Part shown: positions 1 through 64,000 of the stretch, one piece after another
Position numbering within the stretch: position 1 is the first letter of the stretch
Layout of the letters: each line of letters begins with the position of its first letter
Assembly (NCBI RefSeq): GCF_003097355.1
Contig: NZ_PYUI01000001.1
Coordinates: 434,001 to 498,000 of the forward strand
Reading direction: 5' to 3'
Source of the DNA: Arthrobacter sp. H-02-3
GTDB taxonomy: Bacteria > Actinomycetota > Actinomycetes > Actinomycetales > Micrococcaceae
DNA length: 64,000 nucleotides
Made by a program: the position numbers and the translations under genes
The notes under the pieces: model-generated
Database searches by the model: none
Told to the model about the DNA's origin: nothing
The model's input: the letters and a program-made list of their open reading frames with translations, nothing else

Positions 1-222
1 GGCGGGGCGGCGAAGCTTGAGTCCGTCCTGGACCGGCTCGGAGTGGAAAACGATGTCAAGGAGTTCCCCTCCGCCGGGCACGCGTTCCTCAATGACGCGG
101 AGGCCGGACCGAGGGCGCTGCGGCCGCTCTTCCGGGTCATGGGCGTCGGCCCCGATCCGCAGTCGGCTCCGGAAGCCTGGCAGCGGATCGAGGACCACTT
201 CGCTGAGCATCTGAAGGCGTGA
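1..222 (+). CDS. Dienelactone hydrolase family protein, 3' end only
   Basis: Frame 1 is open from the first base to a TGA at 220-222, giving 73 residues of a protein that begins outside the window. The piece SAGHAFLND resembles the strand-loop holding the catalytic histidine of dienelactone hydrolase alpha/beta-hydrolases (Cys/Ser-Asp-His triad), and the tail AWQRIEDHFAEHLKA is like their last helix. Other alpha/beta-hydrolases have a similar ending, so the family is likely but the substrate is unknown. The gene converges on the downstream permease. Confidence 0.6.
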   Translation, partial: GGAAKLESVLDRLGVENDVKEFPSAGHAFLNDAEAGPRALRPLFRVMGVGPDPQSAPEAWQRIEDHFAEHLKA

Positions 223-333
223 GCATTTGAAAGCCTGAGCGACCGCGTGTTCCGCATCGGCTGCTCCGAAACCGCCCTCATGGGGTTCCAGAAGGGCGGT
301 TACGGAGCAATCGATGGGCACCAGCGGCGGCTC

Positions 334-1794
334 CTAGCTGTAGAGCTCGCTCTTGGGTGCGTTGTGCTTGACCTTCTGCCAGCCCATCCACAGCATGAGG
401 GCGAAGAACGGAACGGTGGCGAGGGTCCACAGGCCGAGGTGGAAGACCTCGCCGGTCTTGCTGGTCATGGTATCGAAGCCGATCAGCACGGTGATCGCCA
501 GGAGCGCGAGCAGTCCGGCCCAGCTGGTCCACGGCGAGCCCGGCATCGGGAGGCTGGAGACGCGGCCCTTCTGGTGGCGCAGCGCGATCTGGCTGGCGAA
601 GATGGCGCCCCACGTGAAGATCACGCCGATCGAGGCGGTGTTCAGCGCGAGGTCGAAGGCGTGCGAGCCGCCCAGCCAGATGTTCAGCAGGATGCCCACC
701 AGGTAGAAGGCGGCGATGGCGAGGATGGCCGCGTACGGCACGTGCCGCTTGGACATCCTGGTGAGCCACTGCGGGGCATGTCCGTTGTTGGCCATGGTGC
801 GGAAGACTCGGCCGATCGAGTACAGGCCCGAGTTGCAGGAGGACAGAGCGGCGGTGATGACGATCATGTTCATGACGTCGCCCACCCAGCCAAGGCCCAT
901 CTGGCCGAAGACGGTGACGAACGGGGACACGCCGGCCTTGTACTGGTCCGACGGCAGCAGCATGGCCAGCAGCAGTACGGAACCGACGTAGAAGACCACA
1001 ATGCGCAGTACGACGGCGCGGATCGCCTTGGGCACTTCGCGCTTGGCGTTTTCCATCTCGCCGGCGGTGATGCCGACGAGTTCGATGCCGTTGTACGCGA
1101 AGATCACGGCGTTCAGCACCAGGACCATGACAAGGGCGCCCTTGGGGAACATCCCGCCGTCGTCGGCAAAGAGGTTGGCCACCGAGGCGTGGCCCGCGCC
1201 CACCTTGGCGTTGGTGACCACCATGAAGGTGCCCACAGCCAGGAAGATCAGGATGGCGCCGACCTTGAGGCAGGACGCCCAGAATTCGAACTCGCCGAAC
1301 GCCTTGACGCTGAACAGGTTCACGGCCACCAGCAGCGCGAGCGCCGCAATCGCGGAGGCTTCCACCGGCACGTTGGGGAAGAAGAACTGGAAGTACAGGC
1401 CGATCGCGATCAGTTCCGCGATCCCGGTCATGCCCCAGTTGATGAAGTACATCCAGCCGGAGATGAAGGCGCCCTTCTTGCCGAACATTTCGCCGGCGTA
1501 GCTGACGAAGGAGCCCGAGGTCTGCCGGTACATGATGAGCTCGCCGAGGGCCCGCATCAGCAGGTAGGCGATCACGCCGGCAATGGCGTAGGAGAAGATC
1601 AGCGCGGGGCCGGTGGAGGCCAGGCGTCCGCCGGCTCCCATGAACAGGCCGACGCCGATTGCGCCGCCCATCGAGATCATCGTCACGTGGCGGCCGCTCA
1701 GGGTCTTCTTGTAGCCCTCGGCGCTGAGAGTCGAGTCGACGACGGCGGGTTGCGCCGGCGCGCTCTGAAGTTCGGTGGAAGTACTTTGTGGCAC
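334..1794 (-). CDS. Amino-acid permease, APC superfamily, AnsP-like
   Basis: A 486-residue membrane protein with about 12 hydrophobic segments. The first membrane helix (around residues 40-60) carries GGAIGVGLFMGAGGRL, the glycine-rich amino-acid-binding segment of the AAT branch of APC permeases. WMYFINWGMTGIAE (about 115-128) resembles bacterial L-asparagine permease AnsP more than GABA or lysine permeases. It probably imports an amino acid with protons; asparagine is a family-level guess. The start at 1794 puts a short hydrophilic N-terminus before the first helix. It is monocistronic, with 230 bp upstream in which no clear operator was seen. Confidence 0.8.
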   Translation of the reverse strand: MPQSTSTELQSAPAQPAVVDSTLSAEGYKKTLSGRHVTMISMGGAIGVGLFMGAGGRLASTGPALIFSYAIAGVIAYLLMRALGELIMYRQTSGSFVSYAGEMFGKKGAFISGWMYFINWGMTGIAELIAIGLYFQFFFPNVPVEASAIAALALLVAVNLFSVKAFGEFEFWASCLKVGAILIFLAVGTFMVVTNAKVGAGHASVANLFADDGGMFPKGALVMVLVLNAVIFAYNGIELVGITAGEMENAKREVPKAIRAVVLRIVVFYVGSVLLLAMLLPSDQYKAGVSPFVTVFGQMGLGWVGDVMNMIVITAALSSCNSGLYSIGRVFRTMANNGHAPQWLTRMSKRHVPYAAILAIAAFYLVGILLNIWLGGSHAFDLALNTASIGVIFTWGAIFASQIALRHQKGRVSSLPMPGSPWTSWAGLLALLAITVLIGFDTMTSKTGEVFHLGLWTLATVPFFALMLWMGWQKVKHNAPKSELYS

Positions 1795-2024
1795 AACAGT
1801 TCCTTGCAGGTCGGATTAGGGCCGGGACGGGACCGGGATTCGGTTACACAACATGCGGGTTTGCCCCGGCGGGGCGGCAGCGTGTACCGAACCTCACAAA
1901 GTCAAAGCTTCGCGCGGCTCATCCATCGTACTAGAATTCCCGGCCGCACCGTGACGCGGGCAACACCAGACGGGCACTATGCCTAATTAATGATGCCCGA
2001 TCTTCTCAAAGGCCGAATAATGTT

Positions 2025-3722
2025 CTATTTGGAGTCCGTAAATCCCGGCGCATCATTGCCTTGCGTCACGGCGCCGTCCCGCATGGCGTACCGGCGCCAG
2101 TTCCCGGCCTCAACGCCGTGCCCGGTGCGGTTCCCGCTGCTGTTTGCACGGGCGCACTCGCTGAACCACTCCCCCAGCGCGCGGTCATGGCTGACTATGA
2201 CCAGCGTCCCTGCGAAGTCGGAGAGGGCCGCTTCAAGCTGTTCCACGAGGACGGGCGCCAGATGGTTGGTGGGCTCATCCACGAGCATCGTCCCGAACCC
2301 GCCGAGCAGGAGCCGGGCCAGCGCCAGCCTGCGTTGTTGCCCTGCGGAAAGGCTGCCCACCGGTACGTGGAATTCGCTGGTCCGGAAGAGCCCCAGGCGC
2401 AGCAGTGCCTCGGCGTGCTCATCGATGTTGCCGCCCAGGCCCGCGGCAAAAGCAGGCAAGAGGCGCAAGGCCGGACGCCGCGGGAGCTCCAACTCCTGCT
2501 GCAGGTACCCGATCCGGCCGTGCCTCACCACGGTGCCCTTGGCCGGTTCCAGCGTGCCCGCGAGGACAGAGAGCAGTGTGGACTTGCCTGCACCATTGGG
2601 GCCCGTGATGAGGATTTTCTGGCCCGCCTCCACCCGGAAGTCCGTGGGCTCCAGGCGGCCGGGCACGGCCACCCCGCTTGCTTCAAGAGCGGGACCCGCC
2701 GCAACGTCCGCCTGCAGATCCGTTGCCAGCTTCAGGGGCACCGGGGGACGGTCGATGGGGTTGGCCTCCAGCCGGCGGAGACGCTCCTGGGCATTGCGGA
2801 CCTTGCTGGTGACCGCCTTTTGCCACGTGCCGGCCTTGAAGTCGAACCCCATTTTGTCGCCGTCGCGTTGGCGGGCATAGCCCATCCTTCCCGCGACCGT
2901 GTCCGCCTGGAGCCGTTCGGCAGCCATCGCGTCCAGCCACCCCTGGTATTGCTGCGCCCAGCGCTGGCGTTCGGCAGCCTTCTCCCGCAAGTAACCTTCA
3001 TATCCGTTGCCATAGCGGCTGACCGTCCGGCGTTCGGCATCAACCTCAATCACGGTTGAGGCCACTTTGCGCAAGAGCACGCGGTCGTGGGAAACCACCA
3101 CCACGGTTCCGCGGTGCGCCGCCAGCCGCGCCTCCAGCCAGGCCGTGCCGCTGGCGTCAAGGTGGTTGGTGGGTTCGTCCAGGAGGAGGATGTCCGCGGG
3201 ATCGGCCAGTACGCAGGCGAGTGCCACGCGTTCCTGTTCCCCGCCGGAGAGCGAGCCCAGCGTCCGCATCCGATCCAGTCCGCCCAGGCCCAGCCTGTCC
3301 AGCGCCGCCTCCACCCGGGATTCCGCGGCGTAGCCTTCCCTGAGCTGGTACCGCGTCTGCAGGTTTCCGTAGCGCTCCAGTTCGTCCGCTTCCGCGCCGG
3401 CAAGCCCGTCCTCCAGCCGGTCCAGCTCGGCCTCCAGTGCGCGCAGCGATGCCAGTGCGGCGTCGATCGCGTCGCTGACGGTGAACTGATCGGGCAGGCC
3501 ATGAGCCTGGGCAAGGTAGCCGACACGGCCTTGGCTGACGGCGGTGCCCTCGTCCGGGGCCTCAAGGCCGGCCAGAACCCGGAGCAGCGTTGATTTGCCC
3601 GCGCCGTTTTCGCCGACTACCGCCACATGTTCACCGGCTGTGATGGCCAGTTCGACGCCGGCAAATAGCTGGCGGTCCCCATAACCATGGGATACGCCCG
3701 AAAGGCGGAGATGTTCGCTCAA
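2025..3722 (-). CDS. ABC-F family ATPase (ribosome-associated)
   Basis: A 565-residue protein with two fused ABC ATPase domains and no membrane segment. Domain 1 has Walker A GENGAGKS (37-44), signature LSGGEQ (158-163) and Walker B LLDEPTNHLD (180-189). Domain 2 has Walker A GPNGAGKST (374-382), signature LSAGQQ (458-463) and DEPTNHL (482-488). The charged linker (about 235-325) is the helical hairpin that ABC-F proteins insert at the ribosomal E site. Such proteins relieve stalling or protect against ribosome-binding antibiotics; which applies here cannot be read from sequence. ABC-F consensus is LSGGQ, so both signatures are slightly divergent. Confidence 0.88.
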   Translation of the reverse strand: MSEHLRLSGVSHGYGDRQLFAGVELAITAGEHVAVVGENGAGKSTLLRVLAGLEAPDEGTAVSQGRVGYLAQAHGLPDQFTVSDAIDAALASLRALEAELDRLEDGLAGAEADELERYGNLQTRYQLREGYAAESRVEAALDRLGLGGLDRMRTLGSLSGGEQERVALACVLADPADILLLDEPTNHLDASGTAWLEARLAAHRGTVVVVSHDRVLLRKVASTVIEVDAERRTVSRYGNGYEGYLREKAAERQRWAQQYQGWLDAMAAERLQADTVAGRMGYARQRDGDKMGFDFKAGTWQKAVTSKVRNAQERLRRLEANPIDRPPVPLKLATDLQADVAAGPALEASGVAVPGRLEPTDFRVEAGQKILITGPNGAGKSTLLSVLAGTLEPAKGTVVRHGRIGYLQQELELPRRPALRLLPAFAAGLGGNIDEHAEALLRLGLFRTSEFHVPVGSLSAGQQRRLALARLLLGGFGTMLVDEPTNHLAPVLVEQLEAALSDFAGTLVIVSHDRALGEWFSECARANSSGNRTGHGVEAGNWRRYAMRDGAVTQGNDAPGFTDSK

Positions 3723-3866
3723 GGAGTCCTCGCAAGTATGTGCCCAGCCTGCCGGCGGCGGCTTGCGTCCTCAAGTATCGCACCGTCAACTCTTGCTGAG
3801 GTACCGCGGCGACTGCCGCATGGTGTACTTGACCGCGTCAGTGCGCCCCGGCGCTAGGCTGGGGGC

Positions 3867-4628
3867 ATGGGTACAGCTCTCCGCACACCGCCGGCGCCGC
3901 AGCCGGAGCTTTACCGGTTCTCACGGCTAGATTTCATCACTGCCGGACTCTATGTGGCCGTGGCCGCATTCTTCGCCGTGGCGGGCGAACTGCTGGCGCC
4001 GCTGCTGCTGAGGCTGTCCCCCAATCCGGCCGTGGCGTCCTATACGGTGAACCTGATCTTCTACGCAACCATCGGCATCCTGGCGCTGGCCGCCGCCCGA
4101 CGCGTTGCCGCGCGGGACCTCCGCGTCCTGGCCACGAGACCCTGGTTCACCGCGCTCATGGTGCCGCTGACCGTGGTGGCGATGCTCATCCTCACCGCCG
4201 TGTTCGTGGCCGTCAGCGGGCCGGTGCAGACCTCCGCCAACCAGGCCGGTCTTCAAGCGCTCATGCAGCAGGTCCCGGTGTGGCTCATGGTGCCCCTGCT
4301 GGTGATCGTGGGCCCGTTCGTCGAGGAGTACATCTTCCGCCACCTGCTGATCGGCAAGCTGAGCCGCCGGGTCAACCTCTGGCTGTGCTGCGGCCTGTCC
4401 GTGGTCCTGTTCGCGGCCCTGCACATCGTGGGCCAGGAGCAGATGACCCTGCAGGTGCTGATGCCGTACCTCGCCATGGGCGCCGTCCTGGTGTTCGTGT
4501 ACGTCTGGACCGGCAAGAACGTGATGTTCTCCTACTTCGTCCACGCCTCCAAGAATCTTCTGGCGGTGGTCTTCATCTACGCGATTCCGCCGGAGGTCCT
4601 CGAACAGCTGCAGCGGATCCAGGGCTAG
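3867..4628 (+). CDS. CPBP-family intramembrane metalloprotease
   Basis: A 253-residue multi-pass membrane protein. FVEEYIFRHLLIG (about residues 150-162) is the EExxxR motif of CPBP/Abi (type II CAAX-protease-like) glutamic/metalloproteases, and LHIVGQ in the next helix supplies the second histidine motif. The start at ATG 3867 follows a GGGGG ribosome-binding sequence. Members cut peptides within the membrane in prenyl-protein processing, bacteriocin self-immunity or regulated proteolysis. No bacteriocin gene lies beside it, so the role is open. Confidence 0.82.
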   Translation: MGTALRTPPAPQPELYRFSRLDFITAGLYVAVAAFFAVAGELLAPLLLRLSPNPAVASYTVNLIFYATIGILALAAARRVAARDLRVLATRPWFTALMVPLTVVAMLILTAVFVAVSGPVQTSANQAGLQALMQQVPVWLMVPLLVIVGPFVEEYIFRHLLIGKLSRRVNLWLCCGLSVVLFAALHIVGQEQMTLQVLMPYLAMGAVLVFVYVWTGKNVMFSYFVHASKNLLAVVFIYAIPPEVLEQLQRIQG

Positions 4629-4711
4629 GCGAAACAACGCGGGGAGACCGGGCACCTACCGCGCGGCCCGGGCACCTTCCGTCGCGGCCCCCGGCGTCGT
4701 AGGTTCTTCCC

Positions 4712-5152
4712 ATGACACTGAACATTCAGATCGTGGTGGACTGCATCGACCCGCACGGGCTCGCCGACTGGTGGGCCGAAACCCTGGACTGGGCCGTGGA
4801 GCCGCAGGATGAGGGCTTCATCCGCTCCATGATCGAGCAGGGTTTCGCGACGGATGCGGAAACCCGGACTCATCACGGCAAACTCGTGTGGGGTGCCGGC
4901 GCCGCCATCCGGCCGCCCGAAGAACTCGACGCCACAGCGCCCGCCCGCCGCATCCTGTTCCAGACGGTCCCGGAACCAAAGTCCGTCAAGAACCGGGTCC
5001 ATTGGGACGTGCGGCTCGCCGGCGCGGACAAGGATGAGGTGCGCGCTGCCCTGGAGGCACGCGGCGCCACATTCCTCTGGACGGCCCGCCAGGGACCGCA
5101 CGAATGGCACACCATGGCGGACCCGGAGGGCAACGAGTTCTGCATCAGCTGA
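4712..5152 (+). CDS. VOC-superfamily (glyoxalase/bleomycin-resistance fold) protein
   Basis: A 146-residue soluble protein. It opens with LNIQIVVDCIDPHGLADWWAETL, typical of actinobacterial VOC proteins, and ends with WHTMADPEGNEFCIS, the conserved DPEGNEF strand that carries a metal-ligand glutamate in the fold. Members are dioxygenases, isomerases or resistance proteins, so the substrate cannot be named. It ends 21 bp before menB on the same strand and may be cotranscribed with it. Confidence 0.78.
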   Translation: MTLNIQIVVDCIDPHGLADWWAETLDWAVEPQDEGFIRSMIEQGFATDAETRTHHGKLVWGAGAAIRPPEELDATAPARRILFQTVPEPKSVKNRVHWDVRLAGADKDEVRAALEARGATFLWTARQGPHEWHTMADPEGNEFCIS

Positions 5153-5173
5153 GCCGATTACTAGACTCGGACT

Positions 5174-6127
5174 GTGAGCAACGAAATCCCCGCCAAGGTA
5201 TCCGACGTCTTTGACCCCCAGCGGTGGCGCACCGTGTCCGGTTTCGACGACTTCCAGGACATGACCTACCACCGGCAGGTGGAGCGCTCCGCCGACGGAG
5301 AGGCGGTCCGGGACCTGCCCACCGTGCGCATCGCCTTCAACCGCCCCGAGGTCCGCAACGCCTTCCGGCCCGGCACCGTGGACGAGCTCTACCGGGCCAT
5401 GGACCACGCCCGGATGACCCCGGACGTGGCCACCGTGCTGCTCACCGGGAACGGCCCCTCCTCCAAAGACGGCGGCCACTCGTTCTGTTCGGGCGGCGAC
5501 CAGCGGATCCGCGGCCGCGACGGGTACCGCTACGCCGATGGGGAGACGAAGGAGTCCATCGACCCCGCCCGCGCCGGCCGGCTCCACATCCTGGAGGTCC
5601 AGCGGCTCATGCGCACCATGCCCAAGGTGGTGATCGCCGTCGTCAACGGCTGGGCAGCCGGCGGCGGGCATTCCCTCCACGTGGTCTCGGACCTCACCAT
5701 CGCCTCCCGCCAGCACGGCAAGTTCAAGCAGACCGACGCCACTGTGGGAAGCTTCGACGCCGGTTACGGCTCGGCCCTCCTGGCCCGTCAGATCGGCCAG
5801 AAGGCCGCCCGGGAAATCTTCTTCCTGGCCCGCGAATATTCCGCCGAAGACATGGTCCGGATGGGCGCGGTCAACGAGGCCGTGGACCACGAACGCCTCG
5901 AGGACGTCGCGCTGGAGTACGCCGCCGACATCGCCCGGCAGTCCCCGCAGGCCATCCGCATGCTCAAGTTCGCATTCAACCTGGCCGACGACGGCCTGGC
6001 CGGCCAGCAGGTCTTCGCCGGCGAAGCGACCCGTCTGGCCTACATGACCGACGAGGCCGTGGAAGGCAAGGAAGCCTTCCTCGAAAAGCGCGACCCCGAC
6101 TGGTCCAAATTCCCGTACTACTTCTAA
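5174..6127 (+). CDS. menB: 1,4-dihydroxy-2-naphthoyl-CoA synthase
   Basis: MenB (317 residues, crotonase fold) closes the second ring of the menaquinone head group from o-succinylbenzoyl-CoA. Diagnostic pieces are FCSGGDQRIRG (about 103-113), the oxyanion-hole stretch GWAAGGGHSLHVVSDL and TVGSFDAGYGS with the catalytic Asp region, ending in the conserved DWSKFPYYF. GTG 5174 is taken as start. The menE start lies 8 bp after the stop and menA follows, so menB-menE-menA look like one operon supplying quinone to the respiratory chain, fitting the cytochrome c maturation genes nearby. Confidence 0.95.
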   Translation: MSNEIPAKVSDVFDPQRWRTVSGFDDFQDMTYHRQVERSADGEAVRDLPTVRIAFNRPEVRNAFRPGTVDELYRAMDHARMTPDVATVLLTGNGPSSKDGGHSFCSGGDQRIRGRDGYRYADGETKESIDPARAGRLHILEVQRLMRTMPKVVIAVVNGWAAGGGHSLHVVSDLTIASRQHGKFKQTDATVGSFDAGYGSALLARQIGQKAAREIFFLAREYSAEDMVRMGAVNEAVDHERLEDVALEYAADIARQSPQAIRMLKFAFNLADDGLAGQQVFAGEATRLAYMTDEAVEGKEAFLEKRDPDWSKFPYYF

Positions 6128-6135
6128 GGCGCAGT

Positions 6136-7296
6136 GTGACTTCCGGAGCTATCAACATCGAACCTGCGCTCAAGGCGCTGGCTGCTGCCCTCCATGGCGA
6201 GGGACCCGCCGTCGAACTCTCCGCCGGGCCCGACGGCGCTCCGGTGCTGGCGTTCCCCGCAACGCCCGGCATCGAGGACGCAGCCGTCGTGGTGCGGACG
6301 TCCGGGTCCACGGGCACGCCGAAGGCAACCGTCCTCACCGTCGACGCCCTGGCGGCGTCGTCGGTGGCGACCGCCTTTGCGCTGAAGGGCGAAGGCCAGT
6401 GGCTGCTGGCCCTCCCCGTGCAGTATGTGGCCGGCCTGCAGGTGCTGGTCCGCTCCCTCTTTGCGGGCACCCGCCCGTGGGTCATGGACATGTCCGGGGG
6501 CTTCACCCCGGAGGCCTTCACGGCCGCGGCTTTGGAGCTCACGGACAAGATCCGTTTCACCTCGCTGGTGCCAACCCAGCTGCAGCGGCTGCTGGACTCG
6601 CCCTCGGCCGAGACGCTGGCCGTGCTGCGGCGCTTTAACGCCGTCCTGCTCGGCGGTGGCCCCGCGGCCCCGGAGCTGCTCGCGGCGGCCCGTGACGCCG
6701 GAGTCAAGGTGGTTACCACCTACGGGTCGGCCGAGACCTGCGGCGGGTGCGTGTACGACGGCTTCCCGCTCGAAGACGTCCTGGTCCGCGTGGCGGAAGA
6801 CGGCCGCATCCTGCTGGGCGGGGCAACCGTCGCCGCCGGGTATCTGGATGCCCCCGAGCTCTCGGCCGGCGCCTTCATCGACGAGGACGGCGTCCGCTGG
6901 TACCGCACCAACGACCTCGGCGAACTGGACGCCGACGGCCGGCTCACGGTGCTCGGGCGGGCCGACGACGTCGTGATCACCGGCGGCCTGAAGGTTTCGG
7001 CCGCGCGCGTCCAGGCCGAGCTGGAAAAGCTCGACGGCGTGCGCGCCGCCTTCGTGGCCGGCGTGCCCTCCGCGGAGTGGGGCCACGCCCTGGCCGCATA
7101 CGTCGCGGTGGCCGACAGTTCCCCGGAAGGCCTGGCCGCGTTCGCCGACGGCCGGAACGAAACTTGGCGGACGGCGCTGGGTGCGCTGGCGCCTAAAACG
7201 GTCCTGCCCGCCGCGGAATTGCTCATGCTGCCCAACGGCAAGCCGGACCGCCTCCGCATGACGGTCCTGCTCGATGCCCTGCATCAGGGAAAATAG
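6136..7296 (+). CDS. menE: o-succinylbenzoate-CoA ligase
   Basis: A 386-residue adenylate-forming enzyme that activates o-succinylbenzoate for MenB. It shows the P-loop VRTSGSTGTPKATVL (A3 motif), TTYGSAETCGG (A5), the YRTNDLGELDADGRL aspartate (A7) and GRADDVVITGGLKVSA (A8). The same frame is open far upstream, but that part is only the shadow of menB. GTG 6136 (VTSGAIN) just past the menB stop is the natural start. It is shorter than many MenE proteins (450-490 aa) but has every core motif, as is usual for the actinobacterial form. Confidence 0.92.
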   Translation: MTSGAINIEPALKALAAALHGEGPAVELSAGPDGAPVLAFPATPGIEDAAVVVRTSGSTGTPKATVLTVDALAASSVATAFALKGEGQWLLALPVQYVAGLQVLVRSLFAGTRPWVMDMSGGFTPEAFTAAALELTDKIRFTSLVPTQLQRLLDSPSAETLAVLRRFNAVLLGGGPAAPELLAAARDAGVKVVTTYGSAETCGGCVYDGFPLEDVLVRVAEDGRILLGGATVAAGYLDAPELSAGAFIDEDGVRWYRTNDLGELDADGRLTVLGRADDVVITGGLKVSAARVQAELEKLDGVRAAFVAGVPSAEWGHALAAYVAVADSSPEGLAAFADGRNETWRTALGALAPKTVLPAAELLMLPNGKPDRLRMTVLLDALHQGK

Positions 7297-7370
7297 ACAA
7301 GCGGCTTCCGGCTTCCGGCCGGGTATCGAACCAACCAACGAGCATTCAACGAACCAATGAGGTACTGACC

Positions 7371-8252
7371 GTGGCCACAGCCGCACAATGGATCCAAGGC
7401 GCCCGACTGCGCACCCTGCCCGCCGCGATTGCGCCGGTGCTGATCGGCAGCGCGGCGGCCTACGAGATGGATTCGTTCATCCTGCTGAACGCCGTGCTGG
7501 CCGCACTGGTCGCCCTGCTCCTGCAGATCGGTGTCAACTACGCGAACGACTACTCGGACGGCATCCGCGGTACGGACGAAGACCGGGTGGGCCCGCTCCG
7601 GCTGGTGGGCTCCGGCGCGGCCAAGCCCGAACACGTCAAACGGGCCGCGTTCGCGGCGTTCGGGCTGGCGATGCTGTTTGGCCTGATCCTGGTGATCATC
7701 ACGCAGGCTTGGTGGCTCATCCTGGTTGGTATCGGCTGCGTGCTGGCCGCCTGGGGCTACACGGGCGGCAAGAACCCGTACGGCTACCTCGGCCTGGGCG
7801 ACGTCTTTGTGTTTGTGTTCTTCGGCCTCGTGGCAACGCTGGGCACCACCTACACCCAGGCCGGCCAGCTCAGCCTCGCCGCCATCATCGGGGCGATCGG
7901 CACGGGGCTGATCGCGTGCGCCCTGCTGATGGCGAACAACGTCCGCGACATCCCGACCGACAGGAAGGCCGGAAAGAAAACCCTGGCCGTGCGGCTCGGC
8001 GACAAGCATGCCCGCGAAAGCTACGTGCTGATGCTCGCCGTCGCGATCCTGCTGGTGATCGTCCTGGCCCCGGCCCGGCCGTGGATGCTGATTGTGCTGC
8101 TGCTGATCCCTGCCAGCCTCATGCCGTCCTGGCTCATGATCTCCGGGCGGCGCCGGAAGAGCCTCATCCCGGTCCTGAAGCAGACCGGACTGATCAACCT
8201 CGGCTTCGCGGCACTGTTTTCACTGGGACTCGTCCTGAGTCACGGCTTCTAG
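7371..8252 (+). CDS. menA: 1,4-dihydroxy-2-naphthoate polyprenyltransferase
   Basis: A 293-residue UbiA-family membrane prenyltransferase that joins the polyprenyl chain to dihydroxynaphthoate. The first Asp-rich motif is NYANDYSDGIRGTDEDR (about residues 58-74) and the second is NNVRDIPTDRKAGKKTL (about 185-201). About eight membrane helices are visible. GTG 7371 is used. A 74-bp gap separates it from menE, so an internal promoter is possible, but the gene order indicates common expression. Confidence 0.94.
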   Translation: MATAAQWIQGARLRTLPAAIAPVLIGSAAAYEMDSFILLNAVLAALVALLLQIGVNYANDYSDGIRGTDEDRVGPLRLVGSGAAKPEHVKRAAFAAFGLAMLFGLILVIITQAWWLILVGIGCVLAAWGYTGGKNPYGYLGLGDVFVFVFFGLVATLGTTYTQAGQLSLAAIIGAIGTGLIACALLMANNVRDIPTDRKAGKKTLAVRLGDKHARESYVLMLAVAILLVIVLAPARPWMLIVLLLIPASLMPSWLMISGRRRKSLIPVLKQTGLINLGFAALFSLGLVLSHGF

Positions 8253-8347
8253 CACGCTGGTTCTAAGAACGGATTCGAGTCCGTGGCCCGGCGCTGCTTC
8301 CGAGTCATGGCCGGCGCTCCGGCCCGGCGGGTTCCGGCCCGGCGCTG

Positions 8348-8656
8348 TTAGGAGTTTTTGGGGCGGGCGTCCGTGTGGACGGCAATGTCGGGGTTCGCAT
8401 CCACCATTCGGTCTTCGGCCTCGGCATCAGCCACCTCGCCGGCACTGCGCAGCGGCTTGGCCTTGCCCGAGAACCGGTGGTGGAGCGTCGCGGTGGCCGC
8501 GTCGCGCTGCCTCTGGAAGAACAGGAAGCTGATGGCGAAAGACATCATCCCGGCGCACAGCGCGGCCAGGAGCACCCCCAGCTGCAGGTAGAGGAAAAGT
8601 GCGAAGAGAGGCGCAAACAGCGCCAACCGAATCAGGGAGTATTTGAGGAAAGCCAC
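8348..8656 (-). CDS. DUF4229-type small membrane protein
   Basis: A 102-residue protein with two close hydrophobic helices in the first half (about 5-25 and 28-50) followed by FFQRQRDAATATLHHRF and an acidic C-terminal tail. This matches the actinobacterial DUF4229 pattern, whose function is unknown. It converges with menA and is divergent from the next gene. Its position after menA seems typical of the group, but this was not checked. Confidence 0.7.
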   Translation of the reverse strand: MAFLKYSLIRLALFAPLFALFLYLQLGVLLAALCAGMMSFAISFLFFQRQRDAATATLHHRFSGKAKPLRSAGEVADAEAEDRMVDANPDIAVHTDARPKNS

Positions 8657-8821
8657 ACCCCAAGTTTAGCCGCCAGGACGGCAGCCCGGCTTCGGCCGCC
8701 GACCTCCCCGCGGCTGCGGCGCCCCTGACGTGTCCCGGCAGCAGTACCGGTGCCCGGACCCGGGGACGGACCGGGGGCGGTGATCGGCGCCGTCGGGCCG
8801 CTTGACGGCTAGACTGAAGAT

Positions 8822-9250
8822 ATGCTCCGAGTAGTGGTCCCGATCGTCATACTGGTCGTATTCGTCTATGGACTTGTCGACCTCATCCGGACTGACAAGC
8901 GGTTGACCAGGGGGATCTCCAAAACGGCTTGGATCTTCGTGCAGATCCTCCTCCCCGTGGTCGGCGCCATCCTGTGGTTCCTGATCGGACGCCCCCGTGC
9001 CACGGACACCGCGCCCGTCGCCTACAGCCACCCCGTAGCGCCCGACGACGACCCCGATTTTCTGCGCAACCTTGAAATCCGCCGCCGCAACCAGGCCGAG
9101 GCCGACCGGCTCAAGAGGCTCAAGGACCAACTCGATGCCAAGGAGCGCAAGCTTGACGCCGGCAACGGGGATGCGAGCCGCCCGGAGAGCGCCGGCGATG
9201 CCCGCGAACCAGGCGACGCCGGCACGCAAGGCACCGACGAGGTCAAGTAG
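8822..9250 (+). CDS. PLDc_N-domain membrane protein
   Basis: A 142-residue protein with two membrane helices (about residues 3-21 and 38-57) linked by the short basic loop LIRTDKRLTRG. This is the phospholipase-D nuclease N-terminal (PLDc_N) fold found as stand-alone proteins. After WFLIGRPR the rest is a charged helical tail (about 85-120, possibly coiled coil) and a Gly/Asp-rich end. No catalytic domain is present. Function unknown, probably a small membrane anchor or regulator. Confidence 0.72.
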   Translation: MLRVVVPIVILVVFVYGLVDLIRTDKRLTRGISKTAWIFVQILLPVVGAILWFLIGRPRATDTAPVAYSHPVAPDDDPDFLRNLEIRRRNQAEADRLKRLKDQLDAKERKLDAGNGDASRPESAGDAREPGDAGTQGTDEVK

Positions 9251-9475
9251 CAGTACTCCGGCCCTCATTCCCCCGGTCCAACGACTCCGCGCCATACTAA
9301 CTGCCGCCATTCGCCCCAGATGGCCGGAATCCCGGCCTCAAAGCGGCCATCTCCGGCAAATGGCCGCCACTCATCCACTCGGGGGCTGCTGCTCACACGG
9401 CCCACTGCTCCCCCACACCCGGCCCGCTCTGTGGACAACGCCCGAGCCTCCTCGACGCGGGCGCAGAATGCTCAT

Positions 9476-10465
9476 ATGCGCGAGCCCAGTGAGCTACCCC
9501 CGCACCTTCGACATCGACCCTTCACCGTGGCCGAGGCCCGCGCTGCCGGGCTGAGCCGACGACGGACCCGGGCCCAGGATCTCGCCAGCCCCTGTTACGG
9601 AGTGCGCGCCACCGCCGCCGCCCCGAATAGTTTGCTGGCACGTGTGCACGCCCTGACGGCGGTGACGGGCGCAGTCGTGAGCCATCTGTCTGCGGCCGTG
9701 CTGTGGGGCTTCCCCCTGCCGCGCGCCTTGGAGAACCTGACCGTCGTCCACCTGACGAGTCAACCGGGCCGGCGCGCTGTGCGGCATAAGAATGTGGTGG
9801 GCCATCAGCAGTCACTCGAACCGGAAGAGATCGTGTCCGGTGTCAGGGTGAGCTGCACATCCCCGCTGCGAACGTGGTTCGATCTCGCCGGCATACTGAG
9901 TCTCGATGAATTGGTGATTGCCGGGGACTTCCTATTACGGCGGAGAAATCCATTGACCACGATCGACAGGCTGGACGCATACCTCGCCGGGAAGCAAGGC
10001 AGGGCGGGCTACCGGCGCGCTATGCGTGCCCGCTCCCTGATACGCGCCGACACGGACTCCCCCAAAGAGACGGAACTCCGGCTACTTCTGATTCGGCACG
10101 GCCTGCCCGAACCCGGAATCAACGTCCCCATGTTCGACGAGACCGGCGGTTGGATCCAGGACCCGGACCTCTCGTACGAGCAAGAAAAGGTAGCGATTCA
10201 GTTCGACGGCGGGCATCATGCCACTCCGGCCCAGCGCCGCAGCGACATCTTCCGGGATGAGAACGCCAGGGATGCCGGGTGGCGCGTCGTCGTATTGACC
10301 CAATGGCACTTGACCCCGTTCGCCCCGGGGATGGAGCCGGCGGCGGTTACCCGAGTGCGTGCCGCGTTGACGGAGCGCGGCTGGACTCCCGCCCCGGTTA
10401 CACAGCAGGGGCGACGTCAGCGTGCTCACCCCACACCGAACTCACTTGACACGAATGGCCGCTGA
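9476..10465 (+). CDS. Endonuclease-like protein (DUF559/Vsr-type C-terminal domain), AbiEi-like N-terminus
   Basis: A 329-residue protein. The N-terminus (FTVAEARAAGLSRRRTRA) resembles the winged-helix region of AbiEi-type proteins common in Arthrobacter. The C-terminal half has SPKETELRLLLIRHGLPEP, then DLSYEQEKVAIQFDGGHH and GWRVVVLTQW, the core of DUF559/Vsr-like PD-(D/E)xK nucleases (E, D, ExxK-like positions visible). The frame is open to 9320, but ATG 9476 begins the recognisable domain. The last eleven residues are encoded inside a repeat that recurs 130 bp downstream, suggesting the natural C-terminus was replaced or extended by the repeat. Confidence 0.6.
   Translation: MREPSELPPHLRHRPFTVAEARAAGLSRRRTRAQDLASPCYGVRATAAAPNSLLARVHALTAVTGAVVSHLSAAVLWGFPLPRALENLTVVHLTSQPGRRAVRHKNVVGHQQSLEPEEIVSGVRVSCTSPLRTWFDLAGILSLDELVIAGDFLLRRRNPLTTIDRLDAYLAGKQGRAGYRRAMRARSLIRADTDSPKETELRLLLIRHGLPEPGINVPMFDETGGWIQDPDLSYEQEKVAIQFDGGHHATPAQRRSDIFRDENARDAGWRVVVLTQWHLTPFAPGMEPAAVTRVRAALTERGWTPAPVTQQGRRQRAHPTPNSLDTNGR
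10430..10462 (+). repeat. Direct repeat copy 1, overlapping a gene end
   Basis: A 33-bp segment beginning CCCACACCGAACTCACTTGA and ending CGAATGGCCGC. It supplies the last codons of the endonuclease-like gene (TPNSLDTNGR, with TGA just after the repeat). The second copy at 10560 differs at one position. Confidence 0.75.
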
Positions 10466-10559
10466 GCCTGGTGGCGTAGCGGCCTTCTGTGGCGAATCGA
10501 GGAAGTGCGGGGCCGACGCAGCCCAGTGCCGCCGAGCCATGCCGCGCTGCCCCAGCCGA

Positions 10560-10592
10560 CCCACACCGCACTCACTTGACACGAATGGCCGC
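10560..10592 (+). repeat. Direct repeat copy 2
   Basis: Second copy of the 33-bp segment, 130 bp downstream of copy 1, with one visible difference (GAACTC versus GCACTC). Here it runs into a perfect inverted repeat, so this copy is part of a hairpin between convergent genes. Confidence 0.75.
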
Positions 10593-10621
10593 CAAACGCG
10601 GTAGCTTGGCGGCCATTCGTG
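10580..10621. terminator. Perfect 16-bp inverted repeat between convergent genes
   Basis: Arms CACGAATGGCCGCCAA and TTGGCGGCCATTCGTG pair perfectly around a 10-nt loop. It sits between the plus-strand endonuclease-like gene and the 3' end of minus-strand ccsB, as expected for a bidirectional terminator. It lacks a T tract. Related ATGGCCG/CGGCCAT pieces also occur upstream of the endonuclease-like gene near 9319-9360, so it may equally be a REP-like repeat. Confidence 0.55.
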
Positions 10622-10657
10622 GCGGATCGCGGAAGCCTTGTGGCTCTGGGGTGCGGT

Positions 10658-11770
10658 CTACAGCCCCGAGTAGGAGTGCAGGCCGTTGAAGAACTGGTTC
10701 ACGATCGTGAAGTTGAAGACCACGCACAGGTAGCCGACGATCGAGAGCCAGGCGGCGCGGGTTCCGGTCCAGCCACGGGTCGCGCGGGCGTGCAGGTAGC
10801 CGGCGTAAACCACCCAGATCACGAAGGTCCAGACTTCCTTCGTGTCCCAGCCCCAGAACCGGCCCCAGGCCTTCTCCGCCCAGATGGCGCCGAACATGAG
10901 CGTGAACGTCCAGCCGACGAACGCGATGGCGTTGATGCGGTAGGACAGGTTCTCCAGGCTCAGGGCGTTCGGCACGAGGCGCATGAATCCCAGCTTGTCG
11001 GCACCTCCCGCGGCGATGGTCTTCTGCCGGTGCGACTGCACGAGCTGCAGCGCGGACATGGCGAAGGTCAGGGTGAACAGGGCAGAGGACATCACCGCGA
11101 TCGAGACGTGGATGATCAGCCAGTAGCTCTGCAGAGCGGGCACGAGGTGCCCCACGGGCGTCCAGAAGGCGATGGAGGCCGCAACGAGCATGATGATCGC
11201 CAGGCCGATCACGAACGTGCCCAGGAAGCGCAGGTCGCGGCGGATCAGGACCAGCAGGAAGACGGCGACGGCCACGAAGGCACCGGTGGTGAGGAATTCG
11301 TACATGTTGCCCCACGGCACCCGGCCCGCGCCGAGCGCACGGGTGATCACGCCGGCAGCATGGATTGCGGCGCCCAGGACGGTCAGCGCGACAGCCACCC
11401 GCGCGGGGACCCGCCGCTCGCCGCCGTAGCGCATGCTGCCGTCGGCGGTGTAGCCGGCCCCTGCCGCGCCGCTACGGCCGGAGGAGGACGACGTCGGACG
11501 TTCGGCGCGGCCCACGGGTCCGCTGACATCCGAATCGGCGCGGTCGGCGTCGCCTCCGGCGGCCCCCGCACCGACGCCGACGGGGACGCGCGCGGCCTCG
11601 GTCGACTGGCCGGAGAGTTCCGCCGCCTTGAGGTCCACCGCGCGCAGCGTCTTGCTGCTCTTGGCCAGGTCCCAGGCGAAGGCGATGAAGGCCACTGTGT
11701 ATGTGCCGGCGGCCAGCAGCATGAAGAGCTCGCTGTACTGGCCCATGGTTTCGTTGATCGAGAACAGCAT
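10658..11770 (-). CDS. ccsB: Cytochrome c biogenesis protein CcsB (heme handling, System II)
   Basis: A 370-residue multi-pass membrane protein, the CcsA/ResC partner of ResB in the System II cytochrome c synthase. The tryptophan-rich heme motif WGRFWGWDTKEVWTF (about residues 290-304) is present, with histidines in flanking helices as expected for heme ligation. A low-complexity polar region (about 50-115) separates the first helix from the core. Its ATG shares a base with the resB stop (TAATG), so translation is coupled. It is the last gene of the operon phosphatase-resA-ccdA-resB-ccsB. Confidence 0.93.
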   Translation of the reverse strand: MLFSINETMGQYSELFMLLAAGTYTVAFIAFAWDLAKSSKTLRAVDLKAAELSGQSTEAARVPVGVGAGAAGGDADRADSDVSGPVGRAERPTSSSSGRSGAAGAGYTADGSMRYGGERRVPARVAVALTVLGAAIHAAGVITRALGAGRVPWGNMYEFLTTGAFVAVAVFLLVLIRRDLRFLGTFVIGLAIIMLVAASIAFWTPVGHLVPALQSYWLIIHVSIAVMSSALFTLTFAMSALQLVQSHRQKTIAAGGADKLGFMRLVPNALSLENLSYRINAIAFVGWTFTLMFGAIWAEKAWGRFWGWDTKEVWTFVIWVVYAGYLHARATRGWTGTRAAWLSIVGYLCVVFNFTIVNQFFNGLHSYSGL

Positions 11771-13545
11771 TACTGATCCTTCTTCGACTCAGAGGAGCCG
11801 GCTGTTGACTGAATGAAGTCTTCTGCGGGGTGTTCAGGGGAGGCGTCCGTGCCGCCGGCACCGCTCTCGGCGGTATCTGCCCGGTCATTATCCGCCGTCC
11901 TGCTGGGAGCGGGCTGGGAACCGGGCGCGGCGTCCTCGCCCAGCAGCCATTCGCTGGACAGGAGTTTGCGGATGGCCGCGGCTTCCCCGGCCAGGCGGTG
12001 GTCCTCGCCGCGGGCCAGGAGACCGTATTCCACCATGGTGCGGCCGTCCTCGTGGGTGCCGGTCCGGACCCAGACGCGGCGGCGGTTCACGTAGAGCGAG
12101 GTGACCAGCCCGGCGACGGCCAGGAGCGCGAAGATCAGGGCGTAGAGCTGGCCGGGGTTGTGGTGGATGTCCACGCCGACGTAGCGCTTCACGCCGTCGA
12201 AGCTGATGGAGCCCTTGCCGTCGGGCAACGTGTAGCTGCTCCCGGGCGCCAGGACGATGCCCTTGGTGGGCAGGTTCCGCGCATTGAGCGGCGTCAGCTT
12301 CTTGACGTCGAGTTCGAACACGTTCTGCGGGGCCCCCGCGTTCAGGCCGAGGTCGCCGAAGTACGAGTTCAGGGTCAGCTGCGGGTTGATGAGCTCCGGA
12401 TCACCGCTGAAGGATACGCCCTTGTCGGTGATGAAGGCCGTCGGCAGGAAGAACCCGGCGAACGCGAGCTGCTCGGGCTTGGCGTCCGGGACTTTGATGA
12501 CCACGGAAGAGTAGTAGTTCTCGCCCTGGAGTTTGGCGACCACGGGCCCCTGCATGGCGATGTTCCCGGCGGCGTCGCGGACGGTGACCACGGGGGCGTA
12601 GCCGTTGCCCGTGAGGTACACGCTGGTGCCGCCGAGGCTCAGGGGGTCGTTGACTTTGAGCAATTCCTTCTTGGCCGGCGCGTCCGGGTTTTCCTTCGTG
12701 GTCACTTCGGCGGTGAAATCGATGGGCTGTCCGAACTTGCCCTTGGATTCGCGGTCGAAGGTGATGTCGAACTTATCCAGCTGGACGGAATACGGCTGAA
12801 GCTGGCTGCTCTGGAAGTTCGTGCCGGGCGTGAACTGGTCATAGCCGACCAGGGTGTTGACGAAGGTGTCGCCCTCCACCAGGATCCGCTGACCGCTGTA
12901 GCCGAAGAGGCCGCCGGCCGCCACCGAGACCAGCACCCCGATCAGCGCGGTGTGGAAGACGAGGTTGCCGACTTCCTTCAGGAAGCCGCGCTCGGCCCCG
13001 AGGGAGGGCCGCTCGCCATCGCGGTCCCGGACATCCACCCGGTATCCGCGCTTTTTCAGCAGCTCCGCGGCGTCGGAGATAGCCGCCGACGCCGGGATCC
13101 CGGCGTCGGCCGGAATCACCAGGGTGCCGTATTCGGGGAGGCGGGACAGCCGTGCCGGGGTGCGCGGAGGCTGGGAGCGCATCGCTTTGTAGTGCGCGAT
13201 GGCACGCGGGATCACGCAGCCGATCAGCGAGATGAACAGCAGGAGGTAGATCGCGGAAAACCACGCCGAAGAGTAGACGTCGTAGAGCTGGACCGAGTCC
13301 AGGATCTTGCCGTAGTCCGGGTGGTCCTGGATGTACTGCGTGACAATCGACGGGTTGGCGGGCCGCTGAGGGAACAGCGAGCCGGGCACGGCGGCGACGG
13401 CCAGCAGCAGGAGCAGGAACAGGGCCGTGCGCATGCTGGTCAGCTGCGTCCACGCCCAGCGGAGCATGCCCAACGGACCCAGCGAGGGCATGACGGCCTC
13501 GGACTTGGGGGACTTCTTCTTCTTTACGTTCACGCGCTCGCTCAT
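11770..13545 (-). CDS. resB: Cytochrome c biogenesis protein ResB
   Basis: A 591-residue ResB subunit of the System II cytochrome c synthase. Three N-terminal membrane helices (about 25-195), a large extracytoplasmic domain with PVDFTAEV-like beta segments (FGQPIDFTAEV), and a last helix near residue 480 match the family. The frame is open upstream to 13608, but ATG 13545 (MSERVNVKKKKS) overlaps the ccdA stop as TGATG and is the coupled start. The C-terminal 100 residues are a polar cytoplasmic tail of low complexity. Confidence 0.93.
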   Translation of the reverse strand: MSERVNVKKKKSPKSEAVMPSLGPLGMLRWAWTQLTSMRTALFLLLLLAVAAVPGSLFPQRPANPSIVTQYIQDHPDYGKILDSVQLYDVYSSAWFSAIYLLLFISLIGCVIPRAIAHYKAMRSQPPRTPARLSRLPEYGTLVIPADAGIPASAAISDAAELLKKRGYRVDVRDRDGERPSLGAERGFLKEVGNLVFHTALIGVLVSVAAGGLFGYSGQRILVEGDTFVNTLVGYDQFTPGTNFQSSQLQPYSVQLDKFDITFDRESKGKFGQPIDFTAEVTTKENPDAPAKKELLKVNDPLSLGGTSVYLTGNGYAPVVTVRDAAGNIAMQGPVVAKLQGENYYSSVVIKVPDAKPEQLAFAGFFLPTAFITDKGVSFSGDPELINPQLTLNSYFGDLGLNAGAPQNVFELDVKKLTPLNARNLPTKGIVLAPGSSYTLPDGKGSISFDGVKRYVGVDIHHNPGQLYALIFALLAVAGLVTSLYVNRRRVWVRTGTHEDGRTMVEYGLLARGEDHRLAGEAAAIRKLLSSEWLLGEDAAPGSQPAPSRTADNDRADTAESGAGGTDASPEHPAEDFIQSTAGSSESKKDQ

Positions 13546-14300
13546 CAGATCGGCAATTTCACATCGGTTTGGAACCAGTACTGCAACCCGGAGACCCAGG
13601 TACCCCACACGCCGCTGGCCATCAGGACGCCGAGCAGGATCAGGATGCCGCCGCCGGTGCGCTGGATGGCGAGCCGGTGCTTGCGGAAGAAGGACATCAC
13701 GCCAATGCCGCGGCGCACAGCCAGCGCGATCAGCAGGAACGGGATACCCAGCCCAAGGCTATACACGAAGGCCAGGAACGCCCCCTTCGCCGCGGACGAG
13801 CCGCCGGAGAGGCTGAGCAGTTGGACGGCGGAATAGGTGGGACCGATGCACGGGGCCCAGCCCAGCCCAAAGGTGATGCCGAGCAAGGGCGCACCCCATA
13901 GGCCGGCCGGGGGTTTGGCATGGATCTTGGCATCGCGTTGCAGCCAGCCGAAGCCGCCCATGAACACCACGCCCATGATGATCACCAGGATACCCAGCAA
14001 CTGGGTGATCCACTTGTTCTGCGAGCCGGTGATGAGGCTGCCCAGCTGCCCGAACGCCCCGCCAAGCAGCACGAAGATCACGGAGAAGCCCAGGACGAAG
14101 AGCCCGATCCCGGCCAGCATGCGGCCGCGCCTTTGCTTCTGCAGGTCGACGCCGGTCAGCCCGGTGACGTAGCCGAGGTATCCGGGGACGAGCGGAAGGA
14201 CGCAGGGAGAGAGGAAGGAGACAAATCCGGCCAGGAGGGCAACGGGAATGGCCAGCAGGAGCGATCCGTTCAGGATGGCTTCGGCGAAGGGGCTGTTCAC
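13545..14300 (-). CDS. ccdA: Cytochrome c biogenesis protein CcdA (thiol electron carrier)
   Basis: A 251-residue polytopic membrane protein of the DsbD/CcdA family, which passes electrons across the membrane to keep the apocytochrome CxxCH cysteines reduced. FLSPCVLPLVPGYLGYV (about residues 29-45) holds the first conserved cysteine with its prolines, and GWAPCIGPTYS holds the second. It lies between the thioredoxin-like ResA and ResB, as its pathway predicts. Its start is 13 bp from the resA stop. Confidence 0.95.
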   Translation of the reverse strand: MNSPFAEAILNGSLLLAIPVALLAGFVSFLSPCVLPLVPGYLGYVTGLTGVDLQKQRRGRMLAGIGLFVLGFSVIFVLLGGAFGQLGSLITGSQNKWITQLLGILVIIMGVVFMGGFGWLQRDAKIHAKPPAGLWGAPLLGITFGLGWAPCIGPTYSAVQLLSLSGGSSAAKGAFLAFVYSLGLGIPFLLIALAVRRGIGVMSFFRKHRLAIQRTGGGILILLGVLMASGVWGTWVSGLQYWFQTDVKLPI

Positions 14301-14313
14301 GGTGTGGACCGAG

Positions 14314-14934
14314 CTACTCGGCCACGGCGGCGGCGATGAGGGATTTAAGGGTGCCCTGCTGGATTTCGCCGAGCACCCGGGACGCGACGCGGCCCTGCTT
14401 GTCCAGCACGAGGGTGGTGGGCACAGCGCCGGGCGGCACGAGACCGGAGACGGCCAGCAGTACGGCGCCGTCTTTGTCGTTGAAGCTTGGGTAAGTCAGT
14501 TTGAAGGTCTGGTCGAACGCGTCGGCCGTGGGTTTCTCGTCGCGCAGGTTGACGCCGAAGAACTGCACGCCCTGGTTCTTGAATTCCTGGTGCAGCGACT
14601 CAAGGGTGGGCGCTTCGACCCGGCAGGGGGCGCACGCGGCGAACCAGAAGTTCAGCACGGTGACTTTGCCGGTGAAGTCCGCCGAGGTGACGGCGGTGCC
14701 GTCGAACAGCGTCCCCTTGAGCTCCACGGGACTCTTGCGGTCCGCGACGGCGAATTCGGTCACGGATCCGTCGCCGGCCACATAGTTCTTGTTGTCCCCG
14801 GCCTTGGCCTGCTTGGCGAGGGCATCGTCCTGGGCGCAGCCGGACAGCCCGAATACTGCGGCGAGGGCGGCCCCGCCGGCCGTCAGGACGTTGCGGCGGG
14901 ACAGCGGAGCCCCGGCACGTCGGTTCTCTGCCAT
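14314..14934 (-). CDS. TlpA/ResA-type thiol-disulfide lipoprotein
   Basis: A 206-residue exported thioredoxin-like protein. The N-terminus has twin arginines (LSRRNVLTAGG) and a lipobox-like LSGC near residue 33, so it is probably a lipoprotein, perhaps Tat-exported. The active site is WFAACAPCRVEAP (CAPC, about 110-113) and PTTLVLDKQGRV is the cis-Pro region. It should reduce apocytochrome c heme-site disulfides using electrons from CcdA, encoded next. Its start is 2 bp from the preceding phosphatase stop. Confidence 0.9.
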   Translation of the reverse strand: MAENRRAGAPLSRRNVLTAGGAALAAVFGLSGCAQDDALAKQAKAGDNKNYVAGDGSVTEFAVADRKSPVELKGTLFDGTAVTSADFTGKVTVLNFWFAACAPCRVEAPTLESLHQEFKNQGVQFFGVNLRDEKPTADAFDQTFKLTYPSFNDKDGAVLLAVSGLVPPGAVPTTLVLDKQGRVASRVLGEIQQGTLKSLIAAAVAE

Positions 14935-14936
14935 GG

Positions 14937-15602
14937 TCAGGCTCCCGGGGTGCTGGCGGCACCGGGCAAGAGGGCGGCAGCGGGCTCGCTGTAGTCAACC
15001 CGTACAAGCACGCCGGCGTCGTCGAACACCAGGGACGTCAGCGAGGTCAGCGTGCACTCGCGCTTCCGCGGATCATGCCACAGCGGGCGGCCCTCGGCGC
15101 TGAGCCGCGTGGCCCAGATGGGCAGCTGGTGGCTGACCAGGATGGCTTCGGCCCCGTCGCCGCCAAGCTCGATCGCCCGGACGCGTGCGTCGTGGACCGC
15201 CGCGATGACCCGCGCAGCCTGCTCCTTGTAGGGCTCGCCCCACGACGGCCGGAGCGGGTTGTACAGCTTGGTCCAGTGCTTGGGCCGGAGCAGCTCCGCC
15301 TTGGAGACGTGGAGCCCCTCAAAGTAATTGGCCGCTTCGATAATGCGGGCGTCGGTGGCGATCTCAAGGCCCAAGGCTGCGGCAATCGGCTGGGCAGTCT
15401 CCTGCGCCCGGGCCAGCGGCGACGCCGCCAGGTGGACGATCCGGGCCCCTTGTTCGGACCGCTCGCTGAAGTGTTCGGCCAGCGTGCGGGCCATCTCCCG
15501 GCCGAGTTCGGAGAGGTGGAATTCCGGCAGCCTGCCGTACAGGACACCATCGGGATTGTGGACCTCGCCGTGGCGGAGCAAATGAACAGTGGCTTGGGGC
15601 AT
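14937..15602 (-). CDS. Histidine phosphatase (phosphoglycerate mutase-like) family protein
   Basis: A 221-residue protein starting MPQATVHLLRHGEVHNPDG, where LRHGE is the catalytic RHG motif. LAASPLARAQETAQP supplies the second arginine and ILVSHQLPIW the second histidine. The frame is open to 15752, but those 50 residues are AT-rich leader sequence without family similarity, so ATG 15602 is preferred. It is first in the resA-ccdA-resB-ccsB operon, an arrangement I associate with actinobacteria. Its substrate is unknown. Confidence 0.85.
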   Translation of the reverse strand: MPQATVHLLRHGEVHNPDGVLYGRLPEFHLSELGREMARTLAEHFSERSEQGARIVHLAASPLARAQETAQPIAAALGLEIATDARIIEAANYFEGLHVSKAELLRPKHWTKLYNPLRPSWGEPYKEQAARVIAAVHDARVRAIELGGDGAEAILVSHQLPIWATRLSAEGRPLWHDPRKRECTLTSLTSLVFDDAGVLVRVDYSEPAAALLPGAASTPGA

Positions 15603-15735
15603 GTCTACCAGTTTCTCAAAGATGACGGTCGATCTGAAATCTTCTACGGAAGGTAGAACTGACGAGTTTTGAAAAATGTTCCCTGGAGTTGGAATAAAAG
15701 ATGCAAATGCATGTTTATACTGAGTGAAGCAGTTA

Positions 15736-15749
15736 GTTGAGATTTCAAC
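15736..15749. promoter_or_regulatory. Candidate operator, imperfect inverted repeat upstream of yceI
   Basis: GTTGAGATTTCAAC is a 14-bp near-palindrome (GTTGA/TCAAC) in an AT-rich patch between the divergent phosphatase operon and yceI. An ATGCAAATGCAT near-palindrome lies 35 bp upstream. Both fit binding sites of small dimeric regulators such as MarR, but no regulator gene is adjacent. Weak evidence. Confidence 0.3.
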
Positions 15750-15815
15750 CAATGAGGTTTCAAGTAACGATCAGACGAACCGCAGCAGGACCCACCCGAC
15801 TCAAGGAGCATCACC

Positions 15816-16364
15816 ATGGCACTTCCCGCAAACGTCACCACCGGCACCTGGACCCTCGACCCGTCGCACAGCGAGATCGGGTTCACCGTCCGCCACGCAG
15901 GCATCAGCAAGGTCCGCGGCCAGTTCACCGACGCCGCAGCCACGCTGGACCTCTCCGAGAACGTCACCGACTCCAAGGTGAGCGCCTCGATCAAGACCGC
16001 GAGCTTCGACTCCGGCGATGCCAACCGCGACGGCCACGTCCGCGGCGAGGACTTCTTCGACGTCGAGAAGTTCCCGGAGATCTCCTTCGTCTCCAACACC
16101 ATCGTCCCCAAGGGCGACGCCTACGAACTCCAGGGCGACCTCACCATCAAGGGCATCACCCACCCGGTGGCCCTCGAGACCGAGTTCAACGGCGTGGCCG
16201 TCGATCCGTTCGGCAACACCCGCGCCGGACTCACCGCCGAAACCACCATCAGCCGGAAGGACTTCGGCCTGACGTGGAACGCAGTCCTCGAAGCCGGCGG
16301 CGTGCTGGTCAGCGACAAGGTTGCCATCAACCTGGAACTGGCCTTCATCGCTCCCGCGGCATAG
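15816..16364 (+). CDS. YceI-family lipid-binding protein
   Basis: A 182-residue protein with the full YceI beta-barrel pattern: TWTLDPSHSEIGFTVRHAGISKVRG at the start, GHVRGEDFFDVEKFPEISF in the middle and TISRKDFGLTWN near the end. YceI proteins bind polyisoprenoids or other long lipids. No signal peptide is visible, so this copy is probably cytoplasmic, as in other actinobacteria. Start ATG 15816 follows AAGGAG at good spacing. Confidence 0.92.
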   Translation: MALPANVTTGTWTLDPSHSEIGFTVRHAGISKVRGQFTDAAATLDLSENVTDSKVSASIKTASFDSGDANRDGHVRGEDFFDVEKFPEISFVSNTIVPKGDAYELQGDLTIKGITHPVALETEFNGVAVDPFGNTRAGLTAETTISRKDFGLTWNAVLEAGGVLVSDKVAINLELAFIAPAA

Positions 16365-16540
16365 CCACTACTCTCCCCGCTGGCCGCCCGACGCCGGGTG
16401 GCCGGTTCCGGCGCCCTGCTTCATCTTCGCGATGTAGCAGGGCGCCGTTGTTTCCGCCATTTTTCTGCAGTTGCTTCGCGGGCCGCGGCGGGCCTCGGAT
16501 TCCCTAGATAACAGGGAATCGCCGGTCTACAGTGAGAGCC

Positions 16541-17260
16541 ATGAGCAACCCGAGTGATGTACCGCCGCAGCAGCCAGGTGCCCATCCCCCGCCGCCGCCG
16601 GGCAGTGTCCCGCCGGCCGGCCCGGAGCAGCCGCCGGGCTACCAGGCGCCGCCGCCGGGTTATCAGCCGCCCCCGCCGGGCTACCAGGCACCGCCGCCGG
16701 GCTATGAGGCACCTCCACCCGGGTACCAGGCACCGCCGCCGGGCTACCAGGGGCAGCCGGCGCCTACGGGCGGATTCCGCTTCGAGATGCCTGCGGACCG
16801 CCCGAGAAGCTTTAGCGATGCATTGCCCGCGGGCGGCCTGTCCGGCATGTTTAAGGTCACCGCAATGCCCACAGAGCTGAAGGTCTCGTACTGGATCTGG
16901 CTCATCGGCGGGCTTCTGGGCATCCTCGGCGGAATCATTGGTTTGTTCGGGTCCTTTGTCATCATCGCCTTTGCGCCGCCCCTCGGGCTCCTGGTGTTCG
17001 TCCTGGTGTTGGTGGCCCTCGTGCTGGCGACTGCCCAGATCATCCTGGCCATGAAGATGAAGGAGGGCCGGGAGTGGGCCCGCTTCGCCCTCACGGTCCT
17101 TGTTGGCATCTCCTTGGTGCTGGCCATCGTTAGTGCCGGTGTCGCTGCCGGTCGGGGCGGAGGAGGCCTGCCGGGCTTCTTCATCAGCCTGGCGGCAACC
17201 GTGCTCATGTGGCTGCCAAATTCACAGGCTTGGTTTGTCGCCCATCGGGGCCGAATCTAG
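16541..17260 (+). CDS. Proline-rich membrane protein (DUF4064-like)
   Basis: A 239-residue protein with an N-terminal low-complexity region (about 1-75) of repeated PPPGYQAPPPGYQ heptad-like units. Three or four membrane helices follow, containing LLGILGGIIGLFG and the conserved MKEGREWAR loop. The next gene has the same plan (MSN start, repeat-rich cytoplasmic arm, membrane core with KGNNWAR), so the two are paralogues. Such proteins are common in actinobacteria near the divisome or secretion genes, but no function is established. ATG 16541 is used; GTG 16532 is in frame. An 8-bp inverted repeat (GATTCCCT/AGGGAATC) lies at 16498-16520. Confidence 0.72.
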   Translation: MSNPSDVPPQQPGAHPPPPPGSVPPAGPEQPPGYQAPPPGYQPPPPGYQAPPPGYEAPPPGYQAPPPGYQGQPAPTGGFRFEMPADRPRSFSDALPAGGLSGMFKVTAMPTELKVSYWIWLIGGLLGILGGIIGLFGSFVIIAFAPPLGLLVFVLVLVALVLATAQIILAMKMKEGREWARFALTVLVGISLVLAIVSAGVAAGRGGGGLPGFFISLAATVLMWLPNSQAWFVAHRGRI

Positions 17261-17499
17261 GCCTGCCGCGCCCCGGGATTCCGTCTGATGGCAGTGGCGT
17301 GCGCGCGGCCCGACCGCCCGTCCCGCTTGCCGTCCAGCCGCGGCACAGCCGGGGGTCGAACGAGGGTTGAGAATACCTCTTCGGAATGATCCGCACGGCG
17401 GCCGGCCCGCGGTACGGTGGAGCTAAACCATGCTGGGGGCAGGGCAGGATCGCTGGTCCCGGTGGCCGATTCCGTGATCGACTCGCAAAGGACCGCTTC

Positions 17500-18468
17500 A
17501 TGAGCAACCCTCCAGTCCAGCCTTCACCTCCCAACGGCTCCGAGCCGGGAGGGGAGTCCACCCCTGCCAACGGTCAGAACGCGCCGCAGACCCCGCAGTA
17601 CGACCAGCAGACGCCCCCGGCCTACGGCCAGAACGCACCGCAGGCTCCGCAGTACGGCCAGAACGCACCGCAGTATGGCCAGCAGACCCCGCCGGCCTAC
17701 GGCCAAAACGCCCCGCAGACTCCGCAGTACGGCCAGCAGACGCCCCCGGCCTACGGCCAAAACGCCCCGCAGACTCCGCAGTATGGCCAGCAGACGCCCC
17801 CGGCCTACGGCCAAAACGCCCCGCAGACTCCGCAGTATGGCCAGCAGACCCCGCCGGCCTACGGCCAAAACGCCCCGCAAACCCCGCAGTATGGCCAGCA
17901 GACGCCCCCGGCCTACGGCCAAAACGCACCGCAGTATGGCCAGAATGCCCCGCAGTACGGCCAGTCCCCCTACGCCCAGTACCCGTCCGAGCAGCCTCAG
18001 GCTGCTGGCCCCGTTCCCCAGCTCGTCAACACCTCGTTCTGGCTGATCATCGCGGCAGGCGCGGTGTGGGTGATTTCCATGCTGCTGTCCTTGGGCACCC
18101 TGGACAGCCCCGCCGTTCGGGACCTGTTCGAGCAGCAGATGGCAACAAGCGGCACGAAGGTCGATTTCGAGTCCCTCAAAGGTGTCCTGATCGGCACCAT
18201 CGTGGTGATCGCCGTGATCACCGCCGGGCTGTACGCCCTCGTCGCGTTCAATGTCCGCAAGGGCAATAACTGGGCCCGTATTTTGGGCACGGTGTTTGCT
18301 GCGCTGTCGATCCTCAACCTCTTCCCGTTCAGCCTCGCCACCTTGGCCGCGCTGCTCGGCATTGCGGCCATCGTGCTGCTGTACCTGCCCGCGGCGTCGC
18401 CCTATTTCCAGAAGCGGCAACCCTTTGCCAACCCCTACGGGCGTCCCGGCGCCCCCTTCGGGAAGTAG
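17500..18468 (+). CDS. Q/P/Y-repeat membrane protein
   Basis: A 322-residue protein. After MSNPPVQPSPPNGSE comes a cytoplasmic arm (about 30-165) of near-identical 17-residue repeats QTPPAYGQNAPQTPQYG, then four membrane helices (about 178-290) and a short tail. The hydrophobic core has VRKGNNWARIL, matching the upstream paralogue. ATG 17500 is preferred over the upstream open frame because the paralogue starts the same way. The Tyr/Gln-rich arm is of the kind that phase-separates or binds other proteins, which is inference. Confidence 0.72.
   Translation: MSNPPVQPSPPNGSEPGGESTPANGQNAPQTPQYDQQTPPAYGQNAPQAPQYGQNAPQYGQQTPPAYGQNAPQTPQYGQQTPPAYGQNAPQTPQYGQQTPPAYGQNAPQTPQYGQQTPPAYGQNAPQTPQYGQQTPPAYGQNAPQYGQNAPQYGQSPYAQYPSEQPQAAGPVPQLVNTSFWLIIAAGAVWVISMLLSLGTLDSPAVRDLFEQQMATSGTKVDFESLKGVLIGTIVVIAVITAGLYALVAFNVRKGNNWARILGTVFAALSILNLFPFSLATLAALLGIAAIVLLYLPAASPYFQKRQPFANPYGRPGAPFGK
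17599..17973 (+). repeat. 51-bp tandem repeats inside a coding gene
   Basis: At least five near-identical 51-bp units encode QTPPAYGQNAPQTPQYG, with partial units at both ends. Differences are mostly synonymous third positions (for example CCCCCG/CCGCCG and TAC/TAT), so the array is translated and under protein-level constraint. Copy number is expected to vary between strains. Confidence 0.9.
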
Positions 18469-18534
18469 CTGAACCAAGGATTCCCCAACAGGGAACTGCC
18501 CAACGGGCGCGGGAGCCGGAGGACCTGGCCGAAC

Positions 18535-19242
18535 CTAGTCGGCGTCCTCCGGGTCCTGCGCCCGTTGTGCGTGATAGGCCAGGATCTGCAGTTCAGTTGC
18601 CATGTCGACCTTGCGGAGGTTGACCCCCGGCGGGACCTGCAGCATCACCGGGGCGAAGCTGAGGATGCTCCGCACACCGGCGGCAATCACGCGGTCGCAG
18701 ACATCCTGGGCCACCGCGGCGGGCAGGGCTAGGACCACCATGTTGGCGCCCGTCCGTTGCAATACCGGCTCAAGGTCCGCGGCGTCGCTGACGCGCAGCC
18801 AGCCGACTTCGCTACCCACCACCATCTGATCGGCGTCGAAAATTGCCACGATGTCAAAGCCCCGCGACTCGAATCCGCCGTACCGGGCCAAGGCCTTGCC
18901 CAGGTTGCCCGCACCGACGATTGCGACCTTCCAGTCATGCGTCAGCCCGAGGGCGGCCGCGATGTGCCGGTTGAGGTACTGGACCTCGTACCCCACGCCC
19001 CGCGTTCCGTAGGAGCCAACATAGGAGAGGTCCTTGCGCAGCGTCGAGGAACTAACCCCGGAGGCCTCGGCCAGGGACTCGGACGAGACCCGGTCCACCC
19101 CTTCAGCCAGCAGTGTGGTCAGGGCGCGCAGATAAATGGTCAGCCGCGCCACGGCCGCGGGCGGAATCTGTTTGGCGGCAGTCCCGGCTCCCCCGGGAAC
19201 AGCCTCGGGAGATGAATCCAGCGAAGTCACTATCTGCTCCAT
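18535..19242 (-). CDS. rex: Redox-sensing transcriptional repressor Rex
   Basis: A 235-residue Rex protein. The winged helix (about 28-90) has RLTIYLRAL and VSSSTLRKDLSYVGSYGTRGVGY, the DNA-recognition segment. The Rossmann domain begins VAIVGAGNLGKALARY (GxGxxG, NAD(H) binding). Rex represses respiratory and fermentation genes until the NADH/NAD ratio rises. It follows a glutaredoxin-like gene on the same strand (61-bp gap), fitting a redox operon. No clear Rex operator was recognised in the window. Confidence 0.95.
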   Translation of the reverse strand: MEQIVTSLDSSPEAVPGGAGTAAKQIPPAAVARLTIYLRALTTLLAEGVDRVSSESLAEASGVSSSTLRKDLSYVGSYGTRGVGYEVQYLNRHIAAALGLTHDWKVAIVGAGNLGKALARYGGFESRGFDIVAIFDADQMVVGSEVGWLRVSDAADLEPVLQRTGANMVVLALPAAVAQDVCDRVIAAGVRSILSFAPVMLQVPPGVNLRKVDMATELQILAYHAQRAQDPEDAD

Positions 19243-19303
19243 TGCGTCGCGTTGTGCTTCCCACTCTAGAGCCCCCGCGCATCACGCAACAAAGCACCAG
19301 GCG

Positions 19304-19576
19304 TCAGGGCTGTTGTCCGAGGGCCCGCTGAAGCGTCCGTGTCAGGCGGGCCTCGTCGATCTTCCAGAAATCCCGCTGCACGCCGTCCACCAGCACCACC
19401 GGGATCTCCTCCGCGAAGCGGTCGCGCAGCCCGGCGTCGTCGTCCACGGATTGCTCCGTCCAACCGATCCCGAGGGCAGCAGTGACGCGGGCGACGGCGG
19501 CGCGCGCCTCCGTGCACAGGTGACAGTTAGCTTTGGTGATCAGAACTACATCGGGGAAAGACGCGGGTGTGGCCAT
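19304..19576 (-). CDS. Glutaredoxin family protein
   Basis: A 90-residue thioredoxin-fold protein: VVLITKANCHLCTEARAAV has the CHLC active site (residues 18-21) and EEIPVVLVDG contains the cis-proline. It is a DUF836-type glutaredoxin-like protein, often placed next to rex in actinobacteria. It likely acts in cytosolic thiol exchange; the partner is unknown. Confidence 0.85.
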   Translation of the reverse strand: MATPASFPDVVLITKANCHLCTEARAAVARVTAALGIGWTEQSVDDDAGLRDRFAEEIPVVLVDGVQRDFWKIDEARLTRTLQRALGQQP

Positions 19577-19735
19577 GGATCCACCGTAGCCCGGCGGGCG
19601 CGTCGGCGTCGACGCGCTGCACTCCCCTCATGGGGACAACACCGGCGGCGGCGCTTGGGGGCCGTCATGCAGTCCTGCCGCCGCGTCGCGCGCCCCGCGG
19701 GCGGTCCGGGGCCGGTCATTGACTAGACTCGTGGC

Positions 19736-20554
19736 ATGCCCGAGGAGAAAAACGTCGCTGTGGCCAGCGAGCCCGCTGCAACGCCGCAGCACGGCGAGGC
19801 CGCGTTCTTCGACGTCGACAACACCCTCATGAAGGGCGCAAGCCTTTTCCACGTGGCACGCAAACTGCACCAGCGCGGCGCTTTCACCCTGTGGCAGGCT
19901 GCCGGCTTCGCCTGGAAGCAGTTCATGTTCATCCTGCGCGGCGAAAACATGGACGATGTCCATGCCGTCCGGGATTCCGCCCTGTCCCTCGCCGCCGGCA
20001 TCACGGCGAAGGATATCGAGGCCCTGGGCGAAGAGGTCTATGACGAGATGATCGAGTCACGGATCTGGCCAGGGGCCAAAGCCCTGGCCGAGCAGCACCT
20101 CCGGGTCGGGCGCAAGGTTTGGCTCGTCACGGCGACACCGGTCGAGGTGGCGAACGTTATTGCCAGCCGGCTGGGCCTGACCGGGGCGCTGGGCACTGTG
20201 GGCGAGATCCTGGACGGCTCCTACACCGGACAGCTCGTGGGCGAAATCCTCCATGGCCCGGCCAAGGCGGTGGCGGTCCGCGAAATCGCCGAGGACCAGG
20301 GCCTGGACCTTGGCCGCTGCTGGGCCTACAGCGATTCCCACAACGACATCCCGCTCCTGAGCATGGTGGGACACCCCGTCGCCATCAATCCCGACTCCAA
20401 GCTGCGCCGTTACGCCCGCGAGCACAACTGGCCGGTCTACGATTTCCGCTCCGGCCGGCGCGCTGCCACTCTGGGGTTCAAGGCCGCCACGGTGGGCGGG
20501 GCCATCTACGGCCTGTGGCGGGGGTTCTCCCGCTTCCGCGGCCCCGGCCGCTAA
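19736..20554 (+). CDS. HAD-IB family phosphatase (SerB-like)
   Basis: A 272-residue HAD hydrolase with motif I FFDVDNTLMKGAS (nucleophile Asp, about residue 24), motif II VWLVTATP, and motif III/IV YSDSHNDIPLL. The helical cap FHVARKLHQRGAFTLWQAAGF is typical of subfamily IB. A C-terminal amphipathic segment (AATVGGAIYGLWRGFSRF) could touch the membrane. Substrate unknown: phosphoserine is possible, but many actinobacterial HAD-IB members act on phospholipid precursors. Confidence 0.87.
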   Translation: MPEEKNVAVASEPAATPQHGEAAFFDVDNTLMKGASLFHVARKLHQRGAFTLWQAAGFAWKQFMFILRGENMDDVHAVRDSALSLAAGITAKDIEALGEEVYDEMIESRIWPGAKALAEQHLRVGRKVWLVTATPVEVANVIASRLGLTGALGTVGEILDGSYTGQLVGEILHGPAKAVAVREIAEDQGLDLGRCWAYSDSHNDIPLLSMVGHPVAINPDSKLRRYAREHNWPVYDFRSGRRAATLGFKAATVGGAIYGLWRGFSRFRGPGR

Positions 20555-20696
20555 GCTCCAGACCTTTCCGCCGCGGTTCCGGTCGCGCGCGGCGCGGATC
20601 CGGCCCGCCGTCGTCCGGTCCCGTAGCCTGCGCCCGGTTCCGCAGCCCGTGCCCGTTTCCGGCGCAAAATCCCTGCCCGCCCGCACAAAGGCAAGA

Positions 20697-20729
20697 AAAT
20701 GCCCGCCACCTGGAAGGCAACGGGCATTT
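20697..20729. terminator. Bidirectional hairpin terminator
   Basis: AAATGCCCG and CGGGCATTT form a 9-bp stem with a 15-nt loop. Read on the minus strand the stem runs into TTTTCTT, so it terminates the bS22-like gene well. On the plus strand it follows the HAD gene with a weaker T run. Confidence 0.7.
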
Positions 20730-20748
20730 CATGCAGTGCGAAGTATTG

Positions 20749-20847
20749 CTACTTCTTATTGCGACGCTGGTGGCGCGTCTTGCGAAGCAGCTTGCGGTGC
20801 TTCTTCTTGGCCATACGCTTGCGACGCTTCTTAATAACTGAACCCAC
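20749..20847 (-). CDS. 30S ribosomal protein bS22-like micro-protein (AURKAIP1/COX24 domain)
   Basis: A 32-codon gene on the minus strand: GTG 20847-20845, stop TAG 20751-20749. The product begins MGSVIKKRRKRMAKKKHRKL and ends RRNKK, and 22 of its residues are Lys, Arg or His. This matches the tiny actinobacterial ribosomal protein bS22 (mitochondrial mS38 homologue) seen in mycobacterial ribosomes. AAGGA lies 7 nt before the GTG, and a good terminator follows at 20697-20729. The MGSVIKKRRKRM start fixes the reading frame. Confidence 0.9.
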   Translation of the reverse strand: MGSVIKKRRKRMAKKKHRKLLRKTRHQRRNKK

Positions 20848-21052
20848 GAAAGTTCCTTACCGGCTAGATGCAGTACCTGCCTGTTGGGAAGGGTCCGCGG
20901 GCTAAGCAGCAGACTGAAACAACTGACAGGTTCTTACAATGACGTAAAACGTTCCTTAACAGGGTACCGCCTCTCCGGGGCACCCCACGACCGCGGGTCG
21001 TATGCGGGCCCCAAAGCAGTCAATTCACGCTGAGAAAGATGTTGCGGACTGT

Positions 21053-21274
21053 TTAACCAGTCCCGGCGTGGCCGTCGCTCGAGTCGACGACAGCACCCTT
21101 GAGGTACTGCTCGACGGCGTTCTCCGGTACACGGTAGGAGCGGCCGAAGCGAACGGCCGGCATCTCCCCCGAATGCACCAGACGGTACACAGTCATCTTT
21201 GATACCCGCATGAGTTCCGCGACCTCAGCCACGGTCAAAAAACGGGCTTTGGAGAAGTTGGCCTCCGTAGACAT
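21053..21274 (-). CDS. Small excisionase-type helix-turn-helix protein
   Basis: A 73-residue DNA-binding protein: FLTVAEVAELMRVSKMTVYRLVHSGEMPAVRFGRSYRVPENAVEQYL is a complete MerR/excisionase-like winged HTH. ATG 21274 (MSTEANF) follows GGGAA and AAGGA sequences; the longer open frame upstream has no domain. It lies upstream of the bS22-like gene in the same orientation, a pairing I recall from other actinobacteria, so it is probably a chromosomal regulator and not phage-derived. Target unknown. Confidence 0.82.
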   Translation of the reverse strand: MSTEANFSKARFLTVAEVAELMRVSKMTVYRLVHSGEMPAVRFGRSYRVPENAVEQYLKGAVVDSSDGHAGTG

Positions 21275-21485
21275 TTCCCTTATTCCTTTGCTCAAGCGAA
21301 CGGCAGCCCCACCTGATGCCATGGCGGTGTGCCGATGCTGAGCCATCAAACAACCATGTGAAAGCAACTGTAGTTGCTCATGGTGCCAATGTGAAAGGCT
21401 TCCGCAGGAATACCCACGCACTTTCCGCAGGAATCTCGAAATGCTGGCCGCGCCGGCACCCCGTTCCCTGGTCCGGGTTGCGGCC

Positions 21486-22628
21486 TCAGGCGCGGGTCCG
21501 GCGCGTGCGGGCCGAGGCCGCCAGTTGGCCGAGCACCGACGCCGTTACGTCCCAGTCCATGCAGGCGTCCGTGACGCTCTGGCCGTAGACCAATTCGTCC
21601 CGCCCCGAGCCTGGTTCTTCGGCTGTGCCGGCGGCGTTGGCCGAGGCGTTGACGTCCAGGTTCTGTGCCCCGCCCACCAGGAAGCTCTCCAGCATGACGC
21701 CGGCGATGGCCCCGGCAGCGGCTCCGGCGCTTTCCAGCTGGGATCCGATTTCGAGGGCGACCTCGGCCTGGCGGTGGTGGTTCTTGCCGCTGTTGGCGTG
21801 GCTGGCGTCGACGATCAGCCGGGGGTTCAATTGCTTCGCGGCCAGCTTGGCCGACGTGGCCTCAACGTCGGCGGCGGAGTAGTTGGGTCCCTTGCGTCCG
21901 CCGCGGAGGATGATGTGGGTGTCCGGATTGCCGGCGGTGGCCACGAGCGCGGCCCTGCCGTCGTCGTCGATCCCGAGGAACGCCTGGGCGGCCGCGGCGG
22001 CGCTGCAGGCGTCCAGCGCCACCTGGAGGTCGCCGTCGGTCCCGTTCTTGAACCCGATCGGCATGGACAGCCCGGAGGCCAGCTGGCGGTGGATCTGGCT
22101 CTCCGTGGTGCGGGCGCCGATTGCGCCCCAGGAGACGAGGTCCGCGACGTACTGCGGGCTGATGGGCTCGAGGAACTCGGTGGCCGTGGGCAGGCCGAGC
22201 GCGGTGACCTGCCGCAGGAATGACCGGGCCGCGCGCAGGCCTGCGGCGATGTCGTGGCTGCCGTCCAGCCGGGGGTCGTTGATCAGGCCTTTCCAGCCGA
22301 CCGTGGTGCGCGGCTTTTCGAAGTACGTGCGCATGACGATCAGCAGGTCTTCACGGTGCTTTTCTGCCTGGCTCACCAGCCGGCGGGCGTATTCGAGGCC
22401 GGCCTTGGGGTCGTGAATGGAGCACGGACCCACGATCACCAGCAGCCGGTCATCGACGCCGTCCATGATGGCTCGGACCTCGTCGCGGCTTCGTCCCACC
22501 ACCTCGGCCATGCGGGCCTCCAGCGGCAGTTCCGCCATGAGGTCCTGCGGGGTGGGCAGCGGGGTGAACTCGCTGACGCGCAGGTTCGAGGTGGATTGCT
22601 GGGTGTCGGCGGCTGCTTCGATGCTCAT
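21486..22628 (-). CDS. aroF: 3-deoxy-7-phosphoheptulonate synthase (DAHP synthase, class I)
   Basis: A 380-residue class I (AroG/F/H-like) DAHP synthase joining phosphoenolpyruvate and erythrose 4-phosphate, the first step of the shikimate pathway. Clear motifs are LLVIVGPCSIHDPKA, GARTTESQIHRQLASGLSMPIGFKNGTDG, and VDASHANSGKNHHRQ holding metal/substrate residues. The gene symbol is nominal: isoenzyme type (Tyr-, Phe- or Trp-sensitive) cannot be assigned. A leader peptide rich in Trp/Tyr/Phe codons and hairpins lie just upstream, implying control by aromatic aminoacyl-tRNA supply. Confidence 0.95.
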   Translation of the reverse strand: MSIEAAADTQQSTSNLRVSEFTPLPTPQDLMAELPLEARMAEVVGRSRDEVRAIMDGVDDRLLVIVGPCSIHDPKAGLEYARRLVSQAEKHREDLLIVMRTYFEKPRTTVGWKGLINDPRLDGSHDIAAGLRAARSFLRQVTALGLPTATEFLEPISPQYVADLVSWGAIGARTTESQIHRQLASGLSMPIGFKNGTDGDLQVALDACSAAAAAQAFLGIDDDGRAALVATAGNPDTHIILRGGRKGPNYSAADVEATSAKLAAKQLNPRLIVDASHANSGKNHHRQAEVALEIGSQLESAGAAAGAIAGVMLESFLVGGAQNLDVNASANAAGTAEEPGSGRDELVYGQSVTDACMDWDVTASVLGQLAASARTRRTRA

Positions 22629-22690
22629 GTTCGGGTCCTGTTCCGGGTGCGGAGCGGGCCCTGATCAGAACCCGCCGGAGAAATGGCGAA

Positions 22691-22712
22691 GGGCAGAGAA
22701 TGATCTCTGCCC
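22691..22712 (-). promoter_or_regulatory. Attenuator hairpin upstream of DAHP synthase
   Basis: On the minus strand GGGCAGAGA-TCAT-TCTCTGCCC is a perfect 9-bp stem with a 4-nt loop, lying between the leader peptide and the aroF start. Just upstream, CCTTCAGAGCCAAC (22727-22714) can pair with GTTGGCTCTGGAGG inside the leader ORF (22773-22760) at 13 of 14 positions. The region thus offers at least two alternative or cooperating stems. The T tract after the hairpin is poor (TTCGCCATTT), so termination strength is uncertain. Confidence 0.6.
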
Positions 22713-22742
22713 TGTTGGCTCTGAAGGAAAGTTGGATGCGTG

Positions 22743-22802
22743 TCAGTTAGACGCGGGCCCCTCCAGAGCCAACGAAAAATACGCATACCAACGGTTAGTC
22801 AT
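22743..22802 (-). CDS. Aromatic leader peptide of DAHP synthase
   Basis: A 19-codon ORF, ATG 22802-22800 to TGA 22745-22743, encoding MTNRWYAYFSLALEGPASN. Codons 5-9 (Trp-Tyr-Ala-Tyr-Phe) form an aromatic cluster for exactly the end products of the pathway. It is 41 codons' length (about 114 bp) upstream of aroF, with a segment complementary to sequence just before the hairpin at 22691-22712. This is the layout of ribosome-mediated attenuation. An in-frame ATG six codons upstream (MVDAM) is a possible alternative start. No strong Shine-Dalgarno is visible. Confidence 0.65.
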   Translation of the reverse strand: MTNRWYAYFSLALEGPASN

Positions 22803-22991
22803 AGCGTCGACCATAGCCCCGGAGCCGAGGCAGGGGCAAACGCCGGGCGTAACATTTCGCCGGCACCGCCGCCACCCAGCCGGCGGGCCACCCCAGCTCC
22901 CCGGCCGCCCCACGTCGTCGAGACGGCAGATCACGGCGCTATCTTGCGGGTCGATGCTGCCGCGAAGTGTCATCTCGGGGCAGGCTCGGGA

Positions 22992-23588
22992 TCAGGCCGC
23001 CGGCGGGGCCAGCAGGACGTCGACAAGCTGGGTCAAGCCGTCCGCCATGTCCACGTCCTTGTCGTAGAGCCACTGCAGCTGCAGGCCGTCAAACGCTGCG
23101 ATCACCAACCTGGCCAGGATGTCCGGCGCAACGTCCGTCCGCACCGAACCCGCACCCTGGCGGTGCGCGATGTCCTGCCGCAATTCCTCGACCAGCTGCG
23201 CGTACCTGTCCTGGAAATAGCCGTGGGAATCATGTCCGGGGTCGTTGGCGGTCGCCGACGCCACGGCGTACAGAGTAGTGAGGCCCGGTTCGCGGCGGTT
23301 TCGCTCGGCAACGACGGCGAGGGAAGACAGCCCCGCGTCCCCCATCCCCCCGGCTTCCCGGCTGCGCCGGTCCCGTTCGGCCAGCACGGCCGTCAGGAGT
23401 TCCTGTTTGCCAGTGAAGTAGTGGAAAAGTGTTGCCTCTTTCACGCCGACGAGTTCGGCGACGCGCTTCAGGGCAGTGCCCTCAAAGCCTTCTGTGGCGA
23501 ACACATCGGTCGCTGTCCGAACGATCTGCTCGCGGCGTTCCGCTCCTTTGGCGTAGGGCCCGCGCGGCTTCGAGATTGACATTGACAC
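22992..23588 (-). CDS. TetR-family transcriptional regulator
   Basis: A 198-residue regulator with the N-terminal TetR HTH (about 20-65: REQIVRTATDVFATEGFEGTALKRVAELVGVKEATLFHYF) and an all-helical ligand/dimer domain. It is divergent from an MFS transporter and GH3 glucosidase, and a 23-bp near-palindrome lies between them. It is probably a local repressor of the sugar-uptake genes, with an inducer likely to be a glycoside. This is inferred from position. Confidence 0.88.
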   Translation of the reverse strand: MSMSISKPRGPYAKGAERREQIVRTATDVFATEGFEGTALKRVAELVGVKEATLFHYFTGKQELLTAVLAERDRRSREAGGMGDAGLSSLAVVAERNRREPGLTTLYAVASATANDPGHDSHGYFQDRYAQLVEELRQDIAHRQGAGSVRTDVAPDILARLVIAAFDGLQLQWLYDKDVDMADGLTQLVDVLLAPPAA

Positions 23589-23611
23589 AGTTTATTTCAC
23601 CTTTTTGTCTT

Positions 23612-23634
23612 AAAACCTAGTCGTACTCGGTTTT
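23612..23634. promoter_or_regulatory. Probable TetR operator between divergent genes
   Basis: Arms AAAACCTAGT and ACTCGGTTTT around CGT match at 9 of 10 positions. This length and 3-bp centre fit a TetR-family operator. It lies 24 bp before the regulator start and 57 bp before the MFS start, so it could control both. A possible -35-like TTGTCT (23605-23610) precedes it on the plus strand. Confidence 0.6.
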
Positions 23635-23690
23635 TATGGTTACGATCATTCCCGGGCCCAACGGAGGGCCACTTTTCGTCAGGAGGCAAT

Positions 23691-24977
23691 GTGGCCGTCA
23701 GGACCATCAACCAGGATTCAGCGGCTCAGGCCGCCCATCAGGCTCCCAGCAGCCTGGAACCGTCAATCAGCAAGGCTTCCCGCGCCTACGTGATCGGGAT
23801 GCCGATCGCGAGCGCCGGTCTGTGGATGGCGGTGCTTGCGCCGGCCATCGTTGTTCTGGCCATCAAGGTTTCCGAAATCACCACGCCGGACACGCGCGCC
23901 GGTGCACTGAGCCTTGTCGCCGGCGTCGGCGCCATCGTCGCCCTTCTCGCCAATCCGTTCTTCGGCCGGCTGAGTGACCGCACGACGTCCCGCTTCGGAA
24001 TGCGCAAGCCGTGGATCATCGGCGGGGCGCTGACCGGGCTTGTTGCGCTCTTCTTTTTGGGTTCGGCCACCACTGTCACGGGGGTCCTGGTCGCGTGGAT
24101 CTTTGCCCAGCTAGGCTTCAACGCGGCACTCGCGGCGCTGGTGGCCACCCTTCCGGACCAGGCCGCCCCGTCGGAACGCGGCCGCCTGTCCGGGCTCATC
24201 GGCATGACCCTGTCCGTCGGGCTTGTGGCCGCGGCGTTCTTCGCGCAGCTCTTCGACAATGCCCTGCAGATGGCCGTTGTTCCCGGCGTCGTGGGGACCG
24301 CCCTGGCCATCGGCTTCGCCTTCACTTTCAAGGACCGTGTCCTCACCGAGAAGCCCGCTCCGCTGAACCTCAAGGAGATCTTGGGTTCGTTCTACTTCAA
24401 CCCCCGCACCTACCCTGGCCTGGGCTGGGCCTGGCTGACCAAGTTCATGGTCTATGTGGGCTACTGCGCGGCCCTGCTCTATCTGCCGTACTTCTTCACC
24501 GACCAGCTCCACGTGGCCCCGACCCAGGTCACCACCCTGGTCTTCCAGGCAACGCTGATCAGTTCCGCCGGCACGGTGCTCACCAGCGTGGCCGGCGGTT
24601 GGCTCAGCGACAGGATCGGCAAGCGAAAGGGCATGGTGATCGCCTCGGCCCTCATCATCATGGTGGGCCTTATCGTCATCGCCACGTCCAGCACCACCGA
24701 CCAGGTCCTGGTGGGCCAGGCCATCGCCGGACTGGGCCTGGGCTGCTTCGGCGCCGTGGACGTCGCCCTCATCGCCGACCTCCTGCCGGGTACCCAGTCT
24801 GAAAACGCCAAGACCTTCGGCGTGTTCAACATTGCCCAGGCGCTTCCCCAGTCCCTGGTGCCCGCCGTCGCCTTCCCCGTGATCGCCTTGGGCGGATACC
24901 CCGCACTGTTCCTCGGCGGCGCCGTCGTCGGCATCATCGGGGCGATCCTTGTCACCCGTATCAAAGGAGTCAAGTAA
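23691..24977 (+). CDS. MFS transporter, probable glycoside importer
   Basis: A 428-residue protein with 12 predicted membrane helices. FFGRLSDRTTSRFGMRKPWII (loop 2-3) is the MFS signature in the form common to GPH-like and sugar MFS carriers, repeated in the second half as GGWLSDRIGKRKG. GTG 23691 follows AGGAGG at 7 nt. Its TAA is immediately followed by the ATG of the glucosidase gene, so the two are cotranscribed. It likely imports the disaccharide or aryl-glucoside that the glucosidase cleaves. Confidence 0.85.
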   Translation: MAVRTINQDSAAQAAHQAPSSLEPSISKASRAYVIGMPIASAGLWMAVLAPAIVVLAIKVSEITTPDTRAGALSLVAGVGAIVALLANPFFGRLSDRTTSRFGMRKPWIIGGALTGLVALFFLGSATTVTGVLVAWIFAQLGFNAALAALVATLPDQAAPSERGRLSGLIGMTLSVGLVAAAFFAQLFDNALQMAVVPGVVGTALAIGFAFTFKDRVLTEKPAPLNLKEILGSFYFNPRTYPGLGWAWLTKFMVYVGYCAALLYLPYFFTDQLHVAPTQVTTLVFQATLISSAGTVLTSVAGGWLSDRIGKRKGMVIASALIIMVGLIVIATSSTTDQVLVGQAIAGLGLGCFGAVDVALIADLLPGTQSENAKTFGVFNIAQALPQSLVPAVAFPVIALGGYPALFLGGAVVGIIGAILVTRIKGVK

Positions 24978-27476
24978 ATGAACCCCTCGCTATCCCCTGC
25001 CGTCCTGGCCCTCTCCCCGGATTCGCCGGATGCGGAGGCCCGGATCCGCGAGCTCGCTGCCGGTCTGAGCCTGGAGCAGCAGATCCAGCTGCTGACCGGA
25101 GCGGATGTGTGGTCCACGCACGCCATCCCCGAAATCGGGCTCAGCCGCGTCGTCATGTCCGACGGCCCCGCCGGCGTCCGCGGCGAGGACTTCGATGAGC
25201 GCCACGACTCCGTCTCGCTGCCCTCGTCCTCCGCCCTGTCCGCGACGTGGAGCGTTGAAACCGCCCGCCGCTACGGTCAGGTACTCGGGCAGGAGGCCCG
25301 GCGCAAGGGCGTCCACGCCGTCCTCGGCCCCACTATCAACCTCCAGCGCTCGCCGCTGGGCGGTCGGCACTTCGAGTGCATGAGCGAAGATCCCCGGCTC
25401 ACCGCGACGCTGGCCGCCGGGTACGTCTCCGGCGTGCAGTCCATGGGCGTGGGCGCCACCCCGAAGCACTACCTCGCCAACGAGGCCGAGACGGAGCGTT
25501 TCACATCGGATTCCGTCGTGGCCGAGCGCCCGCTCCGCGAGCTCTACCTCGCCGCCTTCGAAGACGCCATCACCGAAGCCCGCGCCTGGCTCGTGATGAG
25601 CTCGTACAACTCCATCAACGGCACCACGGCCAGCGAAAACAAACTCCTCGAGACGCCGCTCGCCACGGAATGGGGCTTCGACGGCGTCGTCGTGTCTGAC
25701 TGGACCGGGGTCCGGTCCGTGGAGGCTGCCAATGCGCACCAGGACCTGGAAATGCCGGGACCTGTGGGTCACTGGGGCCCGAAGCTGCTGGCGGCCGTGA
25801 ACGACGGCCGGGTCAGCCGGGACGCCATCCTGGAAAAAGTGACCCGCATCTTGCGGCTTGCCGCCCGCGTGGGTTCCATCGAGGGATTCACGCCGGCCGT
25901 GACGGACCTGCCTGCACAGTTGAACGGCGCCGCCGTCGCCCGTGAAGTGGCTGTCCGTGGCGCGGTACTGGTCCGTAACGAGGGCGGAATCCTGCCGCTG
26001 GACGCCGCGAAGCTGGGCAGCGTGGCAGTGATCGGCCACAACGCCGAGGAGGCGCGCACGCAGGGCGGGGGCAGCGCCACCGTCATGCCCAAATACACCG
26101 TCTCGCCGCTGGAGGGACTGCGAAAGGCGCTGCCCGACGGCGTCGACGTCACCTATGCCCGCGGCGCCAAGGTGGCGGAAGGCCTTCAGGCGTTCCCGCG
26201 CACCTCGCTTCACAACCCGGTATCAGGTGTGCCCGGAATCCGGGTCACTTTCCTCACAGCGGACGGAACGGAGATCTCGGGCGAAGACCGCCTTGCCTCA
26301 CATCTGATCTGGTTCGGCGTGGGCATTCCCGACGGCACCGCAGCCATCCGGATGCAGGCCGACTGGACCGCGGAAACGGCCGGTATCCACCACCTCGGCG
26401 TAGGGACCGTCGGTCAGATCCGGCTCGCCCTCGACGGGGATGAAGTGTTCAACGGTGAGCTCGAGGACGACACCGACGTCCTTGGCGCCGCATTGTTCGA
26501 CCCGCCCAAGACCGTCCACGCCCTTGAGGCCGCGGCCGACCGGAGGGTCCGGATCGACGCCGAATACCAGCTGCCGAAGCAGCAGGTCATCCCGTTCACG
26601 GCCATCCTGCTGGGCGAGGAAACCGTGGTCACGGATCCCCAGGCGGAGATCGACGCTGCCGTGGACGCCGCACGGGACGCCGACGTCGCGGTGGTGGTGG
26701 TTGGCACCAACGCGGCGATCGAATCCGAGGGTTTCGACCGCAAGGACCTTGACCTGCCCGGCCGGCAGAACCAGCTCGTGGAAGCCGTAGCCGCGGCCAA
26801 TCCGCGCACGGTAGTTGTGGTCAACTCCGGTTCGCCGGTACTCATGCCGTGGCTGGACAAGGTTGACGCGGTCCTGCTGGGCTGGTTCGGCGGCCAGGAG
26901 TTCGGCACCGCAGTCGCCGATATCCTGCTCGGCGCCGAGGAGCCCGGCGGCCGGCTGCCCACCACCTGGCCTGCGGCTTTGGCGGACGTTCCGGTGCTCG
27001 CCACCAGCCCCGTCGACGGCAAGGTGGTGTATTCCGAGGGGATCCACATCGGCTACCGCGCGTGGCTCCGGCAGCAGGCCAACGGCGGAGCTGCGCCGGC
27101 CCTGCCGTTCGGATTCGGCCTCGGGTACACCACGTTCGACGTCGGCAGCCCGCACGCTCCGGCATCCGTTCCCGCCAACCAGGACGTGGTGGTGCACGTG
27201 CCGGTCCGGAACACGGGCACGCGCACCGGCCGGGAAATCGTCCAGGTCTATCTGGACCGCGCCGACTCCGCCGTGGAGCGGCCGGTCCGCTGGCTGGCCG
27301 GCTACGCCGGAACACACCTCGCGCCCGGCGGAACGGAGAGCGTTGAAGTCCGGATCCCGGCCAAGGCGTTCGGCCACTACGACGGCGGCTGGCAGTTTGA
27401 GCCCGGAACCTTCCGGCTGCTGGTAGGCCGCCACTCGGCCGATGATTTCCAGACCCTGGACATCGAACTGCGCTAA
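24978..27476 (+). CDS. Glycoside hydrolase family 3 beta-glucosidase with PA14 domain
   Basis: An 832-residue enzyme with no signal peptide, so cytoplasmic. The N-terminal barrel has TPKHYLANEAETERF and GVVVSDWTGV (nucleophile Asp in SDW, about residue 237). The second domain carries GHNAEEARTQGGGSA. A PA14 insertion (about 400-540) and a C-terminal fibronectin-III-like domain (about 725-832) complete the BglB/BglX-like architecture. It starts directly after the MFS stop. It likely hydrolyses imported beta-glucosides; linkage preference cannot be stated. Confidence 0.93.
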   Translation: MNPSLSPAVLALSPDSPDAEARIRELAAGLSLEQQIQLLTGADVWSTHAIPEIGLSRVVMSDGPAGVRGEDFDERHDSVSLPSSSALSATWSVETARRYGQVLGQEARRKGVHAVLGPTINLQRSPLGGRHFECMSEDPRLTATLAAGYVSGVQSMGVGATPKHYLANEAETERFTSDSVVAERPLRELYLAAFEDAITEARAWLVMSSYNSINGTTASENKLLETPLATEWGFDGVVVSDWTGVRSVEAANAHQDLEMPGPVGHWGPKLLAAVNDGRVSRDAILEKVTRILRLAARVGSIEGFTPAVTDLPAQLNGAAVAREVAVRGAVLVRNEGGILPLDAAKLGSVAVIGHNAEEARTQGGGSATVMPKYTVSPLEGLRKALPDGVDVTYARGAKVAEGLQAFPRTSLHNPVSGVPGIRVTFLTADGTEISGEDRLASHLIWFGVGIPDGTAAIRMQADWTAETAGIHHLGVGTVGQIRLALDGDEVFNGELEDDTDVLGAALFDPPKTVHALEAAADRRVRIDAEYQLPKQQVIPFTAILLGEETVVTDPQAEIDAAVDAARDADVAVVVVGTNAAIESEGFDRKDLDLPGRQNQLVEAVAAANPRTVVVVNSGSPVLMPWLDKVDAVLLGWFGGQEFGTAVADILLGAEEPGGRLPTTWPAALADVPVLATSPVDGKVVYSEGIHIGYRAWLRQQANGGAAPALPFGFGLGYTTFDVGSPHAPASVPANQDVVVHVPVRNTGTRTGREIVQVYLDRADSAVERPVRWLAGYAGTHLAPGGTESVEVRIPAKAFGHYDGGWQFEPGTFRLLVGRHSADDFQTLDIELR

Positions 27477-27512
27477 GGCCTTTCGGCCCGCCCGACGCTT
27501 GGCGAAGGAGCA

Positions 27513-27549
27513 GTTGGCGGCAGTGCCCATTACCGGCGCTGCCGCCAAC
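27513..27549. terminator. Hairpin after the glucosidase gene
   Basis: GTTGGCGGCAG and CTGCCGCCAAC form an 11-bp perfect stem with inner complementary GCC/GGC. It lies 36 bp beyond the glucosidase stop and before the next gene's ribosome-binding site. No T tract follows. Confidence 0.55.
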
Positions 27550-27629
27550 CGCGTCCCTCGTCACCACCGGCCACCCCCTAGAGTGTGAAAGGACCCCAAC
27601 ACGAGCATCCGACCGCTTTGGAGGAAGCC

Positions 27630-28976
27630 ATGACGCAGACCTTCCCGCCCGAGAACCCAGAGGCCCCCACAACGCCGAGCGCGACGGCGCCGGACATCCG
27701 GGCGCCCGGCGCCCGTGCATTCGGGCAGGCCGGCCCCGGGGCCGTTCCGGCGGCGCTGAGGCGCCGCGTGCCCAGGTACGCCGACCTCGCGCCCCTGATG
27801 CAGTTCAAGAAGCCGGAGTTCAGCCGGGCCGCCCGGCTGCGCCGCGCGAGCACCATCTGGGACCTGCGCGACATCGCCAAGCGCCGCACACCCCAGGCGC
27901 CGTTCGACTACACCGACGGCGCCGCCGAGGCTGAAATCACCCTCCGCCGCGCCCGCCAGGCCTTCCTGGACATCGAATTCCGTCCCGGCATCCTGCGCGA
28001 CGTCTCCAGCATCGACCTCAGCACCGAGATCCTGGGCGGGCCGTCCCGGCTGCCGGTGGGCATCGCGCCCACGGGATTCACCCGGATGATGCAGTCCGAA
28101 GGCGAATACGCCGGCTCCCGGGCCGCCGAAGCCGCCGGCATCCCGTACACCCTCTCCACCATGGGCACGGCGTCCATCGAGGACGTCGCCACCGCCGCAC
28201 CGGCCGGCCGCAACTGGTTCCAGCTCTACCTCTGGACGGACCGGGACCGGTCCCTGGAACTGATCCAGCGCGCCGCCACGGCCGGCAACGACACCCTCAT
28301 GGTCACGGTGGACACCGCCGTCGCCGGCGCCCGCCTCCGGGACGTCCGCAACGGCATGACCATCCCGCCCGCACTGACGCTCAAGACCGTCCTGGACGCC
28401 TCCTACCGGCCCGCATGGTGGTTCAATTTCCTCACCCACGAGCCTCTGACCTTCGCCTCGCTCTCCCGCTACACGGGCACGGTCGCGGACCTGATCAACT
28501 CCATGTTCGACCCCACCCTGACCTTCGCCGACCTCGACTGGCTCCGCGAGACCTGGAAGGGCAAGCTCGTGGTCAAGGGCATCCAGACGGTAGAGGACGC
28601 CCGCAAGGTGGTGGGCCACGGCGCGGACGGGATCGTGCTCTCCAACCACGGCGGCCGCCAGCTGGACCGGGCACCGATCCCCTTCCACCTGCTCCCCGAA
28701 GTCTCCGCCGCCCTGAAAGCGGACCGAAGCGACGCCGCGATCATCCTGGACACCGGCATCATGAGCGGCGCGGACATCATCGCCGCCCTCGCCCTGGGCG
28801 CCGACTTCACGCTGATCGGCCGCGCCTACCTCTACGGACTCATGGCCGGCGGCCGCGCCGGCGTCGACCGCGCCCTCCAGATCCTGGAGAAGGACATGCA
28901 ACGCACCATGGCCCTGCTGGGCGTGAGCCGCATCGCGGACCTCACCCCGGACCACGTACGGATCCTCAAGGGGTAA
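27630..28976 (+). CDS. FMN-dependent alpha-hydroxy-acid oxidase, probable L-lactate dehydrogenase
   Basis: A 448-residue protein of the LldD/glycolate-oxidase family. After a Pro/Ala-rich N-terminal extension (about 1-55) come [46 protein letters not shown], the catalytic [12 protein letters not shown] (His-Arg) and [20 protein letters not shown] (FMN phosphate binding). ATG 27630 has GGAGG 6 nt upstream; the frame is open 15 codons further back without signals. It would oxidise L-lactate to pyruvate, passing electrons to quinone or oxygen. Exact substrate within the family is uncertain. Confidence 0.85.
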
Positions 28977-29006
28977 GCCCGCTCCGAGACGGCATTTCGC
29001 GGCAGA

Positions 29007-29038
29007 GTTGGCGCCGGGCACTGGCGCGAACCGCCAAC
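29007..29038. terminator. Weak hairpin between convergent genes
   Basis: GTTGGCG and CGCCAAC (7 bp) flank an 18-nt loop between the oxidase gene and the convergent ArsR gene. It resembles the stem at 27513-27549 (same GTTGGCG core). Termination role is inferred from position. Confidence 0.35.
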
Positions 29039-29059
29039 ACAAGACGGGAGGCCGGAGGG

Positions 29060-29614
29060 CTACTTCTTGCGGCCGAACTTGGGCAGGTTGGCGAGGAGGT
29101 CCGCGGCCTTGGTGGCGGCGCGGCCCACGGTCCGCCCGATCTGCTGGGGCATCTTATCCTCGCCGGCGGTTCCCACCGGGATAACGACGGCGGGGCTCAG
29201 CGGGCTGCCGGCAGGGCGGCCGGCCAGTGCCGCCGCCGGCTGCGGGGCGGCCGGTGACGGCTGCGGGGCGGCCGCGGCCGCCAGGCTGTCCGGCACCGCT
29301 GTGGGGCTGGATTCGGGGTGGCGGGCCGGTGCCGTGTCCGGGGCCGCTGCTGGGACGACGTCGAAGGTCTGCAGCCAGTTGGCAACGCCGGCAAGGGGCT
29401 TCGGGTTGAGCGCATAGTAGCGCTTCTGGCCCTGGGCGCGCATGCTCACCAGGTCCGCTTCCCGGAGGACCTTGAGATGTTTTGAAATGGTGGGCTGGCT
29501 TGCATCAAGCTCCTGGACCAATTCCCCCACTGCCTTATCCCCCTTGCGGAGGGCCACCAGAATGTCACGCCTGGTTGCCTCAGCAATGACGGCAAATACG
29601 TCGTCTGTCACCAT
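29060..29614 (-). CDS. ArsR-family regulator with long Pro/Ala tail
   Basis: A 184-residue protein. Residues 1-85 are an ArsR winged helix (FAVIAEATRRDILVALRKGDKAVGELVQELDASQPTISKHLKVLREADLVSMRAQGQKRYYAL) without an obvious metal-binding cysteine pair. The rest is Ala/Pro-rich and ends in a basic helix GRAATKAADLLANLPKFGRKK. ATG 29614 (MVTDDVF) is preferred over the longer frame. The target is unknown; the neighbouring AcuC gene is on the same strand. Confidence 0.8.
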   Translation of the reverse strand: MVTDDVFAVIAEATRRDILVALRKGDKAVGELVQELDASQPTISKHLKVLREADLVSMRAQGQKRYYALNPKPLAGVANWLQTFDVVPAAAPDTAPARHPESSPTAVPDSLAAAAAPQPSPAAPQPAAALAGRPAGSPLSPAVVIPVGTAGEDKMPQQIGRTVGRAATKAADLLANLPKFGRKK

Positions 29615-29695
29615 GTCCTCCACACTAGCGACATATACGCCAGATGGCATCCACAAATTGGCGGGCTGCCGCTTAGCCTGATCCGCGGCGCGGAG

Positions 29696-30922
29696 CTAGT
29701 CGAACCAGGGGTCCAATCCATGCAGGGGAAACACTTCTTTGCGGGTGGCCATGATGGTGCGGTCCACCGCGTCGTTGGGGTCGAACCCCACTTCCCAGGA
29801 CCGCCACCAGACGTCGACGTCGTCGCCCATCAGTTCAGGGGGCTCCACGCCGAACTTGGCCCCGTACTTGTCCCTGACGTAGCGCCGCCAGTCCTCCGGA
29901 ACCGGGGTGCGCAGGGGGACAGGCCGGCCGGCGGCGATGGCGATGAGATGGCTCCAGGAGCGCGGCACCACGCTGACGACGTTGTAGCCGCCGCCGCCCG
30001 TGGAAATCCAGCGGTTGTCGCAGTAGCGCGCGGCGAGATTGCCGATCGCGGTGGCGGCCTCACGCTGGCCGTCCACGCTGATGTTCAGATGGGTGAGCGG
30101 GTCAAGCCGGTGCGAGTCGCACCCGTGCTGGCTCACGATGACTTCCGGTTCGAACGCGCCGATGAGTTGCGGCACGACGGCGTGGAAGGCCCGCAGCCAG
30201 CCGGCGTCGCCGGTGGCCGCCGGGAGGGCCACGTTCGCGGCGCTGCCCTGCGCCCCCGGGCCGCCGATCTCATTGGCAAACCCGGTGCCCGGGAAGAGAG
30301 TCAGCCCGGACTCGTGCAGCGAAATCGTCAGGACGCGCGGATCGTCCCAGAAAATGCTCTGCGTACCGTCGCCGTGATGGGCGTCGACGTCGACGTAGGC
30401 GACGCGCCGGATGCCGCCGTCAAGCAGTCGCTGGATCGCGAGGGCGGCGTCGTTGTAGATGCAAAAACCGCTTGCGCGGTCCCGGGAGGCGTGGTGCATT
30501 CCGCCGCCGAAGTTCACGGCCCGCACCGCGCTGCCGTCCAGGACGGCGGCGGCCGCCAGCAGGGAGCCGCCGGCCAGCCGGGCGCTGGCCTCGTGCATGC
30601 CGGCAAAGGCGGGGTCGTCCTCGGTTCCGAGGCCCCTGGCTTCATCGGGGGTGTCCGGATCTTCGCTCACGCGCCGCACGGCGGCTACGAACTCGGGGCT
30701 GTGGACCGCGCACAGTTCCTCGTCGGCGGCGACTTCCGGGGCAGCTACCGTTACGTGCTCCAGATCCAGCAGTCCCAGGCTGCCGGCCAGCTTCGCCGTG
30801 AGCTCCATGCGCTCGGGCGCCATCGGGTGGCTGTGGCCAAAGTTGTAGGCGGTCATGGCAGGAGCCCACACCACCGTCGTTGGCAGCGCGGCCTGAGAGA
30901 GTCCGGGCAGGAATGTCATCAC
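29696..30922 (-). CDS. acuC: Acetoin utilization protein AcuC (histone-deacetylase family)
   Basis: A 408-residue zinc deacetylase. YVDVDAHHGDGTQSIFWDDPRV holds the Asp/His zinc and catalytic residues, MHHASRDRASGFCIYNDAALAI the His-His charge relay, and IVSQHGCDSHRLDPLTHL the second zinc Asp. In Bacillus AcuC removes acetyl groups from acetyl-CoA synthetase. The start MMTFLPG has a second in-frame ATG one codon later. No acs gene is in the window. Confidence 0.9.
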   Translation of the reverse strand: MMTFLPGLSQAALPTTVVWAPAMTAYNFGHSHPMAPERMELTAKLAGSLGLLDLEHVTVAAPEVAADEELCAVHSPEFVAAVRRVSEDPDTPDEARGLGTEDDPAFAGMHEASARLAGGSLLAAAAVLDGSAVRAVNFGGGMHHASRDRASGFCIYNDAALAIQRLLDGGIRRVAYVDVDAHHGDGTQSIFWDDPRVLTISLHESGLTLFPGTGFANEIGGPGAQGSAANVALPAATGDAGWLRAFHAVVPQLIGAFEPEVIVSQHGCDSHRLDPLTHLNISVDGQREAATAIGNLAARYCDNRWISTGGGGYNVVSVVPRSWSHLIAIAAGRPVPLRTPVPEDWRRYVRDKYGAKFGVEPPELMGDDVDVWWRSWEVGFDPNDAVDRTIMATRKEVFPLHGLDPWFD

Positions 30923-31037
30923 TCACAGGCTACCCGAGCGTCCCCCTGCTTCCCGCGTGCGCAGGCGCGCTCCCCCGGTCATGACGCGGACTTTAGTGGT
31001 TTACTACTGAGGGAAGCAGTTTCAACCAAGGAAAAAC

Positions 31038-32471
31038 ATGACGCAAAGCCAGTCGAGGTCCACGCGCCCGGCCAGCTGGCAGCCAGGCATGCCGGAGCGG
31101 GACGGCCTGTGGATCTTCACACGCCTGCGCGACTTCATTGACAGCATCGCGAACAGCTCGCCGGCCCGCCTGGCCCTCACAGTGTTCGGCATCGTCATCG
31201 TGGTTTTCACCACGCTGCTTTCGCTGCCTATCGCTTCCGCCACCGGACAGGTCACACCCCTGCACGAGGCCCTCTTCACGGCGGTGTCCGCCGTCTGCGT
31301 CACAGGCCTGACCGTGGTCTCCACAGCCGCGTATTGGTCCTTCTTCGGTCAGCTCGTGATTCTGGTCGGCATTTTCGTGGGCGGCCTGGGCACCCTGACT
31401 CTCGCGTCGCTGCTGGCGCTCATGGTCAGCAAGAAACTCGGTGTCCGCGGTAAGCTGATTGCCCAGGAGGCCATGAACAACGCCGGCCGGCTCGGCGAGG
31501 TCGGTACCCTGCTCCGGATCGTGATCGTGACGTCAGTCGTGATCGAGGGCGCACTGGCGCTGGCCCTGGTCCCCCGCTTCCTGATCCTCGGGGAGAGTTT
31601 CCCGCAGGCCCTCTGGCACGGCGTCTTCTACGCAATTTCGTCGTTCAACAACGCCGGCTTCACTCCGCATTCGGACGGAATCGTCCCCTACGAAACCGAT
31701 CTCTGGATCCTCATCCCGCTCATGCTCGGTGTGTTCCTGGGCAGCCTGGGCTTCCCCGTGGTCATGGTGCTGCAGCAGAACGGGCTGCGGTGGAAGAAAT
31801 GGAACCTGCACACCAAGCTGACCATCCAGGTGTCCTTCATCCTCTTCGCCGCCGGGGCGCTCCTCTGGGGGCTCCTGGAATGGGACAACCTGCGCACCAT
31901 CGGGGGCATGGACCTCGGCGACAAGATCACGCATTCGCTGTTTGCCTCCGTCATGCTGCGTTCAGGCGGCTTCAACCTTGTGGACCAGAACAACATGGAA
32001 TCCACCACCATGCTGGTCTCCGATGCCCTCATGTTCGCCGGCGGCGGCTCGGCATCCACGGCCGGCGGCATCAAGGTCACCACCATTGCGGTGATGTTCC
32101 TGGCGATCGCCGCCGAGGCCCGCGGCGATGCCGATGTCAAGATCTACGGCCGGACCATCCCGGAGGGCACCATGCGCGTGGCCATCTCGGTGATCGTCGC
32201 CGGCGCCACCCTCGTCTCGGTCTCGGCCCTGCTGCTCCTGCACATCAGCGGCGCCTCCCTGGACCGGGTCCTGTTTGAAACCATTTCCGCCTTCGCCACG
32301 GTGGGCTTGAGCACCAATCTCAGTGCCGAATTACCGCCGTCGGGGGTTTACGTCCTCACTGTGCTCATGTTTGCCGGGCGTGTCGGGACGGTCACCCTCG
32401 CCGCCGCCCTGGCCCTGCGCCAGCGCAGCCAGCTGTACCACTACCCGGAAGAGAGACCGATCATTGGCTAG
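31038..32471 (+). CDS. TrkH-family potassium transporter membrane subunit
   Basis: A 477-residue protein with four repeated helix-pore-helix units, seen at AVSAVCVTGLTVV, AISSFNNAGFT, MLRSGGFNLVD and ISAFATVGLSTN, whose glycines form the K+ filter. A hydrophilic N-terminus of about 40 residues precedes the first helix. The following TrkA-type gene overlaps its end. Together they form a Trk/Ktr uptake system gated by nucleotide binding to the cytoplasmic subunit. ATG 31038 follows AAGGAAAA. Confidence 0.93.
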   Translation: MTQSQSRSTRPASWQPGMPERDGLWIFTRLRDFIDSIANSSPARLALTVFGIVIVVFTTLLSLPIASATGQVTPLHEALFTAVSAVCVTGLTVVSTAAYWSFFGQLVILVGIFVGGLGTLTLASLLALMVSKKLGVRGKLIAQEAMNNAGRLGEVGTLLRIVIVTSVVIEGALALALVPRFLILGESFPQALWHGVFYAISSFNNAGFTPHSDGIVPYETDLWILIPLMLGVFLGSLGFPVVMVLQQNGLRWKKWNLHTKLTIQVSFILFAAGALLWGLLEWDNLRTIGGMDLGDKITHSLFASVMLRSGGFNLVDQNNMESTTMLVSDALMFAGGGSASTAGGIKVTTIAVMFLAIAAEARGDADVKIYGRTIPEGTMRVAISVIVAGATLVSVSALLLLHISGASLDRVLFETISAFATVGLSTNLSAELPPSGVYVLTVLMFAGRVGTVTLAAALALRQRSQLYHYPEERPIIG

Positions 32472-33150
32472 TTCCTCAGGCGCCGTCAACCGCCCCGCCC
32501 ACAATGCCCCCGTGCTGGTGATCGGGCTTGGCCGCTTTGGCGCATCCACCGCAGAGCAGCTGGTGAAGCAGGGCCGGGAGGTGCTTGCCATCGAGCGCGA
32601 CCGCACCCTGGTCCAGAAGTGGGCTGGCGTCCTGACGCACGTGGTGGAAGCCGACGCCACCAACATCGACGCCCTCCGCCAGCTCGGCGCCCAGGAATTC
32701 AGTTCCGCCGTGGTGGGCGTGGGCACCTCGATCGAATCCTCGGTGCTGATCACGGTGAACCTCGTGGACCTCGGGATCGAACACCTCTGGGTCAAGGCGA
32801 TCACGCCCTCGCACGGCAAGATCCTGACCCGGATCGGCGCCAACCACGTCATCTACCCGGAAGCCGACGCCGGCGTCCGCGCCGCGCACCTGGTCTCGGG
32901 CCGCATGCTGGACTTCATCGAATTCGACGACGACTTCGCCATCGTCAAGATGTACCCGCCGCGCGAAACCGTGGGCTTCACGCTCGACGAGTCCAAGGTC
33001 CGGTCCAAGTACGGCGTCACGATTGTGGGCGTGAAGTCTCCGGGCGAGGACTTCACCTATGCGCGGCCCGAGACGAAGGTTTCCTCACGGGACATGCTCA
33101 TTGTTTCGGGCCACGTGGACTTGCTGGAACGGTTCGCCGCGCGCCCCTGA
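32464..33150 (+). CDS. TrkA-family potassium uptake regulatory subunit
   Basis: A 228-residue RCK protein: VLVIGLGRFGASTAEQLVKQGREVLAIERD is the Rossmann GxGxxG...E/D nucleotide site, followed by VVEADATNIDALRQLGAQEF, and an RCK-C/TrkA-C domain begins around residue 145 (YPPRETVGFTLDES). TTG 32464 inside the trkH end (8-bp overlap) is the most plausible start, since further upstream the frame is only a trkH shadow. It should assemble as a ring on the TrkH-type channel. Confidence 0.9.
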   Translation: MASSSGAVNRPAHNAPVLVIGLGRFGASTAEQLVKQGREVLAIERDRTLVQKWAGVLTHVVEADATNIDALRQLGAQEFSSAVVGVGTSIESSVLITVNLVDLGIEHLWVKAITPSHGKILTRIGANHVIYPEADAGVRAAHLVSGRMLDFIEFDDDFAIVKMYPPRETVGFTLDESKVRSKYGVTIVGVKSPGEDFTYARPETKVSSRDMLIVSGHVDLLERFAARP

Positions 33151-33152
33151 GT

Positions 33153-33986
33153 TCAGCCGAGCTGGCGGGTGATTTCGGCCGAGCGGGCGGCGGCCGCGCG
33201 GGCGCCCTCGGCGATGATGGCCGGCAGGCCGCGCTCATCAAACGTCGCGATGGCCCGTTCCGTGGTGCCGTTCGGGCTGGTGACCGCCTTGCGCAGCGAT
33301 GCGGGGTCCGCCCCGGGCTCGGCCAGCATGAAGCCGGCCCCCGCGACGGTCCCGCGGGCGAGCAGCAGCGACAGTTCCGGGTCCAGGCCCAGTTCGACGC
33401 CGGCCGCCGCCATGGCTTCCGCCAGGTAGAAGGCGTAGGCCGGGCCCGAGCCGCTGATCGCCGAGACGGCGTCCACCTGCTCTTCGGGAACCTCCACCAC
33501 CGTGCCGGCGGCTGCGAGGATGTCTTTCGCGTGCTGGAGCTGCGCGGCCGAGCAGCTGCTTCCGGGGGTGACGGAGACCATGCCGCGGCCGAGCTTCGCC
33601 GGAGTGTTCGGCATTGTGCGGATGACGGGCTGGCCGGCCGGCAGCACGGCTTCGAGCTGCGCCAGGGAGACGGCGGCTGCGACGCTGATGACGATCGTGT
33701 CCGGAGAGAGGGAACCGCTGATTTCCCGTGCCAGGTCCGCGATGCCCGCCGGCTTGACGCCCAGGATCACGACGCCGGAGCCGGTGGCCGCCTGTTTGTT
33801 GTTTTCGGGCTCTTCTTCGCCGGCGATGGCCGTGATCCCGTGATGGCGCTCTGCGAGCCCGGCCGCGCGGTCAGCCCGGCGCACCGTCGCGACGATGTCG
33901 GCGGGATCGACGCCGCCGTCGATCAGGCCGCCCATGATTGCCTCGTTCATTGATCCACAGCCCAGGAATGCGATTCGGTTGCTCAT
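33153..33986 (-). CDS. proC: Pyrroline-5-carboxylate reductase
   Basis: A 277-residue enzyme for the last step of proline synthesis. IAFLGCGSMNEAIMGGLI is the N-terminal NAD(P)-binding motif, VVILGVKPAGI and VIRTMPNTPAKLGRGM are conserved, and VDAVSAISGSGPAYAFYLAEAM is the ProC signature. ATG 33986 (MSNRIAF) is chosen; the upstream in-frame extension lacks similarity. It converges with trkA (2-bp gap). Upstream lie two structured repeats (34087-34435) that may be in its 5' region. Confidence 0.95.
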   Translation of the reverse strand: MSNRIAFLGCGSMNEAIMGGLIDGGVDPADIVATVRRADRAAGLAERHHGITAIAGEEEPENNKQAATGSGVVILGVKPAGIADLAREISGSLSPDTIVISVAAAVSLAQLEAVLPAGQPVIRTMPNTPAKLGRGMVSVTPGSSCSAAQLQHAKDILAAAGTVVEVPEEQVDAVSAISGSGPAYAFYLAEAMAAAGVELGLDPELSLLLARGTVAGAGFMLAEPGADPASLRKAVTSPNGTTERAIATFDERGLPAIIAEGARAAAARSAEITRQLG

Positions 33987-34086
33987 GCTCCCATCATTGC
34001 AGTCCGGCCCGATTCCCAGCCAGCTCACACCTTGGCCGCAGTCAGCGCACAACTTCGGAGCCTAGCGTTGTCATTACCTCATTGAG

Positions 34087-34197
34087 GGTGCGAGTGATGC
34101 AGCAGGCATGCGGATGCCTGCGTGGCACCGGTGGTCTGCGGCGGGTTTTCCCATTTTCCCGCAGTGGACCATCGGTGCCTTTTCCGTTTAAGCGGGC
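34087..34197. repeat. 111-bp structured element, copy 1
   Basis: Starts GGTGCGAGTGATG and ends CCGTTTAAGCGGGC. Inside are a perfect 8-bp hairpin (GCAGGCAT/ATGCCTGC) and a long hairpin with outer arms GGCACCGGTGGTC/GACCATCGGTGCC (12 of 13 paired, the other G-U). It shares termini, length and two-hairpin plan with copy 2 although the stems differ in sequence. No protein-coding signal was found in the 457-bp gap between proC and the sigma gene. Functional strand unknown. Confidence 0.7.
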
Positions 34198-34324
34198 GCC
34201 CATTCCGACTGACCCCTGCGTCGGCACGCCACCGCAGCGGAACGACCGCGGATTGTCAGCGAACACACAGGTGACTCCCGCCGTGCGCCCATCTACGGCC
34301 ACTACCGTGGAGCGTGCCTCAACA

Positions 34325-34435
34325 GGTGCGAGTGATGATAGCCGGTTCCACCGGAGCCGGCGGTGCGCCGGGTGTTTGCAGCAGATTTCCCCCAAGTCCT
34401 GCTCCAAGCGCCCGGCGCTACTCCGTTAAGCGGGC
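34325..34435. repeat. 111-bp structured element, copy 2
   Basis: Identical first 13 bases (GGTGCGAGTGATG) and nearly identical end (CCGTTAAGCGGGC) to copy 1, exactly the same 111-bp length. Its first hairpin is GCCGGTTCC/GGAGCCGGC. Its second has outer arms GCGCCGGGTGTTTG pairing with CAAGCGCCCGGCGC through two G-U pairs. The stems are conserved in structure and not in sequence, as in a selected RNA. It ends 8 bp from the 3' end of the sigma-factor gene. Confidence 0.7.
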
Positions 34436-34443
34436 TGCGAGCT

Positions 34444-35769
34444 TCAAGGCACCTGCGGGTCCGGCCGCTCGCAGTCTCCGGCCCCGGCGAGCCAGCAGCT
34501 CCGGAGCTTCTCTTCCAGAAACCGGTGTTCCGCCGCGCTCCCGGCAAGCTCCAGCGCCCGCCGGTAGGCCCCGGCAGCCTCCGGAGCGCGGTCCAGGCGC
34601 ACCAGGAAGTCGGCGCGGACGGCGTGGAAGAGGTAGTAATTGTCCAGTCCCAGGCTCTCAACCTCCGACAACCCGGCAGCGGGACCGTGCAGCTCCGCCA
34701 CGGCGACGGCGCGGTTGAGGGCCACGACCGGTCCGGGTGCGACGGCCAGGAGCAGGTCATACAACTGCAGGATCTGCGCCCAGTCGGTGCCGCGGGCGGT
34801 CGCGGCGTCGCTGTGGACGGCGTTGATCGCGGCCTGAAGCTGATAGGGCCCCGGCCGGTTCCGGCGCAGGCACTGACGCACCAGCTCCTGGCCCTCGGCG
34901 GCCAGCGCCCTGTCCCACTGCTGCCGGTCCTGTTCAGGCAGCAGCACGAGTCCGCCGTCGGGAGTAAACCGCGCGGCGCGGCGGGACTCGATGAGCAGCA
35001 TCAATGCCAGCAGTCCCCTCGCCTCCGGTTCGTCCGGCATGAGGGACGTCAACAGCCTGCCAAGCCGGATGGCCTCCCAACAGAGCTCCGTACGGCCGGG
35101 GCTGTCCGCGGGGCCGGCGCTGTAGCCTTCGTTGAAGATGAGGTAGACGACGGCGAGCACCGATTTCAGCCGCTCTGGCAGGTCGGCGCCCTGCGGGACG
35201 CGGTAGGGGATCTTGGCGTCACGGATTTTCGCCTTGGCCCGGACCAGCCGCTGGGCCATGGTGCTCTCCGGAACGAGGAAGGCCCGGGCGATCTCCGGCG
35301 TCGTCAGTCCGCCCAGAAGCCGCAGCGTGAGCGCCACCTGGGCGGGCCTGGCCAGGGCCGGATGGCAGCAGGTGAAAATCAGCCGCAAAGTGTCGTCGTC
35401 CACGTTGTCGATTCCTGCCTGGTCCGCCAGGAGCTGCTCGTCCGCGGCCGGTGCTGATCCGTTCCCCGCCGGTGCCGCAGACAGGAAAGCGGCCTGTGCG
35501 TATTTGTCCTCGCGCGAGGACTCCCGCCGGAGCCGGTCGATGGCCCGGCGCCGTGCCGTGGTGATGATCCAGCCGGCCGGGCTGGGCGGGACGCCTGCCG
35601 AGGGCCAGTGCCGGACCGCCGCCGTGAAGGCATCCTGGACGGCGTCCTCGGCTATATCGATGTTCCCGAACGTGCGCGTCAGGACGGCTACTGCCCGGCC
35701 GTATTCGTTCCGGAAGACCCGGGCAATGTCCGCCTCGGTGGCACCGGCGCGGTGGCCATGACCGTTCAC
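34444..35769 (-). CDS. ECF42-type RNA polymerase sigma factor (DUF6596 C-terminal domain)
   Basis: A 441-residue extracytoplasmic-function sigma factor. Region 2 includes EYGRAVAVLTRTFGNIDIAEDAVQDAFTAAVRHWP and WIITTARRRAIDRLRRES; region 4 includes TLRLLGGLTTPEIARAFLVPESTMAQRLVRAKAKIR. The C-terminal half (about 190-420) is the TPR-like extension of the ECF42 group, with YLIFNEGYSA and LCWEAIRLGRLL. ECF42 genes are normally paired with a DGPF protein, exactly as here. The output promoters are unknown. Confidence 0.9.
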   Translation of the reverse strand: MNGHGHRAGATEADIARVFRNEYGRAVAVLTRTFGNIDIAEDAVQDAFTAAVRHWPSAGVPPSPAGWIITTARRRAIDRLRRESSREDKYAQAAFLSAAPAGNGSAPAADEQLLADQAGIDNVDDDTLRLIFTCCHPALARPAQVALTLRLLGGLTTPEIARAFLVPESTMAQRLVRAKAKIRDAKIPYRVPQGADLPERLKSVLAVVYLIFNEGYSAGPADSPGRTELCWEAIRLGRLLTSLMPDEPEARGLLALMLLIESRRAARFTPDGGLVLLPEQDRQQWDRALAAEGQELVRQCLRRNRPGPYQLQAAINAVHSDAATARGTDWAQILQLYDLLLAVAPGPVVALNRAVAVAELHGPAAGLSEVESLGLDNYYLFHAVRADFLVRLDRAPEAAGAYRRALELAGSAAEHRFLEEKLRSCWLAGAGDCERPDPQVP

Positions 35770-35790
35770 GGCAGCGTTCCCGTCCGGAGG

Positions 35791-36132
35791 CTAGTGCTGG
35801 AAGGGACGGACTTCAACGGGAAGGGTCGTGACGCCGGCCAGCTTCCGGGCCCAGCCGAGGGCCGCGTCCAGGTCCTGGGCTTCGATGACGGTGAAACCGC
35901 CCAAGTGCTCTTTGCCTTCGGTGAACGGGCCGTCGGTGATAAGAATCTCGCCGTCACGGGGCCGGAGGACGGTGGCGGACTCCGCGGGGTGCAGTCCGGC
36001 GGCGAACACCCAGGCCCCGGCTGCCTGCATCTCACGGTTCAGGGCCGCCAGGTCCCGCATGATCGGTTCGAGGACCTCAGGTCCCGGGACCGGGCCGTCC
36101 GGCTGGTAAATGCTGAGCAGGTACTGCGACAT
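35791..36132 (-). CDS. DGPF-domain (YCII-related) partner of the ECF42 sigma factor
   Basis: A 113-residue protein starting MSQYLLSIYQPDG. ILITDGPFTEGKEHLGGFTVI contains the name-giving DGPF motif. It is the first gene of a two-gene operon with the sigma factor 21 bp downstream. DGPF proteins accompany ECF42 sigma factors without acting as classical anti-sigma factors. ATG 36132 is preferred because the open upstream part (17 codons) is not conserved-looking. Confidence 0.88.
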   Translation of the reverse strand: MSQYLLSIYQPDGPVPGPEVLEPIMRDLAALNREMQAAGAWVFAAGLHPAESATVLRPRDGEILITDGPFTEGKEHLGGFTVIEAQDLDAALGWARKLAGVTTLPVEVRPFQH

Positions 36133-36269
36133 TTCAGGTGCCTCCTTGTCGAATCCGCCGGCGGCGTGCCGGCCTCTCAGCATCTACACGAACGGAACCC
36201 CTGCAGATCGACACTTCCAAGCGGCACTTCCAATCGAACCCGCAGGATTCGCAGCGGACACTGACCAGG

Positions 36270-37274
36270 TCAGGAAACCTTCTCCGGGGACTGGAGCTGC
36301 GCCGGCGGCCGCTGCGCCACATGCGGTGCGGGGTCGAGCGGCCCCTCGAACACCAGTTGGTCCAGGCGGCGGAGGATGAGTCCCTCGCGCAGCGCCCACG
36401 GGCAGATCTCCATGCTGGCGAACTCGAACATTTCCAAGGCGGCCTCCGCGACGAGCGCGCCGGCGAGGACCTGCGGCGCCCGGGCCTCGGAGACGCCGGG
36501 CAGGTGGAACCTGTCCCCGATCTCCATGGCCGAGACACGCTGCGCCCAAAGCCCCAGGTCCAGCGCCTGCAGCTCGCGCTTGACGTACGGACCGGCGGCA
36601 CTGGGGGCGGCCCCTGCGATCCTGGCGAGGGACCGGAAGGTCTTGGACGTGCCCGCCACATGGTTGGGCCTGCCCAGTTTCTCGAATTTGCGCACGGCGG
36701 GCTTTAGCGTGGAGCGGATGTAGCGGCGCAGCTCCTTGATGCTTTTGGCCGAGGGCGGGTCTCCGGGGAGCCAGTCGCGCGTCAGCCGGCTGGCCCCGAG
36801 CGGCACGGACATTGCCAGCTCGGGGAGTTCGTCCTGTCCGAGGGCCATCTCGAAGGAGCCGCCGCCGATGTCCAGGTTCAGGATGGGCCCGGCGCCCCAG
36901 CCGTACCAGCGGCGGACGGCGAAGAACGTCATGGACGCCTCTTCGCTGCCGGTGAGTTCCCGGAGGGTGACCGTGGTTTCATGCTTGACGCGGGCCAGGA
37001 CCTCCGCGCCGTTGGTGGCCTCGCGGATGGCCGAGGTGCAGAACGCGAGGAGGTCGTCGGCTTTGTGCTTGGCGGCGAATTCCCACGCTTCAAGGACGAA
37101 CTCGACAAGCTCATGCTGGCCGGCGTCGTTGATGTTGCCGTCGCCGTCGAGGAACTGCACGAGGGACAACGGCCGCTTGTGTGAAGCGAAAGGGACCGGC
37201 CGGGCGCCGGGGTGTGCGTCGACCAGCAGGAGGTGGACGGTATTGGACCCGATATCGAGGACGCCTAGACGCAT
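36270..37274 (-). CDS. Ppx/GppA-family exopolyphosphatase
   Basis: A 334-residue ASKHA-fold enzyme: VLDIGSNTVHLLLVDAHPG is phosphate-1, TSAIREATNGAEVL is the catalytic-loop region, and LNLDIGGGSFEMALG is phosphate-2. It hydrolyses polyphosphate or (p)ppGpp. It is the short (about 330 aa) actinobacterial form without the C-terminal HD-like part of E. coli Ppx. ProC, Ppx and an SseB-like protein cluster here on one strand. Confidence 0.9.
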   Translation of the reverse strand: MRLGVLDIGSNTVHLLLVDAHPGARPVPFASHKRPLSLVQFLDGDGNINDAGQHELVEFVLEAWEFAAKHKADDLLAFCTSAIREATNGAEVLARVKHETTVTLRELTGSEEASMTFFAVRRWYGWGAGPILNLDIGGGSFEMALGQDELPELAMSVPLGASRLTRDWLPGDPPSAKSIKELRRYIRSTLKPAVRKFEKLGRPNHVAGTSKTFRSLARIAGAAPSAAGPYVKRELQALDLGLWAQRVSAMEIGDRFHLPGVSEARAPQVLAGALVAEAALEMFEFASMEICPWALREGLILRRLDQLVFEGPLDPAPHVAQRPPAQLQSPEKVS

Positions 37275-37358
37275 GTTGCCATTATTGCCCCCACTGAAGC
37301 GGCTGGTCTAACTGCGACGGCGGTATTCGCGAAGACTACCGCCGTCCGGGACGCTGGC

Positions 37359-37832
37359 TCAGGCGAGGTCCGTACCCTGCGCCGGGTGGTCCGCGGACCC
37401 GGCAGTACCGTCCGCGAACTCGTCGGAGGGCTTGAAGTCGCGGCGGATGTTGGCCACTCCCTCCGGATCGATTTCAAAGCCGTAGGCGGCCCCCGGGTTG
37501 ATCACCATGCCGAGCTCGTCGCCGAGGTTGCCAATGATCGCGGCGCCCTGTGTGCCCAGCACGTTGGGAGCGGCCGCGAGATACTGCTCGGTGACGCGGC
37601 TCGGGTGCGAGAAGACGGCCAGAACCGGCTTGCCCGAGGAATTCGCGAGGACCAGCGGCTCCACCTGGGAGTCGGGGCCCTCGAGGGCGTCGGAGCTGAC
37701 CACGTAGACCTCGTTGTTGAGGAAGGCCAGGATCACGTCCACCGGGTTGGCGTCCGGCTGCTCCCCCCGGGCAAGCTGCTCTTCGAGCTCGTTCAGCGGC
37801 TGGTTGTCCAGGTGTGCGGGCTGTTCAGTCAT
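37359..37832 (-). CDS. SseB-family protein
   Basis: A 157-residue protein. PVDVILAFLNNEVYVVSS, GKPVLAVFSHPSRVTEQYLAAAP and GDELGMVINPGAAYGFEIDPEGVANIRRDF follow the SseB N-terminal-domain pattern (beta-rich, ending in the conserved NPG...DP segment). SseB was named for enhanced serine sensitivity; its biochemical role is unknown. It starts 117 bp beyond the topA stop, with a strong palindrome between. Confidence 0.78.
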   Translation of the reverse strand: MTEQPAHLDNQPLNELEEQLARGEQPDANPVDVILAFLNNEVYVVSSDALEGPDSQVEPLVLANSSGKPVLAVFSHPSRVTEQYLAAAPNVLGTQGAAIIGNLGDELGMVINPGAAYGFEIDPEGVANIRRDFKPSDEFADGTAGSADHPAQGTDLA

Positions 37833-37876
37833 GGTCCTACTCGATCACGTCCGCGCCCGCTCCGCAAACGCAGAAT

Positions 37877-37932
37877 CGCCGGAAAGCTGCGGAGTTGCCG
37901 GAAAATTCCGGCGACTCCGCAGCTTTCCGGCG
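37877..37932. terminator. 56-bp near-perfect palindrome after topA
   Basis: Two 27-nt arms match at 26 positions with a 2-nt centre. The left arm starts CGCCGGAAAGCTGCGGAGT and the right arm ends ACTCCGCAGCTTTCCGGCG (19-bp perfect outer stem), with GCCGGAA/TTCCGGC inside. It lies 17 bp past the topA stop. It could form a very stable terminator or cruciform; there is no T tract, so a REP-like role is also possible. Confidence 0.7.
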
Positions 37933-37949
37933 AACCCGGTGTGGCTCGG

Positions 37950-40688
37950 CTACTTCTTGGCCGGCGTCTTCCGGGCCGGGGCCTTGCGGGCCGTCGTCGT
38001 GCGCTTGACCGGGCCCCTGGCGCGCTTCTCCGCGAGGAGTTCGACGGCCTGTTCCCGGGTGAGCTCCTCCAGCGAGGTGGAGCGCGGCACGGTGATGTTG
38101 GTGATGCCGTCGGTGATGTACGGGCCGAACCGGCCTTCCTTCACCACGATGTTCTTCTCCGAGACCGGGTCCGGGCCGAACTCGGCCAGCGGCGGCACGG
38201 CGGCACGGGCGCCGCGCTGCTTGGGCTGCGAGTAGATCTCCAGCGCCTGTTCCAGCGTGATCGTGAAGATTTCCTCCTCGGAGCCGATGGAGCGGGAGTC
38301 CGTGCCCTTCTTCAGGTACGGGCCGAACCTGCCGTTCTGCACCGTGATCGGGTTGCCCTCGGCGTCCTGGCCCAGCACGCGGGGCAGGCTCATGAGCTGC
38401 AGGGCCTCGTCCAGGCTGACCGTCTCCACGCTCATCGAGGCGAACAGGGAACCCGTACGCGGTTTGGCCTTGACGGGCTTCTTCGGCGGCTTCGGCTTGC
38501 CGTTCTTGTAGTACTCCACGGGCTGGCTGGCCAGCTGCTCCTCGGTCATTTCCGGGATGATCTCGGTGACGTAGGCGCCATAGCGGCCGTTCTTGGCCAC
38601 GACCGTGTGCCCGGTGTGCGGGTCCGTGCCGAGGACGCGCTCTTCCGGGGCCGCGGTCTCCATGAGTTCAATGGCTTTGGCGGCGGTGAGCTCGTCCGGC
38701 GCCAGGTCCTCGGGGACGTTGGCGCGGGCGGCTTCAACCACTTCGCCGGTCTTGGGATCGACCGTCGGGACGGAGCTTTCCAGGTACGGGCCGAATTTCC
38801 CGACCCGCAGCGTGATGCCCTCGGCGATCGGAATCGAGTTGATTTCGCGGGCGTCGATCTCGCCGAGGTTGTTGACGATGCTCAGCAGGCCGGGCTCAGC
38901 GTCTTCACCGAAGTAGAAGTGCTTGAGCCAAGCGGGTCCGGCCGCCTGTCCGTTGGCGATCTTGTCCAGGTCAGCTTCCATGTCGGCCGTGAACTCGTAG
39001 TCCACGTAGTCGTGGAAGTGCTGTTCAAGCAGCCGGATCACGGAGAACGCGATCCAGCTCGGGACCAGCGCGGAACCCTGCTTCCGGACGTAGCCGCGGT
39101 CCTGGATGGTGGAGATGGTGGAGGCGTAGGTGGACGGACGACCGATGCCCTTCTTTTCCAGCTCAGCGGTCAGCGATGCTTCCGTGTAGCGCGGGGGCGG
39201 CGAGGTCTCGTGGCCGACGGCGACGATGTCCGAGGCGGTCAGGGAGTCGTCCTTGGCCACGTTCGGCAGGCGGCGGGCTTCCTCGGAGTCGTCATCGCCG
39301 CGGCTTTCGTCCTTGCCCTCTTCATAGGCGGCCAGGAAACCGGGGAAGGTGATGACAGTGCCGGAGGCGGAGAATTCCGCGTCGCGGCCGGCAGCAGCGC
39401 CGCCCACGGTCACGGCGCCCAGGCGGATGGTGGCGGTGGAGCCCTTGGCATCAGCCATCTGCGAGGCGACGGTGCGCTTCCAGATCAGCTCGTAGAGCCG
39501 GAATTCGTCGCCGGAGAGCTGCTTGGCGACCTGGGCCGGGGTGCGGAAGGAGTCGCCAGCGGGGCGGATGGCCTCGTGGGCCTCCTGGGCGTTGGCGGCC
39601 TTGCTGGTGTAGACCCTCGGGGACTGGGGCACGTATTCCGTGCCGTACAGCTCGGCTGCCTGTCGCCGGGCGGCGGTGACGGCTTCGTCGCTCAATGCGG
39701 ACGAGTCCGTGCGCATATAGGTGATGTAGCCGTTTTCGTAGAGCCGCTGGGCCACCTGCATGGTGCTCTTGGAGGAGAAGCGCAGCTTGCGGCCGGCCTC
39801 CTGCTGCAGCGTCGAGGTGGTGAACGGCGCCGCCGGGCGGCGGGTGTACGGCTTGGTGTCGACAGAACGGACGCGGAAATCAGCGGTCTGCAGGCCGACC
39901 GCCAAGGCGGTGGCGAGTTCCTCGTTGAGGTGGACGACGTTGCGGGAGGTGAGTTCGCCGTTGTCATTGAAGTCGCGGCCGCTGGCCACCTTGGAGCCGT
40001 CCACGGCAGCGAGTTTCGCTTTGAAGGCTCCGGCGTCGGCACCGAACTGGCCGGTCAGGTCCCAGTAAGAGGCAGCCTTGAACGCCATGCGCTCACGCTC
40101 CCGGTCCACCACCATGCGGGTCACGACCGACTGCACCCGGCCGGCGGACAGACCGCGGGCCACCTTGCGCCACAGCACCGGTGAGATCTCGTAGCCGTAG
40201 AGGCGGTCCAGGACGCGCCGGGTTTCCTGTGCGTCCACCAGGTCCTGGTCCACGTCGCGCAGGTTGTCCATGGCGCGGTGGATGGCTTCCTTCGTGATTT
40301 CACCGAAGGTCATCCGGTAGACCGGCACCTTTGGCTTCAGGACTTCCAGCAGGTGCCACGCGATGGCCTCGCCCTCGCGGTCCCCATCGGTTGCGAGATA
40401 GAGCGCATCGGCGTCTTTGAGCTGGGCCTTGAGTTCGGCGACCTTTTTCTTCTTGTCCGCGGACACCACGTAGTACGGCTTAAAGTCGTTTTCAATGTCG
40501 ACGGCGAACTTGCCCAGCGGGGTCTTCTTCAGTTCCGCGGGGAGCTCGGAAGGCTGCGGAAGGTCGCGGATGTGACCAATGGAGGCCTCAACGATGAAGC
40601 CCTCGCCCAAGTACTTGGCGATGGTCTTGCTCTTGGCGGGAGACTCCACGATCACGAGTTTCTTGCCGGTTTTGGCCTTGCTTGGCAC
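37950..40688 (-). CDS. topA: DNA topoisomerase I
   Basis: A 912-residue type IA topoisomerase that relaxes negative supercoils. The TOPRIM domain is KLVIVESPAKSKTIAKYL plus YLATDGDREGEAIAWHL (about 60-130). The active-site tyrosine is in GYITYMRTDSSALS (about residue 310). Instead of zinc fingers, the C-terminus has repeated FGPYL/RYGAYV/RFGPYI modules (about 590-890) and a Lys/Ala/Pro tail, as in other actinobacteria. GTG 40688 has AGGAG 5 nt upstream; the further open frame lacks signals. Confidence 0.96.
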   Translation of the reverse strand: MPSKAKTGKKLVIVESPAKSKTIAKYLGEGFIVEASIGHIRDLPQPSELPAELKKTPLGKFAVDIENDFKPYYVVSADKKKKVAELKAQLKDADALYLATDGDREGEAIAWHLLEVLKPKVPVYRMTFGEITKEAIHRAMDNLRDVDQDLVDAQETRRVLDRLYGYEISPVLWRKVARGLSAGRVQSVVTRMVVDRERERMAFKAASYWDLTGQFGADAGAFKAKLAAVDGSKVASGRDFNDNGELTSRNVVHLNEELATALAVGLQTADFRVRSVDTKPYTRRPAAPFTTSTLQQEAGRKLRFSSKSTMQVAQRLYENGYITYMRTDSSALSDEAVTAARRQAAELYGTEYVPQSPRVYTSKAANAQEAHEAIRPAGDSFRTPAQVAKQLSGDEFRLYELIWKRTVASQMADAKGSTATIRLGAVTVGGAAAGRDAEFSASGTVITFPGFLAAYEEGKDESRGDDDSEEARRLPNVAKDDSLTASDIVAVGHETSPPPRYTEASLTAELEKKGIGRPSTYASTISTIQDRGYVRKQGSALVPSWIAFSVIRLLEQHFHDYVDYEFTADMEADLDKIANGQAAGPAWLKHFYFGEDAEPGLLSIVNNLGEIDAREINSIPIAEGITLRVGKFGPYLESSVPTVDPKTGEVVEAARANVPEDLAPDELTAAKAIELMETAAPEERVLGTDPHTGHTVVAKNGRYGAYVTEIIPEMTEEQLASQPVEYYKNGKPKPPKKPVKAKPRTGSLFASMSVETVSLDEALQLMSLPRVLGQDAEGNPITVQNGRFGPYLKKGTDSRSIGSEEEIFTITLEQALEIYSQPKQRGARAAVPPLAEFGPDPVSEKNIVVKEGRFGPYITDGITNITVPRSTSLEELTREQAVELLAEKRARGPVKRTTTARKAPARKTPAKK

Positions 40689-40859
40689 GGTGCTCCTACA
40701 GAAAAAGGTTGCTCGGGCAGATGCGCCCATACCCGCCTAGTTCACCATATTTTGCAGAATCGCGCGCATCCGGCCGGAAATGACGGCCCCGCGGAGGCGG
40801 GTTCCGGCCGCAAAAGAGCAGGGCGCCCGGTGGTCCTGGAGGCCGCGCCGGGCGGAGGC

Positions 40860-41549
40860 TCAGGCGCTGCCGGCCTCGGGTTTCGCGGCGGCCGGGCCGC
40901 GGTCGTCCGGAATCATCGACCACATGGTGGCCATGCGTTCGGCGCCGTCGGGCACATGGTCCGGATCCTCGAGTTCATAATCGCGCAGGAGGTCGAAGAC
41001 GCGCCGCGTCAACTCGGACCGCTGCTCCGGCGTCAGGTACAGCAGGTTACTCGCCAGCACCACCGACGACGGGCCGTCGCCGGTCTCGCCGCGCTCGCGC
41101 CGTTCGTTGCGGGTCTTGGCGTACGCAAGCACCCGGCGGCGGTAGGCTTCGAGCTCGAGATCAAGGACGGCGAGCTCAGGGCTGGCCACTCCGCCGAGCG
41201 AGTGAATAGTGAAATCGGTGCCGGCAGCCTTCCAGCGCCGCTCCCGGGCGTCCCCTGCCGTAGCTGCGGGGACCACAATGCCCCACTTCTGCAGCGCCCG
41301 CAGGTGGTAGCTCATGGCGCTGGGGGTCAGGCCGGTCTGCGCCGCGAGTTCGGTGGCCGTCCGGCTCACCTGGGTGGAATACAGTTCGGAAATAACCTCC
41401 AGCCGGGCGGCGTGAGCGAGGGCCCGGATCGCCTTCGGGTCGGTGATTTCCACTTGCTTTTCCGGACGATGCCGGCGCTTGGCGGCCGGCGGAGCCGTGG
41501 ACTCCGCCGTCGGGGTTTCTGCATTCACCCCTCCAGTGTATCCAGCCAC
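40860..41549 (-). CDS. ArsR-like winged-helix regulator
   Basis: A 229-residue protein: KAIRALAHAARLEVISELYSTQVSRTATELAAQTGLTPSAMSYHLRALQKWGIVV is an ArsR-type helix-turn-helix (about 38-95), followed by a helical domain with YLTPEQRSELTRRVFDLL. It is divergent from an MFS exporter whose start codon lies in a perfect inverted repeat, so it probably represses that gene. Start GTG 41549 is uncertain; GTG 41528 (VNAETPT) after GGAGG is the alternative. Confidence 0.82.
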   Translation of the reverse strand: MAGYTGGVNAETPTAESTAPPAAKRRHRPEKQVEITDPKAIRALAHAARLEVISELYSTQVSRTATELAAQTGLTPSAMSYHLRALQKWGIVVPAATAGDARERRWKAAGTDFTIHSLGGVASPELAVLDLELEAYRRRVLAYAKTRNERRERGETGDGPSSVVLASNLLYLTPEQRSELTRRVFDLLRDYELEDPDHVPDGAERMATMWSMIPDDRGPAAAKPEAGSA

Positions 41550-41604
41550 TCCAAAATATGAAAGAAATGCTTGACATCTATTGCCGGCCGGGACTAGCTT
41601 CCTA

Positions 41605-41628
41605 TTTATGAAACAGATATTTCATAAA
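41605..41628. promoter_or_regulatory. Operator overlapping an MFS start codon
   Basis: TTTATGAAA-CAGATA-TTTCATAAA: perfect 9-bp arms with a 6-bp spacer. The left arm includes the ATG start (41608-41610) of the MFS gene. A half-site-like ATATGAAAG occurs at 41556-41564, next to a TTGACA (41571-41576) that can serve as the MFS -35 box. It fits a site of the divergent ArsR-like regulator. Confidence 0.65.
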
Positions 41629-43122
41629 TCGTCCGCCCCCTCAGCGGCGGTGCAGCCCCTGTGGCGCAACCGCGATTTCCTGATCGCCAGCACCGCCAGG
41701 TTCGTTGCGACAGCGGGGATGGGCGCCGTCGTCGTGAGCGTCATGCTGCACCTGCAGAACGCGGCCGCTGCCGGGGGAACCCCTGTCGCCGGGCCCTGGC
41801 TCGTGGCTGCCTACCTCTTTTGCTCAGCGCTGCCGCTGGTCCTGCTGGCCCCTTGGGCCGGCCGGCTCGCCGACACCAGGGACTCCCGCACGCTGGCGAC
41901 GGCGGCCTCTGCTGTCAGTGCCGCCGCCGTCGCCGGCATGGGCCTGAGCATGCAGTATGTGGAGAACTACCTGCCCGTGCTTTTTGCCATGACGTTCCTG
42001 CTCGACGCGGCCCAGGCCGTGGCCGGCCCCACCTGGCAGGCCCTGCTGCCCCGGCTCGTCGGCGAGGACCGCACCCCGCGGGCGATGGGGACCATGCAGG
42101 CGACCGTCATGATTGCCGGCATGGCCGGCCCGGCCGCGGGCGGCATGCTCAGCGGCTGGGGCGGCGCCGGGCTCGTGTTCGCCGTGGCCAGCGGCTGCTA
42201 TGTCGCCATGGGGCTGGGCGCCCTGCTAATCAGAACCCGCCGCGGCACGGCGGCCGAACGGGCCGGCCAGGCGAAGCCCGCACTGCTCGACGGGCTGCGC
42301 CTGATCCGCCGGGACAGCTTGGTCTGGGCCCTGGTCCTGGGGGCGATGTTCTTTATCGTCGTGGGCGAGGCCACGAATGTTCTTGAAGTGTTCCTGGCCC
42401 GCGGCGAACTTGGCGCCACCGAGACGCAGTATGGCCTCCTGGCCGCGGCGTTCGGCCTCGGCATGGCGGGCGGGGCCGCGATGGCCGGCAGGATCACCAC
42501 GCCGGCGTTACGGCTGCGCGTGCTGCTGGCCTCCATGGCCCTGGTCTCGGCGTTCCTGGGCATCACGGGGATGGTCCCCACCGTGGAGATGCTCTTTGTG
42601 GCCTACACGGGGACGGGAATGGCCTGCGGCGTCCTGAATGCCTGCTTCGGGGCGATCGCGATCCTCCGGATACCCGAACGCGGCCGGGGCCAGGCCATGG
42701 CGATCGTCGGCGGGATGACACGCGCCGTCTCGATCGCCGCCCTGGCCCTGGGCGGGCTGCTGGGCGCACTGGTGCCGGTGCGTGTCAGCTTCCTGCTCAC
42801 CGGGGCCATCGCGGTGCTGGTCACTCTTGCCCTCACCGCGTACGTCCTGCCGAGGTTCGGCCGGGAGGACGCACGCGGTATCGAGGCGGCGCCTGCCGTC
42901 ACGGCCGCCGGGGCTGGAACGGCAGGCATGAGGGCGCCAGACACGGTTGCGGCGGCGCCTGCCGTCTCAGGCCGGCAGCAGGAAGCCGTCGCGAACCAGG
43001 TTACCGACTTCGGTCAGGAGGCCGGCGCGGAACTGCGCGCCGTCGAACCCCTCATAGCCGCCCAGCAGGGCCTCGAGGGCGCCGATGATCTGCCCGACAG
43101 AGAGGTCGCCGTCGCACGCTGA
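41608..43122 (+). CDS. MFS transporter (drug-efflux type)
   Basis: A 504-residue protein with about 12 helices in the first 415 residues. WAGRLADTRDSRTLATAAS (loop 2-3) and DAAQAVAGPTWQALLPRLV resemble the DHA3/enterobactin-exporter-like group. ATG 41608 (MKQIFHKSS) lies in the operator described above. After YVLPRFGRED the coding frame runs on as a 90-residue Ala/Gly-rich tail, the last 52 codons overlapping antisense to the next gene. The tail looks like read-through of a lost stop. Substrate unknown. Confidence 0.82.
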   Translation: MKQIFHKSSAPSAAVQPLWRNRDFLIASTARFVATAGMGAVVVSVMLHLQNAAAAGGTPVAGPWLVAAYLFCSALPLVLLAPWAGRLADTRDSRTLATAASAVSAAAVAGMGLSMQYVENYLPVLFAMTFLLDAAQAVAGPTWQALLPRLVGEDRTPRAMGTMQATVMIAGMAGPAAGGMLSGWGGAGLVFAVASGCYVAMGLGALLIRTRRGTAAERAGQAKPALLDGLRLIRRDSLVWALVLGAMFFIVVGEATNVLEVFLARGELGATETQYGLLAAAFGLGMAGGAAMAGRITTPALRLRVLLASMALVSAFLGITGMVPTVEMLFVAYTGTGMACGVLNACFGAIAILRIPERGRGQAMAIVGGMTRAVSIAALALGGLLGALVPVRVSFLLTGAIAVLVTLALTAYVLPRFGREDARGIEAAPAVTAAGAGTAGMRAPDTVAAAPAVSGRQQEAVANQVTDFGQEAGAELRAVEPLIAAQQGLEGADDLPDREVAVAR

Positions 43123-44676
43123 AACAAAGCCGGCCAGCTCGGTGCCCAGCAGGTTGGTGCGGCGCAGCCCGGCACCCTGCCGCAGCAGGATGACGCCGGG
43201 GTGTTCCGCCCCCGGGCGCTGGTGCCGCTCCTCGGTGACGTCCTCCGCGACCAGCAGGTGAGCGGCGGCCAGATCGTGGGCGGCCAGCCAGTCGGCACGC
43301 TCGACCGCCGCGCCCAGGTGCGGCCCCACGGGCTGTTCGATGGGGTACGTGATCTCCTCGAAGCGGGAAATCACCCGCCCGGCGCCGTCAGCCGGCCGGC
43401 GCAGCCAGATCATGCCGAAACCGATTCCCGCCACATTGCGCGAGGCAAAGTCGTCAAGGTACGCCGCATACGAGTCCTGGTAGAGCTGGCGGTCCCGGTT
43501 TTCGGAGGCGTCCTGCAGCCAGGTCTCGGCATACTGCTCCGGCCCCACCTGCTCCCGCTGGATGAACCAGACGTCGGCGGCCGGGTCGGCCCAGCTTTGG
43601 GGCCGTTCGGACCAGGCCGCCCCCGCCTCGATTTCCCAATTGCCCAGGAGCTGGGCCGTTCCACCCGGCGCGAGAACGGAGGGCAGGGCCCGGACCAGCG
43701 AAGAAACGATCTCGTCCCCCGGCAGGCCGCCGTCGCGATAGGTGAACTGGTCCACGGGGGTCTCGCCCAGGCTGCGCGGCGTAATGACGAACGGCGGGTT
43801 GGACACCACCAGCTCGAACTCCTCCCCCGCGACGGGTTCCAGCAGGGACCCGAGCCTCAGGCTCACGCGGGCCTCAGGATCCGCCGGGTCCAGGTGCAGC
43901 TCGGCGGCGTTGAGCAAGAGATTGAACCGGGTGAACGCGAGGGCGCGTTCGGAAATGTCCGTGGCGGTCACGTGCTCCGCGTGGTGGAGCAGATGGAACG
44001 TCTGGATGCCGCAGCCCGTGCCGAGGTCGAGGGCCCTGGCCACATGCCGGCGGGCCGTGACCTGGACCAGGGTGGTGGAGGCCTGCCCGATCCCCAGGAC
44101 GTGGTCGTGACGGAGGACGCCTGCGCGCTGGTGGGCCGCGAGGTCGCTGGCCACCCAGAGGTCCGCCCCGCCGCTCGCCACGCCATCGTCCCCGACAGTG
44201 GGGTCCCAGCCGTACGGCCTCAGATCCACCTTCGCCCGGATCAGGTCCTCGTCGGACCGCTCCACGAGCCCGAGTTCCGTCAGCCCCTCCGTGCGGATGC
44301 CGGGCAGCGCGGCGTCGAGGGTCTCCGCACGCTGCGGCTCGGCCAGGAGACAGAGACGCACGACGGCGGCGAGCGCCGCCGTCGACGGCTCACCGGAGGC
44401 GCGCCCGGTGACGATCAGTGCGGGGATGAGCTGGTCCCGGCTGAGGGCAGAGTGCGCAGCCTCACCCAACAGCCCGGCGACGCCATCCACGGTGTAGCCA
44501 ACGGCCCGCAGGTCCCCGGCCAGGGCCTCGAGGAGGCCGGGGAGGTCGCTCCGCGGCGCCTCCGGAGTGTTGCCGGCCGTGAACGGCGATGAACGAACCG
44601 CCATGGCGGGAGTTGGCGTGGCCGGACGCGGTGCTGCGGGAGCCTGCGGGGCGGGGTTTTGAGCTGAGGACGTCAC
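42967..44676 (-). CDS. Class I SAM-dependent methyltransferase (DUF7059/DUF7782-like)
   Basis: A 569-residue protein. ARALDLGTGCGIQTFHLL (motif I, SAM binding) and ELVVSNPPFVITPR (NPPF, typical of N6-adenine or N5-glutamine methyltransferases) lie in the central domain (about 215-330). An N-terminal helical domain and a C-terminal winged domain flank it, an architecture common in actinobacteria. Likely target is nucleic acid or a translation factor, by motif only. Its 3' end overlaps the convergent MFS gene by 156 bp. Confidence 0.82.
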   Translation of the reverse strand: MTSSAQNPAPQAPAAPRPATPTPAMAVRSSPFTAGNTPEAPRSDLPGLLEALAGDLRAVGYTVDGVAGLLGEAAHSALSRDQLIPALIVTGRASGEPSTAALAAVVRLCLLAEPQRAETLDAALPGIRTEGLTELGLVERSDEDLIRAKVDLRPYGWDPTVGDDGVASGGADLWVASDLAAHQRAGVLRHDHVLGIGQASTTLVQVTARRHVARALDLGTGCGIQTFHLLHHAEHVTATDISERALAFTRFNLLLNAAELHLDPADPEARVSLRLGSLLEPVAGEEFELVVSNPPFVITPRSLGETPVDQFTYRDGGLPGDEIVSSLVRALPSVLAPGGTAQLLGNWEIEAGAAWSERPQSWADPAADVWFIQREQVGPEQYAETWLQDASENRDRQLYQDSYAAYLDDFASRNVAGIGFGMIWLRRPADGAGRVISRFEEITYPIEQPVGPHLGAAVERADWLAAHDLAAAHLLVAEDVTEERHQRPGAEHPGVILLRQGAGLRRTNLLGTELAGFVSACDGDLSVGQIIGALEALLGGYEGFDGAQFRAGLLTEVGNLVRDGFLLPA

Positions 44677-44685
44677 CGCACAAGT

Positions 44686-45564
44686 TTAGTCCCGGGGACT
44701 GGGCGGGGCCGGCGAGAGCCGGGTCTCCGCATAAAGCCGCAGGGCATCCCGGACGAAGGCCGCGCCCTCGGCACCGCCGTAGTTCGCGGCGAACCGGGGA
44801 TCCGCCACGTACATCTCGCCGAGTCCCGTCACGTACCCCTTGATGTCCGGCACGGCAACTGCGGTGCCGCCTGCTGCCCTAGCGCCGGCTCCCTTGCCAC
44901 CGCCTCCTCCCTTGTTACCGCCGGCTCCCTTGCCACCGCCTGCGGCGGGCGGCGCCGCCGGGGTGCCGGGAATGCCCCTGAGCCATTCGACGTGGCGCCG
45001 GGCCAGGTCTTGGGCCTGAACGCTGTCCGCCGTGACGCCCGACTCTGCCGCGGCCCTCCAGTCGGCACCAAGCTGCCGGGACTGTTCCTGCCAGGCAGCC
45101 TTCTCCTCGGCCTGCATGCCGCGCCACCAAGCATCTGAGGTCGCATAGGCGTCCTGGCCCCACCGCTGCTGGACTTCGTCCCGGTACCGGGTGTGGTCGA
45201 AGCCGTCGAACATTTCCTCTGCCATGATCTTTCCTCCCGCTTGCAGTGCCTCAATGGTGTGCCGGACCGAAGCGATCTGCCGCCCCAGCCGGTCCTGTTC
45301 CTGCTGCAGCCACTCCAGATGCCGCCCCAGGGCGTACTCCGCGTCCGCCTGGCCGGCGAGTACGTCCGCGATCGCCGGCAGCCCGAGCCCCAGGTCACGC
45401 AGTAGTAGGATCCGCTGCAGACGGACCAGCGAGTCGGGGCCGTAGTACCGGTAGCCGTTGTTGCCGGTACGGCTGGGCTTGAGCAGGCCGATGTCGTCAT
45501 AGTGACGCAGAGTCCGTCCGCTGGTGCCCGCCAATTTCGCGATTTGTTGGACGGACCAGTCCAT
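44686..45564 (-). CDS. MerR-family regulator with TipAS ligand domain
   Basis: A 292-residue TipA-like activator. The MerR domain (1-75) reads WSVQQIAKLAGTSGRTLRHYDDIGLL...NGYRYYG. A coiled coil (about 80-115) and the TipAS domain (about 125-292, with WWRGMQAEEKAAWQEQ and YVADPRFAANYGG) follow. TipAS domains bind thiopeptide-like antibiotics. A Gly/Lys/Ala-rich stretch of about 35 residues (PAAGGGKGAGGNKGGGGGKG) interrupts TipAS and is unusual. A textbook 19-bp-spacer MerR promoter lies upstream. Confidence 0.88.
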   Translation of the reverse strand: MDWSVQQIAKLAGTSGRTLRHYDDIGLLKPSRTGNNGYRYYGPDSLVRLQRILLLRDLGLGLPAIADVLAGQADAEYALGRHLEWLQQEQDRLGRQIASVRHTIEALQAGGKIMAEEMFDGFDHTRYRDEVQQRWGQDAYATSDAWWRGMQAEEKAAWQEQSRQLGADWRAAAESGVTADSVQAQDLARRHVEWLRGIPGTPAAPPAAGGGKGAGGNKGGGGGKGAGARAAGGTAVAVPDIKGYVTGLGEMYVADPRFAANYGGAEGAAFVRDALRLYAETRLSPAPPSPRD

Positions 45565-45696
45565 ATCTCCTCCTTTGCGTAGGGCCGGCTGCCCCGTCGG
45601 AAGTAGCTTGCCGACGGCGCCGGTCAGCTCGGTTCGCCGTCCCCCGGAGCACCGTCTCCCGGTGCCGCGCTTGTCGCCTGCCGGGCCGTCCCCACG

Positions 45697-45727
45697 ACTC
45701 TAAACTTTGACGTTACGTCAACGTCAA
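45697..45727 (-). promoter_or_regulatory. MerR-type promoter/operator of the TipA-like gene
   Basis: On the minus strand TTGACG (45727-45722) and TAGAGT (45702-45697) are separated by 19 bp instead of 17. The spacer contains the dyad TTGACGTAACGTCAA (7-bp arms, 1-bp centre). Long spacers with a central dyad are the hallmark of MerR-activated promoters. The start codon is about 130 bp downstream, leaving a long 5' leader. Confidence 0.75.
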
Positions 45728-45798
45728 GAGCCCGCGGGAGGCGCCGCTGGACGGCCGGCGCGGCCGGGGGTGAAGCCGCAAGGCGGTAAGTTGGAGGC

Positions 45799-46257
45799 AT
45801 GGTTTTTCCCTCCTCTCACGCGCCGGCGACCCTGCTGGTAAGGCGGACGCTTACGGGCGCGGCCGCAGCCGCCGTCGTGCTGGCCGCAACGGCATGTACC
45901 CCGCCCGGTTCAATTCAGGGCGTCGATGTCCCGGCCTGGAAGGCGACCGCTCTGCCCTCGGCCCCCGGGACTGTGCTGGAGGACGCCGGCAAAATCCTGA
46001 ACCGCGATCCGATCGTCCGGACCGCGTCCGGTGTGCCCGCCGGCACCTACACCCTGACCATGACCTGCGACGGCGGCGGTAAGGCGTTCTTCGCCGTCAG
46101 CCTGGCCGGCCGGCCGCTGACCGAGGCAGGAGCTGCCTGCAACGGCAGCCGCGAAACCGCCCGCATCACGGTGCCCGCCGCGGGCGAGGTGAAGCTCAGC
46201 ACGTCCAGCGTGGACGCCCCAATCATCTACGCCTATCACCTGGCCGCGTCCGAGTAG
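45799..46257 (+). CDS. Small putative lipoprotein, paralogue A
   Basis: A 152-residue protein with a signal peptide ending in a lipobox (VVLAATAC, Cys about residue 33). The mature part contains VPAGTYTLTMTCDGGGKAFFAVSLAGRPL and ends with a beta-rich segment. The next gene encodes the same plan with PAGTYSLTLACRSTARVSFTV, so they are a tandem paralogue pair. No known family is recognised; a small extracellular beta-sandwich is likely. Confidence 0.65.
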   Translation: MVFPSSHAPATLLVRRTLTGAAAAAVVLAATACTPPGSIQGVDVPAWKATALPSAPGTVLEDAGKILNRDPIVRTASGVPAGTYTLTMTCDGGGKAFFAVSLAGRPLTEAGAACNGSRETARITVPAAGEVKLSTSSVDAPIIYAYHLAASE

Positions 46258-46368
46258 GGTCCGCCCGCAACCCGGTCACGGCGGCCGGCTCGGCACCTTC
46301 CGGGAAAACCGCCCGCCGCGGACCTTCGACCTCTGGTGTTTGCATCGGGGCGACCTTAATCTCAGGGT

Positions 46369-46914
46369 ATGCCAACTGTGCCGGCCCGCAGGCTGCCGCG
46401 ACGGCGCACCCCGGCCGCCGCCGCGGTGCTGTCAATTGCGGTGTTCCTCGGGGCGGTCTTGTCCGGCTGCGAGTACGAATACAGCGCCGACCATTGGGAC
46501 GATGGCTCGCCCACTGTTTCCACCGCGCCGACCACCGACGCCGCCCTGCCGCAGGATCCCCATCGCAACGAGCCGGTGTCCGGTGAAGAGCTGGAGCAGT
46601 GGGTCGACGACGCGCTTCCCGACGCCGCGGGGCAGGTTTTTCACACCAGCTACGGCTCCGTGGCGGCCGGCGCGGTGCACACAGAGACGACAACGCAACT
46701 GCCTGCCGGTACCTATTCCCTGACGCTGGCGTGCCGCAGCACGGCCCGGGTGTCTTTCACCGTCCGCAATGGGGAAGAGTCGCTGGTAGACCTGAGCCTG
46801 CGTTGCGGAACTTCACGAGTGAACGTCGTCTCGCTGCCCGTGGACGCGGTGCTCTCCGTCCAGGTGACCGGGCGGGCCGCAGCAAACTTCGCCTACCGCG
46901 TGAGCCGGATCTGA
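46369..46914 (+). CDS. Small putative lipoprotein, paralogue B
   Basis: A 181-residue protein with a lipobox (AVLSGC, Cys about residue 35) followed by an acidic linker (EYEYSADHWDDGSPT) and a C-terminal domain, LPAGTYSLTLACRSTARVSFTVRNGEESLVDLSLRCG. That domain shares the PAGTY(T/S)LT(M/L)(T/A)C core with the upstream paralogue and ends in a similar YRVSRI/YHLAASE strand. The paired cysteines probably form a disulfide. Function unknown. Confidence 0.65.
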   Translation: MPTVPARRLPRRRTPAAAAVLSIAVFLGAVLSGCEYEYSADHWDDGSPTVSTAPTTDAALPQDPHRNEPVSGEELEQWVDDALPDAAGQVFHTSYGSVAAGAVHTETTTQLPAGTYSLTLACRSTARVSFTVRNGEESLVDLSLRCGTSRVNVVSLPVDAVLSVQVTGRAAANFAYRVSRI

Positions 46915-46937
46915 GACAACCCTCGCACTGGGGGCCG

Positions 46938-46973
46938 CGCCTCTTGCGTAGGCAACGCCTCTTGCGTAAGCAA
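46938..46973 (+). repeat. 18-bp tandem duplication
   Basis: CGCCTCTTGCGTAGGCAA is followed directly by CGCCTCTTGCGTAAGCAA, one base different. It lies in the short gap between the lipoprotein gene and the end of the rhodanese gene. No function is evident. Confidence 0.7.
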
Positions 46974-47049
46974 CGCCCAACGGGCGGGGCCGCGCGTGCA
47001 GGGGGCCTCGGGGCGCCAGGACCGGCTGGGATAGTCCAGCCTCAGCCGA

Positions 47050-47943
47050 TCAGGCGGCGCAGCCCTCGGGGCATCGCAGGGTTTCAGGGCTCGCTGCGCA
47101 CCTGGCACAGTAAAGCGTGAGGGTCCGGCAGCTCGGATTGGAGCAGTTCTCGAACTTGCTCGTGGGCGCCGAGCAGCGGACGCACTGGCCGATGGTCTTG
47201 GCGTCCTCGCTGAACTCCAGGTGCATGCGCTTGTCGAACACGTACAGGGATCCCTCCCACAGGCCGTGGTCCTTGAAGATCTCTCCGTACCGGACAATGC
47301 CGCCGTCGAGCTGGTAGACCTCCTTGAACCCGCGGTTCACCATGAGGCTCGACAGCACCTCGCAGCGAATGCCGCCCGTGCAGTAGGTGACAACCGGCTT
47401 GTCCTTGAGGGCATCGTATTTGCCCGAGTCGAGTTCTTTGATGAAGTCGTGGGTGGTAGCGACGTCGGGGACCACCGCATCCTTGAACTTTCCGATCTGG
47501 GCCTCGAAGCCGTTGCGTCCGTCGAAGAACACGACATCGTCGCCCTGTTCCTTCTTGGCTTCAATGAGTTCGTGGAGTTCCTCGGGTTTGAGGTGCGTCC
47601 CGCCGCCCACCACGCCGTCGGCGTCGACTTTCAGCTCGCCCGGGGCGCCGAAGGAGACGATTTCATCCCGCACCTTGACGCTGAGGCGCGGGAAGTCTGC
47701 CGCCCCGCCGTCGGACCACTTCACGTCGATCCCGTGGAATCCCTTGTACTCCCGCGTGGTCTTGACGTATTGCTTCACGGCGTTCAGCTCCCCGCCGACC
47801 GTGGCGTTGATGCCGTCCTTGGAGATGATGATGCGGCCGGTGAGGCCGAGTTTTTCGCATAGCGCGCGCTGCCACAGCCGGACGGCGTCCGGGTCAGCGA
47901 GGGGGGTAAATCCGTAAAAGAGCACAATCCTGTTCAAAGCCAC
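47050..47943 (-). CDS. trhO: tRNA uridine(34) hydroxylase TrhO (rhodanese-related)
   Basis: A 297-residue protein: N-terminal acylphosphatase-like domain ([38 protein letters not shown]), central rhodanese domain with active-site Cys in [16 protein letters not shown], and a Cys-rich end ([22 protein letters not shown]...CARC) that probably binds zinc. TrhO makes 5-hydroxyuridine at the tRNA wobble base. The open frame extends far upstream, but GTG 47943 (VALNRIVLF) begins the conserved domain; TTG 47937 is an alternative. Confidence 0.9.
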
Positions 47944-48060
47944 ACTTTTAAGGGTACTGGCTGGGACGGGAGGCCGGGAGACAGTCACAATTCCATAAGC
48001 GAGCACACTTCCCGGACCCGGCCCCTGTTGCTTGTGGCACGGCTGGAATACGCTCATCAC

Positions 48061-48753
48061 ATGAGTCTTGACGCCATGGTTGAAGACACCACTCATCTGC
48101 TGGAAATCTGGGTTGCCGGATGGGCAGGTTGTCGCGGATATGAGACGCGCAGGGAGGGACGGTTCCCTGCGGCCTTGCGCGCGGACACCACCGGTCAATG
48201 GGAATATTTTGCCTTCGACCCGTCCGATTCGGAGTTTGCGGAGCTGGCGGCGAGGACGGCTGAAGTGCCGGCCCGAGTCCTCACGATCCTCACCAATGAC
48301 GTGGCCCGGTACACGTTCCTCGGCCAGGAAAACGGCCTCCATGTCACCTCGGCTTCCCAGACCATGATGATCGTGGACATGGAGACTCAGGACTCGGAGG
48401 ACCCCTGGCTTTCCGACGACGACCTCAAGCTGGAGACGTCCCGGACGGACGGCGTGCACCACGCTGTGGTCCACGCAGGCGAAGAGACCGCCGCGAGCGG
48501 GCGCGTATTTGTGGTGGGACACACCGCCATCTTCGACAAGATCGTGACGGCGCCTGCGTACCAGCGGCGGGGACTGGGCAGCTTCATCATGAAGGCCCTG
48601 GCGGCCCAGGCCTTCGAACACGACGTCGACTCCGGGCTGCTGCTCGCCTCGCTGGACGGCCAAAAGCTCTATTCGCACCTCGGCTGGCGCATGGTCTGCC
48701 ACGTTCTGATGCTGTCGACCTCGGACGAAGGCGCTGACCTCTCCGTCGGCTGA
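48061..48753 (+). CDS. GNAT-family N-acetyltransferase
   Basis: A 230-residue protein whose C-terminal half holds the GNAT acetyl-CoA loop ([25 protein letters not shown]/RxxGxG/A type) and a final [17 protein letters not shown]. The N-terminal half is a second GNAT-like lobe without the loop ([19 protein letters not shown]). ATG 48061 begins the domain; ATG 48028 is in frame. Substrate unknown. Confidence 0.82.
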
Positions 48754-48830
48754 GGCTCTGCGCGTGCCGGGCGCTGCGGGACCCGGGCTGCCTTCTCCGG
48801 CGATTTGAGGCCGGATGAAAGAATGTGTGA

Positions 48831-51341
48831 GTGAACCCGCATGAGTCCCTGATTCCGCTGCTGGGCCGAGGTCCGGACCCGGAACAGCTGCGTCATGTGC
48901 GAACGATCCCCGCCCGCCAGGCCGTCAATGCGCCGTGGCCGGGCTGGGCCCACCCGGATCTCGTGACAGCCTACGGTTCCCTTGGCATCCACGAGCCCTA
49001 CCGCCACCAGGTGCAGGCCGCCGAGTTGGCCCACGCCGGAGAACACGTGGTCATTGCCACCGGCACGGCGTCCGGCAAGTCCCTGGCGTACCAGCTACCA
49101 GCCTTGGACGCGATCCACCGTTCCGAACTCAGGGTCCTGGCCGATCCCGGAAAGATCCACGACGACGGCGCCGTGACCCTCTATCTGTCCCCCACCAAGG
49201 CCCTCGCAGCGGACCAGCTGGCCGCGATCCGCGCGCTGAAACTCCCCACCGTCCGGGCCGAAACCTACGACGGCGACACCGATCCCGCGTCCCGGCGCTG
49301 GATCCGGGACCATGCGAACTTCATCCTCGCCAATCCTGACATGCTGCACTTCGGCATCCTCCCGAACCATGCCTGGTGGGCCCGGTTCTTCCGGCGCCTC
49401 CGCTATGTGATCGTGGACGAGGCCCACAGCTATCGCGGAGTGTTCGGCTCCCATGTCGCCAACCTCATGCGCCGGCTGCGCCGGATCTGTGCCTACTACA
49501 GCCCGGGCGGCTCCCACCCGGGCCCCGTGTTCATCGCGGCGTCGGCCACGGCGTCAGAGCCCGGAACGTCCTTCGGCAGGCTCATCGGCGCACCGGTCCG
49601 TGCCGTTTCCGAAGACAGCTCGCCCCACGGATCCACGACCGTAGCTTTCTGGGAGCCTGCCCTGACCGAAGTGCGGGGCGAGAACGGCGCCAAGGAGCGG
49701 CGTACCGCCGTCGCCGAGACCGCCGATCTGCTGGCCAATCTCGTGTCCTCCCGGACCCGGACCATTGCCTTCATCAAATCCAGGCGCGGAGCCGAGACGA
49801 TTTCCTCCATTGCCAAACGCCTGCTCGATGAAGTGGACCCCAGCCTGCCGCAGCGTGTGGCCGCCTACCGCTCGGGCTACCTGCCGGAGGAGCGGCGGGC
49901 GCTGGAAAAGTCGTTGCGCTCGGGTGAGCTGCTGGGCGTCTCGAGCACGTCTGCGCTGGAGCTGGGCATCGACATTTCCGGTCTCGACGCCGTCCTGGTG
50001 GCCGGATGGCCAGGCACCCGCGCGTCGTTGTTCCAGCAGATCGGCCGGGCGGGCAGGGCCGGGCAGGACGCGATCGCGGCCTTCGTAGCCAGCGACGACC
50101 CGCTGGATACCTATCTGGTGAACCACCCCGAGGCGATTTTCGACGTCTCGGTGGAAGCCACGGTCTTCGATCCCTCCAATCCCTATGTGCTGGGCCCGCA
50201 TCTCTGCGCCGCCGCCGCGGAACTTCCGCTGGGGTTCGCCGAACTTGACCTTTTCGGGGCCACCTCGGAGAAGCTGCTGGAGCGCCTGGTGGCGCAGGGC
50301 TACCTGCGCAAACGGCCGGCCGGCTGGTTTTGGACCCACCCGCAGAGTGCTGCGGCCATGGTGAACCTGCGCGCCGACGGCGGGGGTCCGGTGAGCATCG
50401 TGGATGCCGACACCGGGTCCCTGCTCGGCACCATGGATTCGCCCCAGACCCACTACCAGGCCCACACCGGCGCCGTCTACGTCCACCAGGGCGACAGCTA
50501 CGTCGTGGAGGACCTCAATGAGGGCGATCACTGCGTGATGGTGCGCCGGGCGAACCCCGACTACTACACCACCGCCCGCGACGTGACCCAGATCGAGATC
50601 CTCGAAACCGAACGCACCACCCGGTGGGGCGACGTGGCCGTACATTTCGGCGAGGTCAAGGTGACGACCCAGGTGGTCTCGTTCCAGCGCAAGGCACTGA
50701 TTTCAAATGAAATCCTCGGGGAAGAACCACTGGAACTGGGGGCCAGAGACCTGTTTACCAAGGCGGTCTGGTTCGTTGTGGACAACCGCTCGCTGACCGG
50801 CGCGGGACTGATCGAGGCGCAGTTCCCCGGAGCCCTGCATGCCGCCGAGCACGCAGCCATCGGTCTCCTGCCGCTCGTGGCCTCCAGCGACCGCTGGGAC
50901 ATCGGCGGGGTGTCCACCGCCATCCACGCCGACACCGGGGTGCCTACCATCTTCGTCTACGACGGCCATCCCGGCGGGGCTGGCTTCGCCGAACGCGGAT
51001 ACGACAAGGCCCGGGTGTGGCTGACCGCCACGCGGGACGCCATCAAGGCCTGCGAATGCGAGTCCGGTTGCCCATCTTGTGTCCAGTCACCCAAGTGCGG
51101 CAACAAGAACAACCCTCTCGACAAGGACGCCGCCGTCACCTTGATTGACGTGCTGCTGAAAGACGCCAGCGAGCTGATGAACGCCGACAGCACTGGGACG
51201 GGGGCGGCTGGCACGGCTGCTGCTGGCACGGCCGTTGCGGGCGCCGGCGCGGCGGGTGCGGCCACGGCCGCTGCCGGTACGGCGGCCGGTACAGCGGTCG
51301 GTACGGAAAAAGATCCCGCCCAACCGCTCCGCGCCGGATAG
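48831..51341 (+). CDS. DEAD/DEAH helicase with DUF1998 zinc domain (MrfA-like)
   Basis: An 836-residue superfamily 2 helicase: Walker A in [22 protein letters not shown] box [11 protein letters not shown], motif V/VI region [17 protein letters not shown] and [10 protein letters not shown]. The C-terminal DUF1998 domain ends with the four-cysteine [21 protein letters not shown] cluster. Bacillus MrfA, with this architecture, repairs mitomycin adducts. An Ala/Gly/Thr low-complexity tail of about 50 residues ([10 protein letters not shown]) follows the domain. GTG 48831 is the start. Confidence 0.9.
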
Positions 51342-51346
51342 CACGT

Positions 51347-51402
51347 TTTGGCGCGGCCCTAGCAGGGCCGCCATAGCGCGTTTGGCGCGGCCCTAGCAGG
51401 GC
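51347..51402 (+). repeat. 22-bp direct repeat pair with hairpins
   Basis: TTTGGCGCGGCCCTAGCAGGGC occurs at 51347-51368 and again at 51381-51402 (34-bp period). Each copy contains GCCCT-AGC-AGGGC, a 5-bp hairpin. It begins 6 bp after the helicase stop, so it probably terminates transcription between the helicase and the convergent Tad genes. Confidence 0.7.
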
Positions 51403-51466
51403 GTGCCAGCGGGTGAATCCCGGTTGTTTCGAAGCGCCGCGCGTCCTGCCGCGGGCAAAGCAGCCC

Positions 51467-51910
51467 TCACGGTGAGGGTCCGTTCCGGGGCGCCGGGGGT
51501 GGACCGGCCCTGGCCAGACCTCTGGCAGCGCCGAGGAACGGCCCGATGTTGATCTCGGTGCTGACCTGGACTGACGTGTCCGCGCCCTTCGAGCAGGCGA
51601 GCACAATGGCATTGTTCTTCCGTGCGACCTCCCGGGCGACGGCGCACGGCTCACCGGATGTGATTCCTCGGGCGGCGTCCGCTGCCGCCAGGGCTGCGAG
51701 GTCGGCAGCCGCCGCAGCCCTGGCCGCAGCGACGGCTGACTGAGCCAGAAGCAGCAACAAGACTGCCGCCATGATCACGACCAGCCCGAGTCCCAAGGCC
51801 AGGACCGTCCCTGATCCCCGCTCCCGCGGCCGGCAGCGGTACACGTCATGGCCTGGGGACGGAGTCCGGTGCCATGGCCCGCTGGCCCCGGCACTAACCG
51901 GCGACGTCAT
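51467..51910 (-). CDS. Rv3654c-like TadE-related secreted protein
   Basis: A 147-residue protein: RERGSGTVLALGLGLVVIMAAVLLLLLAQ is the pilin-like hydrophobic N-helix (about 31-58), followed by ARAAAAADLAALAAADAARG and one CAVAREVARKNN...LAC disulfide-type pair. It matches the flp-locus genes called helicase/secretion neighbourhood TadE-like in actinobacteria. Its ATG overlaps the TadE stop by 4 bp (ATGA), so it is coupled to it. Confidence 0.82.
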   Translation of the reverse strand: MTSPVSAGASGPWHRTPSPGHDVYRCRPRERGSGTVLALGLGLVVIMAAVLLLLLAQSAVAAARAAAAADLAALAAADAARGITSGEPCAVAREVARKNNAIVLACSKGADTSVQVSTEINIGPFLGAARGLARAGPPPAPRNGPSP

Positions 51911-52353
51911 GTGCCCGTCCCGAGCGGGAAGCCCCATCCACCCGGGACAGGTTGTGCCGCGCCGGGGGTTTCCGGACGCGCCCAGGCACTGGCGCTCAGG
52001 GTCCACGGAATGAGGGAACCGACAGCCCCGGGGACACGGCCGGACACCGTGACCCTGAGCCATTCGCCGTCGAGGGCCACGGTCGACGCTGCGGTTTCGC
52101 CGGCAAGCTGGCGGACAATCCCTCCGACTTCGACGGCTGCGGCTCCTCTGGCCAGCGCACGGGCACCACCCCGGGCCGCTTCCTCGACGCGAAGTTGCAT
52201 CACCCCGGCTGCCGAACCCGCGAGCAGCATGGCGAGCAGAAAGACGACCGACGGCAGCGCCACGGCGAACTCCGCTGTGACCGCCCCGAGGCAGTCCGGG
52301 GTTCGCGGCGACCCCCGCCGCCCACTCCCACCCGCGCGCCAGACCCACGTCAT
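51907..52353 (-). CDS. TadE-family minor pilin-like protein
   Basis: A 148-residue protein with CLGAVTAEFAVALPSVVFLLAMLLAG (about 21-46), the TadE glutamate-at-position-5 helix processed like a class III signal. The rest is a small extracellular domain. It overlaps the end of the DUF4244 gene fragment by 4 bp (ATGA). With its neighbour it is the end of a Tad/Flp pilus locus; the ATPase and membrane genes expected upstream are absent from this window. Confidence 0.82.
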   Translation of the reverse strand: MTWVWRAGGSGRRGSPRTPDCLGAVTAEFAVALPSVVFLLAMLLAGSAAGVMQLRVEEAARGGARALARGAAAVEVGGIVRQLAGETAASTVALDGEWLRVTVSGRVPGAVGSLIPWTLSASAWARPETPGAAQPVPGGWGFPLGTGT

Positions 52354-52484
52354 GGCAGCGTAAGCGCCGTGCGGATGAGGTTCAGGAGGAACCCCCGGAC
52401 CTCATCACTGCGCATGATGAACACGAGAACTCCGGCAAACCCCACGGCGGCGAGTGTTGCGATGGCGTATTCGGCTGTTGTTTT
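52350..52484 (-). pseudogene. DUF4244 pilin-like gene, 5' part removed by insertion
   Basis: The minus strand from 52484 reads TTAEYAIATLAAVGFAGVLV and continues FIMRSDEVRGFLLNLIRT to a stop at 52350, the conserved end of DUF4244 Flp-pilin-like proteins. Upstream the frame meets TAA at 52490-52488, and the Met-Thr and basic leader normally present are replaced by unrelated AT-rich DNA. The break therefore lies between about 52478 and 52490. The fragment has no start codon, so Tad pilus assembly is probably lost or displaced. Confidence 0.8.
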
Positions 52485-52655
52485 TGCTTAAACAGTGTCT
52501 GAATACTTGACGCTCCACCGGGAAGTGAGTAGTAATTGCTTTTGCACGCGATTTGCTCGATTCCTGTCAAGCGTGTATGAATCTGCCAAAGTTGCCATCC
52601 AAATTTTCTTTGTGAAGTCATTGCAAATTTTCGCGTCTGAAAGTAACGTCGCGTC

Positions 52656-54110
52656 ATGCACAGAATCCACTTTCACTTAGATGGCGCTGATGCCGCGCAT
52701 CTGCAGGGAGATCTGAGAATACCTGAGGGCACGCCTCTAATCATCGATGACGATTTGTTGTTCCAAGACTCCGATAAGAATCGTCCTTCTTGGATAGTCA
52801 ATGCATGGATAATAAATCGTTCCCACGAACCGAGGATATCCACTCGAACACTCAACATCTACCTAGGCGCCCTACTTGCCTGGCTAGTCTTCCTGCGCCG
52901 CAACGGCTTCGAACTCCTGGGAGATCGGGCCTCCCTTCAAGCAGCCCTAGGTCTATACGCCGACTTTCAACTGTCAGGTAAATGCAAAAGACGCTGGGCC
53001 AATTCCACATGGGACCTCAACATTACGTGCATATCAGAGTTTTATAAGTGGGCAATCTCAGAAAACTACGCGAAAGCGACACCTTTCACCTACGCAGAGA
53101 TTACGGTGTGGCGAGATGAAATACCCGTTGTGGTTTTACAAAACAACGCTAAACTGCCCATTCCCAAAGGTCACAGCACTATCAAATATCTCGGAGAAGA
53201 GTATCAACGAATATTGCTCAACACACTGGAGGGCCTTTCCCCTGACGGGAGCCAACCCGCAAAGACCAAAGCAAGGAACTTGGCGCGGAACAGCCTTCTA
53301 ACAAGGCTTCTGATTACGACCGGACTACGAAGTCAGGAACTGAATTTTCTAACCTCGTACGAGCTGCCTCATCTACCCCAAGAAAGGACGGATATGCCAA
53401 TCGAATTTTTTATACCTGGAACCATAACGAAGCGGGGAAGGCCACGTACTACTTGGATCGACTTCGACACACTGATGCAGGCGAAAGAGTATCTCCAATG
53501 GGAGAGAAGAATCGCGGCCAGCCGATCCACATGGACTCCAAAGGCAAAAACGGGTGGGCCGTTGCACGTGGAGGGTGCTGACACTTTGGGCGCAATAATC
53601 GACGGCGAACGCCGAAGCTGGTCAGAGGTGACATTGGAGGAGCGAGCCCGGCTGGTAGCGCCCGAAGGCGGCTCTTGCCTCCTGGCTCTCCAGAGCAACG
53701 GCGCTCCGTTTCGAGCGCTCGGCACAGTCCTCCGGCGAACAGCGGCGCAAATCGCGCTCGAATTCGATGAAAAGTTTCCACATGTGCGTCCGCACATGCT
53801 TCGTCACACTTTCGCCATGAACACTCTGGAGCGTCTCGTGCGTGGGTACTACGAAGCTGTCGCGAGAGTCTCATCGCGAACAAATCGGAACGCCGCATTG
53901 GCGCTCTACATGACGCGCCAGGACCCACTAATGGTTCTTCGGGATCTGCTGGGACACAGCTCTGTCACAACCACTCAGTTGTATCTCGATCGTCTAGATA
54001 CACGCCGGATCTTTGCTGACGCATTTGAGTCCGCTGAGTTGGATATGCACAGCGGCTCCGAAGCCATCCGCGACGAAGTTGAATCAGAGTTCCTAGAGGA
54101 GGATGGCTAG
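52656..54110 (+). CDS. Tyrosine recombinase, first of trio (TnpA-like)
   Basis: A 484-residue site-specific recombinase. SAM-like N-terminal domain (about 60-165) precedes the catalytic domain, which has ITTGLRSQELNF (Arg I, about 225), HMLRHTFAMN (HxxR plus His) and LLGHSSVTTTQLYLDR (His and nucleophile Tyr). All catalytic positions seem present, so this is the likely active cleaving subunit. Base composition is AT-richer than the host genes. The stop shares its G with the next gene's GTG. Confidence 0.9.
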   Translation: MHRIHFHLDGADAAHLQGDLRIPEGTPLIIDDDLLFQDSDKNRPSWIVNAWIINRSHEPRISTRTLNIYLGALLAWLVFLRRNGFELLGDRASLQAALGLYADFQLSGKCKRRWANSTWDLNITCISEFYKWAISENYAKATPFTYAEITVWRDEIPVVVLQNNAKLPIPKGHSTIKYLGEEYQRILLNTLEGLSPDGSQPAKTKARNLARNSLLTRLLITTGLRSQELNFLTSYELPHLPQERTDMPIEFFIPGTITKRGRPRTTWIDFDTLMQAKEYLQWERRIAASRSTWTPKAKTGGPLHVEGADTLGAIIDGERRSWSEVTLEERARLVAPEGGSCLLALQSNGAPFRALGTVLRRTAAQIALEFDEKFPHVRPHMLRHTFAMNTLERLVRGYYEAVARVSSRTNRNAALALYMTRQDPLMVLRDLLGHSSVTTTQLYLDRLDTRRIFADAFESAELDMHSGSEAIRDEVESEFLEEDG

Positions 54111-55831
54111 TGCCGGCCGTCTACTACGATGACCCGGTCTCCGTCCACTTCCTCTTTCCCGATGGGACAGAATGGATCGGGCGCTTCGAGGGAACCCCGA
54201 ACCCCGAGTTGGCCCAGGACTTGGCAAGGGGGCTGGCGTTGTTGGCTCATCCCCACGGCACAATTGCGAGTAAGTCTTCAGCCGAGAATCACGCGGTGAG
54301 CCTTCGGCGAATGGTGGAAGATACTTTCAAACTTGGTTTCCGTGGCCCCGCCAGAGACCTAACGCGGGAGATCGTCATACAGCATTGGCTATCCCGGCCG
54401 CACGCTCATGAGAGAAACACCCGGGCCCTACTCAGAGGGTTCGATTCCATAGCGGGCCAACTTGCGCCTGCGCTCCGTCTGCACCTGGGCGCAAGACAGA
54501 TTCACACGCGGCCGTCCACCGTCCCTTACAAGGCCTACAGCCAGCCCGAATGGGAACGACTTATGGACGCTTGTGAAGTCATAATCAACCGTTCCTGGCT
54601 GGCCCATAAGAGGCTGCTGCATGTCGCGCAGCGGGAAGACGACATAGACGGCCCCAGTGGAGAATACCTGGAGTGGCTTGCCGCAGTACACCTTCTCCGA
54701 ACGGGTCCTTCGACTGTCTTCGAGGTGCAGGAAGCACTGCGCCGGAAGGGGAGATCTGTGTCCGGTGCCACAATCGCGGCCGTGAGGCGGGCTCTCTTCA
54801 ATGACATAGAGATCCAGCTGGCCTATCGGCTGCGGCTGGGGATGCTCACGGGCGTCGTCCCGGATGGCATCGACAGACTGAAAGTACGTGACATTTCGTG
54901 GGTTAGCCCTCACGTTGCCAATATCAAGTACGTCAAAGGTCGTACGGGACCCGAGGGACTCACCCTTTCAAAGAACGCATCGAGACTGCTGGAGCAGTGG
55001 TTGGCGCACAGCGAGCCTCTTCGACGCCACGCTTCACCATCGCGTACCGAAGATCTTTGGATCGTCTGCGGTTCAAAGGCCCACGAAGACCGCATTTCAG
55101 GTCCCGCGTCTTTCGCAAACCACAGCGGGAAGATCACCGAGAAGTATGAGATTTTGGACGATCAAGGGATGCCTCTTCGACTTAATAGAGGACGCATTAG
55201 GGCCACCTACCTTACTCTCATGGCCAACAGGCACTGGAATGGTCGATCGACCATCGACCCCAACCACAGCGCAGCAGTCGAAGGGCGCCATTATTTGGCA
55301 AGCATCGACGACACATACGAACTGATGCTGACGGAGATAGTCGAAGAGGCTCAAACGGACATGCTGCGAAAGGGTGTGCCCGTGAATGTCTTGACTGATG
55401 AGGAGTTAGCACATTCAGGCTATGACTTTGCTGACGGCCTCAATGCCCACATGCCGTCTGACTCCACCGTTGAGCAGTTGCTGTCTGGAGAACAGGACGT
55501 CTTCTTAGCGTCATGTGCGAATCAACTTGCGAGTCCGTTCGGCGTAAAAGGTAAGGCGTGCGCAGCCAGAGTCTGGGTGTGCTTGTTATGTCCGCTCGCC
55601 GTCTTCTTACCGAGACACGCTGGAAATCTTCTTGAGTTGAAGGCGTTTTTTGCCCGTCAGTCGCGTCAACTTCCGATTCGGGAGTTCATGAGCATCTATG
55701 GTCCCTACGCCATCCGTTTGGATCAGGAGATTCTCCCCCGGTTCAGTCCAAAGGTACTGGAACTGGCATCTCTCGGCGTCACGGATCAGGACTATGCGCT
55801 GCCCTTGCGACCGGAGGAGGCAACCCGATGA
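54110..55831 (+). CDS. Tyrosine recombinase-like protein, second of trio, degenerate active site
   Basis: A 573-residue protein. The catalytic domain (about 235-440) is recognisable from LAYRLRLGMLTGVVPDGIDRLKVRDI, where TGVVPDG replaces the usual TGLRxxE so Arg I looks lost. RGRIRATYLTLMANRHW replaces HxxRH. NHSAAVEGRHYLA resembles the GHxxxxxTxxYL end. A Cys-rich segment near residue 480-510 (CANQLASPFGVKGKACAARVWVCLLC) suggests a metal site. It is probably a structural partner of the other two. GTG 54110 start. Confidence 0.78.
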   Translation: MPAVYYDDPVSVHFLFPDGTEWIGRFEGTPNPELAQDLARGLALLAHPHGTIASKSSAENHAVSLRRMVEDTFKLGFRGPARDLTREIVIQHWLSRPHAHERNTRALLRGFDSIAGQLAPALRLHLGARQIHTRPSTVPYKAYSQPEWERLMDACEVIINRSWLAHKRLLHVAQREDDIDGPSGEYLEWLAAVHLLRTGPSTVFEVQEALRRKGRSVSGATIAAVRRALFNDIEIQLAYRLRLGMLTGVVPDGIDRLKVRDISWVSPHVANIKYVKGRTGPEGLTLSKNASRLLEQWLAHSEPLRRHASPSRTEDLWIVCGSKAHEDRISGPASFANHSGKITEKYEILDDQGMPLRLNRGRIRATYLTLMANRHWNGRSTIDPNHSAAVEGRHYLASIDDTYELMLTEIVEEAQTDMLRKGVPVNVLTDEELAHSGYDFADGLNAHMPSDSTVEQLLSGEQDVFLASCANQLASPFGVKGKACAARVWVCLLCPLAVFLPRHAGNLLELKAFFARQSRQLPIREFMSIYGPYAIRLDQEILPRFSPKVLELASLGVTDQDYALPLRPEEATR

Positions 55832-57999
55832 CAAACGCTGCCCGGTTCGAGGCTCTTCATCCTCAAATCTCGCTGTTCGCTGGCGCTGATCTCTTTCAGT
55901 TGACAGGCCACGAGCACGAGCCAGGAGCAGTTCGACCATTATATGAAGACGACGTCTGGGACTGGAGGGGACTGAGCTTGGCCCCAAAAACCATGACGGA
56001 TAGGGAAAAGATCTGGGATTTTAGGCGGATTTCCAACCCGTCGTGGCGGTCGATGGCCAAAGATCTTCTACTTGCACTAATGGTTCCAAAGCACCCTGAC
56101 ATTGTGTTGATAGCTACCGCCCACCGGAGAATTTACGATCCTCGAACCATTTTCACGCGATTCTGTGGCCTCGTTCGGTGGTTTAACTGGCTCAGCTCCA
56201 TAGGAGTTGCGTCACTGCAGGCGGTAGATCAAGACGTTTGCGACCGGTACCTGAGGGTTGTCAGGGAAGGCCGCAACGGTCTGCGTCGCAAGAAACGCCG
56301 ATTGGTGTCAGGCAGTCTAGCCCAGTGGGTCGAGGCGGTTAGACTCCCCTACTGCTATGGCGATCTGTTCCCGGGAGACGCCTACAAGAAGGAGTTCTCA
56401 CCTTGGGGAGGTCGCCGGACGGCTGCAATCGTGGGGAAGCGAAATATCCGGATTAACAGCACGCCTCCCGTCCCCCAGGAAATACTCCAACCCTTGATTG
56501 GCAACTGCGCATACCTGATAGAGACGATCGCGCCATTAGTGCTGGACCTTCATCGCGAACGTTTGGCACACTTTCCCGTAAAACGTGGGGCCAGGAGCAT
56601 CGCAGCTAGTACCAGCGCAAAGCAAGACTTCGAGGCAGTAGTGGCTCTGTACGTGAAAGCGCACACGCCGCTGCCGCAACTCTCCGAATCCCTCGTTAGC
56701 CGGCGACTAGCAGGGAAGTGGGAATCGTCCGACCCGCTTCTTGCAGTCAACATCGATGCGCTATTTCGTGAGGCCGATATCGGAAGCTTTCACTGGGCGC
56801 ATCTTCCCCACATCAGGCACTCCTTAGAGGATGCGGTGGCAGACGTCGGGGTTGAGTACGCATGGGCCCGCGACGCAGTACTAGTGCAGAAGGCATCAAA
56901 CGACGGATTGGTGCCGTGGACCCTTCCTTTGTCGGAGAACGATCTGCACCGTTTGAACCACTATGTCTGTGGAGCGAGCATGGTGCTGACTGCCGCAATC
57001 ACCGGTATGCGGCCCAGCGAAATCGCGGAGCTGAGCACGAGGTCGCCGAGACCGGTTGTTCACCTCCCAGGAGGCGGAAAGCGCTTCATTTTGGGGAGCA
57101 AGATCATCAAACGCCGCCGTTTCGGTGGGGATCCCGACGAATGGGTCGTCCTCGAATCGGTCCACAAGGCAGTAGAAACCGCAGCTGAGCTGGCTTCCTT
57201 GGGAAAGGACCACATATTCGGGGCAGCCAACATCGGCTCATTCGTTGATAACTTCCGGTCGTGGCTTGCAGAACCCTTCGCGGTGAGACTCGGCCTCGCG
57301 CACATTCCTCCCGGTCCGGTAAACGGCCGCATGCTGAGACGTGCGTTATCAATCGAGATTGGCAATCGGCCATGGGGGCTCTTCGCAGCAAAGTACCATC
57401 TTAAACACGCCAGCGTCATTACGACGGAGGGCTATGTTGCCCGCCCTGGTGGGGCTCAGGCCCAGTTCAACAGGGAAGTGTTAGCCAGTGAGTCCGAGCA
57501 CAGGCTGCACCTTGCAAGACAGGCTGTCGACGACTACCGGGCAGGAAAAGTGCCAGCCGGTCCCGGCGCACGACAGCTCATTGAGCAGCTCAAACTCGCA
57601 GACGAGGCGCTCCGGCTGGAAGAGGTCGCCAGTCCAAAGGTAGTCAAGAGTGACCGAGCCGCGGAGAACATTATTCGCGAAATAGCGGCGGCACTCCATG
57701 TGAATGTGGCCAACTACTGCTTCTTCCGCGATCCGAAGCAAGCCCTCTGTCTCCGTCTGGCAGGCAAGACAGACGCGAAAGCGCCATTGACGGCAATGTG
57801 CGATTCTGCTCGATGTGGACAGGCCAGCTTCGGGCCCGAGCACCTCCAGATCTGGACCAACTACACAGCTAACACTGAAGCTCTCGCCCACAGCGTGGCG
57901 ACGGCGCCAGGGGAACGGATTCGACTCCGTCTCGAAGTCAAACGCGGCAAGGAAGTCATACGTCAGATCAAAGATTCAACGCGCGATCCCCAGAAGTGA
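55828..57999 (+). CDS. Tyrosine recombinase, third of trio (TnpB-like, Cys-rich end)
   Basis: A 723-residue protein. Its catalytic region has ITGMRPSEIAEL (Arg I), NGRMLRRALSIEIG (Arg II; the usual His is Arg) and LKHASVITTEGYV (His, Tyr). The C-terminus holds NYCFFRDPKQALCLR...MCDSARCG, a Cys-rich zinc-like site known from Tn554 TnpB-type proteins. It overlaps the preceding gene by ATGA. The size and end fit TnpB better than RitC. Confidence 0.82.
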   Translation: MTNAARFEALHPQISLFAGADLFQLTGHEHEPGAVRPLYEDDVWDWRGLSLAPKTMTDREKIWDFRRISNPSWRSMAKDLLLALMVPKHPDIVLIATAHRRIYDPRTIFTRFCGLVRWFNWLSSIGVASLQAVDQDVCDRYLRVVREGRNGLRRKKRRLVSGSLAQWVEAVRLPYCYGDLFPGDAYKKEFSPWGGRRTAAIVGKRNIRINSTPPVPQEILQPLIGNCAYLIETIAPLVLDLHRERLAHFPVKRGARSIAASTSAKQDFEAVVALYVKAHTPLPQLSESLVSRRLAGKWESSDPLLAVNIDALFREADIGSFHWAHLPHIRHSLEDAVADVGVEYAWARDAVLVQKASNDGLVPWTLPLSENDLHRLNHYVCGASMVLTAAITGMRPSEIAELSTRSPRPVVHLPGGGKRFILGSKIIKRRRFGGDPDEWVVLESVHKAVETAAELASLGKDHIFGAANIGSFVDNFRSWLAEPFAVRLGLAHIPPGPVNGRMLRRALSIEIGNRPWGLFAAKYHLKHASVITTEGYVARPGGAQAQFNREVLASESEHRLHLARQAVDDYRAGKVPAGPGARQLIEQLKLADEALRLEEVASPKVVKSDRAAENIIREIAAALHVNVANYCFFRDPKQALCLRLAGKTDAKAPLTAMCDSARCGQASFGPEHLQIWTNYTANTEALAHSVATAPGERIRLRLEVKRGKEVIRQIKDSTRDPQK

Positions 58000-58015
58000 C
58001 CGCAAGGGAGACAAA

Positions 58016-58489
58016 ATGCGCAACAGTGCTGCTGATCGGGCAAGGAACGTGACCAGAATCCGGGAAGCAATGGAGTTGCTCCTAGACCAGGATGGCATCT
58101 CGGCTGACGCTCTCAATGTGAAGGCGTTAGCAGATGCTGCCGGCATCACACGAAGCGCCCTGTACAGCGATCACTATTCGCCCCTGAAAGATGAGTTTCT
58201 TCGCCGGGCGCAGGCCCTCTCTGCAAAGGGGCCTCAACAAAACTACGATTCAGACAAACTCCTAAGGCGGATCAAGCGCCTAGAATCCAGACTGCGCCAG
58301 CAGACCACCGCTGCAGAAGAATTGAAACTTTTCCGCACCCAGGCCATTTCACGAATTGCAGCGCAGCACGAGGCCCTACTCCGCTGCAGGGGGCAAGACA
58401 ATTACAAAGGAGCCGACGAGAGACGGTCCCACAAGGCGTCCATACGGCCCGAGTCAGTCACTTCGCATCCGGACCGGCCGACCTTCTGA
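58016..58489 (+). CDS. DUF6262/TnpC-like accessory transposition protein
   Basis: A 157-residue protein with ALNVKALADAAGITRSALYSDHYSPLKDEF, a helix-turn-helix, followed by a coiled coil (KLLRRIKRLESRLRQQTTAAEELKLFR, about 85-115). Tn554-type elements carry a small TnpC at this place that influences orientation and efficiency. ATG 58016 follows GGGAG; the upstream open frame is a shadow of the recombinase. Its last 32 bp overlap the convergent XRE gene. Confidence 0.72.
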   Translation: MRNSAADRARNVTRIREAMELLLDQDGISADALNVKALADAAGITRSALYSDHYSPLKDEFLRRAQALSAKGPQQNYDSDKLLRRIKRLESRLRQQTTAAEELKLFRTQAISRIAAQHEALLRCRGQDNYKGADERRSHKASIRPESVTSHPDRPTF

Positions 58490-58814
58490 CACCGGTACTG
58501 CTCTTCACCCTTCCCTTGCGCTGAGGTTCGGTAGCGGTGGCATAAGGAGGTGGCGTGAACAAGTCACGCAGGTCGACTCTCAATACGTCCGCGATATCCC
58601 AGAGGCGCTCGTAGGCGATACTCCGGCGACCCCATTCAATGCCGATGATCATGTTTCGACTCATGCCGGCCTCAAGACCTAGGGCTTCCTGGCTGAGCTC
58701 TTGCGAAATCCGAATCTCGCGGATTCGGGATCCTACCTGCTTCCGGCGATCCCGCCATCGTTGGAGCTGAGCGTCTGTCGTCTGCGTCGGTCTAGTGGGC
58801 ACACCCAATGCCAC
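58458..58814 (-). CDS. XRE-family helix-turn-helix regulator
   Basis: A 118-residue protein: QVGSRIREIRISQELSQEALGLEAGMSRNMIIGIEWGRRSIAYERLWDIADVLRVDLRDLF is a full HTH_XRE domain (about 26-88). The ends are basic and disordered. It is divergent from the small unknown genes downstream and convergent with the TnpC-like gene. It probably controls its own divergent promoter region (58815-58878). The start could be GTG 58802. Confidence 0.85.
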   Translation of the reverse strand: MALGVPTRPTQTTDAQLQRWRDRRKQVGSRIREIRISQELSQEALGLEAGMSRNMIIGIEWGRRSIAYERLWDIADVLRVDLRDLFTPPPYATATEPQRKGRVKSSTGVRRSAGPDAK

Positions 58815-58878
58815 TTGAAGTGAGCATGTTTGTCTGCTCCACTAGTGATACATAAGCGTGGTTGAGAGGCGAAACACA

Positions 58879-59115
58879 ATGAACCCGAAAGGCGATGCCA
58901 TGGCCATCTCAATAGTTCTCGATCTGGCAGAAGCAGTATCGGTACATGACCTCTGGCAGTTTCTTTCCTTTGTTCCTCAATGGCACGACCACGACAAAGA
59001 CGTCAGGGTGATGGACGCCAGGGGCCTTGCCGTCCGTTATCTGGAAGTCGAGATAAACGCTTCTCCAGATTCAGGCAGCAAAAGTCCCACGGGAGGCGGC
59101 GCTTCCTTGCCGTGA
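58879..59115 (+). CDS. Small unknown protein in island
   Basis: A 78-residue protein beginning MNPKGDAMAISIVLDL with HDLWQFLSFVPQWHDHDKDVRVMD and a Ser/Gly-rich end. No family is recognised. GAGAGG lies 9 nt before ATG 58879. It is followed after 10 bp by another unknown gene and divergent from the XRE regulator, so the two form a probable operon of regulated cargo. Confidence 0.55.
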   Translation: MNPKGDAMAISIVLDLAEAVSVHDLWQFLSFVPQWHDHDKDVRVMDARGLAVRYLEVEINASPDSGSKSPTGGGASLP

Positions 59116-59125
59116 CCGAAGCAGC

Positions 59126-59539
59126 ATGAACTTAGCAGAATGGGGCGAGGAGCTGACTGAGTCGCTTACCGATGGTCCGGGGGCGCCTGCACTGTTAACT
59201 CTGGCACAGTGCCCCGACACGACTACCAGCGAAGAGGTCATGGAGATGGCTCGTCGTGCCGTCAACGCCGCCGGCTGGACCTTATACGAACTCACGGCAA
59301 GTCAAATCGGAGGTACACCTCTGCCACCGCAGGAAGCCGGTTTCCTCATCCTCTGTGATGTCGTCGCGCCGCTTCCGCCAGGCGTGCCGATACTGGTCGC
59401 GGCCTTTCAGCATCTCGTGCGTCGAGGTCGGCCAGTCGGACTGCTTCTGGTGGGTCCCGCGGATGGCATTGACTCGCTGCGCAGGCACCCGGCAATGGGA
59501 TTTCTAAGCCGCGCCGAGTTCGTCGTTTACGACGGATGA
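59126..59539 (+). CDS. Unknown protein, possible ATPase-fold fragment
   Basis: A 137-residue protein. FLILCDVVAPLPPGVPILVAAFQHLVRRGRPVGLLLVGPADGIDSLRRHPAMGFLSRAEF resembles the Walker-B/sensor part of AAA-type ATP-binding proteins (hydrophobic strand then Asp, later LLVGPADGI), but no P-loop is present. It could be a small partner protein or a truncated ATPase. Position 10 bp after the preceding gene argues for cotranscription. Confidence 0.5.
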   Translation: MNLAEWGEELTESLTDGPGAPALLTLAQCPDTTTSEEVMEMARRAVNAAGWTLYELTASQIGGTPLPPQEAGFLILCDVVAPLPPGVPILVAAFQHLVRRGRPVGLLLVGPADGIDSLRRHPAMGFLSRAEFVVYDG

Positions 59540-59820
59540 CTGCCAGCGGCGCCACATACCAATCCTGCTACATTTTCTGCATCCGCCGCCCACCTGACGG
59601 TAACGCGACCGTTCACACCTGGACAACAGACAGGCCGAGCCAGCATGGTGTCGCGGGCGGCCAATCCTTCGAAGCCGTCACGACGTCCGCCAGATCAAGC
59701 GAAGACATACCCGCCTCCCCAGAGAGGGCCTCCGGATCCTAGCGACCGCGCTAGCGGACGCCGGAGAGATTGTCTGCTTGCCCGCGGTGGCCGCACGACT
59801 TGAGCTGAGACCGTGGCAGG

Positions 59821-60486
59821 ATGGGGTCCATCATGGACAGGCGGTTGCGGCGCGCTCCTGACGCCGAATGGGTGCTGATGTACCGGCTCGGGCTGAGCCG
59901 GCGACGCATCGCTGCCCTCGTGCGCGCCGAGCCCAACACTGTCGGATACCACCTGGTCATCGCCCGCCGCCGGGACCCCGGCCTCGAGGCCGAGCACCAG
60001 GCCGCCGCCGGCGCCGCACCCGTTCCTTACCCCTCCCCCATGGATCTCGCCCGCATGGAAGAGGTCATCGCATGGGTCACGGCCGAAGGCCGAGTCCCCG
60101 AGGACCGCTCCGGGCAACGGGGCGAAAGGTCGATGGCCAGGTGGCTCGCCGGCCGCCGGCGCGACGCAGCAAAAGGCACCCTCGCCCCGGCCCACCGTGA
60201 CGGGCTGTCCCGGATCCCCGGGTGGCAGGAAAACTGCAGGGAATCCGAGGACGAAGCCCGCTGGCACCGTCGCCTTGCCCAGCTCGCGGCCTACCGCGAG
60301 GAGGGCAACGACTGGCCCCGCCACCACGACTATGACTCAGAGCGTGAACACTCCCTGGGTGTGTGGATCCACACCCAACGGTACAAACACCGCCGCGGCG
60401 AACTCGACCCAGTGAAGGCCAAGCTCCTGGACGACACCGTTCCCGGATGGCAGACCGGAAGAACGCGGGGCCGCCCTCCCCGTTAG
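59821..60486 (+). CDS. Helicase-associated (HA) domain protein
   Basis: A 221-residue basic protein. Residues 5-55 look like a helix-turn-helix (RRAPDAEWVLMYRLGLSRRRIAALVRAEPNTVGYHLVIARRR), followed by two HA-like repeats, the clearer being WHRRLAQLAAYREEGNDWPR...REHSLGVWIHTQRYKHRRGELDPVKAKLLDDTVPGW. HA domains usually flank helicases; here none is attached. It is GC-rich like the host, unlike the recombinases. Start 59821 or 59833. Role unknown, probably DNA binding. Confidence 0.7.
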   Translation: MGSIMDRRLRRAPDAEWVLMYRLGLSRRRIAALVRAEPNTVGYHLVIARRRDPGLEAEHQAAAGAAPVPYPSPMDLARMEEVIAWVTAEGRVPEDRSGQRGERSMARWLAGRRRDAAKGTLAPAHRDGLSRIPGWQENCRESEDEARWHRRLAQLAAYREEGNDWPRHHDYDSEREHSLGVWIHTQRYKHRRGELDPVKAKLLDDTVPGWQTGRTRGRPPR

Positions 60487-60554
60487 GTAGCCCGAAGGTC
60501 GCGCCTCCCAGCGGCCCGCGGGCCAGGGACATCACGCCAGCTAGTAGAGTTACA

Positions 60555-60626
60555 CCGGTTCTCCAGTCCCCCAGCTTGGAGAACCGGGAGCCTCCGCGCT
60601 TGAGTCCATGGATTCGCGCGGAGGCT
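60555..60626 (+). other. Two consecutive strong hairpins
   Basis: Hairpin 1: CCGGTTCTCC/GGAGAACCGG with a 13-nt loop (60555-60587). Hairpin 2: AGCCTCCGCGC/GCGCGGAGGCT with a 16-nt loop (60589-60626), followed by TTCC. They start 68 bp beyond the HA-domain gene stop. This could be a double terminator or a small structured RNA ending in a terminator; TAGAGT at 60545-60550 could be a -10 box. Confidence 0.5.
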
Positions 60627-60701
60627 TTCCTCATAGGTCGCAGCAAGACTCTTCCCCGGTTGTGCCCATTGGGGGCAGGCGGAGCCCACCATACAGGTCA
60701 G

Positions 60702-60723
60702 GCTGGGCGGTTTCTCACCCAGC
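60702..60723 (-). terminator. Hairpin downstream of the Mrr-type gene
   Basis: GCTGGG/CCCAGC (6 bp) around a 10-nt loop, 24 bp beyond the stop of the minus-strand nuclease gene. A modest terminator candidate. Confidence 0.4.
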
Positions 60724-60746
60724 TTTCTGGGCAGCGATGTCGCCAG

Positions 60747-61946
60747 TCACGCCCGCAACCCATAGGTGATGGCGATCTTCGGTCGCTGGGACAGGAGCAC
60801 TTCCAGTTTGCTGGCTGGCCACATCTCGATTTCCGGTTGCTTCCCGGTGACGTTGTGTTTATCCACGATAAGGACAGCATCAGCGCTGAATCTACTACTT
60901 GTCGCGATGATGAGGTACCGGATCACTGGTGGTTCCCACGTGGACAAACTCGCTAGAGACGACTGAATATCGATGGGGCTGACTGCCTTCGAGGTGTAAT
61001 GCTTTGCTTGCACAATCACGCGTTCTGTTCGGACGGTGCCGGAGGCGTCGGGGAACACTCGCTGAAGGGAGATGTCTCGCCCTCGATCCGGTGCATTGGT
61101 GTTCATTAGCCATTCGACATTTTGATACCCGTTTAGGTCCCTCAGGATGTCGAAAAGGAGCCGCTCAAAGCCCTCTGAGTTCAGCGCGGCCCAGTTCAAA
61201 GCCGTAGTGGCCTGACCTGTGAGTTGGGTGTTCCCTATCTCACCCAGGTCCACATCTGGAACAGGAACAGGATCCACCTCACCTATCTTCGCCGCCTCGA
61301 TGTCCGATTGAACCGATGGCCAGTCATCGATGGCTATGTCATGCCAGTCGTTGACTTCACCGAAGTGGAGGTGGCGGCGAAGTTCAGCCCACCTTCCTTT
61401 GCGTTCCACAGTCTGGCCGAGTAGACGCTCGACTTCAGCCAGGCAACTCTCTATTTCACTCACTTGGGGTGTTTCGATGCGAACCCTTGGCGCGGGCGGT
61501 GTCGCTATCCATTCATCCAGGGATGGGATACCGGCAACAACTTCTGCTACAAGCTGTGTCACCTGGTCGCTTAGCTCAGTCAGACGTGAAGCGATCACCT
61601 TACGTCGGGCGCGATCGAGGAGGTGGCGGTACTTCGCCAGGTCCTCGTTCGGTTGCTCGGAAAGGTCCCAGGCGTGACGGGGAAGTTCTCCGATATCGGC
61701 GTAGTCCAGGAAGAGTTGCCCGATCTCATTTGTGTCGGGCAATCCTGCTGTAATTTTCCAGCCATCAATGGGAGGCAAACCAGCGAGGAGGTCGTCCCAG
61801 TTGCGGGCGAGAGTGGTGTACTCCGGAGTTGTTCCAAAGGCAGGGCCAGTTGGTACGTGAGGTTGTGCTCTTTGCCAAACTCTCTCGAGTTTCTCAAGAT
61901 TGACGGCCACCTTATCGAAGGTCGCTAGAGCGTCTGCTAAGTCCAT
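60747..61946 (-). CDS. Mrr-family restriction endonuclease (type IV-like)
   Basis: A 399-residue protein. The N-terminal 230 residues are helical and charged, without a known domain. The C-terminal Mrr_cat domain (about 250-399) has ALNSEGFERLLFDILRDLNGYQ, DRGRDISL (metal-binding Asp) and VIVQAKHYTSKAV (QxK form of the PD-(D/E)xK signature). Such nucleases cut modified or foreign DNA. It stands beside hsdR and a recombinase module, the typical setting of a defence island. Confidence 0.82.
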   Translation of the reverse strand: MDLADALATFDKVAVNLEKLERVWQRAQPHVPTGPAFGTTPEYTTLARNWDDLLAGLPPIDGWKITAGLPDTNEIGQLFLDYADIGELPRHAWDLSEQPNEDLAKYRHLLDRARRKVIASRLTELSDQVTQLVAEVVAGIPSLDEWIATPPAPRVRIETPQVSEIESCLAEVERLLGQTVERKGRWAELRRHLHFGEVNDWHDIAIDDWPSVQSDIEAAKIGEVDPVPVPDVDLGEIGNTQLTGQATTALNWAALNSEGFERLLFDILRDLNGYQNVEWLMNTNAPDRGRDISLQRVFPDASGTVRTERVIVQAKHYTSKAVSPIDIQSSLASLSTWEPPVIRYLIIATSSRFSADAVLIVDKHNVTGKQPEIEMWPASKLEVLLSQRPKIAITYGLRA

Positions 61947-62101
61947 GGTTAGAGTCTAGGCACAGAGATCAAAGAATGAGTTTGCAGCGGCAAAACGACC
62001 GATATCTTGAGTCCCCTCTTAGTCGGTGCCTTGATGGCGCGACACATCTGATGTGGAGAGTGTCCTCGACGCACCTTGCACAAGGTCTGCCAAGCCCAAA
62101 G

Positions 62102-62136
62102 GAAGAGGCACGGAACCACTGGTTCCGTGCCTCTTC
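62102..62136 (-). terminator. Strong terminator of the permuted-tRNA transcript
   Basis: GAAGAGGCACGGAACC and GGTTCCGTGCCTCTTC form a perfect 16-bp stem with a 3-nt loop, followed on the minus strand by CTTT. It lies 22 nt beyond the last tRNA half and closes the transcript begun at the promoter 62428-62456. A small ACACAC/GTGTGT hairpin precedes it. Confidence 0.85.
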
Positions 62137-62157
62137 TTACACACGAAGGTGTGTCAC

Positions 62158-62237
62158 AGGAGACAGCTGCTCTACCAACTGAGCTACGCCCCCATGAATG
62201 TGGAGGCGAGGGGACTCGAACCCCCGACACACTGTTT
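62158..62237 (-). tRNA. Circularly permuted tRNA gene, unit 2
   Basis: Minus-strand order is 3' half then 5' half. 3' half (62237-62201): loop AA, anticodon 3' stem ACAGT, variable GTGTC, T arm GGGGG-TTCGAGT-CCCCT, acceptor CGCCTCC, A73. Linker CATTCAT (62200-62194). 5' half (62193-62158): GGGGGCG, TA, D arm GCTC-AGTTGGTA-GAGC, A26, anticodon 5' stem GCTGT, loop CTCCT. Rejoined it is 37+36=73 nt. The anticodon stem GCTGT/ACAGT pairs (four Watson-Crick, one G-U), the loop would be CT-CCT-AA, and the acceptor stem has G3-U70. CCA is not encoded. Read as a linear tRNA no anticodon stem forms at normal length. Confidence 0.72.
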
Positions 62238-62240
62238 TGT

Positions 62241-62285
62241 GAGCAATCCGGTCACGAGCCGGCGGGAAACTCTCTTCCCTTGCCC
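62241..62285 (-). ncRNA. Structured leader of permuted tRNA unit 2
   Basis: GGGCAA (62285-62280) pairs with TTGCTC (62246-62241), enclosing GGGAA-GAGAG-TTTCCC and CCGG-CTCGTGA-CCGG. The leader of unit 1 has the same plan with different stem sequences. It ends 3 nt before the tRNA 3' half. Confidence 0.6.
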
Positions 62286-62292
62286 TATCTAA

Positions 62293-62372
62293 ATCAGACA
62301 AACGCTCTACCAACTGAGCTACGCCCCCATGAATGTGGAGGCGAGGGGACTCGAACCCCCGACCTTTTGTTT
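62293..62372 (-). tRNA. Circularly permuted tRNA gene, unit 1
   Basis: Minus-strand order is 3' half then 5' half. 3' half (62372-62336): AA, anticodon 3' stem ACAAA, variable AGGTC, T arm GGGGG-TTCGAGT-CCCCT, acceptor CGCCTCC, A73. Linker CATTCAT (62335-62329). 5' half (62328-62293): GGGGGCG, TA, D arm GCTC-AGTTGGTA-GAGC, G26, anticodon 5' stem TTTGT, loop CTGAT. Rejoined: 37+36=73 nt, anticodon stem TTTGT/ACAAA with five Watson-Crick pairs, loop CT-GAT-AA (anticodon GAT), G3-U70 and A73 in the acceptor. The body equals unit 2, while stem, position 26, variable loop and anticodon differ. It is the first tRNA after the promoter, so there is no earlier 5' half to pair with. Confidence 0.75.
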
Positions 62373-62375
62373 AGT

Positions 62376-62416
62376 GAGCAACTGAGTCATGAACCCGGGA
62401 ACTTTCTTCCTTGCCC
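62376..62416 (-). ncRNA. Structured leader of permuted tRNA unit 1
   Basis: GGGCAA (62416-62411) pairs with TTGCTC (62381-62376) around GGAA-GAAAG-TTCC and GGGTT-CAT-GACTC (with G-U pairs). Same closing helix and hairpin order as at 62241-62285, with shared TTGCTCAC before the tRNA 3' half. It starts a few nt after the expected transcription start. Confidence 0.6.
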
Positions 62417-62427
62417 TAATACACTCT

Positions 62428-62456
62428 ATTCTACCACAATGTCAAGTCTTTTTCAA
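62428..62456 (-). promoter_or_regulatory. Sigma-A-type promoter of the permuted-tRNA unit
   Basis: On the minus strand TTGAAA (62456-62451), 17-bp spacer, TAGAAT (62433-62428); expected start near 62421. A second overlapping candidate is TTGACA (62445-62440), 17 bp, GTATTA (62422-62417). The local AT-rich context stands out in this GC-rich genome. It lies between hsdR and the tRNA halves. Confidence 0.75.
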
Positions 62457-62609
62457 GTCGTTGTCACTAACATGTGAAAATCTTTTGCGTGTCCTACCTG
62501 CGACAATCAGAAACGACCATTGGTGATCCGATCCGCAGCCGCCGGTCTACGCCCAAGCGCCTCCGCAGTTGGCTGCGCAAAAGCGCAGGCCGCATCCGCG
62601 ATGGTTGCC

Positions 62610-64000
62610 CTAATAGTTCTCTGATACGTAGGCGTAGGCGTGATCGAAAAGCTCACCGGAAGCAGGCAGCCCGTAGCGGACTAGGACTTTGCGGATAGCG
62701 ATGCGCACCGCTCGGTCGCCTTCTTTAGAGTTATTCCAGCCGTCCCACCGGACTTCCTTCACAATTGCGTCGATGTCGGCGACAACCTTGCCGACGATGA
62801 CAGGAACGCCCTCGGGCTTGTACTCCTCGAAGATCTGCGTCAGGGCCCCAACATTCGGATCGGGCAATAGGTCCAGGCCAGCGGTTCCTGAGGTGTCTTC
62901 CGCCTTTTCCGCTGCGGCCAGGTCTCGGGCCAAATCCAGAAGGTCGCGCAGGAAGTCCACCGAGTCTTGGGCCTTAGCCAGCTGGCGTTCCCGCAGGCGG
63001 TCCAGTCGCTCGGACAGGCTCTTGTAGGCCGGGTGGGTGCCGTTGCCGCCTTCGAGCCGTTTACGCAGCCTCGAGGCGATGTTGTCCACGACTTCGGCGG
63101 CGGTCGTCACCTGCGTGTCCCCACTGCCGGCGTCTGGGTTGATCACTCCCGCCTCGATGAGCCTCTTGATCGTCCCCTCGTCGGCGATGACGACGTCTAC
63201 GCCAGTATCGCTGACGGTAACTTCGCCGATGTGGCCGTGGACGAGCTCCAGGGTTTTTGCGCCAAGCCGGCGCCAGAGCAGGTCCCGGGTGTCATCGGAG
63301 GGCGCCACCGAGGCGTAAACCTTTGACAACCACTTGTAGTCTGCCCGGTGCTGCTCCAGGCGCAGGTCCGGATAGGCAGCTTCCCAGATGCCCTGGAGCA
63401 TGCCGTACTGAGCCGCGAAGCGTTCCAGCGCCTTGTCATCGGGCAGCCGGTCGTGGGCGGCCTGAAGTGCTTCGAAGCCATTGCTGTCGCGGTCGATGCC
63501 GGCGAAGCGATCCAGAACGTTGGCGATCTCGATCTCGAACTGTTCCAGGAGCGAATCCGTTTCGATTTCCTTGCGGGCGTGCTCCGGGTTGGCAGGAGAC
63601 ATCGCCCGGGCGAAGCCGTCGCCGAGCCCGACATAGTCCACGATGAGGCCATAGCGCTTTTCTTGCGCCGTCACCGGGTTCTTCCAGTTCCGATTGGTTC
63701 GAGTGATCGTCTGGTACAGCGTGTGTAGCTTCATCGGCTTATCCAGATACATGACGCCCTCTATGGGAGCGTCGAAGCCGGTGCCAAGCTTGGAGGTGAC
63801 CACAAGGAACTTCAGCGGGTCCCCGAGCTGGCGGAACCGGTTGAGGATGGCCTCTTCCTTGTCATCGGTGAGCTTGTACTGCTGCCAGTCAGAGTCGTCT
63901 TTAGACTGGATGGACATTATGACAGCCGACTCATCAGGCGTGGCACCATCTCTGGTGCGAGCCTGCAGCTGCCTGGTGAGCTCATCCTGATACGCGACGC
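62610..64000 (-). CDS. hsdR: Type I restriction enzyme R subunit (HsdR), C-terminal part
   Basis: The frame is open from the window edge to TAG at 62612-62610, more than 460 residues. LKFLVVTSKLGTGFDAPIEGVMYLDKPMKLHTLYQTITRTNRN is helicase motifs V-VI of the HsdR translocase. GLIVDYVGLGDGFARAM and the long helical C-terminal domain follow. HsdR cuts DNA after ATP-driven translocation together with HsdM/HsdS, which must lie beyond the window. It is the last gene of its operon, 154 bp before the permuted-tRNA promoter on the same strand. Confidence 0.93.
   Translation of the reverse strand, partial: VAYQDELTRQLQARTRDGATPDESAVIMSIQSKDDSDWQQYKLTDDKEEAILNRFRQLGDPLKFLVVTSKLGTGFDAPIEGVMYLDKPMKLHTLYQTITRTNRNWKNPVTAQEKRYGLIVDYVGLGDGFARAMSPANPEHARKEIETDSLLEQFEIEIANVLDRFAGIDRDSNGFEALQAAHDRLPDDKALERFAAQYGMLQGIWEAAYPDLRLEQHRADYKWLSKVYASVAPSDDTRDLLWRRLGAKTLELVHGHIGEVTVSDTGVDVVIADEGTIKRLIEAGVINPDAGSGDTQVTTAAEVVDNIASRLRKRLEGGNGTHPAYKSLSERLDRLRERQLAKAQDSVDFLRDLLDLARDLAAAEKAEDTSGTAGLDLLPDPNVGALTQIFEEYKPEGVPVIVGKVVADIDAIVKEVRWDGWNNSKEGDRAVRIAIRKVLVRYGLPASGELFDHAYAYVSENY

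Follow-up and report, generated by a model that had tools for sequence, protein, structure and literature searches.

A circularly permuted tRNA-like RNA in Arthrobacter with relatives beside genes for a predicted HEPN ribonuclease: a candidate tRNA decoy

Two tandem units on the minus strand of Arthrobacter sp. H-02-3 carry the halves of a tRNA in inverted order, and the question they raise is whether they are tRNA genes or encode a different RNA with the shape of a tRNA. They lie at 62154-62416 of the window, which denotes the whole 64,000-nucleotide stretch of DNA that was analysed. In each unit, a tRNA 3' half is followed by a 7-nt linker, CATTCAT (starting at 62335 in unit 1 and at 62200 in unit 2), and then by the 5' half, just where the original prediction had located these parts. 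The predicted transcript contains a junction, a 3' half, a linker and a 5' half, all of this twice, and then a terminator-like hairpin (Table 1). The conserved three-way junction that precedes each 3' half had been overlooked. The units had also been described as lying between a promoter and a terminator. The promoter-like site was recovered, and a related locus (G128) presents TTGACA-17-TAAGAT at the matching position, as read by eye. The terminator is a long hairpin with a short T run, for which the consensus terminator scan of the window listed nothing. The small hairpin in front of it was also read at the matching place in three relatives (G023, G041 and pA58H3).

Table 1. Elements of the two-unit RNA locus in window coordinates, in order of predicted transcription.
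Feature	Coordinates	Strand	Basis
Promoter-like site TTGAAA-17-TAGAAT, 5' of unit 1	62428..62456	-	Consensus scan: 1 found vs 0.3 expected in shuffles
Unit 1 three-way junction: P1 GGGCAA/TTGCTC, P2 GGAA/TTCC, P3 loop 7-nt TTCATGA	62376..62416	-	Fold, covariation; also present beside HEPN-like genes
Unit 1 tRNA 3' half: anticodon-stem 3' strand, variable loop, T arm, acceptor 3' strand, A73	62336..62370	-	
Unit 1 linker CATTCAT, caps acceptor stem	62329..62335	-	Fold
Unit 1 tRNA 5' half: acceptor 5' strand, D arm, anticodon-stem 5' strand, CTGA	62294..62328	-	
Unit 2 three-way junction: P1 GGGCAA/TTGCTC, P2 GGGAA/TTCCC, P3 CCGG/CCGG, loop CTCGTGA	62241..62285	-	Fold, covariation
Unit 2 tRNA 3' half	62201..62235	-	
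Unit 2 linker CATTCAT	62194..62200	-	
Unit 2 tRNA 5' half, ending CTCC	62159..62193	-	
Small hairpin ACACAC-CTTC-GTGTGT, after the last 5' half	62139..62154	-	Fold
Terminator-like long hairpin, short T run	62098..62138	-	Fold; homology to G023 and G231 ends here

The recomputed fold agreed with what had been claimed for it. When the halves were joined at the anticodon loop, both window units gave 73 nt with a 5-nt variable loop, and with an assumed 7-nt anticodon loop all stems were complete (7/7 acceptor, 4/4 D, 5/5 anticodon and 5/5 T-stem pairs). ARAGORN detected no ordinary tRNA in the whole window, and the Rfam tRNA model aligned in conventional order only, scoring 52.8 bits over 62328-62201, a stretch that includes a 53-nt insert. 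At the four loci that hold two units, the permuted pairing was present in 94/96 pairs, as against 34/48 when the 5' half of unit 1 was paired with the 3' half of unit 2. Units of a single locus can have different acceptor stems, such as GGGGGCG/CGCCTCC beside GGCTCTG/CGGAGCC, yet inside each permuted unit the two strands always match.

Relatives were sought by BLAST in plasmids and 99 related genomes, together with a permuted covariance model (R1) run over 206 genomes of the genus, as had been proposed. Seven further loci were obtained: G023 and G231 with two units each, G041, G128 and G021 with one, and the Arthrobacter plasmids FW306-05-C (two units) and pA58H3 (one). Including the window, this gives 12 units at eight loci, all likely from Arthrobacter, which are termed stand-alone here to set them apart from the partner-linked loci described below. 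At least six genomes carry such units; this is a lower bound because the R1 scan scored 16 candidates per genome and omitted the RNAs of G011, G017 and G167, which surfaced through a protein search instead. The alignment comprised 11 units from the eight loci and left out unit 2 of G231, which that search had not returned. In this alignment, which was fitted to the model and therefore leans towards it, 96.9% of the cells paired compared with 83.5% in shuffles, and both sides had changed in 18/36 pairs compared with 9.0. Sliding the partners by 1-3 columns reduced pairing to 42.7-57.8%. The pairing exceeds chance, and the inverted order of the halves is a genuine, conserved feature. In the stand-alone units the acceptor stem remains at 7 bp and the anticodon stem at 5 bp, A73 is retained, as is U33 (12/12, read by eye), and the linkers measure 6-10 nt.

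The boundaries of this homology were also informative. BLAST matches ended near the promoter and the terminator, at 62098-62460 for G023 and G231 and at 62035-62518 for G128. An all-against-all comparison of flanking ORFs revealed no protein common to the stand-alone loci, the exceptions being a pair of plasmids whose neighbouring genes are ParA-like and some weak, distant pairs. The locus is accordingly a portable RNA cassette of ~360 bp. Three loci (G128, G041 and pA58H3) hold a single unit with its promoter and terminator.

A second model (R2) was constructed from the 11 stand-alone units. Two of its matches, L066 and L067, come from different families of the order and contain no ordinary tRNA. 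Each holds a homologous convergent gene, with 34% identity between the products. A search with this partner protein identified 5/396 genomes of the order, 3/204 of the genus, three plasmid records and 1/282 genomes of the class. The three genus genomes are G011, G017 and G167, and none belongs to the six with stand-alone units, two of which (G000 and G021) were listed as negative in the protein search of the genus. The partner gene is absent from the genome that hosts the window, and the protein was not found in viral contigs and phages. At all 12 partner loci examined, an R2 match lies beside the partner gene, and in 12/12 the RNA is convergent with this gene of ~280 codons, with a gap of -3 to 50 nt.

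None of these 12 partner-linked RNAs had been used to build R2. In their alignment, again fitted to the model and leaning towards it, 95.6% of the cells paired (33.3-49.2% in slid controls) and 28/36 pairs had changed on both sides. The three-way junction is kept across the stand-alone and the partner-linked RNAs and is part of the conserved unit. The acceptor stem is closed by a loop of 3-5 nt in 9/12 (GGAG, GAAA or GAAT, for instance) and of 7-8 nt in the remaining three (L106, L112 and L115). Given the 3-5-nt acceptor loops, the family therefore includes members that could hardly yield tRNA ends. In the junction, the loop of P3 follows the consensus pyrimidine-U-C-R-Y-R-A. Its third position was C in 12/12 stand-alone and 11/11 partner-linked RNAs tallied, its second was U in 12/12 and 10/11, respectively, and the positions after the C were mostly R-Y-R-A. 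On its sequence, the P3 loop resembles an anticodon loop with U33.

HEPN ribonucleases are described in the available excerpt of PMC3710099 as having an Rx4-6H site that closes helix 3 and whose R is followed by a polar residue (N, D or H), and an upstream Ex3[KR] motif. A protein database search returned 36 relatives of the partner, and R144, N145 and H149 (RNx3H) were invariant in all 36 aligned rows. E88 was present in 35/36, with K or R at +4 in 34/36 (Ex3[KR]). In the predicted structure (pLDDT 93.5), the RNx3H motif ends the helix 131-149. Given the RNx3H motif at a helix end and the upstream Ex3[KR], as in that excerpt, the partner was named a predicted HEPN ribonuclease. Foldseek gave no match to the partner at 0.001, and a second fold comparison ranked Roquin and HepS, a prophage protein, highest. 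Pfam provided no confident match to it (E 0.02-0.1 only), a sequence search of PDB chains gave no relative of solved structure at E 1, and PADLOC left it without a match. In the open-licence literature, we found neither a HEPN protein paired with a tRNA-like antitoxin RNA nor any account of HepS.

Taken together, we favour the reading that the locus encodes a structured RNA that acts as a tRNA decoy, binding and restraining predicted HEPN-type ribonucleases, and that it is not a source of tRNA; we assign this a probability of roughly 0.55. The partner would be a HEPN RNase acting on tRNA, and the RNA would bind it in place of tRNA, either shielding the tRNA of the cell or blocking the protein. 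In the two-gene loci, the RNA would play the part of an antitoxin, by analogy with the RNA antitoxins of type III and AbiF-like systems. The P3 loop would stand for the anticodon loop, and the tandem copies without a partner on Arthrobacter plasmids and islands may be stand-alone antitoxins or anti-defence decoys. The module in its full form, namely a HEPN anticodon nuclease checked by a permuted tRNA mimic that bears a false anticodon loop on its three-way junction, with the partner-less tandem copies as anti-defence decoys, is proposed more tentatively.

The nearest working precedent is the HEPN-type protein AbiF with its RNA RCd22, as presented in the available part of PMC12373285. Both that pair and the type III systems treated there likewise combine structured, repeated RNA motifs with a neighbouring nuclease-like protein. 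Unlike in those systems, as far as that part describes them, the present RNA is a tRNA mimic, the partner is convergent and the window copy has no partner. Type III systems place the RNA gene beside that of a nuclease-like toxin; here a nuclease-like gene adjoins the RNA at 12/12 partner loci and not at the window. The antitoxin repeats of type III stand upstream in the toxin operon, whereas here the arrangement is convergent in 12/12 and tandem repeats occur only in four stand-alone loci. The partner itself can be compared with PrrC and RloC (available excerpt of PMC3710099) and with HepS, with which it shares an RNx3H at a helix end, defence-like neighbourhoods and tRNA as the likely substrate. 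It differs from them, within what that excerpt covers, in that it is a small, free-standing protein with an RNA as its counterpart. If the decoy reading holds, an RNA antitoxin would imitate the likely substrate of its toxin in a permuted fold whose acceptor end is not free. The two-gene module would connect bacterial Y RNAs with type III toxin-antitoxin systems and with defence by tRNA cleavage, and one could then test whether tRNA decoys directed at this kind of defence travel on mobile elements.

Bacterial Y RNAs act with Ro60, and their tRNA-like part consists of the T arm, the acceptor hairpin and the D arm in permuted order. The view in the original prediction that permuted tmRNA is the only established bacterial case was thus too wide. 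The same permuted topology would fit a Y RNA-like scaffold in which the tRNA-like part serves as a binding site for PNPase or some other protein that binds tRNA, which we consider unlikely. In YrlA the acceptor is also capped by a loop, as in the window RNA (UUCG in one Streptomyces Y RNA). The Rfam YrlA model (RF02553) matched the units at 38.3 and 34.8 bits, below its gathering score of 69, and Streptomyces Y RNAs beside TROVE likewise scored just 38-41. An ordinary tandem tRNA-Asn pair (L060) received 40.9 bits from the same model, so a score of ~38 bits says little, and the match was rejected as proof of a Y RNA. Two likely Streptomyces loci from the phylum scan, L057 (1264-1629) and L059 (1501-1866), each carry two permuted tRNA-like RNAs upstream of a TROVE gene. 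Against this, TROVE was detected in 0/6 genomes with stand-alone units, and the host of the window has no Ro60. Where Y RNAs have a long end stem, the window RNA has a three-way junction that is not in YrlA, and no Ro60-binding stem was seen in it.

The initial interpretation, that the units are true permuted tRNA genes whose transcript would be cleaved in the linker and the anticodon loop so that the two halves could be ligated into a tRNA of 73 nt, now appears quite unlikely. Much of the structure fits it: the cloverleaf is full and covaries, both window units reach 73 nt, and the acceptor, A73, anticodon-stem and U33 features are conserved as described above. With the joint set at 35|36 by the analyst, ARAGORN called 11/11 joined units, out of 12 stand-alone ones, as tRNA, with five assigned to Trp, four to Ile and one each to Tyr and Val. 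Against this interpretation stand the three-way junction, which is superfluous for a tRNA gene, the relatives of like architecture that adjoin a predicted HEPN protein at 12/12 partner loci, the acceptors capped with 3-5 nt in 9/12 of these, which are hard to reconcile with tRNA ends, and a host genome without RtcB. This ligase was found in 3/6 genomes with stand-alone units. The pair G3-U70 is an identity element of alanine tRNA, and combined with Trp, Ile and Tyr anticodons it would cause mistranslation. Inspection by eye for a bulge-helix-bulge splice motif at the joint showed a short helix under the anticodon stem (CTAA/TTAG in unit 1 and CACA/TGTG in unit 2) that does not appear to be kept, being broken or unclear in the first units of G023 and pFW306. 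Many partner-linked RNAs, too, retain the A-rich stretch that precedes the anticodon stem, and it is therefore not a signature of an anticodon loop. The algal and archaeal permuted tRNA genes of PMC3978253 similarly place the 3' half before the 5' half with a linker between the acceptor ends, although, in the available part of that source, they differ from the present locus in its three-way junction, its capped-acceptor relatives and its host without RtcB. Permuted tRNA-like genes in bacteria, as the decoy reading would caution, need not be tRNA genes.

G3-U70 together with A73 in 9/12 stand-alone units could instead indicate an alanylated, tmRNA-like RNA, in which RNase P and trimming would open the acceptor and AlaRS would charge it for a role within or outside translation. 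Permuted tmRNA (RF04321) also has its tRNA-like part in permuted order, and its model partly matched each window unit at 27.4 bits. That score lies below the gathering score of 47 and the match covers only positions 36-95 of 213, no tag reading frame was recognised, G3-U70 is missing in 3/12 stand-alone units and the partner-linked RNAs have no open acceptor, which makes this reading very improbable. A regular tRNA gene interrupted by an insert, or what is left of a tandem array, read in conventional order, would explain the Rfam alignment across the 53-nt insert, but is extremely unlikely given the 34/48 against 94/96 pairs and the single-unit loci with promoter and terminator, and is refuted at the loci whose two acceptor stems differ.

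Several matches from the wider scans were set aside. In the phylum scan, R2 matched 35/396 genomes at 1e-8, and 11/14 loci scanned hold ordinary tRNAs. Of the other three, L057 and L059 lie beside TROVE genes and the third is L065. A high R2 score was consequently rejected as proof. Genus-scan matches of ~37 bits corresponded to ordinary tRNAs at all four loci checked (L031, L032, L036 and L037), and a Peribacillus plasmid match proved to be an ordinary tRNA array. Pattern scans matched one genome contig, which is the G041 locus, and one viral contig at 20.6 bits; among 31 viral contigs from the pattern scan, only L074 matched R2, at a site of ordinary tRNAs. A permuted tRNA-like stretch without ordinary tRNAs was seen in G292 (L065, 1496-1604). 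Two further candidates have neither ARAGORN tRNAs nor the three-way junction and were not counted. One is a single permuted tRNA-like unit in G693 (L068, 1501-1700) with G3-U70 and a CAAG/CTTG helix below the anticodon stem. The other, on Nocardia farcinica pNF2 (L101, ~5990-6110), has a promoter-like site, a permuted tRNA-like stretch, G3-U70, A73-CCA and a terminator-like hairpin.

The surroundings of some loci were also recorded. On plasmid pJCM18538 of Mycolicibacterium arabiense (L112), the partner gene and its RNA adjoin annotated cyclase and Pycsar effector genes. In the window, three ORFs of 484, 573 and 723 aa with overlapping or adjoining ends occupy 52656-57999 of the plus strand; the first matches Phage_integrase, the other two have no Pfam match, and the three are perhaps the recombinase trio of a mobile island. 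The RNA locus itself is flanked on the minus strand by an Mrr-type restriction endonuclease gene (60747-61946) and by the end of a gene for a type I restriction R subunit (62610-63917).
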